This document shows, piece after piece, positions 1-25,500 of a DNA stretch of 25,500 nucleotides. Within the stretch, counting starts at the first letter, position 1; every line of letters begins with the position of its first letter. A model generated the notes under the pieces. It was not told the origin of the DNA. It ran no database searches and saw only the letters and a list, made by a program, of their open reading frames with translations. Location of the stretch: positions 1-25,500 of IMG/VR virus record IMGVR_UViG_3300028197_000141. One strand, written 5' to 3'. This DNA comes from a virus. Made by a program: the position numbers and the translations under genes.

Positions 1-505
1 ATTCATTAGTTGTAGAAGCAGCCGCAACTGAATCTACTACTATTGTTACTATTTTATCTTTGGAAGTTTCTCTAACTTTCTCAATGATAGTTTCTGTGAA
101 ATCAAAGATTTGTTCAACCGAATCTGCTGATACATAAAGTAATTTAGAAACGTCAACACCGATTGCTTCTAAAAAATCTCTACTTACTGCAGTCTCTGTA
201 TCAATAAGAACAGCAACACCACCTTGCTTTTGTGTTTCGGCAAGGAGGTGGGCTGATACTAATGATTTTCCTGATTGTTCTAATCCTGTTATTTCAGTTA
301 TTCTACCAACAGGTAAACCACCATAAGGACGATTGGAAACTGCCACATCTAACATAGCACATCCAGTCGATATCCACCCATCTACATTTGTAGGAGCTTC
401 ATCTTCATTAAGAAAAAATGCTACTTTTTGGTCTTTGGATTGTTTATTCAGTTCACCCGCTAGGATGTCTGCAAGATCCAGTTCTTTTACTTTCTTTTTC
501 GCCAT
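1..505 (-). CDS. uvsX: UvsX/RecA-like recombinase (N-terminal part, runs off the window)
   Basis: This is the first 168 residues of a RecA-family strand-exchange ATPase, the T4 UvsX type, which forms filaments on ssDNA for recombination-dependent replication and repair. The Walker A motif GLEQSGKS is at residues 74-81. A DTE motif at 102-104 occupies the place of the RecA catalytic glutamate. A Walker B-like strand, IVTIVVDS, ends at D158-S159. The ATG at 505 gives a lysine-rich start (MAKKKVKEL) and lies 11 bases after the gp32 stop codon, so the two genes are almost certainly cotranscribed; gp32 and UvsX work on the same ssDNA in T4. The C-terminal half lies beyond base 1, so a full-length gene cannot be confirmed. 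RecA versus UvsX naming is by phage context. Confidence 0.88.
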   Translation of the reverse strand, partial: MAKKKVKELDLADILAGELNKQSKDQKVAFFLNEDEAPTNVDGWISTGCAMLDVAVSNRPYGGLPVGRITEITGLEQSGKSLVSAHLLAETQKQGGVAVLIDTETAVSRDFLEAIGVDVSKLLYVSADSVEQIFDFTETIIEKVRETSKDKIVTIVVDSVAAASTTNE

Positions 506-516
506 TAAATTGGTTT

Positions 517-1326
517 TTATTTGTTAAACAAGTCATCAAATGCAGCTGCAACTTCATCAGTTTTCTGAGGTGCGTTAATTTCTGCTTTTGGTTCAGTTGG
601 TTGTGTTGTAGGAGCTGGTGCAGCTTTTGGTTGAGCTAATCCTGCTGATACAGGTTTAGTTTCACCTTCTGCGTTTGGATTTAACCAACCTTCTAATACT
701 GATTTTAATTCATCATAAGATAATTCAGAATATAAATCTGTAATTTCAGTTTGTCCTTCCAATAAACCTTGAACTTTTGATTCATCTGCCGTGATTGGAG
801 ATGTACTTGGTTTAACTCTAATAGTAGTAGTTGGATAACTCGTACCAGCTTCATCAGCTGATTTGTATTCGATTGTTAAATCTCTACCACTTGTCGGGTC
901 TGTGATATCACCATAGTCTGGGTCAGCAATGTATCCAAGAATTTCTTGATATACAGTTTTACCAAATCCCCAAAAACGGATTCCTTCACCTTCTTCACCT
1001 CTTACAATAACAGGTACAAAAGTACGAAGTTTTGGCTCCATAGCTTTCGCTGCTTTCCAATCTTCTTTGTCACCCATTCTTTTTAGTTTATCCGCAAACT
1101 CTACAATAGGGTCTGGTCTACCAAATGATTGTGGTGATAAATAAGTTTTGTTGTTAATGTTATAGTGAAAATACAATTCGATAAATGGATTGTCCTTGTC
1201 GAATTGGTAAGGAGCGATTCTGACTGTATGTTTACCAGGAGTTGGTTTCCATAGGTTATCAGATTTCCTTTGCGTGTTTTGTAGTTTGTTCAGTCTACCT
1301 CTGATTGCGTTAATGTCTAATGCCAT
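517..1326 (-). CDS. 32: gp32-like single-stranded DNA-binding protein
   Basis: A 269-residue protein resembling T4 gp32 (301 residues), which coats ssDNA at the fork and organises replication and recombination proteins. The basic N-terminal segment (NAIRGRLNKLQNTQRK) fits the LAST-type cooperativity arm. The central part, about residues 25-200, is OB-fold-like (GKHTVRIAPY, FIELYFHYNI, IRFWGFGKTVY). A Pro/Ala/Thr-rich linker at about 220-255 leads to an acidic tail ending AAAFDDLFNK, as expected for the partner-binding A domain. No cysteine occurs anywhere, so the zinc site of T4 gp32 is absent. The next gene downstream is uvsX. The 5' leader carries a predicted pseudoknot and a G-poor AU tract suggesting translational autoregulation (separate entries). 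Identification rests on architecture and neighbours. Confidence 0.85.
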   Translation of the reverse strand: MALDINAIRGRLNKLQNTQRKSDNLWKPTPGKHTVRIAPYQFDKDNPFIELYFHYNINNKTYLSPQSFGRPDPIVEFADKLKRMGDKEDWKAAKAMEPKLRTFVPVIVRGEEGEGIRFWGFGKTVYQEILGYIADPDYGDITDPTSGRDLTIEYKSADEAGTSYPTTTIRVKPSTSPITADESKVQGLLEGQTEITDLYSELSYDELKSVLEGWLNPNAEGETKPVSAGLAQPKAAPAPTTQPTEPKAEINAPQKTDEVAAAFDDLFNK

Positions 1327-1362
1327 CTTGTTTAAATTTAATTGTTAATTATTAATTGTTTA
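1327..1362 (-). promoter_or_regulatory. AU-rich, G-poor gene 32 leader (possible gp32 operator)
   Basis: The 36 bases directly before the gene 32 ATG contain almost only A and T, a few C and a single G next to the start codon. UUAAA-type repeats recur. No Shine-Dalgarno sequence is visible. In T4 an unstructured AU-rich leader with UUAAA repeats is the tract onto which gp32 spreads to block its own translation. This leader has the same composition and position; function is inferred. Confidence 0.55.
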
Positions 1363-1396
1363 AGTTTAATTTTTGAGTGCTAAACTAGTAACACTC
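1363..1396 (-). promoter_or_regulatory. Predicted H-type RNA pseudoknot in gene 32 leader
   Basis: On the minus strand, stem 1 pairs GAGTG (1396-1392) with CACTC (1379-1375), extendable by one T-G wobble. Stem 2 pairs AGTTTA (1386-1381) with TAAACT (1368-1363). With the wobble pair counted, the stems abut and could stack coaxially. Loop 1 is 4-5 bases and loop 2 is the A-rich AAAAAT. T4-type phages carry a pseudoknot at the 5' end of gene 32 mRNA that nucleates gp32 binding. Pairing was worked out by eye; no folding energy was computed. Confidence 0.6.
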
Positions 1397-1402
1397 GGTG
1401 TA

Positions 1403-1414
1403 CCTATAAGTATA
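1403..1414 (-). promoter_or_regulatory. Late-promoter-like motif before gene 32
   Basis: The minus strand reads TATACTTATAGG, a variant of the TATATTTATATA motif found before other genes here and close to the TATACTTATATA before the sheath gene. A start about 7 bases downstream would put the predicted pseudoknot almost at the 5' end of the transcript. It could instead be a middle promoter. Confidence 0.4.
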
Positions 1415-1457
1415 AGATTTACCGATTTTCTTACACTTTTTTTGTTAAAGTTATTAA

Positions 1458-1910
1458 CTATTTTGCCCATTTACCAGAAGAAACTAATTGTGCAATTATA
1501 CCATAAACTGATAAGTCTTGAAACGTATCTTCACACGATTCTCCGATGTTATCTTGTTTACCCAAAACTACTAATTGTTTCAACCTTTGAATTTTATCAT
1601 TCATTCTAAACCAAAGACCTGTAAGGGATACTTTCTTCTCTTGTTCTGTTTCTAAATTAGAACCAACAGAAATATTATCTGGTCCATAGTTAGATTGTTT
1701 TAAACAAAACAATTCATATTGAGTGAACATTATTCTTTTGAATTCTGCTGTCATCTCAGGCCATTGCTTTTCCATTTCTAAAACAACCTCTGGATTATCA
1801 AATTTGATAATTTGATCGTATTCAGGTTCTTTTTCAACTTTAGGTTTTACTATGATTGGATTAAAATTGTGATTTTTTGATTTTGTACTAAGTACTTTTT
1901 TTCCTGCCAT
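1458..1910 (-). CDS. DUF1599/Nmad1-like protein (nucleotide-metabolism or base-modification associated)
   Basis: A 150-residue protein with a lysine-rich, probably disordered first 40 residues and a helical domain after that. The domain resembles DUF1599 (Nmad1): KQSNYGPDNI at residues 71-80, GLWFRMNDKIQRLKQL at 98-113 and ESCEDTFQDLSVYGIIA at 124-140. The ED...D spacing in the last helix is like metal-binding residues of all-alpha NTP pyrophosphatases, so action on nucleotides is plausible. Nmad1 has been linked to phage DNA-modification loci, but no modification enzyme is visible in this window. It precedes gene 32, separated by a 131-base regulatory gap, and has its own Bacteroidota-type promoter upstream. 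The family call is from recalled motifs. Confidence 0.6.
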   Translation of the reverse strand: MAGKKVLSTKSKNHNFNPIIVKPKVEKEPEYDQIIKFDNPEVVLEMEKQWPEMTAEFKRIMFTQYELFCLKQSNYGPDNISVGSNLETEQEKKVSLTGLWFRMNDKIQRLKQLVVLGKQDNIGESCEDTFQDLSVYGIIAQLVSSGKWAK

Positions 1911-1946
1911 TTATATTTTATTTAGGTTAAACTTTCATTTGTTATA

Positions 1947-1979
1947 CAAATATACGAAAAGATTTTTATATATCCAAGT
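1947..1979 (-). promoter_or_regulatory. Bacteroidota-type promoter upstream of the DUF1599-like gene
   Basis: On the minus strand, TTG (1977-1975), exactly 20 bases, then TATATTTG (1954-1947), an exact match to the Bacteroidota -7 consensus TAnnTTTG. A-rich sequence precedes the TTG and TCG precedes the -7 element, as in the promoters at 9031 and 9477. The expected start, near 1940, gives a leader of about 30 bases. Confidence 0.65.
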
Positions 1980-2029
1980 CTTTTTTAATTTATTTTAAAA
2001 ATACTTTTGAATATGACAGTCTATTTCGT

Positions 2030-2048
2030 TATCTTTGATGTAAAGATA
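2030..2048. repeat. Inverted repeat TATCTTT-GATGT-AAAGATA
   Basis: A perfect 7-base inverted repeat with a 5-base spacer in the gap between two minus-strand genes. Each arm provides a promoter-like -7 element, TATCTTTG on plus and TATCTTTA on minus. On plus, TTG lies exactly 20 bases before it (2007-2009). On minus, TCG precedes it as in other promoters here, but the -33 base triplet is TAG rather than TTG. It could be an operator or a bidirectional promoter; no T-tract follows, so a terminator is unlikely. Confidence 0.45.
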
Positions 2049-2083
2049 CGAAAAATAAATGGATTAACCTAATGAAAAGTGAA

Positions 2084-2485
2084 TTATTTTTTATTAAATT
2101 CGATTACCTCGAAGATTCTTGTAGAAATTTTCTTAGTTCCTTCTACATTGGTAACGATGATTGAGTTTTTGAATTTATCCCAATCGATAGAAAACTTTTT
2201 ATCTAAAACACCATTATTCTCTTCCTTAACCAATTCGTTTAAGGCATTAATAGTATAAAGAGTATTAGATTGTTTCTTTCTGTGAACTAGTATAGTATTA
2301 GGTAGTGGACTTGATGGAGTATAGTGAGTATCTATATTATATGTAACAAATAGTTCTTCTAGGTTTGCTTTATTCTGTAAAACATAGATATAGTTATATA
2401 CTATATGATATCTTTCACGAATTTCTTGTAAGGTGTTTTTTAATTCTTCCTTATTTGTAAATGTACACAATAGTTGTGTTTGCAT
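2084..2485 (-). CDS. Small conserved phage protein of unknown function
   Basis: A 133-residue soluble-looking protein with no signal peptide or membrane segment. It begins MQTQLLCTFTNKEEL, followed by an amphipathic helix (about residues 11-35), a YNIDTHYTPSSPLPNTILVHRKK segment in the middle that is rich in prolines, and a beta-rich end with TNVEGTKKISTRIFEVIEF. The style suggests a protein conserved in marine T4-like phages, but I cannot name a family or activity. The ATG at 2485 is preceded by AGGGGA at good spacing, and a full late-type motif lies 23 bases upstream, so it is probably expressed late, independently of the large gene before it. Confidence 0.7.
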   Translation of the reverse strand: MQTQLLCTFTNKEELKNTLQEIRERYHIVYNYIYVLQNKANLEELFVTYNIDTHYTPSSPLPNTILVHRKKQSNTLYTINALNELVKEENNGVLDKKFSIDWDKFKNSIIVTNVEGTKKISTRIFEVIEFNKK

Positions 2486-2508
2486 AACCGTCCCCTAATA
2501 ATTGTTCC

Positions 2509-2520
2509 TATATAAATATA
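2509..2520 (-). promoter_or_regulatory. Late promoter-like motif TATATTTATATA (before 2485 gene)
   Basis: An exact copy on the minus strand, followed by GGAACAA; two other copies have AGAACAA and CGAACAA in the same position. It lies 23 bases before the start codon. Confidence 0.6.
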
Positions 2521-2546
2521 AGAAAGTAAAACCAAAGGTCAGTTAT

Positions 2547-2558
2547 GTGATATATCAC
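2547..2558. repeat. 12-base perfect palindrome GTGATATATCAC
   Basis: A perfect palindrome between the stop codon of the 2572-4830 gene and the promoter motif at 2509. It is operator-like in size and symmetry. As a hairpin it would have little loop and no following T-run, so terminator function is unlikely. Confidence 0.4.
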
Positions 2559-2571
2559 CAATTAGAGGTTT

Positions 2572-4830
2572 CTATTTAGAGTCAAAACAATCTTTCATAT
2601 CATCAGACCATTGATATACAGTTTGAAGTTTACCAGTTTTACCAGTTTTGGTTCTCATTACCTTTTGACCAACTTCTATTTTTCTACCATCGGTAGTTAT
2701 AGCAAATACCATTCTCTTACCACCAGTAGTTTTTCCTTTTTGTGAACCACGATTTCCTACTTGTTCTTCAAGAGCTCCTACTTCAAAACGAGATATAAAA
2801 TCATTTTTACTTTCAACATTACCTCCTAAACATCCTTTTAAGGTTTCACCATCAACTGCAAGTCCTCCATGATTAGTTTCGAACATACCAGGATATTTAT
2901 GTACTCCTGTTTGTGAATTAGGGTTTACTGCTTCTAAATGAAATTGTTTAAAAACAGTTGAACCTTCTAAATATGTTCCTAAACCAACATCCTTACCACC
3001 CACTTTTACAGTCTGATTATCTTGTTCTGTAATAAAATCTCGTTGTACTTGTAATGTTCTATTTCTAATATCTTCTAATTTAGAAAATATATCAGGTGCA
3101 CCTCTTTCTATAAATCTACTATTTAGTCTTTCCATTAAGGTTACTTGGTCCTCAGTTGGTTCAACCTCTTTATTATCATCAGCCATAAATTTAAAAAATG
3201 CAGTAAGTGCTTCTGCATCTGTTGCATCTTTTGAAGATACACCATCTGGTAGATATTTTGATATACTCTTAGTAACTACACCATCTTTACTTTTAACACC
3301 AGCACTTTTACCATGGTCAATCCCACCGAATTTAGATAAAGTTGCATTACCATCTTCACTACCATCTGCATTTGTATTGTTTTTTACACTTTTAACGGCA
3401 TCATTAATATCAATATTTTCTAGGAAGAATTTAGCTGGTGCAACTCCTACTTCTTTTAATTCTGATTCTATTTCTTTATTTTTTTCTACTAACTCTTCTT
3501 GGTCTTTTTTTAGTTTATCACCTTGTTCTTTTGTTAGGTTACCATCACTAACTAACTTATCAATATTTTCTTCATTAGCTTTTGCTTCTGCTTTTAAACT
3601 TGATTGTGCAACAATTGCAGATGTACTATCTTTATCAGAATGGAATAAAAGAATCGCTTTATTAGAATCTTTATCAAATACTAAACTTGCAGTATCCGAT
3701 GGGTTATCTCCACCACCACCTGACCTAATTAGTTGTTCAGCTTCTTCTTGTGATATTTCTTCTCCATTTGGACCAATAACTTGTTTATCCTTAATATCGT
3801 TAACCATTGCATCAAATGATGATGAATGTCCATAGTAGTTTTCTATTTTTGAATTTTTGAATCCTCGTTTTTGAGCAGATGCAACACACTTTGTATGTTT
3901 TCTTCTTCCACTCCTTGCAGCTAATAATAGTTTACTATATAATCCTTTATTTTCACCTTCAGGTATTTCTGATGTTTTAACTCCAGTTGCAAGTCCATTA
4001 CCTGTATTTCCGTTTTTTCCTTTACTATTAAATAAAGGGGTATTACCAAATCTGTCTTTTAATACTTTAATTAGTTGTTTATCAGATAAATTTGGGTCTT
4101 CTTCTAACATCTGTGCAACTTCTCCAGATACAACTTCATTTAATAATGAACCTGCATTACCTGGTGCTGGTTTAAATATTACATTACCATTCTTATCAAC
4201 AATCTCTTTAAATCCATATTTAAATGCTTGATTCTTAACTTCGCTATCACCACCTCTATCTATTACTTCTGAACGAGATACTGGAGAGTTTTCTAAATTC
4301 GATGTAGAAATATCATCTCCTTTATTTTTCTTATCTACTCTTGCTTTAAGTTCTTCAGCATTCTTTGCAAAATCAGAACCAGGTTTTACTGCACTACCTT
4401 GTGTAGTTTGAGTATCATCAGTAGTATCAGTTGAATTTCCTTTTGGAGAATCAATTTTTTTCTGAGTTCCTTGAGAACCAACTTCTTTATTTATTGCATC
4501 TCTTTCAGGTGTTCCTTCAGCGGGCAACGCTTTTTCTGCAGCTATTCTACCCGGTGAATCTTTTTTAGTTGTTAGAAGATTTCCAAGAATACCTTCTGTA
4601 TCGTTACCATTTTTATCTCTATATCTAATGGTTCTATTAAGAACTGGATTTTTGAATTTTCGTTCATCTTCTGTAAGAAATTCAAATATTCTTTGTTTTG
4701 CATCAAATTCACCCCATTCTGTAAGAATTTCTGACATGATTGATTGGTGTTCTCTATCATGTATATTAGGAATACCTACTCTAAAAGAAAGTTCGTGTAC
4801 TAGTCTGTGTATAAGTTTAGTGTGATGCAT
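2572..4830 (-). CDS. Large conserved phage protein, probably virion-associated, function unknown
   Basis: A 752-residue hydrophilic protein. The N-terminus, about residues 1-70, is helical and histidine-rich (MHHTKLIHRLVHEL, HDREHQSIMSEILTEWGEFD). A low-complexity Thr/Asp/Gly/Lys stretch follows at about 95-190. A middle region contains RSGRRKHTKC and a compact segment NKAILLFHSDKDSTSAIVAQ, then a long charged coiled coil at about 415-465. The C-terminal third has short motifs (FKQFHLEAVNP, HKYPGMFETNHGG) and a basic end with FAITTDGRKIEVGQKVMRTKTG. I associate this arrangement with large unannotated proteins of marine T4-like phages, but cannot assign an activity. A structural or injected role is only a guess. 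A weak late-like motif overlaps the start region. Confidence 0.75.
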   Translation of the reverse strand: MHHTKLIHRLVHELSFRVGIPNIHDREHQSIMSEILTEWGEFDAKQRIFEFLTEDERKFKNPVLNRTIRYRDKNGNDTEGILGNLLTTKKDSPGRIAAEKALPAEGTPERDAINKEVGSQGTQKKIDSPKGNSTDTTDDTQTTQGSAVKPGSDFAKNAEELKARVDKKNKGDDISTSNLENSPVSRSEVIDRGGDSEVKNQAFKYGFKEIVDKNGNVIFKPAPGNAGSLLNEVVSGEVAQMLEEDPNLSDKQLIKVLKDRFGNTPLFNSKGKNGNTGNGLATGVKTSEIPEGENKGLYSKLLLAARSGRRKHTKCVASAQKRGFKNSKIENYYGHSSSFDAMVNDIKDKQVIGPNGEEISQEEAEQLIRSGGGGDNPSDTASLVFDKDSNKAILLFHSDKDSTSAIVAQSSLKAEAKANEENIDKLVSDGNLTKEQGDKLKKDQEELVEKNKEIESELKEVGVAPAKFFLENIDINDAVKSVKNNTNADGSEDGNATLSKFGGIDHGKSAGVKSKDGVVTKSISKYLPDGVSSKDATDAEALTAFFKFMADDNKEVEPTEDQVTLMERLNSRFIERGAPDIFSKLEDIRNRTLQVQRDFITEQDNQTVKVGGKDVGLGTYLEGSTVFKQFHLEAVNPNSQTGVHKYPGMFETNHGGLAVDGETLKGCLGGNVESKNDFISRFEVGALEEQVGNRGSQKGKTTGGKRMVFAITTDGRKIEVGQKVMRTKTGKTGKLQTVYQWSDDMKDCFDSK

Positions 4831-4833
4831 CTA

Positions 4834-4845
4834 TAGTATAAATAT
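4834..4845 (-). promoter_or_regulatory. Degenerate late-type motif hard against a start codon
   Basis: The minus strand reads ATATTTATACTA, a partial match to TATATTTATATA. It ends only 3 bases before the ATG at 4830. If it is a promoter, the transcript would be leaderless or start inside the gene, so a chance AT-rich match or cotranscription from upstream is about as likely. Confidence 0.2.
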
Positions 4846-5456
4846 TAGTTTGAACAAGTTACCTCATATTCTTCCCAACCTTTAGTTGGTTTTTGATTTG
4901 GAAATACAAATTTTCTACAATTACCATCATTTTCAAAGTAAATATGTTTAGTCATAACACTAGGAACTGCTGCTCCTGTTGGTAAAACTTCATATCCATC
5001 ATTGAATATTAATTCAACTGTAATTGTTAAATTTTGTTCGTCATCCCATATTCTCTCTTCTTGTTCTAACATTCTCCATTCACCTCTGTTTAAATCTTGT
5101 TGTTGTAATGCACAATTTAGATATGCAAAAGTTCCATATAGATTTTCTTGGGTATCTGAAAATGTTGCCGCTGGTGCAAGATGACCTTTATCCCATTGAT
5201 TACGATAGTAATCATGTTTGTTTGATGTAACAACTCCTGGCACAAGGTGGAAATCCATATTTCCTCTATCTACATTTTTAGGTCTGTTTGTTGAAGTATA
5301 AATTAATTTTATTGGTTGTTCCAATATTTCGTTATACCACACCTCAAATACTTCAGTTTCGATGTGAACGTTTTCCCTTAAATCTTGAGCGATTATATCA
5401 GGAGTACCACAACCCATAAAGAGTAGTGATATTAATAGGAATTTTAAATATTTCAT
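4845..5456 (-). CDS. Exported DNA/RNA non-specific endonuclease (NUC1 family), putative lipoprotein
   Basis: A 203-residue protein with an N-terminal signal, MKYLKFLLISLLFMGCG; Cys16 suggests lipidation, though the lipobox FMGC is not ideal. The rest resembles the NUC1/Serratia nuclease family. The catalytic motif appears as DKGHLAP (Asp89, His92; DRGH is usual). It is followed by YLNCALQQQDLNRGEWRMLE, with Asn114 and Asn123 matching the metal-binding asparagine region and Glu131 the family's conserved W..LE. At 203 residues it is near the short end for the family. The enzyme should hydrolyse DNA or RNA outside the cytoplasm. A late-type promoter motif lies 28 bases upstream. Possible jobs are destroying released or competing DNA or recovering nucleotides at lysis. 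The fold call is firm; localisation is likely; role is inference. Confidence 0.82.
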   Translation of the reverse strand: MKYLKFLLISLLFMGCGTPDIIAQDLRENVHIETEVFEVWYNEILEQPIKLIYTSTNRPKNVDRGNMDFHLVPGVVTSNKHDYYRNQWDKGHLAPAATFSDTQENLYGTFAYLNCALQQQDLNRGEWRMLEQEERIWDDEQNLTITVELIFNDGYEVLPTGAAVPSVMTKHIYFENDGNCRKFVFPNQKPTKGWEEYEVTCSN

Positions 5457-5465
5457 GTTTTTTAT

Positions 5466-5485
5466 TAAGTAGTTCTCTAAGTAGT
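5466..5485 (-). repeat. Direct repeat in the nuclease gene leader
   Basis: ACTACTTA occurs twice, four bases apart, between the late-type motif at 5485-5496 and the nuclease start codon. Any role is unknown; it may be chance in AT-rich DNA. Confidence 0.3.
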
Positions 5486-5496
5486 ATATAAATATA
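5485..5496 (-). promoter_or_regulatory. Late promoter-like motif TATATTTATATA (before nuclease gene)
   Basis: An exact minus-strand copy, 28 bases before the start codon at 5456. It suggests the nuclease is expressed late rather than only by read-through from the sulfotransferase gene. Confidence 0.6.
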
Positions 5497-5503
5497 TGAT
5501 TAT

Positions 5504-6124
5504 TTAGATTATAGTTTTTTTAAACTGTCGTAATCTATGTTTTGGGTTAACCCATTCATTAAATTCAGATATATCCAAATCTAATTTATGTTTATTTAAA
5601 AACTTAGTTATCTTTTTTTTATCACCAGAATATATGTCTTCATACCAATCTATTTCTATATTCAGTTCTTTTGATAATATTTCTAAATTGTTTTTTGACC
5701 TTCCCATCCATTTTTTCCAAAAATTTAAGTCGTAAATTTCTTCACCATATTTTAAAGTTTCTTTATAGGTATATTTTTTATGCCATTGTTTTTTCTTACT
5801 ATTATTTATTTGATATGAATAACTTTCTGCAGCTTCATTTGTGTTTTTTCTTGATAAAAGTATTATTTTATCAAATAGTTTTGAATAATTTTTATAAAAT
5901 TCTATTACATTATCAAAAAGTAAGCTTTTCAAAACATGATTTGAAGGATGAAAAATAAGAGATTTTACAATTACATTATTTTCCGGTATATGATTATAGT
6001 TTATATTTTCCCAAATACCCTCATTAAATGGTTCTCCCATTTTAGTTAGATTCAAACAAGTACCAATAGATTTCAGTAATTGAGTTGAACCGGAACGAGG
6101 AATAGCTACTATTAAAATTTTCAT
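5504..6124 (-). CDS. PAPS-dependent sulfotransferase-like protein
   Basis: A 206-residue P-loop protein. It opens MKILIVAIPRSGSTQL; PRSGST at residues 9-14 is the 5'-phosphosulfate-binding loop of sulfotransferases. LLSRKNTNEAAESYSY, with Arg92 and Ser101, matches the 3'-phosphate-binding motif. These enzymes move sulfate from PAPS to a hydroxyl or amine, often on sugars. The protein is short for the family but has both cofactor motifs. Its acceptor is unknown; phage or host glycans are candidates, and a glycosyltransferase is present at 24199-25197. It starts 3 bases after the stop of the polymerase gene, so they share a transcript. No Shine-Dalgarno sequence is visible. It is very lysine- and asparagine-rich, fitting the local AT content. 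Confidence 0.8.
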   Translation of the reverse strand: MKILIVAIPRSGSTQLLKSIGTCLNLTKMGEPFNEGIWENINYNHIPENNVIVKSLIFHPSNHVLKSLLFDNVIEFYKNYSKLFDKIILLSRKNTNEAAESYSYQINNSKKKQWHKKYTYKETLKYGEEIYDLNFWKKWMGRSKNNLEILSKELNIEIDWYEDIYSGDKKKITKFLNKHKLDLDISEFNEWVNPKHRLRQFKKTII

Positions 6125-6127
6125 ACC

Positions 6128-7411
6128 TTAAACTTCTCCATAATGATTACCCCAATCTGCTTTGACAGGAAATCCATAACTTTCGAGAACGGATTTAATT
6201 AATTTAATAGTTTCTACCTCAGTTTCATCGAACTCGAATAAGAATGAATCATATGTGTATAATATAGGAAGTGGAAGTCCTTTCTTTCTTAACCCATCCA
6301 TTACCTCAATATTAAATTCAGTTTCAGTCGCTTGTAAAATATAGTTAAAGAACTTTTGAGCATTTGGTTTCTCAATCCATCCTAACGGAATCTTTCTTCC
6401 TTTAGGTGTTTGGATGTAACCATTTTTAACTGCCCCATCTTGCATCTTTCTAATAAACTTATCTACTTTGTCGAAGAAGGGTATTTTTCTATCTTCATCC
6501 GTTACTCCACCATATAGAATTCTAAACGTCCTTCCTTTAGATTCCCCATAATCACAACCATATTGGTCTGCTAACCATTGATGAACCGAAGTATCGGGTA
6601 GTTTGTATTTAATCAACTTACCAATAATCCTAACATGGTATGCATCGTAATCAAATTGTAAGAACATCTTTCCTTTTCTTGGAATAAATACATCCCTACT
6701 CCCATCGGATTTGTTTAATGCACCAAAGTTAATACCCCCATGACGATTGGAAGGTCTTGAAGTAATCGTGTATGGATTGTACTCTGTGTACACGTTATCT
6801 CCTTTAAGTTGTTTATCATTGGAAGACCATCTATCAATAAATTTTTTCCTATCGACATTAATCCCTTTTCTCTCGATATCTGAAAGAAGAGGAATCATCG
6901 TTTCATCCACCCAATTGTTTGTATGAGATAGTTCCCATTCACCAACAATACCTCGTAGCACCTCTCCCCACTTCATTATAGGAAGAGTAGTACCTAAGTC
7001 ATCACGTAACCCCATTCGATAGTGAAAGTTCGTTAGAGGTTCTAATTTTGATTGTATATCATATAATTGGAACTTCTCAAAGAATAATGAAGTTTGTATA
7101 TCTTTTATATTTTTTACATCAATATCCGTTTGAAGGAAACCTTTTTTATCCCATATCCATTTATCTTGATTCGAGGTTGATAAATCTATTTCTAGCTTTT
7201 CACAATCATTATGGTTGAATGGAAGTATATAATCAATAGGAAGATATCCATCATCGGTTTCTTCATCACGAAATCGGACATACAAAAATGACAACCCATT
7301 ATTCATAGGATGTCTATCCAAATCTTCCCAAATCGGAATAATCTTAGATTCTTCGTTATTCCAATATTCAAGAAATTGTTCTTTCTCTTTATTAGTTTCT
7401 ACTATAATCAT
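6128..7411 (-). CDS. Divergent family A DNA polymerase
   Basis: A 427-residue protein with the polymerase core of the Pol I/T7 family. The template-binding TSRPSN (residues 217-222) precedes motif A, FDYDAYHVRI, with catalytic Asp254; the usual Glu of DYSQIELR is His259. Motif B is KGRTFRILYGG, with Lys292, Phe296 and Tyr300 in the O-helix positions; the preceding Arg is replaced by Tyr. Motif C is YDS (Tyr387-Asp388-Ser389) instead of HDE, so one catalytic Asp remains and the second acidic residue is lost. The first 150 residues look like a shortened exonuclease-like region without a clear DxE. T4 itself uses a family B polymerase. The ATG overlaps the stop of the upstream small gene (ATGA). 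It may be the replicase or an accessory polymerase; activity is unproven. Confidence 0.82.
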   Translation of the reverse strand: MIIVETNKEKEQFLEYWNNEESKIIPIWEDLDRHPMNNGLSFLYVRFRDEETDDGYLPIDYILPFNHNDCEKLEIDLSTSNQDKWIWDKKGFLQTDIDVKNIKDIQTSLFFEKFQLYDIQSKLEPLTNFHYRMGLRDDLGTTLPIMKWGEVLRGIVGEWELSHTNNWVDETMIPLLSDIERKGINVDRKKFIDRWSSNDKQLKGDNVYTEYNPYTITSRPSNRHGGINFGALNKSDGSRDVFIPRKGKMFLQFDYDAYHVRIIGKLIKYKLPDTSVHQWLADQYGCDYGESKGRTFRILYGGVTDEDRKIPFFDKVDKFIRKMQDGAVKNGYIQTPKGRKIPLGWIEKPNAQKFFNYILQATETEFNIEVMDGLRKKGLPLPILYTYDSFLFEFDETEVETIKLIKSVLESYGFPVKADWGNHYGEV

Positions 7412-7545
7412 GCAGTAACTCCAGCATTATGTTCTAATAGGATTAGTTCGGCAGATTCTTCATCTACATAACCACTTCCATCGATATCGATTAAGTGTCC
7501 TACATAATACATTCCATCTTGTTGTTTTAATTCTGTTTTATTCAT
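7408..7545 (-). CDS. 45-residue protein with an EF-hand-like loop
   Basis: A short frame from ATG 7545 to a TGA that overlaps the polymerase start codon. The product begins MNKTELKQQDGMYYVGHL and continues DIDGSGYVDEES at residues 20-31. That segment resembles a calcium-binding EF-hand loop: Asp at positions 1 and 3, Ser at 5, Gly at 6, a hydrophobic residue at 8 and Asp at 9. Position 12 is Ser instead of Glu. Flanking residues could form short helices. The ATGA overlap implies translational coupling with the polymerase gene. A promoter-like TATATTAG lies about 9 bases upstream. No family is recognised; it could be a small regulator or simply a coupling peptide. Confidence 0.6.
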   Translation of the reverse strand: MNKTELKQQDGMYYVGHLIDIDGSGYVDEESAELILLEHNAGVTA

Positions 7546-7594
7546 AATAGTACTAATATACAAAATTTATTTGTAATATCCTAATTATTTTTTA

Positions 7595-7828
7595 TTAATA
7601 TGCTTGTTTAATTATGTAATTGAAAAGTGCTCCACAATCATCATCTTCATCTACAAGATTTTCCGTAACTTCGAAGTAATCTGGTAGTATTTGTTGTAAT
7701 CCTTCAAAATCTACTTTTTGCCAATATCCAAATCTAAGTGTTAATGCATTTCTATCATATCCGATTTCAAAATCAGATGAACCATACCACTCTCTAATCT
7801 CTTTAAATTTTTTATATCCTATTCTCAT
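7595..7828 (-). CDS. Small unknown protein (77 aa) of the accessory cluster
   Basis: A 77-residue protein starting MRIGYKKFKEIREWYG. It has a basic, aromatic N-terminal half and a markedly acidic C-terminal part around NLVDEDDDCGALFNYIIKQ, with one cysteine beside the acidic cluster. There is no membrane segment or signal. The ATG overlaps the stop of the preceding gene by 4 bases (ATGA), so it is translated from the same message as its upstream neighbour. I do not recognise a family. It belongs to a run of small coupled genes typical of phage host-takeover or anti-defence regions, but nothing in the sequence proves such a role. Confidence 0.65.
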   Translation of the reverse strand: MRIGYKKFKEIREWYGSSDFEIGYDRNALTLRFGYWQKVDFEGLQQILPDYFEVTENLVDEDDDCGALFNYIIKQAY

Positions 7829-8109
7829 GCTGCAAATTCTTTTTGAATTAAACTCTCCAACTCTTTACTATCCAATACTATTGGTTTAATGAACTCAACA
7901 TCATGTTCAATATATTCATACTTATGATGTTCATTAGATTGATTAGATATCATCTCCCTAAGATGATTTTTTAACTCATCAGAGTACAATATTGTATCCG
8001 AATCAATTACTATTTGAAATTCTTGCCCGCCTTTTGGTTTCCAATAAGGAATTTTAGTATCTGAATAATTTTCGAAATACTGAGCCATTACTTTTACTGT
8101 ACAATTCAT
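7825..8109 (-). CDS. Small conserved phage protein (94 aa), unknown function
   Basis: A 94-residue protein beginning MNCTVKVMAQYFENYS, with a YWKPKGG turn at about residues 22-28, then strands (FQIVIDSDTILY) and a helix with SNEHHKYEYIEHDVEF. The alternating pattern suggests a small alpha/beta fold. The QYFENY...YWKPKGG pairing looks like a phage protein type I have seen unannotated, but I cannot give it a function. It overlaps both neighbours by 4 bases (ATGA at each junction), so three genes (8372 to 7595) form a tightly coupled translation unit. Confidence 0.65.
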   Translation of the reverse strand: MNCTVKVMAQYFENYSDTKIPYWKPKGGQEFQIVIDSDTILYSDELKNHLREMISNQSNEHHKYEYIEHDVEFIKPIVLDSKELESLIQKEFAA

Positions 8110-8372
8110 AAGTGTCCACCTGTTTTTAATTCATCACATTCGTATCTATATTCTGAATCTGAAGTTTTATCAGTCATACCATCATAATCATTTACACCTG
8201 AACCATATTGATATTCTGTATTACTTATTTTTTCATCAATATCATCTGCCCACGTATCTTCTATTTCAATTAAATATTCTGATATATCCTCTTCTTTTAT
8301 GTTGTTTGGTATTTCTACTTCTACTTCTGCGTATTTGTGATATACACTTCTTTGTTGGATTGTTACTTTCAT
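8106..8372 (-). CDS. Small acidic unknown protein (88 aa)
   Basis: An 88-residue acidic protein. It begins with two strands (KVTIQQRSVYHKYAEVEVEIP), followed by an acidic helix (EEDISEYLIEIEDTWADDIDEKI) and a tyrosine/aspartate-rich tail ending CDELKTGGHL. The strong negative charge could fit a nucleic-acid mimic or inhibitor, but this is speculation. The start codon is 8 bases after the leader motif AAACCTTTAAAA, a variant of the exact 13-mer found before the next two upstream genes. No Shine-Dalgarno sequence is present. Its stop overlaps the next ATG. Confidence 0.65.
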   Translation of the reverse strand: MKVTIQQRSVYHKYAEVEVEIPNNIKEEDISEYLIEIEDTWADDIDEKISNTEYQYGSGVNDYDGMTDKTSDSEYRYECDELKTGGHL

Positions 8373-8380
8373 AATTTTTA

Positions 8381-8392
8381 TTTTAAAGGTTT
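8381..8392 (-). promoter_or_regulatory. Leader motif AAACCTTTAAAA (before 8372 gene)
   Basis: A one-base variant of the element at 8995-9006 and 9430-9441, here 8 bases before the ATG and overlapping the stop codon of the upstream gene. Its constant distance from start codons suggests a role in translation initiation. Confidence 0.45.
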
Positions 8393-8987
8393 ATGATAAT
8401 ACTAATGAACATCTTTCATATTCTTTCTTACTCATGTAAGTTTTGTTCATCTCTAAAAATGAACCATTATATTTTTCATTCATGATTTCTACTTGTTTAG
8501 CATAATCAGGATTGTTGATATTTGATTTGTACTCATTATACTGATTTAACCAATATTCAACAGAACCCCATTGTGGTTTGTTGTCAATGAAGATATAAGA
8601 AGGAAAGTATTTCAATTCCATACCTTTATCAGTACACAAAGTATCTTCTCTGTATTCGTATATATCTTCCATACCATTAAAGTTACCACCTTGTAAGATG
8701 TGTTTCCATTTAGATATTTCTTTGAAAGTTTCATAATCTACTTCTGAACCATCTTTATTACAAACACTTACTCTTGTAGAAGAACCACCACTATATACAT
8801 CAGAACCAGCCCATACCTTAAGTTCAGGATAATTCTTTTTAACAAATTGTTTGATTACAGTAGCACAATTCTTTGCACTCATGTGGATATATTTCTCAAG
8901 GTTACCTCCCCAAGTTTGTTCTCTATAAGAATTAAGGGGTAATTGGAACTCTTGATTGTTTAACGAAAATTTTAATTTTTTACTCAT
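8391..8987 (-). CDS. LPD29-like domain protein
   Basis: A 198-residue protein. Residues about 37-115 resemble LPD29, a domain of large polyvalent proteins of phages and conjugative elements: SAKNCATVIKQFVKKNYPEL, then VYSGGSSTRVSVCNKDG, then GGNFNGMEDIYEY. The pattern of helix, glycine/serine turn, strand and a final F-NGMED matches that family as I recall it. LPD29 function is not established; in polyvalent proteins it accompanies domains delivered into or acting early in the host. The C-terminal 80 residues (YWLNQYNEYKSN and after) are helical and unrecognised. It has its own host-type promoter and the shared leader motif, so it is probably expressed early. The family call is moderate. Confidence 0.6.
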   Translation of the reverse strand: MSKKLKFSLNNQEFQLPLNSYREQTWGGNLEKYIHMSAKNCATVIKQFVKKNYPELKVWAGSDVYSGGSSTRVSVCNKDGSEVDYETFKEISKWKHILQGGNFNGMEDIYEYREDTLCTDKGMELKYFPSYIFIDNKPQWGSVEYWLNQYNEYKSNINNPDYAKQVEIMNEKYNGSFLEMNKTYMSKKEYERCSLVLS

Positions 8988-8994
8988 TTTAATT

Positions 8995-9006
8995 GTTTTA
9001 AGGTTT
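8995..9006 (-). promoter_or_regulatory. Leader motif AAACCTTAAAAC (before 8987 gene)
   Basis: Exact copy of the element at 9430-9441; including one more 5' base the shared string is TAAACCTTAAAAC. It lies 7 bases before the ATG, where a ribosome-binding site would be, but is not purine-rich. Confidence 0.5.
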
Positions 9007-9030
9007 ACTATTTATCTCTCTATTACATAC

Positions 9031-9063
9031 GTAATATACGACTTTTTTTTGGATTGCGCAAGC
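9031..9063 (-). promoter_or_regulatory. Host-type promoter before the LPD29-like gene
   Basis: Minus strand: TTG (9061-9059), 20 bases, TATATTAC (9038-9031). AAAAAGC precedes TTG and TCG precedes the -7 element, both shared with the promoter at 9477. The leader would be about 35 bases. Confidence 0.6.
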
Positions 9064-9078
9064 TTTTTCTCAATTATT

Positions 9079-9420
9079 TTAAAATTGTCCATCATCTTCA
9101 AATGATACTAATTCTGATTCAGTATATTTGTATGTTACTGATAACGTTGGATTGAATACTGTTTGATATCCACTTTTGTTGTAAATACTATTAGTGAAGT
9201 TACTAATAACTGTATCCATAAAGTCTTTCAACATATAAGTTCCATCAGAAGAACCGAATCCATGTCCTTCATCCCAATCAGAACTCCACTCTTCAACGAT
9301 TTGAGTTGCGATATCTGATAATTCGGAAAATTGGATTTGTTCTTTTGAGAACATACTAGCAAAAGATGGAATTCTAATTGCTCTATCGATAAGTGATTGG
9401 GGTTGTACTAAGTAATTCAT
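9079..9420 (-). CDS. Small unknown protein (113 aa), first gene of the accessory cluster
   Basis: A 113-residue acidic protein. After MNYLVQPQSLIDRAIRIP comes a helical segment, then IVEEWSSDWDEGHGFGSSDG, an acidic, glycine-rich and tryptophan-bearing motif at about residues 42-60, and a beta-rich end with YKYTESELVSFEDDGQF. There is no signal peptide or membrane segment. I do not recognise a family. A clear host-type promoter, a 5' hairpin and the TAAACCTTAAAAC leader lie directly upstream, so the gene is probably strongly and early expressed. It is the only gene here with all three elements. Confidence 0.65.
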   Translation of the reverse strand: MNYLVQPQSLIDRAIRIPSFASMFSKEQIQFSELSDIATQIVEEWSSDWDEGHGFGSSDGTYMLKDFMDTVISNFTNSIYNKSGYQTVFNPTLSVTYKYTESELVSFEDDGQF

Positions 9421-9429
9421 ATATTTTAA

Positions 9430-9441
9430 GTTTTAAGGTTT
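9430..9441 (-). promoter_or_regulatory. Leader motif AAACCTTAAAAC (before 9420 gene)
   Basis: Exact match to the motif at 8995-9006, 9 bases before the ATG. Confidence 0.5.
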
Positions 9442-9447
9442 ATATCT

Positions 9448-9463
9448 TGGGGATACTTCCCCA
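9448..9463 (-). promoter_or_regulatory. 5'-end mRNA hairpin TGGGG-AAGTAT-CCCCA
   Basis: A five-pair, mostly G-C stem with a 6-base loop, placed about 7 bases after the expected start site of the promoter at 9477. No T-run follows, so it is not a terminator. It may protect the 5' end of the mRNA. Confidence 0.5.
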
Positions 9464-9476
9464 CTCATTTACTATG

Positions 9477-9509
9477 TAAATATACGAAAAAAAATTGGAA
9501 TAAACAAGC
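9477..9509 (-). promoter_or_regulatory. Host-type promoter before the 9420 gene
   Basis: Minus strand: TTG (9507-9505), 20 bases, TATATTTA (9484-9477), with TTTTTTTTCG leading into the -7 element. One base differs from the Bacteroidota consensus TAnnTTTG. Confidence 0.65.
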
Positions 9510-9519
9510 TTTTTCTTAC

Positions 9520-9906
9520 TTATTTTTTATAAAATTGTAATAAATTTGGTAAGTATAATTTTAAATTTGGGATATCATATGAACACAAGCTAATTGCAAT
9601 ACGATTTGATTCAGAAACTGCTTTATCAATTACATTTCCGGTAGAGTCATATCTTTGTTCTGTTGGTCCTGTTACTCTCCATCTTAATGATACTCCCACA
9701 TAATATGGTTTTTTCTTATATTTTCCATAGTTGACTTTAGTAACCTCATATATAGGAGAACCTTTATCATTTGTTTTTTGTATAAAGTATCTTTTAATAA
9801 AACCTCGATTATAATCCCTTTCAGTTGGGACAGGAATATGAGCATCGATATCAAATCGTACTCTTGTTTTATTTTTACTAATTTTTTTATATCTGTTGAT
9901 ATCCAT
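9520..9906 (-). CDS. Conserved small protein of the tail/baseplate operon
   Basis: A 128-residue basic protein, likely all-beta: RVRFDIDAHIPVP, FIKRYFIQKTNDKGSPIYEV, KKPYYVGVSLRWRVTGP. It ends NLKLYLPNLLQFYKK. It starts 5 bases after the stop of the hub-like gene and closes the tail operon. The context argues for a baseplate or fibre-attachment component, or an assembly factor. I associate the closing YLPNLLQF.KK with conserved uncharacterised proteins of marine T4-like phages, but the role is unproven. No Shine-Dalgarno sequence is obvious before the ATG. Confidence 0.65.
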   Translation of the reverse strand: MDINRYKKISKNKTRVRFDIDAHIPVPTERDYNRGFIKRYFIQKTNDKGSPIYEVTKVNYGKYKKKPYYVGVSLRWRVTGPTEQRYDSTGNVIDKAVSESNRIAISLCSYDIPNLKLYLPNLLQFYKK

Positions 9907-9911
9907 AATTA

Positions 9912-12608
9912 CTAGCTAAGATTTTTAGATTCGTCTGCTTCCTCTTGTGTTCCTGTTTTAGTATTTTCCTTTAGAGGACCTGTACCACGAACTAGATTTC
10001 TTAGTTGTCCTTCAATTTTAGTACTCCATAAATTTTGTTCGATACTATGTGCAACATTTACTACTTGGAATACTTTGTTTTTATATTTAGTAGGTAAATC
10101 TAATATAGAAAATGTATCACCTACTCTAATTCCACTAACTCCATGTATCGTAAAATTGAATTTAATAGGAAGTAATGGAACATTGAGAGTAGAAGTAGTA
10201 CCAGATGATTCACTTAGTTCTCCATCAACGGAACATGTACCTTCATTTAATTGTTGTAATTTTTTTAACACATTAGAATCTGCCCATGAACCCACTAAAA
10301 CAATTTGATCTAATGATACAGTATCAAACCCATCAGGACCCAAATTATCAACAACATCCATATCAGCATCTCTATCTTGTGGTTTTGGAATTACTAATGC
10401 ATTATTTGCAAAAAACTCATAGTTTGATTTCTTTTCTTTTGCTTCAGCTTCTTCTTCTGGAGTATCTTTTAGTCCAACTCTTTCCATTGATGAATCAATA
10501 TGAGATGATACTCCATCTTTTAATTTTTCCCAATTACTTCTGTTATCAGCTTCTTCTTGTTCTTTTTTCTCTGCTGCAATTTTTGCATCAGTTGTCATTG
10601 CTAATTGAACAGAATTTAGTGCTTCAAGTACCGTATCCTTTTTATCACTAAATAAACCTTTAAAATCAACTTCCTTATCTTCTGCATTTGGATTTTTAGG
10701 TGCATTAGCTAATTTCCTTGCAGTTGCCTGTGATTTCATAGGTCCTGTCATCTCAAAGTTTAATTCACATGATAAAAATGGAGATGCTGCTCCTCTTGAT
10801 TGGAATCCAGCAAGTCCTACTCCTTTAGCTTCTGTCATTCTTCCTCCAAATCCTGCATCAATTATCTGTAGTTCTTCTTGTCCTTTTGGTCCGGGATTAT
10901 TATTTTTTTTCCAATTATAATATGGATCTGAATCACTTGGTCCTCCTGGAGAATATATTTTTGTATGTCCTCTAACTACTATTTGAAAATTCCAATAAAG
11001 ATTTGTAGCAGCACTTAATCCATTTAATAAATCATAATATACATCTTTAGTAACTAACCCATTTTTATTCATAGTATCACAAAAGAAATCGAAATTAATA
11101 TATAAATCTCTAAGAAATCCCCATTCACCTGCATCTGCTACTTGATTTCCATACGTATTATCAAAACAAGCCTGGTCTTCAAAATTTAAAGGTTTAGTAC
11201 ATGGAAAATAATGTGATTCAGTAAGATTGGGTTCGTATGTTTGAGGATGTAAATTTTTGATTAATACATCACCTTTATCACTTTCTTCTGCTAACTCGTA
11301 TTTCTTTTGACCTGAAGGTGATTCTGTTATGGGACTTTCTCGGGTATTTTTTGAATCTAACGGAGGTAATACCGAACTAAGCTTAGTTTTTTTACTAAGT
11401 GCACCAATTACATCAAACATAGGTGCAGTTTTATTGGGAATATATAAATAATCAGAATTAGTAGAAAACATATTTTTATGAGCTCTACAAATTGTATTAT
11501 ACCATTGTACAGTTCCTCCAGATTTAGATTCATTAGGACAATCTCCTATTTGAAGAGCATCTGTATTTACATTATCCTGTAAATCTAAAATATGAAATGC
11601 AAGTGCACATCTAATATATCTTTTATCTGAAAACAACGGAACATCCGATTCTATTACAATAGGGTCACCATCATCTTTATTTTGTGAATTAAGTGTTGCT
11701 CCACCAGACATTTGTTTTCTTAAATCATCTATGATTTCTTTATCCATGTTAAGAAAGTTTGAGGCATCTAGCATCCAACTATCCTTCTTTGCCGCTTCTT
11801 TGTAGAGTTTAGTTATTCTTTTATGTGAAGGTAAATCGTTAAACATTTGTCTAAATAGAGATGTTCCTACTGGAAGGTCTTCATTATCTAATTCATGTTG
11901 TTTATATGTTAGTCCTGATTGAATATTGGATTTTCCGTTTGATATTCCTTTATGATGTTGTAAATATGCTGGTATTTCACCAATTGCAGTTAATTCTACA
12001 CTTACTTCAAAGGTTTCATTATCGCCATATGTCATTCCGCCACCTGTAATTGTTCCTAGTACGGCATCATACATACCATGTGCATTTGTTCTTTTCTGTT
12101 GAATATGTCTTAAGTTATTATAAGCTACTATTGAACATTTATCCATTGTAGCTTTTTCTTTATAACTTATACTAGTATTTTCTCCCCATTCTACTAAAAC
12201 CATATTTCCTGGTTCTAAAAAGTATTTAAGTACTTCCGTAGCTTGTCCTGAAGAATAACATATAATTGTAAATGATGATTTTTTACTTAATCCTTCATTA
12301 CCTTGTGATATTGAAACTGAACTTATTATTGGAGAAGGTCTAAGTCCTCTAGAATCATTTTCTGCATATTTTGATGTTGCTTGACCTCCTGGATATTCAA
12401 CTCCTATCCTACCACTTTTACCTGTATCACCATACCTTGTTGCGAATGAATCATTTGTTGGAGATGATTCCATTGTTAAAAAATTATCAAGACAAGATGT
12501 TACTCTAATCCAAGGCATAGCTTCTGATGCACGAACATTACTGCTAGCTTTTGCTTTGATGGTATCAAATATTCTTTTATCTATATTACCTAGTTGTGGA
12601 AACGACAT
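9912..12608 (-). CDS. Baseplate hub-like structural protein
   Basis: An 898-residue protein near the end of the tail operon. The first 240 residues contain SSVSISQGNEGLSKKSSFTI and LEPGNMVLVEWGEN, like the tube-mimicking domains of hub proteins (gp27/gpD type). A long middle domain is unrecognised. A charged linker at about residues 690-740 (EEEAEAKEKK) precedes the C-terminal domain: FNFTIHGVSGIRVGDTFSIL, LPTKYKNKVFQVVNVAHSIEQNLWSTKIEG. This ending is typical of hub or late-control-D-like proteins, which join the tail tube to the spike. It is far larger than T4 gp27 (391 residues), so extra domains are present. The downstream position of the LysM and gp48/54-like genes agrees. The exact T4 counterpart is uncertain. 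Confidence 0.65.
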   Translation of the reverse strand: MSFPQLGNIDKRIFDTIKAKASSNVRASEAMPWIRVTSCLDNFLTMESSPTNDSFATRYGDTGKSGRIGVEYPGGQATSKYAENDSRGLRPSPIISSVSISQGNEGLSKKSSFTIICYSSGQATEVLKYFLEPGNMVLVEWGENTSISYKEKATMDKCSIVAYNNLRHIQQKRTNAHGMYDAVLGTITGGGMTYGDNETFEVSVELTAIGEIPAYLQHHKGISNGKSNIQSGLTYKQHELDNEDLPVGTSLFRQMFNDLPSHKRITKLYKEAAKKDSWMLDASNFLNMDKEIIDDLRKQMSGGATLNSQNKDDGDPIVIESDVPLFSDKRYIRCALAFHILDLQDNVNTDALQIGDCPNESKSGGTVQWYNTICRAHKNMFSTNSDYLYIPNKTAPMFDVIGALSKKTKLSSVLPPLDSKNTRESPITESPSGQKKYELAEESDKGDVLIKNLHPQTYEPNLTESHYFPCTKPLNFEDQACFDNTYGNQVADAGEWGFLRDLYINFDFFCDTMNKNGLVTKDVYYDLLNGLSAATNLYWNFQIVVRGHTKIYSPGGPSDSDPYYNWKKNNNPGPKGQEELQIIDAGFGGRMTEAKGVGLAGFQSRGAASPFLSCELNFEMTGPMKSQATARKLANAPKNPNAEDKEVDFKGLFSDKKDTVLEALNSVQLAMTTDAKIAAEKKEQEEADNRSNWEKLKDGVSSHIDSSMERVGLKDTPEEEAEAKEKKSNYEFFANNALVIPKPQDRDADMDVVDNLGPDGFDTVSLDQIVLVGSWADSNVLKKLQQLNEGTCSVDGELSESSGTTSTLNVPLLPIKFNFTIHGVSGIRVGDTFSILDLPTKYKNKVFQVVNVAHSIEQNLWSTKIEGQLRNLVRGTGPLKENTKTGTQEEADESKNLS

Positions 12609-12616
12609 AAAACCTA

Positions 12617-12907
12617 TTATTTTTTAAAATTCTGTACTATACTCAAATAGTTAACTGGTACTCTCAATGTTGTTCCATCTGGAACAGAAAGTGAACCATC
12701 ATGTATATTGTTAGCAGTTGCTATAATCCACCACAACGATACATCGGAATAAAATTGATGTGCTAAACTATCTAATCTATCTCCTTGTTGTGTTACAATA
12801 TATATATCGTTATCAGATAATGGTATATTTGGATATATTCGAGAACGATAAACTACTCTACCATCATCTAATTTTTTTGAACTATTATTTTCGTATCTAC
12901 TTGCCAT
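12617..12907 (-). CDS. 53: LysM-type baseplate wedge protein (gp53-like)
   Basis: A 96-residue protein. After a short basic arm, residues about 35-90 form a LysM-like module: YIVTQQGDRLDSLAHQFY, then WWIIATANNI, then VPDGTTLRVP. T4 gp53 carries a LysM-like fold, and short LysM proteins (gpX type) are widespread in contractile tails, where they clamp the baseplate inner ring. T4 gp53 is longer, at 196 residues, so this may be a reduced form. Gaps to its neighbours are 8 and 3 bases, so it is cotranscribed with the hub-like and gp48/54-like genes. The domain is clear; the symbol is by analogy. Confidence 0.75.
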   Translation of the reverse strand: MASRYENNSSKKLDDGRVVYRSRIYPNIPLSDNDIYIVTQQGDRLDSLAHQFYSDVSLWWIIATANNIHDGSLSVPDGTTLRVPVNYLSIVQNFKK

Positions 12908-12910
12908 AAT

Positions 12911-15013
12911 TTATCTTTTCCAGTTCGCTAATGATGGGTTTTTTGCAATTAAATCATCCAATTCTTTAGTTTTTATCATACCAAGTTGTTCACCAGCTGA
13001 ATTAATTACTGCATAGTTTACTTCTGCATAAGTTTGATCTGGATTTATAGTGTATTTAATATATACATCACCAGGATTATCAGGCCATGGTTCATCAGGA
13101 CTAAAACCTAAGAGAATATAATCAGATGGTACTTGACTTTTTGGTATTATTTGTACATCTTTATGGTAAAATCTATTGTTTGTAAACTTTTTAGATTGTG
13201 CTTCTGTTAACTGTTTCTTTGTTTCCATTTCTTTAGATGCAACAAGTGGAGATTTACCATCCAATTTATCCGCAGATGCTCCTTGACCTGCTACTGGATC
13301 CGTAATTCCTTTTCCTTTATCAGCAATACTTTGTTTTACATCTTTAGCTTTATCTTTTAAACTTTTAAGTGCACCTTTTGCTGCAGATTTTGCATTACCA
13401 AATGCAGAACTTCCTTTTCCTGTTAATACAGTAACTGATGATTGTCTTTTCTTTGTTTCTTTAACTATAGGGGTTTCAGTAGCCGTACCACCTCTATTTT
13501 TTGCCTCTAAATCTATTGCATCTTTATCCTCTGTACGTTTTTTATTTATAGCCTCAACAGCTGCTTTAGAAATTTCCATATCATATAATCTATCTTCTGC
13601 TCCTACTGATTCTATAAACTTCATAGAAAGTGCAACATCTATAGTTTTTGGTAAATATCCAATACTACCATCTATTTCCCAATTTGATTCATCAGGTATT
13701 GTATAAGTTAATGAATCTACAAGAACTTCTCTATCTACATACATATCACCCAATCTAAATGTTATAATAGGAGGAGTTGTTAATCCTGAACCAATAGTGG
13801 GATATGTATATGATGTTAATATTTTTAATTTTTCCCATATAATACCTAATTCAGTAGGAGATGCTGCCATTAATTTAAGATTAAAAGCTAAACTTCTCTC
13901 AACACCATCATATATGTGAAATGAATATGGATTACCTACAAATTTATTAGCACTCCAAGAAGGAGTAGATGTTTCCGTTAAACCACTAATTGTAGCTCTA
14001 AATACAACAGGCTTTTCTGCACCTATTTTTTTAAACCACAATGGAATAAAGTCTTTGAATTCTTTTTCACCAGATTTCATGAAAGCATTATCTACCATTG
14101 TAAAATCATCAGATGGAGATACTGTGTTTATACCATCACCTGTACCGAGTTTATAGTCTTGAAACATTACGTTTTTAGAACCATTAGCTTTTGCGTATGG
14201 TTCTATTCCACTTTTTGTTTTATCTTTACTAGTTGGATCATATTTATTAAATCCAAGTCCTTGCATTCCGTATGTACGACCGGGTCTATCCCCTTCTTTT
14301 CGATTTATACCATATATGGGTGATACTGTATTTAAGTTTATTCCTAACTTTGTATTTTTTTCTAATTGGTCTAACGTGGTGACTATTCTATCTGCTTCTC
14401 TTACACTAGAATACGTATTATCGTTAGAAGTAGATTCTACTGCATAATTTAAATTAGCTGTGTTACTTGCATCTCCTGCACCTTCACCGAATAAAGCTCC
14501 ACGTATTGTATCTTTAGCTACACCCAATCCTTTTCCAAGAGCTTGTTTACCAATTGTTGTTGGGTTTCCTCCTCCTGTATCTTTTAGAAACTTACCTACT
14601 AATGTTCCATTTGGTCCATATGAATCTAATGTAACAGGATCAGTAGATTTTAAATCTTTAAATTCGTCTTTACCGATTAATCTAGTTGGTATTGCATTTG
14701 TAGGAATTCCTAATTTATCATTTACAAAATCTCTTGCTTGTTTAATTTTTCCACCTATTAATCCACCATCAGTACCTTGTCCTCCAACATCGGATGTCAT
14801 TTCTTCAACAGCAGGTGTTGAACGAGTTGCAATACGTGTTGCCTCATTACCATATATAAGTGGATTATTTATCTCTACTAAAGATTTAATACGAATTCCA
14901 CTTGTTTCTTGTTCTATGAAAGTTTCAGAATCTTTTTTAACTGCACCTTCTGCTGAACTTCCACCTGGAAATAATAATTCTTTATTTTGAAATAATTCTA
15001 ATATTGTAGGCAT
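12911..15013 (-). CDS. Baseplate tail-tube initiator-like protein (gp48/gp54 type)
   Basis: A 700-residue protein directly after the tape measure gene, where T4 has genes 48 and 54. The informative core is about residues 355-480: FHIYDGVERSLAFNLKLMAA, then ELGIIWEKLKILTSYTYP, then REVLVDSLTYTIPD and IDVALSMKFIE. T4 gp48 has a comparable order (aromatic strand, a helix that scans as DLMAIINIYQYF, and a final TFTLEITMREI), so a tube-like fold seems likely. The first 250 residues are Gly/Thr/Asp-rich; a Lys/Ala/Gly-rich stretch lies at about 520-590. The C-terminus (GFSPDEPWPDNPGDVYIKYTI) is a separate small domain. It is about twice the T4 length. Family assignment is by pattern only. Confidence 0.6.
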   Translation of the reverse strand: MPTILELFQNKELLFPGGSSAEGAVKKDSETFIEQETSGIRIKSLVEINNPLIYGNEATRIATRSTPAVEEMTSDVGGQGTDGGLIGGKIKQARDFVNDKLGIPTNAIPTRLIGKDEFKDLKSTDPVTLDSYGPNGTLVGKFLKDTGGGNPTTIGKQALGKGLGVAKDTIRGALFGEGAGDASNTANLNYAVESTSNDNTYSSVREADRIVTTLDQLEKNTKLGINLNTVSPIYGINRKEGDRPGRTYGMQGLGFNKYDPTSKDKTKSGIEPYAKANGSKNVMFQDYKLGTGDGINTVSPSDDFTMVDNAFMKSGEKEFKDFIPLWFKKIGAEKPVVFRATISGLTETSTPSWSANKFVGNPYSFHIYDGVERSLAFNLKLMAASPTELGIIWEKLKILTSYTYPTIGSGLTTPPIITFRLGDMYVDREVLVDSLTYTIPDESNWEIDGSIGYLPKTIDVALSMKFIESVGAEDRLYDMEISKAAVEAINKKRTEDKDAIDLEAKNRGGTATETPIVKETKKRQSSVTVLTGKGSSAFGNAKSAAKGALKSLKDKAKDVKQSIADKGKGITDPVAGQGASADKLDGKSPLVASKEMETKKQLTEAQSKKFTNNRFYHKDVQIIPKSQVPSDYILLGFSPDEPWPDNPGDVYIKYTINPDQTYAEVNYAVINSAGEQLGMIKTKELDDLIAKNPSLANWKR

Positions 15014-15019
15014 AATTTA

Positions 15020-18000
15020 TTAAGCTCTGTTTAATTTAAATTTATTCACTGCACTTCTTTCTCCTCTATCCATAACTACATTGGTAACTTTATCTCTATC
15101 TAAATAAATATCTCTCTGTGATGATGTTGCTTGTATTAATTGGTCCATCTTATTTAACATATTTGTTTCATATTCACTTAACGTACCACCTTCTATTGCA
15201 CCAGCTTCAGATGATTCTCCTCCACCGAAACCAAATATCTCAGCAACAAGTGCAATTCCTGCAGATGCAGCGGCAATACCAATTAAAGTAGGTAATGCAA
15301 ATATTCCAGCTGCTCCTAAGAACATCAATGAAGCTGCTAATCCCATAAATGCTAATGATAATAATCCAATTGGTGCAATTGTTCCCATAATTCCTTGAAG
15401 TAATGGAGTAAGTTGTGTTAATGTAGTCATTACACTTCCCATTCCTCCTCCAATCATCTGAAGTCCGAAACCTACCAAATTCAGCCCAACCCCTAATAAT
15501 ATCATTACTCCTGATAATCCTAATAATGAAGGCAATGCCAATGCTGATGCTAATCCTAAAATTCCCAATGAATATGCCAATGCAGCAATTTTGGCTACAT
15601 TTTCTAATGTTACAACTTCTAAAACAGAAGATAATCCAGTAGCAAATGTACCCATACTTTCACTCATTGTTACAACTGCGGATGTAATCATTCCAAGTGC
15701 ACTTCCTAGTACACTCATTCCAGCCCCAACCATCATGATTGCAATTCCTAATCCCATCATCACACCTACTCCCATTCCACCTAATACTCCTAAAATTGCT
15801 AGTGAAGCTCCTAATGCTAAAAGAGAATACGCAAACAATCCAACAAGTACTACTTGTTTTAAAGTTATACCTGCCATGAAAGTACCCAAGGCGGGTAATA
15901 ATAATGAAAATCCTGCTGCTGCCATCATAATTCCGGCACCCATCATCATTGCTCCTGCTCCAATTAATGCTAAACTTGCACCCAATCCAACTCCTGCTGC
16001 AATTAATGCGGCTAATCCAAGTGCACCAACTCCAGAAACCATTGCTGTTCCTAATGCAATTAATGCAGGAACTAAAGCGGCTATTCCTCCAGCTGCAAGT
16101 GGTCCAGCTATTGCTAGTAACATCATTGCAGGTATACCTGCTAATAATATTCCAAATGCCAATCCTGTAAGAGCAACTGCTCCAATACCAGCAAATGTAC
16201 TAGCCATAGCGGTTAAACCAGGTGCTAATGCAATTAAACCTGCTCCTGCTCCTGCTCCTAAGAGTGAAACTCCTAACATACCAGGAAGACCTGCTATTAT
16301 TGCTACAAATCCAATTGCTGTTGGTATTAGGTTAAGTGCTCCGAAGAGAACTTTTGCATTACCCATTGCTTTTAATCCACCGGCAAGACTCTTTAATGAT
16401 TTACCAGCTCCTCCACCTTTTGCTCCCTTTGTATCTGGAACTTTTACTTTATCAGCTACACTAGATGCTCCTTTACTTGCAACAGATTTAGCTCCTTTAG
16501 CAGCTCCTCCACCAATACCCATCATACTACCAACTTTGATAGCTGCTGCTTTTGCTAAATAGATAGGGTACATAATTAAATGTTTCAATCCTTTTTTCAA
16601 ACTACCAACCATACCACCCATATCCATTCCAAGTGCTTTGAATCCTGTTCCCATTTGACCAGCTGCAGTAACCATACCACCCAATCCTTTAAGACCAGTA
16701 CCAAGGTATTTATTTAATCCTGCATTTATTGATTCTCCTGCTACTGAAAAGTTTTCTGATATTACACTACCTAATGAACCTGCATTTTCCATTTTAGAGT
16801 TCATCTTCTGCAATTCTGCAACAGATACACCTAATAAATCAGCAGTTTGTTTCTTTTGGTAGTAATCCATTTTATTGAATGCATCTATACCACCAAGTTC
16901 TTTAAGAGTTTCTCTTGTTGCTCCTTCTATATCACCCGCATATGCAAGTTCTCTTGCTTTGTTAAGATTAATGTTTCTACCTAACATTGCCCCTAACTCT
17001 AATTCTTTTGTTACAGATGATTCGAAATCAAGTAATCCTTCTGCTATACCACTAAGTGTGGCCATATTTGTACCAAGTTTAGCGGCATATCCTGCAGCTC
17101 TTAGAATGTTCTCACCACCATCTTTACCAAATAATGCAAACTCTTCAGCTGAATTTGCTAAATCTCCCATCAATTGGGCTGGAATGATTCCATTTTGTTT
17201 TGCAAATTCTTGAGAGGTTTTTGACATATCTAATGCCACATCAGTTGAATTTCCATTCAACATTGAAAATGAGCTTACTAATTTGGTTGCCTCACTACCA
17301 CTAATACCCATATTGGTAGCCATTAAACCAACACTTGCTTGTAATTCAAACGTTGCTTTGTTCGTATCACCAAGTGCTGCACTTAAATCTTTAGCAGTTG
17401 TTGCTGCATCACTAAATACTAATGATAATACACCAGCACTTCTCCCAACACCATCTGCTTGGAACATTGAAGTTCCTAATTCTGAATTTACTTCACCAAT
17501 CTTACCAACAACTACACCAAATCCTGATATTAAACCACCTACAGCTCCTGTTATGTTACCATATAGAGTTTTAACGGTCATTAATGTACCTTGAATAGTT
17601 TTCTTTACACCTTCAAGTAGATCATGTTGGGATTGTATTAACTCTTTTTGTTCAGAACTCATGTCAGCATAATTCTGTGCTAAACTATTCTGTTGTTTTA
17701 GTGATTGAATAACTTTAGTATTTCCATGAAGAATCGTACCAAGAGATCCCATCTGGTCGTTATACTCATTTGTAAGAGCCGCTCGAGCTTCAACATCTTC
17801 CGAACCCAATTGTGCAATACTTCTATTGAGTTCTTGGATTTTAGTTATAGTTGATAGACCTTCTTTATCTATTGAAGTAATATCAGTTTTAAATTTAGTA
17901 TTTTCTGAAGCTAATCTTAAACCTTCTGTTTGTAGGTCGTTTAAATCACCATACATAGAACCCATTGACTTGATAGAGCTTTCTTCACCTTTCAATGCAT

Positions 18001-18178
18001 CTAACTTTTCTTGTCTAAGTTCTGATATTTCTTTTCTAAGTTCTTTTTGTTTTGAAATGAGAGATTCTAACTGCTTTTGTTCTTTTTCAGTTAGCGCAAT
18101 AGATTTCTTCTGAAGTTCAATCTTTTCAGCTTGTACCTTCTTAGCTTCTTTTAATATCTCAGCATCATTTCTTGCCAT
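15020..18178 (-). CDS. Tail tape measure protein
   Basis: A 1052-residue protein. Residues about 1-190 are charged coiled coil (LKEAKKVQAEKIELQKKS, KQLESLISKQKELRKEI). A helical core at about 200-480 includes ATNMGISGSEATKLVSSF and GRNINLNKARELAYAGDIEG, as in tape measure core domains. A Lys/Gly/Ala-rich segment leads into a long run of Gly/Ala/Leu-rich hydrophobic helices at about 605-985, suited to membrane insertion during DNA delivery. The C-terminus is polar (LIQATSSQRDIYLDRDKV). Length sets tail length in this family; at about 1.5 angstrom per residue the helical part would span a tail of roughly 1500 angstrom. The gene follows tube and chaperone genes and precedes baseplate genes. Confidence 0.9.
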   Translation of the reverse strand: MARNDAEILKEAKKVQAEKIELQKKSIALTEKEQKQLESLISKQKELRKEISELRQEKLDALKGEESSIKSMGSMYGDLNDLQTEGLRLASENTKFKTDITSIDKEGLSTITKIQELNRSIAQLGSEDVEARAALTNEYNDQMGSLGTILHGNTKVIQSLKQQNSLAQNYADMSSEQKELIQSQHDLLEGVKKTIQGTLMTVKTLYGNITGAVGGLISGFGVVVGKIGEVNSELGTSMFQADGVGRSAGVLSLVFSDAATTAKDLSAALGDTNKATFELQASVGLMATNMGISGSEATKLVSSFSMLNGNSTDVALDMSKTSQEFAKQNGIIPAQLMGDLANSAEEFALFGKDGGENILRAAGYAAKLGTNMATLSGIAEGLLDFESSVTKELELGAMLGRNINLNKARELAYAGDIEGATRETLKELGGIDAFNKMDYYQKKQTADLLGVSVAELQKMNSKMENAGSLGSVISENFSVAGESINAGLNKYLGTGLKGLGGMVTAAGQMGTGFKALGMDMGGMVGSLKKGLKHLIMYPIYLAKAAAIKVGSMMGIGGGAAKGAKSVASKGASSVADKVKVPDTKGAKGGGAGKSLKSLAGGLKAMGNAKVLFGALNLIPTAIGFVAIIAGLPGMLGVSLLGAGAGAGLIALAPGLTAMASTFAGIGAVALTGLAFGILLAGIPAMMLLAIAGPLAAGGIAALVPALIALGTAMVSGVGALGLAALIAAGVGLGASLALIGAGAMMMGAGIMMAAAGFSLLLPALGTFMAGITLKQVVLVGLFAYSLLALGASLAILGVLGGMGVGVMMGLGIAIMMVGAGMSVLGSALGMITSAVVTMSESMGTFATGLSSVLEVVTLENVAKIAALAYSLGILGLASALALPSLLGLSGVMILLGVGLNLVGFGLQMIGGGMGSVMTTLTQLTPLLQGIMGTIAPIGLLSLAFMGLAASLMFLGAAGIFALPTLIGIAAASAGIALVAEIFGFGGGESSEAGAIEGGTLSEYETNMLNKMDQLIQATSSQRDIYLDRDKVTNVVMDRGERSAVNKFKLNRA

Positions 18179-18200
18179 TATAGTCTATTCCTAAGTTATA

Positions 18201-18404
18201 TTATTTACTATAATCTGCGAAAAGCTTATCTAACTCACGCTTTTCTTTTTCGATTTGTTTCATCTTATCGAGTACTGCTTTAGGCATACCAGCTTTCTTA
18301 GCTTTATCTAAATGTCTCCTTGTAGTATTGGTTTTAACACCATCAAAGAAATCTCCGATAAACTTACTAATACCCAATCCCTCGTTTATATTTTTTTTAG
18401 CCAT
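18201..18404 (-). CDS. Small basic protein between chaperone and tape measure genes
   Basis: A 67-residue lysine-rich protein: MAKKNINEGLGISKFIGDFF, then TTRRHLDKAKKAGMPKAVLDKM and a charged helix ending KRELDKLFADYSK. It is predicted helical with no membrane segment. It starts right after a terminator-promoter cassette and ends 22 bases before the tape measure ATG, so it heads the tape measure transcript. A role in tail assembly is suggested by position only. No family is recognised. Confidence 0.7.
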   Translation of the reverse strand: MAKKNINEGLGISKFIGDFFDGVKTNTTRRHLDKAKKAGMPKAVLDKMKQIEKEKRELDKLFADYSK

Positions 18405-18429
18405 GTTGTCAATCCTATATATTTGTTCT

Positions 18430-18441
18430 TATATAAATATA
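18430..18441 (-). promoter_or_regulatory. Late promoter-like motif TATATTTATATA (tape measure/baseplate operon)
   Basis: Exact copy, followed by AGAACAA, 25 bases before the ATG at 18404 and just after the terminator at 18446. It likely drives the operon from the 67-residue gene through the baseplate genes. Confidence 0.65.
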
Positions 18442-18445
18442 AGAC

Positions 18446-18477
18446 AAAAAAAAAGTGAGGAAGTATTACCTCCTCAC
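18446..18477 (-). terminator. Intrinsic terminator at the end of the second chaperone frame
   Basis: Minus strand: GTGAGGAGG, loop TAATA, CTTCCTCAC, then nine T. Nine pairs form, one a G-T wobble. The stem begins inside the last codons of the chaperone extension and that frame's TAA stop lies in the loop, so a ribosome reading to the end would cover the hairpin. Confidence 0.85.
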
Positions 18478-18732
18478 ATTTACATTTGGACCTCGTCCTC
18501 CTTTTTTCTTGGAGGCCTTGTCATGTTCTTCTTTTTCTTTTTTCTTAGCTTCTAATAACTTTTTGAAATAGAAATTTCTCCAATGGATTGGCATGAAGTA
18601 AACTTCTGACCAAGTAAATCCATTACCGTAATTAACCATTTCCCAAATTTGGTTATGAAGTTGGATCGAGTAATCACTCGGAAGGGTAAAAAAACCCAAT
18701 CCCAAATGGGATATCAAGTGCCTCCTGCTCAC
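18466..18732 (-). CDS. Second tail-chaperone reading frame (probable frameshift extension)
   Basis: An 88-codon frame beginning at GTG 18732 and overlapping the end of the upstream gene by 59 bases in another frame. A TAA lies two codons before the GTG. Residues from about 16 on look like real protein: TLPSDYSIQLHNQIWEMV, then GFTWSEVYFMPIHWRNFYFK and a lysine-rich tail. The first 15 codons (SRRHLISHLGLG) look like overlap by-product. The gene sits between tube and tape measure, the classic place for gpG/gpGT-type tail chaperones, where a small share of ribosomes shifts frame to add a second domain. A +1 or -2 shift at T7 (18694-18688) would join the two frames into about 323 residues. Independent start at GTG or an inner TTG after AGGAGG is the alternative. 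Confidence 0.7.
   Translation of the reverse strand: MSRRHLISHLGLGFFTLPSDYSIQLHNQIWEMVNYGNGFTWSEVYFMPIHWRNFYFKKLLEAKKKEKEEHDKASKKKGGRGPNVNVRR
18667..18697 (-). promoter_or_regulatory. Candidate frameshift site: GGGTTTTTTT, 7-base spacer and hairpin
   Basis: The minus strand reads GGG TTT TTT TAC in the first frame (18697-18688 for GGG plus T7). The second frame is reached by skipping one T or slipping back two. After a spacer ACCCTTC, a hairpin CGAGT-GATT-ACTCG (18680-18667) contains the first frame's TGA stop. Slippery run, spacer and hairpin have the usual order of a programmed frameshift. Confidence 0.6.
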
Positions 18733-19438
18733 CGGTTACATCTGAGGTGAAGTTGAATTTCAAATCCAAGTCAGGTGTAAACTCTTGTATGTACTTCCTA
18801 AGAGCTCTCGAATCTCTAGCAAGTAAACTGTTTTTTACGAAATTATTAATATATGCTCTATCTTCATTACCACCCACATCTTGAATCATGTATCTCAATC
18901 GAGTTGTAACATCTTGTGATACTACCTCACCTTTAGTTAATCTATTAAGTGCTTGTATTTCAGCATTAATATCTTTTTCATCTTTATGTGTTAGTAATCT
19001 AAATATAATTTTTTTCTTACCAAGTGGCAAATCAAAATCATATCTGTTTTCTGAATTTAAATTCTTTTCATCAACTTCTTTAACTTGAACTTTGGAAAGG
19101 TCTATGTTGACTTTTTGTTTTTCTCCTGATGATGGGTCTGTTATCTCTACTTGATAATCTTTTCCATATCCTAAGATACGTGTTGCTAATAAAATAGCAT
19201 TCTTATCACCAATGAATATATCACCTACATCAACTCCACTATCTACAACTACAGATTCGAATAATTTATCAAGTACCACTCCTTTTTTAATAAGGTTCTG
19301 TGATGCTAATATATCCTCTTCTTTAGCTGTCATATACTTTATTTCAATCGTACCCTTTGATAAAGGATTTGATTCGGGATAAAGTTTACCCTTAGATGGA
19401 AGATCTATTACTTCCGTTGGAAAATCATACTTTGCCAT
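18674..19438 (-). CDS. Tail assembly chaperone / baseplate hub assembly protein (gp26/gp51-like)
   Basis: A 254-residue soluble protein. It opens MAKYDFPTEVIDLPSKGKLYPE and GTIEIKYMTAKEEDILAS, a pattern typical of T4 gp26-like proteins and of related tail chaperones (LPS+G, ...KEED). ILLATRILGYGKDYQVEI and FRLLTHKDEKDI follow. It lies between tube and tape measure genes, where chaperones that wrap the tape measure are encoded. Its 3' end overlaps a second frame through a candidate slippery T7 run, so it probably makes both a 254-residue form and a rarer longer one. It has its own terminator-promoter cassette upstream (19521-19462). Hub-assembly versus general tail chaperone is not resolved by sequence. 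Confidence 0.72.
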   Translation of the reverse strand: MAKYDFPTEVIDLPSKGKLYPESNPLSKGTIEIKYMTAKEEDILASQNLIKKGVVLDKLFESVVVDSGVDVGDIFIGDKNAILLATRILGYGKDYQVEITDPSSGEKQKVNIDLSKVQVKEVDEKNLNSENRYDFDLPLGKKKIIFRLLTHKDEKDINAEIQALNRLTKGEVVSQDVTTRLRYMIQDVGGNEDRAYINNFVKNSLLARDSRALRKYIQEFTPDLDLKFNFTSDVTGEQEALDIPFGIGFFYPSE

Positions 19439-19461
19439 AACTTCTTTAATTGTTTTGTTCG

Positions 19462-19473
19462 TATATAAATATA
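19462..19473 (-). promoter_or_regulatory. Late promoter-like motif TATATTTATATA (chaperone gene)
   Basis: Exact copy followed by CGAACAA, 23 bases before ATG 19438 and directly after the terminator at 19491. Confidence 0.65.
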
Positions 19474-19490
19474 TAACTTTTAAAAAATGA

Positions 19491-19521
19491 GAAAAAAAAA
19501 GGCTCTCACTAAGAGAACCTT
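19491..19521 (-). terminator. Intrinsic terminator after the tail tube gene
   Basis: Minus strand: AAGGTTCTC, loop TTAGT, GAGAGCCTT, then a run of T. Nine pairs form with one T-G wobble. It starts 28 bases after the tube stop codon. It would let the tube and sheath, needed in many copies, be expressed apart from the chaperone. Confidence 0.88.
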
Positions 19522-19549
19522 CTTCACTAAAATATATTTAATTTGATTA

Positions 19550-20038
19550 TTAGAATTCTAAGATTGCGTAATCATAAGATAATGTTAACGTGATTTCTGC
19601 TGGGTCATTTGAACTCCAATCTAAATCATTAAACACTGCGTTATTGATAAATGCACCTTTAAGAGTCCATTGTTCAATCTTATCACCAACTGGTCCTAGT
19701 AGGTAACATTGGATATCTTTCTTATAGAAATCTGCATATCCATCTCTACCTGTAATAGATTCGTGTGATGTTCTCACCCACTCCATTACTGCTTGAGCTC
19801 CACTTGGAACGATTGGGTCAAATAATGTAATTTCTACATCTTGCCATTCTCCCTTACCCTTTAATTTACGTTTAACGTTAATGTGGTCTAGGGTTATAGT
19901 TTCAAATTGAATTGAAGGTCTATTTGCTGTTTTTATTAGATATGAAGGGATACCATCGATTTCCATGATGAATCTGTTCTTCATCTTTGGTTCGAAATTC
20001 GTATAAAACATATCGTTAAATTCTAATACTTCTGCCAT
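19550..20038 (-). CDS. 19: Tail tube protein (gp19-like)
   Basis: A 162-residue protein, almost exactly the length of T4 gp19 (163). Typical segments are MKNRFIMEIDGIPSYLIKTA, DHINVKRKLKGKGEWQDVEI, DPIVPSGAQAVMEWVRTS and a C-terminal strand ITLTLSYDYAILEF. Hexamers of this protein stack into the inner tube through which DNA passes. The ATG at 20038 has a strong AGGAG upstream and a late-type motif 20 bases away. The sheath gene precedes it and an intrinsic terminator follows it, which fits high independent expression. Confidence 0.93.
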   Translation of the reverse strand: MAEVLEFNDMFYTNFEPKMKNRFIMEIDGIPSYLIKTANRPSIQFETITLDHINVKRKLKGKGEWQDVEITLFDPIVPSGAQAVMEWVRTSHESITGRDGYADFYKKDIQCYLLGPVGDKIEQWTLKGAFINNAVFNDLDWSSNDPAEITLTLSYDYAILEF

Positions 20039-20058
20039 GTTGTTTTTCTCCTATTATA

Positions 20059-20070
20059 TTAATAAATATA
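20059..20070 (-). promoter_or_regulatory. Late promoter-like motif (variant TATATTTATTAA) before tail tube gene
   Basis: The first ten bases match the TATATTTATATA core except at position 10. It is 20 bases before ATG 20038 and lies in the sheath-tube gap. Confidence 0.5.
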
Positions 20071-20092
20071 TAGTTTTTTAGTTTTTAATTAA

Positions 20093-22423
20093 TTATGCCG
20101 TAAAAGATGCTCCAGTTGGTAAAATATTGAAATCTAACACGATGAATTCAGCAGTTTTAGTTGGTTGTAAGAAAATCTGTCCAGCCAATATATTTCTGTC
20201 GATTACATCTGGTGTGTTATTACTCTCGTCCATTACCACTCTAAATGCATATAATCCTTGTCTTTGTTGTATTCCTTCTAAATAAGGATTCACAGTATTT
20301 AAGAATTTACCTCTTGTTGTAGAAGTATTTTGTTCAAATACTAAGTATCTTGATGTTGAAGCAATATACTTCTTAACTTTAATCATCAATCTTCTAACAT
20401 TGATTCTATCAAGTGCCGATGCTTTATCTTGAAGAGTCTTTTGTCCAAATGCTACGATACCTTCTCCAGGGAACTGAGCGATTGGATTAATTTTTCCTTC
20501 ATATAATTCATCTCTTTCAGCGTGTGTTAATCTGTTTAGTACAGATATAGCACCTACTATACCACCTCTATTTAAACCTGCTGGTGCGAACCATTCGGCT
20601 GCAACTGCATCGTTAGAAGCATATATCCCAGGCATCAATACTGATGGTGGAACTGAAATTAACTTGTTAGTTCTTGAATCAATTGTTTTAACCCATGGGT
20701 AGTATGTACCTACGTAGTTAGAATCAACTGCTGCTCCTTGTTCGATAGCTTGTGATATTGAATCACCTGCTCCAACAGAATCACCTATGAAGAAACAATC
20801 TTCTCTAGCTTCACACATATCAACTACTTTGTCAAATACATATGAGTGGTGTCTTCTTACAATACCAGGTGCAGATACCAAGTTGATATCAAAATCATCT
20901 GGGTTAGATACTGCTGCAATTGCTTTCACATATGCAACCGAACCTACTGCAATTGAAGTTGATAAGTTAAACCCTTGTGAGTTACCACTTGATATATTAG
21001 CTCCCAAATCGATAGATATTGTTGGGTCTATCCCATCAAATCCACCTTGGAAACCTACTGTAAATTGTCTTTTGTTCATATCAGCTGAAAGTGAACCGGT
21101 TAGTTCATATCCATATGCCTTAGTTCCTCCAACTACATTTACTGTTCCATCAAATGCAAATACTGTGTTTCCACCTTGTGTTGCTGATGTTGGTATTGGA
21201 GATAAATAATTGTTGTTATCTATCTTAACTTGAGCAGTTTCTAAATCAATACCACTAAATGATACATTTTTAGATGCTGAATTTGCATCAGAACCAGTAT
21301 TAAATAATACTGATGGTACGATACTTTCTCCAAGTCCATGAGAACCAATATTACCAACGAAAATTGGATTGTAATATTTATCATGTGCAAATGGTCCAGC
21401 AACGATAGGATGAGCTCCCTCTGCAACACATTCTACTCTTACGAATTTAGAACGGTTAGGGTAATCACCATTTTCTGTTTGCTTTCCAAGTGTATCAATA
21501 ACTAAGTTTCTATCACCAATTACTTTTTTGATGTAATTAGGAGAAGCTGGGTCTAAGTTTAAGTTATTATAAGTTTCTAATACTGATTTTCTTTTATCCG
21601 TATCAGAGTATCCTCTAATCATTAATGAGAAGGTAGCGTAATCAGTTGCATTAGATGAACCTGCTGCTTTTACATTAAATATAGATACTTTATATTCTTT
21701 ATTGTATACAGTACCATCACCGATAGTATGTAATTTGAAAAGGTTGTGTCTTTCACCAGATACTAACTGAGATTGTATCCATGGTGTAGAAGAATGTTGC
21801 ATATCAAACGCTAATGCTTGGTCTGCTAATGTAATCATAGATACTTGTTCTTGACCATTTGAAATTGCAGTAGCTGCTGCTTTTTCAAAGTAGTTATATG
21901 CGTATCCATCTTTAGTTCCTCTTGGATTAATACCGAAAACATCACCTATATCATTTCCAGCTGAAGGATTAATAGAAGCTGATATTCCAGATTCTCCTAC
22001 AAGTGTTATTTCAAAAGCGGATGCTGATACAGATGCAGCTACTGCTGAACCTGCTAATGTTCCACTTCCTAAATGTGTTTCAAATAATGTTCCTATGATT
22101 TTTTGACCCGATACAGAACCACTACTTACTATAGATACTGGTGCTGTTTGGGTATACCCACCTTGATGACCAACACGAACAATAGTTACTGTTCCTGCTT
22201 CTCTAAGATAGTTTTGTACGGTATATCCTGTATAGTATGATCCATCAGGTGTACCGAAAATTTGTTCGAATTCCGATTGGGTGTTAACAATTGTTGGTAC
22301 GAATGCTGGTCCTTTGTGAAAAGGTCCTATTACAGCTGCTCCGATTTCTCCAACTCCTTGTGATAAGAAAGAAAGGTCATTTTCTCTCGTAAAAACCCCA
22401 GGTGATACAATTTTTTCTGCCAT
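20093..22423 (-). CDS. 18: Contractile tail sheath protein (gp18-like)
   Basis: A 776-residue protein opening MAEKIVSPGVFTRENDLSF, with IGAAVIGPFHKGPAFVPTIV and FEQIFGTPDGSYYTGYTVQNYL shortly after, the standard start of T4-type sheaths. The conserved C-terminal domain is also present: RLTHAERDELYEGKINPIAQ, INVRRLMIKVKKYIASTSRY and NILAGQIFLQPTKTAEFIVL. The middle, about residues 100-500, is Gly/Ser-rich and variable, as expected for surface-exposed protrusion domains. It is longer than T4 gp18 (659), implying an enlarged outer domain. The tube gene follows within 60 bases. A strong AAGGAG lies before the ATG. Confidence 0.95.
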   Translation of the reverse strand: MAEKIVSPGVFTRENDLSFLSQGVGEIGAAVIGPFHKGPAFVPTIVNTQSEFEQIFGTPDGSYYTGYTVQNYLREAGTVTIVRVGHQGGYTQTAPVSIVSSGSVSGQKIIGTLFETHLGSGTLAGSAVAASVSASAFEITLVGESGISASINPSAGNDIGDVFGINPRGTKDGYAYNYFEKAAATAISNGQEQVSMITLADQALAFDMQHSSTPWIQSQLVSGERHNLFKLHTIGDGTVYNKEYKVSIFNVKAAGSSNATDYATFSLMIRGYSDTDKRKSVLETYNNLNLDPASPNYIKKVIGDRNLVIDTLGKQTENGDYPNRSKFVRVECVAEGAHPIVAGPFAHDKYYNPIFVGNIGSHGLGESIVPSVLFNTGSDANSASKNVSFSGIDLETAQVKIDNNNYLSPIPTSATQGGNTVFAFDGTVNVVGGTKAYGYELTGSLSADMNKRQFTVGFQGGFDGIDPTISIDLGANISSGNSQGFNLSTSIAVGSVAYVKAIAAVSNPDDFDINLVSAPGIVRRHHSYVFDKVVDMCEAREDCFFIGDSVGAGDSISQAIEQGAAVDSNYVGTYYPWVKTIDSRTNKLISVPPSVLMPGIYASNDAVAAEWFAPAGLNRGGIVGAISVLNRLTHAERDELYEGKINPIAQFPGEGIVAFGQKTLQDKASALDRINVRRLMIKVKKYIASTSRYLVFEQNTSTTRGKFLNTVNPYLEGIQQRQGLYAFRVVMDESNNTPDVIDRNILAGQIFLQPTKTAEFIVLDFNILPTGASFTA

Positions 22424-22465
22424 GTTTATTACTCCTTGTTATATTGTGTTGAATGTTGATACTCT

Positions 22466-22477
22466 TATATAAGTATA
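22466..22477 (-). promoter_or_regulatory. Late promoter-like motif TATACTTATATA before sheath gene
   Basis: One base off TATATTTATATA, 42 bases before ATG 22423. The leader carries AAGGAG, the best Shine-Dalgarno sequence seen here. Confidence 0.6.
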
Positions 22478-22500
22478 ATCTATTTTATCTAAAATACATT

Positions 22501-22800
22501 TTATGGGTTAACTTCCTCTAAAATTTCTTTATTTTTTTCAGTTGGTGTAAATGTATTAGTTTCTGGATCATAATTTCCATCACCATATGTATCATTTAAA
22601 CCTTTAAAAAGTTCTTGCTCTTTCTGTACTAAATCAGAATGTTTATTTAACAAATCTTGTTCAACTACATCAAGCTCATCGATTCTTCTTTTCTTTTCTA
22701 TTGCCAACTGTCCCAATCTTGTGAATACATTTGCAACATCTTGTCTCAAATCAGTTATTGATTGGACTTCTTCTTTTGTAAACTTAAGTGCTTTCGCCAT
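22501..22800 (-). CDS. Small coiled-coil protein, unknown function
   Basis: A 99-residue, highly charged protein predicted to be mostly one long helical hairpin: KFTKEEVQSITDLRQDVANV, LGQLAIEKKRRIDELDVVEQ, LVQKEQELFKGL. It ends in a short YGDGNYDPETNTFTPTEKNK segment. Such small helical proteins are common in marine T4-like phages beside tail genes, but have no assigned role. It lies just upstream of the sheath gene and has its own late-type motif, so it is probably a late protein, perhaps an assembly factor. Confidence 0.7.
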   Translation of the reverse strand: MAKALKFTKEEVQSITDLRQDVANVFTRLGQLAIEKKRRIDELDVVEQDLLNKHSDLVQKEQELFKGLNDTYGDGNYDPETNTFTPTEKNKEILEEVNP

Positions 22801-22832
22801 CTTTTTTTATTTTTGTGAATTATTATGTAATA

Positions 22833-22844
22833 TATATAAATATA
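22833..22844 (-). promoter_or_regulatory. Late promoter-like motif TATATTTATATA (coiled-coil gene)
   Basis: Exact copy, followed by a further TATTAC; 32 bases before ATG 22800. The AT-rich leader has no clear Shine-Dalgarno sequence. Confidence 0.55.
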
Positions 22845-22873
22845 TAGATTTTTCTCAAACGTAAAATTTATCT

Positions 22874-24187
22874 CTAACTAACTGTAAATGTTAGTGTACT
22901 TGAGTAGCTACTCAATAACCCATTTGTTGAGTATTGTCTTACTCTTGCATATCTTGTACCAGTTCCAATATCAAACGAATCTCCTATTTCTGTAGTTTGT
23001 AAAAATACGTTTGACCATAATGTTTCATTAACCAATGGTGAAGAAAAATCTGAATTGTTATCTATTTGTACATCGTATACATCATTTGTACCATCTCCGG
23101 TCCAAGATAATTTAAGAGTACCATTTGTCCATACTAATGATGTTGGTGCACTACCACCTGTTTCATCAGAATGTGAATTTCCTCCTTTATTATGAGTTAT
23201 ATACCCATTAACTAAATATGTATCATTTGTTTCAACATCAATTGAAACTATTTCAGTTGTTGAATTAATAGCAACTATAGAAACAACATCAACTTCAGTA
23301 ATATTACCTGAAACTTCTTTTATTAATTTATCGTTTGTATTAATGTTCATCATTTCTTTGAACCTATATTCACTATCACTACCATCCTTTACCAACATTG
23401 GGTGTTCACCAGTTGCAGTTACCTCTCCATCATTTATATTATAAATTCTACTAGCAAATGAATATGTTAAGTTTTCAACAGATACATCTTCTGCAGTTGT
23501 TGATAATGATGTAGCTGACCAATCTAGGAATGTACTTTCATCAGTACCTAATCCTCCGATTGAAAATCCTCTCAACTCATCTCCTTCTTCTAAATCCCCA
23601 ACTTCTATAATAGTACCATCTGAAAGTGTTACAGGTGAATCTACGGTTAAACATAATGCTGCTGAGTTTCCATCATATGAATCTACTGCAAAAACAGTTT
23701 TTCCGATATTTGTATTATATCGTGTTGCGTGGTCATTAAAACCATCATTAAATTTTCCATTAAGTGTATGTGACTGTGCACCTAATAAGGTTGTTTGTGA
23801 ACTTGCTCCTTGTGGGTTTATTGAACCAACTGTAATTACGGCAGTTAAATCTTGATTTGATGCTATACTTAAAAAACCAGCAGTATCTCCTGAAGAATTG
23901 AAAGTTGGAGTTACTGACCAAGTAAAGTTTTGATATCTTGAAGATATCTGTGTAAATTTAGAACCTGCTCCTGAGAAACTCATATCATATGTTTCATTAG
24001 TAGCTTCTACTGCATATGTAAATCCTCCCAAGGTTGAATCTACAGAATCAATTGCATAATCATCTAACTTTACAATAGTTCCTGCTGAACTATTTATTGC
24101 ATTTAATGATACATTCGAACTTTGAGTAATTCCACGTGCTCCTGCTAAACCATTTAAACTGAGTGTATCTCCTGAACTTCTTGCCAT
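22874..24187 (-). CDS. Probable virion protein with an internal Hint (intein-like) domain and a C-terminal Fn3-like domain
   Basis: A 437-residue protein in three parts. Residues 1-178 are Ser/Thr/Gly/Asn-rich and beta-like, as in appendage or decoration proteins. Residues 179-333 match a Hint domain: CLTVDSPVTLSDGT with Cys179 as first residue, VGDLEEGDEL, TGEHPML with the block B Thr259 and His262, and NDTYLVNGYITHN ending in His332-Asn333. No homing endonuclease is inserted. The residue after Asn333 is Lys, not Cys, Ser or Thr, so ordinary splicing is not expected; it is closer to an A-type bacterial intein-like domain. Residues about 347-437 (SLVWTNGTLKLSWTGDG, YARVRQYST) resemble fibronectin type III. 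A late-type motif lies 17 bases upstream. The virion role is inferred. Confidence 0.8.
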   Translation of the reverse strand: MARSSGDTLSLNGLAGARGITQSSNVSLNAINSSAGTIVKLDDYAIDSVDSTLGGFTYAVEATNETYDMSFSGAGSKFTQISSRYQNFTWSVTPTFNSSGDTAGFLSIASNQDLTAVITVGSINPQGASSQTTLLGAQSHTLNGKFNDGFNDHATRYNTNIGKTVFAVDSYDGNSAALCLTVDSPVTLSDGTIIEVGDLEEGDELRGFSIGGLGTDESTFLDWSATSLSTTAEDVSVENLTYSFASRIYNINDGEVTATGEHPMLVKDGSDSEYRFKEMMNINTNDKLIKEVSGNITEVDVVSIVAINSTTEIVSIDVETNDTYLVNGYITHNKGGNSHSDETGGSAPTSLVWTNGTLKLSWTGDGTNDVYDVQIDNNSDFSSPLVNETLWSNVFLQTTEIGDSFDIGTGTRYARVRQYSTNGLLSSYSSTLTFTVS

Positions 24188-24198
24188 GTTGTTGTTTC

Positions 24199-25197
24199 CT
24201 ATATATTATAAATATAAACTAATTCGTCTATCCACTTATCCTTATTTGTGAAATTTTCTTTCATATATGATTTTAAAGATAAGAACCATTGATTCTTTTC
24301 TTCATAAGGAGTATCCGTTAACTCTCTATAAATATCACCAAATTCTTTTTTAGTTGATGCACGATAAGGATAATTAAAATCTTTACACCAAGTTTTGTGT
24401 AAAATTGGTAATTTACCATAATCTACTGCTTCAAATATACCATATCCAAACGGTTCATTATTAAAACATGAATGTGAGATACCCCAATCCATATTATAGA
24501 ATGTATCTCTGTATTCAGACTTATAATGATAAGTTTTCATTTTACGAGTATCCATTTTCAATCCGTTTTTCCAAAGAACATTAAATTCACTTGAATTAGT
24601 GAATACATATGATGGAAGTCCATCTAAGTAACGTGGATTCTTTCTACCTTCACTTCTTGCTGCAAATCCAATTCGTTTTGAATCAGATAATGGTAAGTTT
24701 TGTTTAAATTCGTAAAAATTAGGTATATTTTTGTTTTCTATCAATATATCAAATAAACCAACCCATATAGAATGACTTGATATCTCATTTATTTCAGTTT
24801 CCCATACTGAATCCATATATGGGTGTTGTGCAAATGAACTATCATTTCCCATTGATGATTTTAATATATGATCTACTGAGTTATGTAATATGTTTGAATG
24901 TATTTTGTCTTTATTCTCTACTATTACTTTCATTGGAGTATAATGTCCATGTAATATATTAATTCTTCTTGCTCCGTTACATAATTCTTCAAATTTTTTA
25001 ATATCATCACCATGCCAATGAGCTTCTATTGGAAATTCATAATCTTCATGTCCTTTTGGTTTGTTTCTATGTAAAAGTAGAATAGGTTTTACCTTTAATT
25101 TAGGAGCAATTAACTCCATCCATAAATTTACCCATGTATCAGTACCAGCATTTACCCAAGGGCCACCACCTGTAGTATAATACACATCATATACCAT
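24199..25197 (-). CDS. GT-B-fold glycosyltransferase (GT4-like)
   Basis: A 332-residue protein. The N-terminal half begins DVYYTTGGGPWVNAGTD, a glycine-rich loop typical of GT-B sugar-transferring enzymes. The C-terminal domain has FAARSEGRKNPRYLDGLP, with Arg181 and Lys186 in the usual donor-phosphate position, and NEPFGYGIFEAVDYGKLPIL, where Glu248 and Glu256 form the E-x7-E motif of GT4 enzymes. No signal or membrane segment is present, so it should act in the cytoplasm. Substrates cannot be read from the sequence. Candidates are phage DNA bases, virion proteins or host glycans; the neighbouring genes encode virion-like proteins, which favours virion glycosylation. It starts 4 bases before the end of the preceding gene's stop region and its own last codons contain the next promoter motif. 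Confidence 0.78.
   Translation of the reverse strand: MVYDVYYTTGGGPWVNAGTDTWVNLWMELIAPKLKVKPILLLHRNKPKGHEDYEFPIEAHWHGDDIKKFEELCNGARRINILHGHYTPMKVIVENKDKIHSNILHNSVDHILKSSMGNDSSFAQHPYMDSVWETEINEISSHSIWVGLFDILIENKNIPNFYEFKQNLPLSDSKRIGFAARSEGRKNPRYLDGLPSYVFTNSSEFNVLWKNGLKMDTRKMKTYHYKSEYRDTFYNMDWGISHSCFNNEPFGYGIFEAVDYGKLPILHKTWCKDFNYPYRASTKKEFGDIYRELTDTPYEEKNQWFLSLKSYMKENFTNKDKWIDELVYIYNI
24205..24216 (-). promoter_or_regulatory. Late promoter-like motif inside the end of the glycosyltransferase gene
   Basis: Minus strand TATATTTATAAT, a variant with ten matching leading bases, encoding the enzyme's last residues (YIYN). It is 17 bases before ATG 24187; the leader contains AGGAAAC. Confidence 0.5.
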
Positions 25198-25201
25198 AAA
25201 T

Positions 25202-25500
25202 TTATTTTTTTACAATTATTTTTCCTACAAATGTAGTTGAGAATACAATAGTTACTCTGTTTGCTGAATTTGATGTTACTGATTCTGCTTGTTCTTGTTG
25301 TGAAGTTGAAGTATTCCAACATTGTACTATTGGATATTGTTCATTTAAGTTGTGGTCTACTGCATATGAAGATGCTCCACTAACTGTTTCTTTATGAGTA
25401 GTTAAATCTGTTATTTGTGAAGAACCACTAACGATTCCACTTGGAACACTTGTAAAATTACCATAATTTAGGTAATATGTTCCATCTTCACCATCTAATA
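25202..25500 (-). CDS. C-terminal end of an appendage/tail-fibre-like structural protein (runs off the window)
   Basis: The last 99 or so residues of a gene that begins beyond the window. The frame reads LDGEDGTYYLNYGNFTSVPS, then GIVSGSSQITDLTTH, and ends with SANRVTIVFSTTFVGKIIVKK and a TAA. The beta-rich, Ser/Thr/Gly/Asn-rich composition and the closing strand pattern are typical of phage fibre or appendage C-termini; the HNLNEQYPIVQCWN segment before the end also fits such domains. No enzyme motif is visible. It is followed 4 bases later by the glycosyltransferase start, so both are on one transcript. The fibre call is from composition and place only. Confidence 0.6.
   Translation of the reverse strand, partial: LDGEDGTYYLNYGNFTSVPSGIVSGSSQITDLTTHKETVSGASSYAVDHNLNEQYPIVQCWNTSTSQQEQAESVTSNSANRVTIVFSTTFVGKIIVKK

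Follow-up and report, generated by a model that had tools for sequence, protein, structure and literature searches.

A covarying pseudoknot in the gene 32 leader of an uncultivated virus: a putative T4-style autogenous operator

The minus-strand leader of gene 32 in the window (the whole 25,500-nt stretch of viral DNA analysed here) can fold, at −70 to −37 relative to the ATG, into an H-type pseudoknot whose two 6-bp stems abut. The covariation of its stems among relatives indicates that the structure is almost certainly real. Its carriers are uncultivated bacterial viruses of a little-known group, and its layout resembles that of the T4 switch, with a putative T4-style function. The gene 32 pseudoknot is the textbook case of a protein repressing its own translation. 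A 2010 review regarded it as perhaps the sole viral pseudoknot used for self-repression, and urged its study in diverse T4-type phages (PMC3014915). In the literature searched, which left most subscription journals outside, a search for earlier reports of this element returned only the two papers on T4 and RB69 (PMC535899, PMC3014915).

The gene 32 leader, its promoter and its protein

The features of the leader and its surroundings are as follows, with RNA letters given first for the structured parts.

1947-1977, minus strand: candidate early promoter of host type, TTGG-N19-TATATTTG, ahead of the gene preceding gene 32 (tentative)
1408-1438, minus strand: second conserved inverted repeat, AAGTGTAAGA/TCTTATACTT with loop AAATCGGTAAA, overlapping the promoter; its arms covary in relatives
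1414-1405, minus strand: probable phage promoter box TATACTTATA, one of eight exact TATAYTTATA copies
1401-1397, minus strand: ACACC, near the predicted mRNA 5' end (start deduced from the promoter); invariant in class A leaders
1396-1391, minus strand: stem 1, 5' strand, GAGUGU (DNA GAGTGT)
1390-1387, minus strand: loop 1, UACU (TACT), variable in sequence and length among relatives
1386-1381, minus strand: stem 2, 5' strand, AGUUUA (AGTTTA)
1380-1375, minus strand: stem 1, 3' strand, GCACUC (GCACTC), directly adjoining stem 2
1374-1369, minus strand: A-rich loop 3, AAAAAU (AAAAAT), numbered loop 2 in the initial annotation
1368-1363, minus strand: stem 2, 3' strand, UAAACU (TAAACT)
1362-1327, minus strand: AU-rich presumed operator TAAACAATTAATAATTAACAATTAAATTTAAACAAG, 36 nt
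1326-1324, minus strand: gene 32 ATG
517-1326, minus strand: gp32 single-stranded-DNA-binding protein, 269 aa
1405-1414, 2511-2520, 5487-5496, 18432-18441, 19464-19473, 22468-22477, 22835-22844 and 24207-24216, minus strand: the TATAYTTATA copies

Stem 1 comprises six pairs (five Watson-Crick and one U-G) and stem 2 six Watson-Crick pairs, and the absence of bases between them is compatible with end-to-end stacking of the helices. The initial annotation had described two interlocking, abutting stems with an A-rich loop at this place, followed by 36 bases with a single G and UUAAA-type repeats; both descriptions were borne out, with 6 + 6 pairs and four UUAA units.

Pseudoknot-aware folding, which had been proposed as a check, recovered the structure. 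Within the 110-nt leader, the top-scoring pseudoknot had −17.05 (stacking only), compared with −8.4 ± 3.0 in dinucleotide shuffles, and its score was reached by one of 400 shuffles and, in a repeat run, by none of 200. However, 13 sites over both strands of the 25.5-kb window, the gene 32 site included, score equally well, so that energy alone is unconvincing; by this measure the leader pseudoknot is only moderately unusual. As a positive control, the T4 pseudoknot was the best match of the same blind scan (−18.2; 0/200 shuffles as good). Rfam covariance models gave no match in positions 1-4000 of the window at E values up to 5. In the operator, TTAA occurs four times, against an expectation of 1.06 from base shuffles (p = 0.004). 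When pseudoknots were disallowed, the best fold of the window leader was a nested 8-bp stem 1 (GAGUGUUA/UAGCACUC). We rejected it as a real structure because it is not conserved: L050, L055, L056, L070 and L012 retain stem 2 but have lost the additional pairs.

All eight exact TATAYTTATA copies in the window lie on the minus (coding) strand at distances of 19-78 nt from the gene start that follows, and the motif also precedes genes in a 276-kb relative. From this placement of the exact copies just before genes, a phage promoter is very probable, although the motif's total count in the window did not exceed chance when one mismatch was tolerated. The gene 32 leader extends 78 nt after the box and is the longest of the eight, the others being 19-44 nt. 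Since the box ends 8 bases before stem 1, the pseudoknot would lie at the mRNA 5' end; the box at 1414-1405 thus supports the placement made in the initial annotation, with the start deduced from the promoter. The T4 late box TATAAATA is contained in the reverse complement of the commoner TATAYTTATA form. A host-like promoter pattern (TTG, spacer, TANNTTTG) has only two matches in the window, at 1947-1977 on the minus strand and 2007-2037 on the plus strand. These stand back to back in one intergenic gap, and the pattern was not enriched over a reversed-pattern control.

By sequence and modelled fold, the downstream gene product is a true gp32. It passed the cut-off for Pfam gp32 (PF08804, E = 7.8e-12), matched PHROG ssDNA-binding families, and aligned with T4 gp32 in hhalign (E = 2.1e-6). 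A structural model based on an alignment of 40 relatives (mean pLDDT 76) matched the solved gp32 cores of RB69 (2a1k; Z = 13.7, 189 residues) and T4 (1gpc; Z = 13.3, 192 residues), the next unrelated fold reaching Z = 4.8. A PDB search by sequence profile with gp32 returned nothing relevant, whereas this fold search did match. The loss of the zinc-site cysteines suggested earlier was confirmed: the window protein contains no cysteine, as do 219 of the 225 compared proteins, and the remaining six have one. The T4-type zinc site (Zn-binding Cys/His) is therefore absent, and RNA contacts may differ as a result; the gp32 family match is independent of this site. No cultured close relative was found in the phage collection searched with gp32, the nearest being Mel-JY01 (54% identity over 81% of gp32).

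Several other minus-strand genes of the window drew attention. By eye, a 437-aa protein (22874-24187) contains an apparent intein or Hint-type segment (CLTVDSPV ... VNGYITHN), the product of 5504-6124 a sulfotransferase-like P-loop (IPRSGSTQLL), and that of 4845-5456 a motif like that of secreted non-specific nucleases (GHLAPA). The 427-aa protein encoded at 6128-7411 matches just the C-terminal part of the DNA polymerase family PHROG 17 (profile positions 1106-1231) and may be half of a split polymerase.

Covariation and leader classes in relatives

Searches with gp32 yielded more than 300 loci, from which 225 distinct gene 32 leaders were compared. Class A (49 of the 225) has the same pseudoknot as the window, with an operator of 35-42 nt (median 36). 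Its stem 1, GAGUGU/GCACUC in the window, is replaced by GAUUCC/GGAAUC in four contigs and elsewhere by GAGUCU/GGACUC or AAGUGU/ACACUU, and in its stem 2 AGUUUA/UAAACU gives way to ACAGU/ACUGU. When all class A leaders were aligned with MAFFT, L061 and the L184 group were misplaced, and pairs were therefore counted on stem-only sequences cut by structure, a procedure biased towards the structure. In these rows, both-sided compensatory changes occurred in nine of 11 stem pairs (four of six in stem 1 and all five counted in stem 2), as the proposal of a pseudoknot had anticipated for both stems. The paired cells amounted to 96.7%, versus 25-49% once the partner strand was slid, and the covariation score was 0.49; shuffles gave 0.20, and slid strands no more than 0.13.

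Independently of that alignment, the promoter followed by a stem 1 with a changed fifth base was sought in 2.9 million viral contigs, with the 5' strands fixed and the 3' strand free. Seven matches were obtained; five precede gp32, all with the matching 3' change, and the other two are not gene 32 leaders. As these five leaders were already known, the scan tests selection on the 3' strand rather than a new lineage. The class A element was present at most once in each of four relative records searched and, where present, lay before gene 32.

About 50 leaders form class B, with a 5-bp stem 1, the loop AGGANAG, the tail AAAACC and 2 bp of stem 2 left. Five of its seven pairs are compensated and 99.5% of cells paired; in stem 1 the values are four of five pairs and 100%. 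In the remnant of stem 2, GG/CC alternates with AG/CU in three rows, which weakly supports a 2-bp helix. Operator statistics for class B were set aside (just seven leaders, with a poor pattern). The 14 leaders of class C have no pseudoknot (L053, L064-L067, L074, L167, L177, L182, L251, L274, L278, L311 and L316). All share CACACACCGATAAAA, and their gp32 proteins are nearly identical to those of pseudoknot-bearing relatives. More distant relatives carry other hairpins, the region around the 5' end often retaining a structure of some kind. In the freshwater clade L208-L227, AGG loops with ACCU tails seem to be present. Upstream of the phage promoter box, and near a host-type promoter, L189, L199 and L348-L351 have an apparent further H-type pseudoknot (e.g., GGAG/CUCU with GAGACC/GGUUUC).

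On a quick gp32 tree, the leader classes are dispersed among the branches, requiring 17 changes versus a minimum possible of three. Among proteins 98-99% identical in residues 1-215 (the DNA-binding domain), the leader may belong to class A or C, and among those 97-98% identical to class A or B. The pseudoknot is thus not strictly needed by this protein. Either the leaders recombine and gp32 tolerates several forms, or the pseudoknot is inessential to control; the former is consistent with earlier arguments for plasticity in T4 and RB69 (PMC535899).

Proposed function and alternatives

The best reading of the gene 32 leader element, and a fairly probable one, is that of a T4-style autogenous translational operator. 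Transcripts from the phage promoter (1414-1405) would start a few bases before stem 1, and the mRNA 5' end would fold into the pseudoknot supported by covariation. By analogy with T4 and RB69, gp32 in excess of single-stranded DNA would nucleate on the pseudoknot, spread cooperatively over the 36-nt UUAA-rich leader and cover the start site, stopping gp32 synthesis. Counting against this reading, near-identical gp32 proteins occur with and without the pseudoknot, immuto-like outgroup leaders lack it, the zinc site of T4 gp32 is absent, and AU-rich leaders are common among AT-rich phages.

A possible though rather unlikely alternative is that a pseudoknot or hairpin at the 5' terminus shields the gene 32 mRNA from 5'-end decay, with no specific binding of gp32. 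The location at the predicted mRNA 5' end agrees with such a role, as do the variation in sequence and form between classes A and B and in the hairpins of distant relatives, where some 5' structure often persists, and the unusual stability of T4 gene 32 mRNA (PMC3014915). However, the other seven promoter-led leaders of the window are too short for such an element, and a two-stem pseudoknot at a near-fixed 35-42 nt from the ATG exceeds the needs of end protection.

The second inverted repeat raises a further possibility. With its UCGGU loop, it is found in classes A and C and in some class B leaders. The loop (TCGGT, 1425-1421) is complementary to ACCGA (1399-1395) at the foot of stem 1, and this UCGGU/CACCGA pairing could form solely in transcripts that originate further upstream. 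Compared with chance, the pairing reached p ≤ 0.05 in 13 of 13 class C leaders and stood above chance in two thirds of class A; it was not above chance in most of class B, and the window itself gave p = 0.09. A helix across the promoter in every clade was dropped as a candidate, class B including lines without CGGU. We consider it speculative, and on balance unlikely, that the operator is an exchangeable cassette (long in class A, mini with a 2-bp second stem in B, none in C) that is also switched by transcript origin. In that scheme, the UCGGUG loop of a read-through transcript would pair with CACCGA, and RNA from the phage promoter, having no such partner, would be free to form the repressing pseudoknot.

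The occurrence of near-identical gp32 proteins with different leader classes could also mean that some other factor uses the element as its operator, or that the element modulates translation passively, with no protein needed. We regard this as quite improbable, considering that the gene specificity and the layout of a pseudoknot with a UUAA-rich leader match the T4 operator. That the conserved stems act as DNA, within a promoter or replication signal, as the overlap of the second inverted repeat with the promoter might suggest, is very improbable, because stems 1 and 2 covary as interlocked base pairs downstream of the promoter and solely in the gene 32 leader.

About 100 covarying leaders, together with natural losses beside near-identical gp32, constitute a panel for gp32 recognition of its own mRNA. 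They are also suited to asking whether the zinc site matters.

Comparison with T4-type phages

The same blind scan was applied to other T4-type phages. It found the gene 32 pseudoknot of the RB69-like NHEP10 and a strong one in the Klebsiella phage KpnM6E1 (Jiaodavirus), starting 58 nt before the ATG; KpnM6E1 differs from the window in being a close T4 relative with T4-like geometry (4, 1, 7, 0, 5). S-RSM4 gave a strong match, but far upstream (−106). The scan found no convincing pseudoknot in RB49, Pet-CM3-4, L9-6, AbTZA1, PMBT1, F86, S-RIM12, CC2, Yut2, immuto or Mel-JY01, nor was one found in immuto-like outgroup leaders. RB49, which like the window has the gp32 gene of a T4-type phage, thus differs from it in this respect, as published earlier (PMC535899, PMC3014915). 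Several sampled phages that lack the pseudoknot have just 10-70 bases before gene 32.

Since the pseudoknot is missing from most sampled T4-type phages, an independent origin is plausible, at least as likely as inheritance. The initial annotation had proposed that the same control persists here: the pseudoknot, operator, promoter and T4-like size and spacing speak for control of the T4 type, but its persistence is not supported, as most sampled intermediate phages and the close relatives of class C lack the pseudoknot. We saw no sequence similarity between the pseudoknots of the window and T4.

In contrast to T4, T2 and RB69, the window has TATAYTTATA at the 5' edge of the pseudoknot and no evident Shine-Dalgarno sequence, its gp32 is without zinc-site cysteines, and leader classes are exchanged among its close relatives. 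In the same scan, stem 1 has 6 bp in the window versus 4-5 in these phages, stem 2 has 6 versus 7, and loop 1 has 4 nt versus 1. In T4, binding of gp32 is nucleated at the pseudoknot and proceeds from there along the UUAA-rich leader (PMC535899, PMC3014915). The window shares with T4, T2 and RB69 the gp32 gene, an H-type pseudoknot with short loops and zero bases between the stems, a start about 70 nt before the AUG, and an ensuing AU-rich leader of about 36-40 nt with UUAA(A) units (PMC535899, PMC3014915). The positions nearly coincide, the pseudoknot spanning −70 to −37 in the window and −68 to −41 in T4, followed by operators of 36 and 40 nt, respectively.

Follow-up and report, generated by a model that had tools for sequence, protein, structure and literature searches.

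A conserved, probable programmed +1 frameshift at the end of a T4-type tail chaperone gene, and its relation to T4 gp26 and gp51

Among the systems already described, the gpG/gpGT pair of phage lambda is close to the arrangement reported here, in that, on the account given in PMC5009743, it lies between the tube and tape measure genes and shifts near the end of the first frame to add a short C-terminal extension. The lambda shift is -1, however, whereas that considered here appears to be +1, in the PF12322 family, with an upstream hairpin as the putative stimulator. A +1 shift in such genes is not unknown, and the haloarchaeal myovirus HSTV-2 is described in the same account as very likely to use one. 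The influenza A PA-X site UCC_UUU_CGU is presented in PMC3498833 as shown to shift +1, and it shares with the present sites the +1 direction and a P-site slip on UUU_Y (Streptococcus phage SagM-GXN1 has UUC_UUU_CGU), although it is read by a eukaryotic ribosome and the site described here is UUU_U with an upstream hairpin. In vitro work with 70S ribosomes, as outlined in PMC6321510, found that a hairpin lying upstream, next to the E site, promotes +1 shifting and dampens -1 shifting, and that a downstream pseudoknot has the reverse effect. This bidirectional model of Huang et al. 2018 resembles the two clades compared below in pairing a hairpin behind the ribosome with +1 and a structure ahead with -1, but it concerns designed constructs with RF2 and A6G sites, whereas ours is an argument from natural sequences. 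The content of Xu et al. 2004, Penno et al. 2015, and Malys and Nivinskas 2009 is drawn on here as it is conveyed by PMC5009743 and PMC3014915. T4 itself has gp26 and gp51, of the same Pfam family, but as two genes that are said to be without a frameshift.

The DNA analysed comes from a 25.5-kb virus record, IMGVR_UViG_3300028197_000141, and the whole stretch of 25,500 nt is referred to as the window. The genes of interest run on the minus strand in the order sheath, tube, ORF1, ORF2, a 67-aa ORF, and a 1052-aa protein, with the following features.

20093-22423, minus: sheath
19550-20038, minus: tail tube protein (Phage_T4_gp19; profile match E 2.6e-10)
19492-19525, minus: terminator-like hairpin with T9, between the tube gene and ORF1
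18674-19438, minus: ORF1, the 0-frame short form, 254 aa, putative tail chaperone of PF12322 (T4 gp26/gp51 family)
18466-18732, minus: ORF2, open frame of 88 aa with a GTG start
18721-18725, minus: Shine-Dalgarno (SD)-like GGAGG at -31 from T7, conserved
18699-18712, minus: upstream hairpin ATCCC-ATTT-GGGAT, 4 nt from T7, probable +1 stimulator
18688-18694, minus: T7 of the putative slip site GGG_TTT_TTT_TAC, with +1 re-pairing of tRNA-Phe on TTT_T (T7 in 74/76 loci, UUU_Y in 76/76)
18466-18687, minus: extension, the part of ORF2 read in +1 beyond the slip; 73 codons and a stop, three predicted helices
18667-18680, minus: downstream hairpin CGAGT/ACTCG, present, not conserved
18446-18477, minus: terminator-like hairpin with T9, directly 3' of ORF2
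15020-18178, minus: 1052-aa protein, probable tape measure

The terminator-like hairpins with T-runs flank ORF1 (19525-19495, before it) and ORF2 (18477-18455, after it), so that the pair looks like a single transcription unit. The 1052-aa protein is a probable tape measure by virtue of its position and of a match to the protein at the equivalent place in Microcystis phage Mel-JY01 (E 3e-23); Pfam and PHROG family searches gave it no match, and it does not match the gene annotated as tape measure at the equivalent place in Flavobacterium phage immuto (E 0.53). Between ORF2 and this gene lies the basic 67-aa ORF (18201-18404), which has no family match above a weak level, and Mel-JY01 and immuto likewise have small ORFs at this position.

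Frame relation and slip site

The initial annotation of this DNA described a probable programmed frame change joining two tail-chaperone frames, and this is strongly supported by the conserved frame, the slip site, and the ORF2 protein. Its structural particulars hold: the 254-codon ORF1 and a second open frame overlap by 59 nt, the long homopolymer in the overlap is T7 preceded by GGG, and the frame arithmetic (GGG TTT TTT TAC in ORF1, GGT TTT TTT ACC in ORF2) calls for a shift of +1 or -2. The coding strand of the whole window has four T-runs of at least seven, and this is the sole one within a gene, the others being intergenic. The ORF1 stop is four codons beyond the two slip codons, and the predicted fusion is 323 aa long. 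ORF1 and ORF2 are a gene pair with overlapping frames between the tube and probable tape measure genes, as tail assembly chaperone frameshifts are, and both the frame relation and the slip site are kept across relatives.

A first set of relatives was gathered in one scan that returned 80 viral loci 50-100% identical to ORF1, which with Mel-JY01 added and five duplicates removed gave 76 distinct loci. The comparison of the T-run proposed in the initial annotation yields T7 in 74 of these and TTCTTTT in two. Elsewhere in the first-set genes TTT makes up 75% of Phe codons, and the occurrence of two TTT codons at the slip exceeds expectation both among 69 representatives (P 1.9e-15) and among 18 that remain after strict clustering (P 2.5e-3). 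At none of the 76 loci does the codon ahead of T7 end in T (0/76 versus 42.4 expected, and 0/18 versus 10.6 with strict clustering); a T there would complete a -1 heptamer, and its avoidance speaks against a -1 shift. With ORF2 in +1 and no such T, the window has no canonical -1 X_XXY_YYZ site. Beyond the slip, the +1 frame is open for 64-86 codons in the 71 loci with complete ORF2s (those in which ORF2 runs off the contig are left out), and its codon 10 is an invariant His in all 75 of the 76 loci that reach it. The pN/pS of ORF2 is 0.54 in its own frame versus 1.20 and 0.93 in the other two frames of the same DNA, which indicates purifying selection in the +1 frame only. The notion that ORF2 is a pseudogene is rejected by this ratio. 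A sequencing error in the T run was likewise considered and rejected, because 76 distinct loci, and finished isolate genomes as well, show this frame relation.

An ORF2 that is a separate gene, started at GTG 18732 or TTG 18717 by internal initiation or re-initiation, has some attractions. The annotated TAA does stand two codons ahead of the ORF2 GTG, but in the window this stop alone would not require a shift, as GTG at -38, TTG at -23, and TTG at -11 from T7 are possible starts; the TTG at -23 sits 3 nt past AGGAGG, and Mel-JY01 is annotated with two overlapping genes. The relatives weigh heavily the other way. No ATG, GTG, or TTG occurs in the +1 frame between the last stop and the slip in 35 of the 76 loci, so that a frame change is needed there, and in 24 a +1-frame stop falls within 2 nt of T7, which excludes a separate upstream start for the family; ORF2 and T7 are still conserved in these loci, and GGAGG is kept even where the TTG is missing. 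Relatives with ORF2 as a non-overlapping gene with its own start, which the initial annotation had said would count against a frameshift, do exist, but amount to two loci (L191 and L196) of the 97 untruncated members of the second set introduced below, the other 95 reading ORF2 in +1. We regard separate initiation as the least probable of the alternatives weighed here. In L191 and L196 the ORF2 is in another frame with an ATG just past the ORF1 stop, as if a separate gene had replaced the frameshift.

Direction of the shift

The initial annotation left open whether the shift is +1 or -2, and it is the sites of more distant relatives that favour +1. Scans from immuto and from record LR756508 gave a second set of 100 loci, of which 97 are untruncated (L123, L199, and L200, 3 of 180 across scans, were left out), and 65 distinct +1 sites remained when duplicates were removed. 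These comprise TTTTTTTGG (27 sites), TTTCTTTGG (26), TTCTTTTGG (8), TTTCTATGG (3), and TTTCTTTAC (1). T7 is missing from 38 of the 65, which have instead TTT CTT TGG, TTC TTT TGG, TTT CTA TGG, or TTT CTT TAC, and the codon ahead of the slip ends in T in four of the 65, before TTC TTT. Four isolates have TTT CTT TGG (immuto), TTT TTT CAC (SP-15), TTC TTT CGT (SagM-GXN1), and CTG TTT CGC (BRock). Serratia phage 3M is excluded from the slip count, since its ORF2 seems to be read in -1 but it showed no clear slip site.

What these sites have in common is UUU followed by U or C, which is found at every resolved +1 site, in all 76 first-set loci, throughout the second set, and in the four isolates. 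The anticodon of tRNA-Phe is GAA, and at all of these sites tRNA-Phe can therefore re-pair one base forward. A -2 ribosomal slip at T7, in the direction used by Mu and adding one extra Phe to the fusion, is allowed by the frame arithmetic, and P-site re-pairing 2 nt back is possible at 74 of the 76 first-set loci, the window included. It is impossible, however, at 38 of the 65 second-set sites, and relatives whose ORF2 is in this frame have TTCTTTT, TTTCTTT, TTTCTA, TTCTTTC, or CTGTTTC sites that do not allow it. Because -2 re-pairing cannot occur at sites without T-runs, we read the shift as +1, and consider -2 very unlikely.

The main rival to a ribosomal slip is transcriptional slippage driven by a stem loop, in which the hairpin behind RNA polymerase would cause one U to be dropped at T7 and the resulting U6 messages would encode the fusion in frame. 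The window does have a stem loop 5' adjacent to the run, which is terminator-like enough to be picked up by a terminator scan, and the near-constant retention of T7 and of a non-T base before it fits a run tuned in length. There is also a precedent, as PMC5009743 describes it, in a Roseiflexus insertion sequence, where a stem loop 5' adjacent to a slippery T5C5 gives transcripts lacking one C and the +1 frame is likewise reached. Many relatives in the present family, by contrast, have no homopolymer: the 38 second-set sites without T7 use the same frame, the run in SagM-GXN1 and BRock is no longer than T3, TTCTTTT stands in place of T7 at two first-set loci, and the spacing from hairpin to run is as much as 6 nt. 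Transcriptional slippage thus fits the window but not the relatives without T runs, and we think it unlikely.

A +1 slip of the ribosome, by which ORF1 and ORF2 would form one gene for a tail assembly chaperone pair with an upstream hairpin as stimulator, is in our judgement quite likely. Features that can be read from the alignments themselves are the frame relation, the conservation of the slip site, the upstream hairpin, coding selection on ORF2, and the need for a frame change in relatives; that the change is ribosomal we infer, and its efficiency likewise. Most ribosomes would complete ORF1 to give the 254-aa short form, and a minority at GGG_UUU_UUU_UAC would slip +1 as the P-site tRNA-Phe moves its pairing from UUU to the UUU one base further on (some relatives have UUC there). 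Subsequent reading of ACC CUU CCG would add a 73-residue, mostly helical extension to give the 323-aa long form. The mRNA hairpin, refolding in the wake of the ribosome with 0-6 nt between it and the slip codons, would prompt the slip, and the SD-like GGAGG that immediately precedes the hairpin probably assists. The roles of lambda gpG and gpGT would here fall to the short and long forms, with the tape-measure protein and tail tube as their targets.

Hairpins and the GGAGG motif

Codons -11 to -7, -3, -2, and -1 before T7 deviate from normal usage by about 0.7-2.5 bits, against a background median of 0.25, and the upstream hairpin together with GGAGG explains much of this departure. The ATCCC/GGGAT hairpin that had been noted ahead of T7 is present and is the conserved one of the two described, although in the window it is modest (5 bp, -5.5 kcal/mol). 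Its 3' base falls 0-6 nt before T7 in 75 of the 76 loci and 9 nt before it in one. The mean MFE in the 30 nt before T7 is -7.9 (z -1.15) in the first set, compared with -0.9 to -3.3 in stretches ending at least 15 nt before T7; the second +1 set gives a fainter signal (z -0.51), and SagM-GXN1 has no upstream hairpin (MFE 0). The register varies by lineage while the fold recurs, and because of these differences RNAalifold finds no single consensus in the ungapped +1 set. Covariation in one register group, a group chosen by its folding register, exceeds all 500 shuffles, and a second register group shows none beyond shuffles. The upstream hairpin is a probable conserved stimulator of the +1 shift.

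GGAGG is found exactly at -31 in 47 of the 76 loci (0.03 expected per upstream stretch), and similar motifs occur at -33 to -27 in the second set. A position of -31 is beyond ordinary SD reach unless the hairpin loops out the spacer, and where GGAGG is present the folded hairpin leaves 4-16 nt from it to the second UUU. The layout calls to mind T4 genes 38 and 25, whose ribosome-binding sites are split: by the account in PMC3014915, folding brings the SD closer, to 5 nt instead of 22 for gene 38 and to 11 nt instead of 27 for gene 25. The resemblance is suggestive only. The gene 25 site sits at the gene 26-25 junction, and gene 26 is an ORF1 homologue. T4 gene 26 (L089:3803-3850) ends in the hairpin CTCAAAG-AGTT-CTTTGAG, which is part of this split site and within which its FF codons (TTC TTT) fall. 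An outer stem of GGAGG with CCTNCC was considered and set aside, since it could not pair around a ribosome or polymerase at T7; the two motifs co-occur, with both in 44 and neither in 19 of the 76 loci.

The downstream CGAGT/ACTCG hairpin of the initial annotation is present in the window but not conserved (only 4 of 75 relatives have all five pairs at the corresponding offsets), and it is rejected as a stimulator. In longer downstream stretches of the first +1 set (12 to 72 nt) the mean z is about -1.0 with no common set of pairs, and a weak downstream element may be present.

The chaperone family, the -1 clade, and T4

ORF1 belongs to PF12322 (T4 gp26/gp51, base plate) with E 7.6e-13 and 49.1 bits against a curated cut-off of 24.5, and also matches PHROG 150. 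It is modelled with a pLDDT of 90.2, and ORF2 modelled alone gives three helices at 77.5. The best structural match to ORF1 among 796 aligned solved chains is the HK97 tail assembly chaperone 2ob9 (91/107 residues, rmsd 5.0), at Z 5.0, where values below 8 may mean merely a common arrangement. Foldseek alone gives this pair a probability of 0.33 and E 2.0, and against the PDB it found no ORF1 match at E <= 0.001. The second-best structural match (5ir0_B, Z 4.2) is a protein of unknown function from a Vibrio cholerae PICI-like element. The gp26 homologue of Acinetobacter phage Octan (MT409116.1) is annotated 'tape measure protein assembly chaperone', which agrees with a chaperone reading. From their position and family, the ORF1 and ORF2 products would act as tail assembly chaperones. 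On this reading, programmed frameshifting, an event of a type already known, occurs in a family new to it, that of T4-type tail chaperones, where it is conserved, runs in the unusual +1 direction, and has its stimulators arranged in reverse.

Scanning with gp26 of cyanophage S-RIM8 yielded 80 loci, in all of which ORF2 is in the -1 frame, and with six named phages added the -1 set numbers 86 (L191 and L196 being left out of these counts). The sites are canonical X_XXY_YYZ heptamers, T_TTT_TTC in 85 and T_TTT_TTT in one. SD-like tetramers lie mostly at -15 to -12, about 10 nt upstream, and among 76 distinct loci there is no upstream hairpin (z +0.18) and a downstream structure signal (z -1.08). 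By sequence, then, the cyanophage-type clade appears to mirror the +1 clade, with a -1 shift and structure downstream. T4-type phages outside the coliphage group (L201-L280 and L094-L100) have the T_TTT_TTC site at the end of gp26. In the records of S-RIM8, Melnitz-1, and phi-ST2 the extension is entered as a gene of its own, with a 'hub catalyst' or hub-assembly label, and in S-RIM8 and Melnitz-1 this annotated gene is short and starts past the ORF1 stop. Cyanophage 'gp51' genes seem to have been annotated from internal ATGs and are worth rechecking as frameshift products.

T4 gp26 matches PF12322 over residues 1-206 of 208, and gp51 over residues 1-201 of 249, so that a C-terminal extension remains. 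With hhalign, the -1 ORF2 profile aligns to this extension (Prob 96.3, E 1.2e-9), with no match to gp26 or to a reversed control, and the gp51 extension thus appears homologous to ORF2 of the -1 clade. The +1 ORF2 profile aligns moderately to the -1 ORF2 profile (Prob 36, E 6.4e-5), but does not reach gp51 directly (Prob 0.3-0.5, not significant). Because gp26 is whole-length PF12322 and gp51 is the same domain with an extension like that of the -1 ORF2, we interpret gp26 as the short form and gp51 as the long form, and T4 probably encodes the two as separate genes. A literature search, thin on subscription papers and so short of proving absence, found no paper that calls gp26 and gp51 a frameshift or two-gene chaperone pair.

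We lean somewhat toward a broader view in which all of the PF12322 family produces both a short and a long form: by +1 with an upstream hairpin in the clade of the window, by -1 with downstream structure in cyanophage- and KVP40-type phages, and by two diverged genes in T4, one of them the essential and unexplained gp51. T4-type tails would then be no exception to the rule that a long tail requires two forms of chaperone, and the bidirectional rule worked out in the laboratory would have been run within one family. If gp26 and gp51 are short and long chaperones, T4, being a standard laboratory phage, would allow a direct test. The +1 cassette would provide a small, naturally occurring UUU_Y site preceded by a hairpin, with relatives that use the opposite direction and the opposite placement of the stimulator.

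A tree of 136 PF12322 sequences, in the portion of it listed, separates the +1 from the -1 group into two halves, LR756511 excepted. For phage EC-F2 a gene annotated 'hypothetical protein' was picked by position to stand in for gp26; it grouped with the gp51 sequences, and its identity is therefore doubtful. LR756511 (L087), a huge-phage record that lies in the +1 half in the listed portion, has a -1 shift at T_TTT_TTC, an apparent switch of direction.

Follow-up and report, generated by a model that had tools for sequence, protein, structure and literature searches.

Sequence comparison indicates that a Hint domain of the intein and bacterial intein-like (BIL) kind is a fixed rather than mobile part of a phage protein, that both of its junctions matter, and that the nucleophile absent from its +1 position is replaced by an invariant lysine. 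The last point is the strongest one, and was missed by the earlier note on this DNA. The window analyzed here is the whole stretch of 25,500 nucleotides that forms positions 1 to 25,500 of the IMG/VR record IMGVR_UViG_3300028197_000141. Taking sequence, predicted structure and analogy together, we consider it reasonably probable that this Hint is of the A-type BIL-like kind and capable of catalysis, and that it is permanently built into a protein, probably a tail-associated surface protein, from which it would remove itself.

Genomic Setting

The window can be placed among the tail genes of a T4-like phage, because it holds a conserved cassette with tail sheath and tail tube genes. At the loci shown, the order of the cassette is conserved, namely the gene of a 332-residue protein, the Hint gene, the gene of a 99-residue protein, the tail sheath and the tail tube.

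20093 to 22423, minus strand: tail sheath gene of the same cassette, downstream of the Hint gene (PHROG 23, Pfam PF04984/PF17482)
22874 to 24187, minus strand: open reading frame with Ig-like, Hint and Fn3 domains, 437 residues by translation
24199 to 25197, minus strand: cassette neighbor of 332 residues, upstream of the Hint gene and kept at all loci shown

Ig-like and Fn3 domains are frequent on virions. The place of the Hint gene in this conserved cassette, upstream of the tail sheath and tail tube genes, together with its domain types, suggests that its product is probably a virion protein. The earlier note had proposed as much, and the proposal stands as reasonable, if indirect, on the cassette and the domain types; the only label “virion structural protein” (PHROG 38766) reflects the Hint domain, having been reached through this common domain from a different protein, and not through the rest of the protein.

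Searches of PHROGs, Pfam and PDB sequences gave no match for the 332-residue neighbor. By eye, its sequence is putatively glycosyltransferase-like, and if so the Ser/Thr-rich parts of the Hint protein, Ig-like and Fn3, might be its substrates. The end of a further reading frame, cut by the edge of the window (25202 to 25498, minus strand), resembles tail fiber and head decoration proteins in their C-terminal parts (PHROG 21918, 16122, 2647).

The Hint Domain and Its Flanks

Translation and modeling divide the protein into the following parts.

23654 to 24187, minus strand: N-terminal part, residues 1-178, with a short helical lead and a probable Ig-like beta-sandwich (about 41-170), from AlphaFold2
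23189 to 23653, minus strand: Hint (intein/BIL-like) domain, Cys179 to Asn333, 155 residues, from profile, predicted structure and conservation
23153 to 23188, minus strand: junction linker K-G-G-N-[ST]-[HF]-[ST]-D, residues 334-345, conserved and predicted to be disordered
22877 to 23152, minus strand: Fn3-like domain, residues 346-437, matching the integrin beta4 Fn3 at Z 11.4 over 344-437

The Hint domain had been proposed in the earlier note, and is confirmed by translation, by profiles and by an AlphaFold2 model that matches BIL and intein structures. Translation also agrees with the claimed Cys179, TGEH block, terminal His-Asn followed by Lys, and length of 155 residues without an endonuclease, a length too short to house a homing endonuclease; the residue before Cys179, given earlier as Ala178, is Leu178. 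A search with HMM profiles had been suggested as a check. NCBIfam TIGR01445 (intein N-terminal region) gave a marginal match over residues 179-266 (3.9e-5, 24.5 bits, exactly at the cut-off of 24.5), and Pfam Intein_splicing a weak one below its cut-off (E 0.03, whole protein), while a profile of 27 relatives, compared with the PDB, matched BIL2 and the KlbA intein at E 2e-4. Pfam Hint_2 (PF13403) had no match on the window's record. The PT-HINT family PF07591 had no listed match for the window protein and none for its Hint domain at E <= 0.01, a threshold at which 12 of 27 family members matched it.

Structure prediction, also suggested earlier, yielded a horseshoe-like Hint fold of the Hedgehog/intein superfamily. 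The model of the full protein was built from 37 relatives (pLDDT 81), and Foldseek matched it to the Hint fold at E 3.1e-9. By VIA, model residues 174-336 were closest to BIL2 of Tetrahymena BUBL1 (Z 19.9, 138 residues, rmsd 1.7), with the BIL of C. thermocellum at Z 18.4 and inteins mostly at Z 13-18. As the overall pTM is 0.48, the model does not fix the mutual placement of the three domains.

The N-terminal part, described previously as Ser/Thr-rich, is predicted to be a folded and probably Ig-like domain. Modeled alone with AlphaFold2, it reached pLDDT 83.7 and pTM 0.79; by VIA, its best match was the T5 pb6 tail tube (Z 6.7), followed by the Ig-like domain of the lambda tail tube (Z 6.2), which are weak matches and speak for the fold class only. 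The Fn3-like domain proposed to follow the Hint domain is borne out by the match to integrin beta4.

Both junctions are predicted to be disordered (residues 172-176 and 335-342, with pLDDT < 50 at 335-342). The N-terminal part ends in a conserved junction, V-D-S-Y-D-G-N-S-x-A-L178, in which the -1 residue is leucine in 97/97 distinct proteins, and G-G-N follows the +1 lysine in most of the 97. Junctions that are conserved though predicted to be disordered are as expected if the active site reads them.

Conservation of the Catalytic Residues and of Lysine 334

In IMG/VR, 164 stretches encode relatives of the protein, and the best 80 of these 164 span nearly its whole length. Conservation was assessed in sets of 81 sequences, 94 distinct DNA sequences and 97 distinct proteins.

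23651 to 23653, minus strand: Cys179, predicted nucleophile of the N-S acyl shift, Cys in 81/81 sequences
23402 to 23413, minus strand: block B, T259-G-E-H262, with T, E and H unvarying in 81/81
23189 to 23194, minus strand: block G, His332-Asn333, predicted Asn cyclization, 81/81, with codons CAT/CAC and AAT/AAC both occurring
23186 to 23188, minus strand: Lys334 (+1), where Cys/Ser/Thr would stand, 97/97 distinct proteins

All catalytic residues for cleavage at both junctions are present, and the domain is predicted from them to be active. C179, T259, E261, H262, H332, N333 and K334 show no variation in the 81 sequences, and across the 94 DNA sequences the codons of the catalytic residues and of Lys334 differ by synonymous changes only (for Lys334, AAA 86 and AAG 8). 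Among the three domains, Hint is the best conserved and Fn3 the least. Since the catalytic residues are invariant while their synonymous codons vary, selection appears to act on both half-reactions. The same pattern bears on the view that no processing occurs and that the Hint fold is an inert beta-rich spacer or has a structural role. This view is in line with literature searches, which gave no direct evidence of activity, and found neither biochemical or proteomic data for any family member nor mass-spectrometry data on jumbo-phage homologues. An inert spacer would lose C179, T259, H262, H332 and N333, yet these are precisely the residues that stay invariant, and we regard it as improbable.

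One of the six patterns used to search IMG/VR contained HNK, so the search was repeated with the N-terminal domain alone. The Hint domain was found in 88/88 homologous open reading frames and HN-K in 87/87 complete ones, and no Hint-less allele occurred among the 88 homologues, all sampled from IMG/VR; the domain thus appears to be selected for, and not to be a passing insert. An origin of the +1 lysine as a chance or selection artefact was rejected, as the result persists with the N-terminal query and, for the second clade described below, with a Hint query cut before His-Asn. As to a cellular origin, the Hint profile of the window's family had no match in 84,980 bacterial and archaeal genomes. 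Among 50,697 records of phage isolates, there was no full-length homologue, and only Hints at 26-31% identity.

These searches weigh on the suggestion that the domain is a mobile intein, domesticated or degraded, that no longer has its endonuclease or a +1 nucleophile. The sequence is indeed mini-intein-like and reaches the TIGR01445 cut-off. Against this stand the presence of the Hint in every homologue, including those retrieved with the N-terminal domain as sole query, and the lack of any empty allele among them; strong purifying selection on the catalytic residues; and a location between domains instead of in a conserved active site. We therefore disfavor a degraded intein, and give it the smallest probability of all the readings considered.

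A Second Clade of Phage Hint Domains

A basic +1 residue also marks a second clade of viral Hints. The query for this survey was cut before His-Asn, so that the +1 residue was not part of it. Among 100 distinct viral Hint domains in 81 open reading frames, +1 was Lys in 74, Arg in 24, Gly in 1 and Thr in 1, counts that do not represent independent events. A small bacterial control set of readable PT-HINT domains had A, R, D (four near-identical copies) and K (two) at this position. In a tree, the window's clade and the second clade lie well apart, and the Hints of the jumbo phage NCTB and of Erwinia phages, with Ala or Thr at +1, join the window's clade on long branches. The second clade has a few cellular relatives, and HN-K is seen in these too.

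Second-clade Hints sit in long repetitive or tail-like reading frames. Tandem Hints are common, up to seven in one frame (1838 residues), often with a single lysine between the His-Asn of one unit and Cys1 of the next, and with a last unit that often has no His-Asn. Other proteins of this clade end 1-12 residues past His-Asn.

Several individual records of Hint domains are also of note. Arrays of four to seven Hints in one phage reading frame were seen at six loci, and the one with 1838 residues (L268) shares its contig with another locus (L262). Six phage proteins, of about 1012-1014 residues where complete, end in a Hint followed by HN-K-G-G-N and a stop, and one of them (L253) has a collagen-like start. 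In two pairs of loci (L241/L244 and L250/L265), the proteins are tail-tip-like, about 826-980 residues long, and carry a Hint with HN-K-G-G-N close to their N-terminus. In phage NCTB (L081, 1248-8507), three neighboring reading frames of the tail region are annotated as intein-domain proteins, and one of the three, a short frame without the Cys1 half, ends in HN-K-V-D. A relative of the window phage (276 kb, G501; L386/L387) has an extra reading frame with three Hints (HN-A, HN-R and HN-K) and a further Hint at position 80325; one match includes a TAA. HN-K Hints also occur in genomes of candidate phyla, at five loci (Nomurabacteria, SR1 and others). The SR1 group reads TGA as Gly, and the Hint reading frame in the SR1 record is broken under table 11, consistent with this code.

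The basic residues could also be read as a degradation signal. Lysine and arginine are secondary destabilizing residues in E. coli, and a cut before either of them, the +1 residues seen here, would expose a new N-terminus to the N-end rule pathway (Aat, ClpS). Several related Hint proteins end only 1-12 residues past the cut, leaving nothing useful to degrade, and the scheme presupposes a host that bears Aat; we find it very unlikely.

A Possible Self-Processing Mechanism

Under the accepted chemistry of inteins, the residues that do not vary are enough to form a thioester at Leu178-Cys179 and to cyclize Asn333. That the domain is active, that it acts while virions are assembled, and what becomes of the thioester are inferences, as follows. 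The Leu178-Cys179 bond would be converted into a thioester through Cys179, aided by Thr259 and His262. Asn333 would then cyclize with the aid of His332, cutting the chain before Lys334, and the Hint domain would thereby be excised. The thioester left on the Ig-like half could be hydrolyzed or captured by an amine, of which the simplest is the new alpha-amine of Lys334. Such a capture would rejoin the Ig-like and Fn3 domains with no need of a +1 nucleophile. The same has been proposed for type A BILs, which cleave at both ends and ligate partially by aminolysis, the free amine of the C-terminal piece attacking the thioester (PMC4031507). By analogy, the most likely course is that the domain removes itself and that Lys334 has a role, if only that of the new N-terminus.

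The main rival to this explanation is cleavage without ligation, in which the N-terminal thioester is hydrolyzed and the separated Ig-like and Fn3 halves have fates of their own, for instance when a domain is released from the virion or exposed on it. Cleavage products predominate for type A BILs (PMC4031507, PMC7664689), and ligation would be pointless in the tandem arrays of related phages and in proteins that end right after HN-K/R. Arrays with one lysine between units and ends 1-12 residues past His-Asn fit cleavage better than splicing, and we count them against our preferred reading. Cleavage alone leaves the lysine in 97/97 proteins of the window's family, and the Lys/Arg in 98/100 domains of the second clade, unexplained; we give it roughly one chance in three.

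The thioester might instead pass to a side chain, either of Lys334 or of a lysine in a neighboring subunit, to give a cross-linked virion protein. Lys-epsilon isopeptides are reported for Tetrahymena BIL2 (PMC8616854), the structure that best matches the model, and the +1 lysine is invariant in the window's family. Arginine often takes the +1 place in the second clade, and its presence in 24/100 domains implies that a side-chain amine is not generally required, which leaves attack by an alpha-amine unaffected; the closest jumbo-phage Hints even carry Ala or Thr. The complete absence of arginine from the window's family keeps an isopeptide conceivable there, and we judge this conjugation unlikely, if slightly less so than an inert spacer. 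Its broadest version, just as unlikely, would be that tailed phages hold a widespread Hint class with an obligatory HN-K or HN-R, in which the side chain of the window family's +1 lysine takes over the N-terminal half as a built-in isopeptide, making branched or cross-linked virion proteins without enzymes or energy.

Returning to excision of the Hint domain with possible rejoining of its flanks, the evidence suggests that phages with this protein cut or re-join it during maturation. T4 head maturation employs a protease. If active, the domain would give uncultured T4-like phages, a large group, a self-catalyzed step of maturation that does not use a head protease of the T4 type. Two separate clades with a basic +1 residue provide a clear rule, open to testing, for a Hint class without a described function, and active members would be candidates from nature for joining proteins with no Cys/Ser/Thr scar left behind.

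Comparison with Known Systems

Searches for Hint domains in virion proteins found no report, only inteins in terminase and other enzymes, in a literature that excluded most subscription journals. The closest annotated sequences are the Hints of jumbo-phage tail proteins (phage NCTB, Erwinia phages, PHROG 38766; 26-31% identity), which lie in collagen-like tail or structural proteins, at the C-terminus, and with Ala, Ala or Thr at +1. Pretoxin Hints (PF07591) belong to bacterial polymorphic-toxin proteins and have mixed +1 residues in the small control sample.

Class 1 mini-inteins (Ssp DnaB, gp41-1) share the fold and the residues of steps 1 and 3 with the window Hint, which differs from them in its +1 residue (Lys334, no nucleophile), in having no empty alleles and in lying outside a conserved enzyme motif; mobile insertion finds no support in IMG/VR, where 88/88 homologues carry the Hint. 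Inteins of class 2/3 have no Cys/Ser at position 1, whereas Cys179 is invariant, and B-type BILs have no intein-like block G, whereas His332-Asn333 is present and invariant. BIL2 of Tetrahymena BUBL1 (PDB 6y75, 6tmm), the best structural match, is similarly placed between two folded domains, but is eukaryotic, has ubiquitin-like flanks and only 22% identity, and, unlike the window Hint, has a reported activity, the ligation of a lysine isopeptide.

The closest likeness is to the A-type BILs (C. thermocellum BIL, PDB 2lwy). The window Hint has their fold, Cys1, TxxH and terminal His-Asn (81/81 sequences, and through 94 DNA sequences), no Cys/Ser/Thr at +1, no endonuclease, and flanks in a non-conserved protein; the resemblance, already pointed out in the earlier note, is backed by profile, structure and conservation. 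The window's family differs from A-type BILs in that +1 is always Lys and -1 always Leu, in its phage tail-gene cassettes, and in the fixation of the domain. By every feature tested, the domain is A-type-BIL-like: its kind is known, and its setting and +1 constraint are new.
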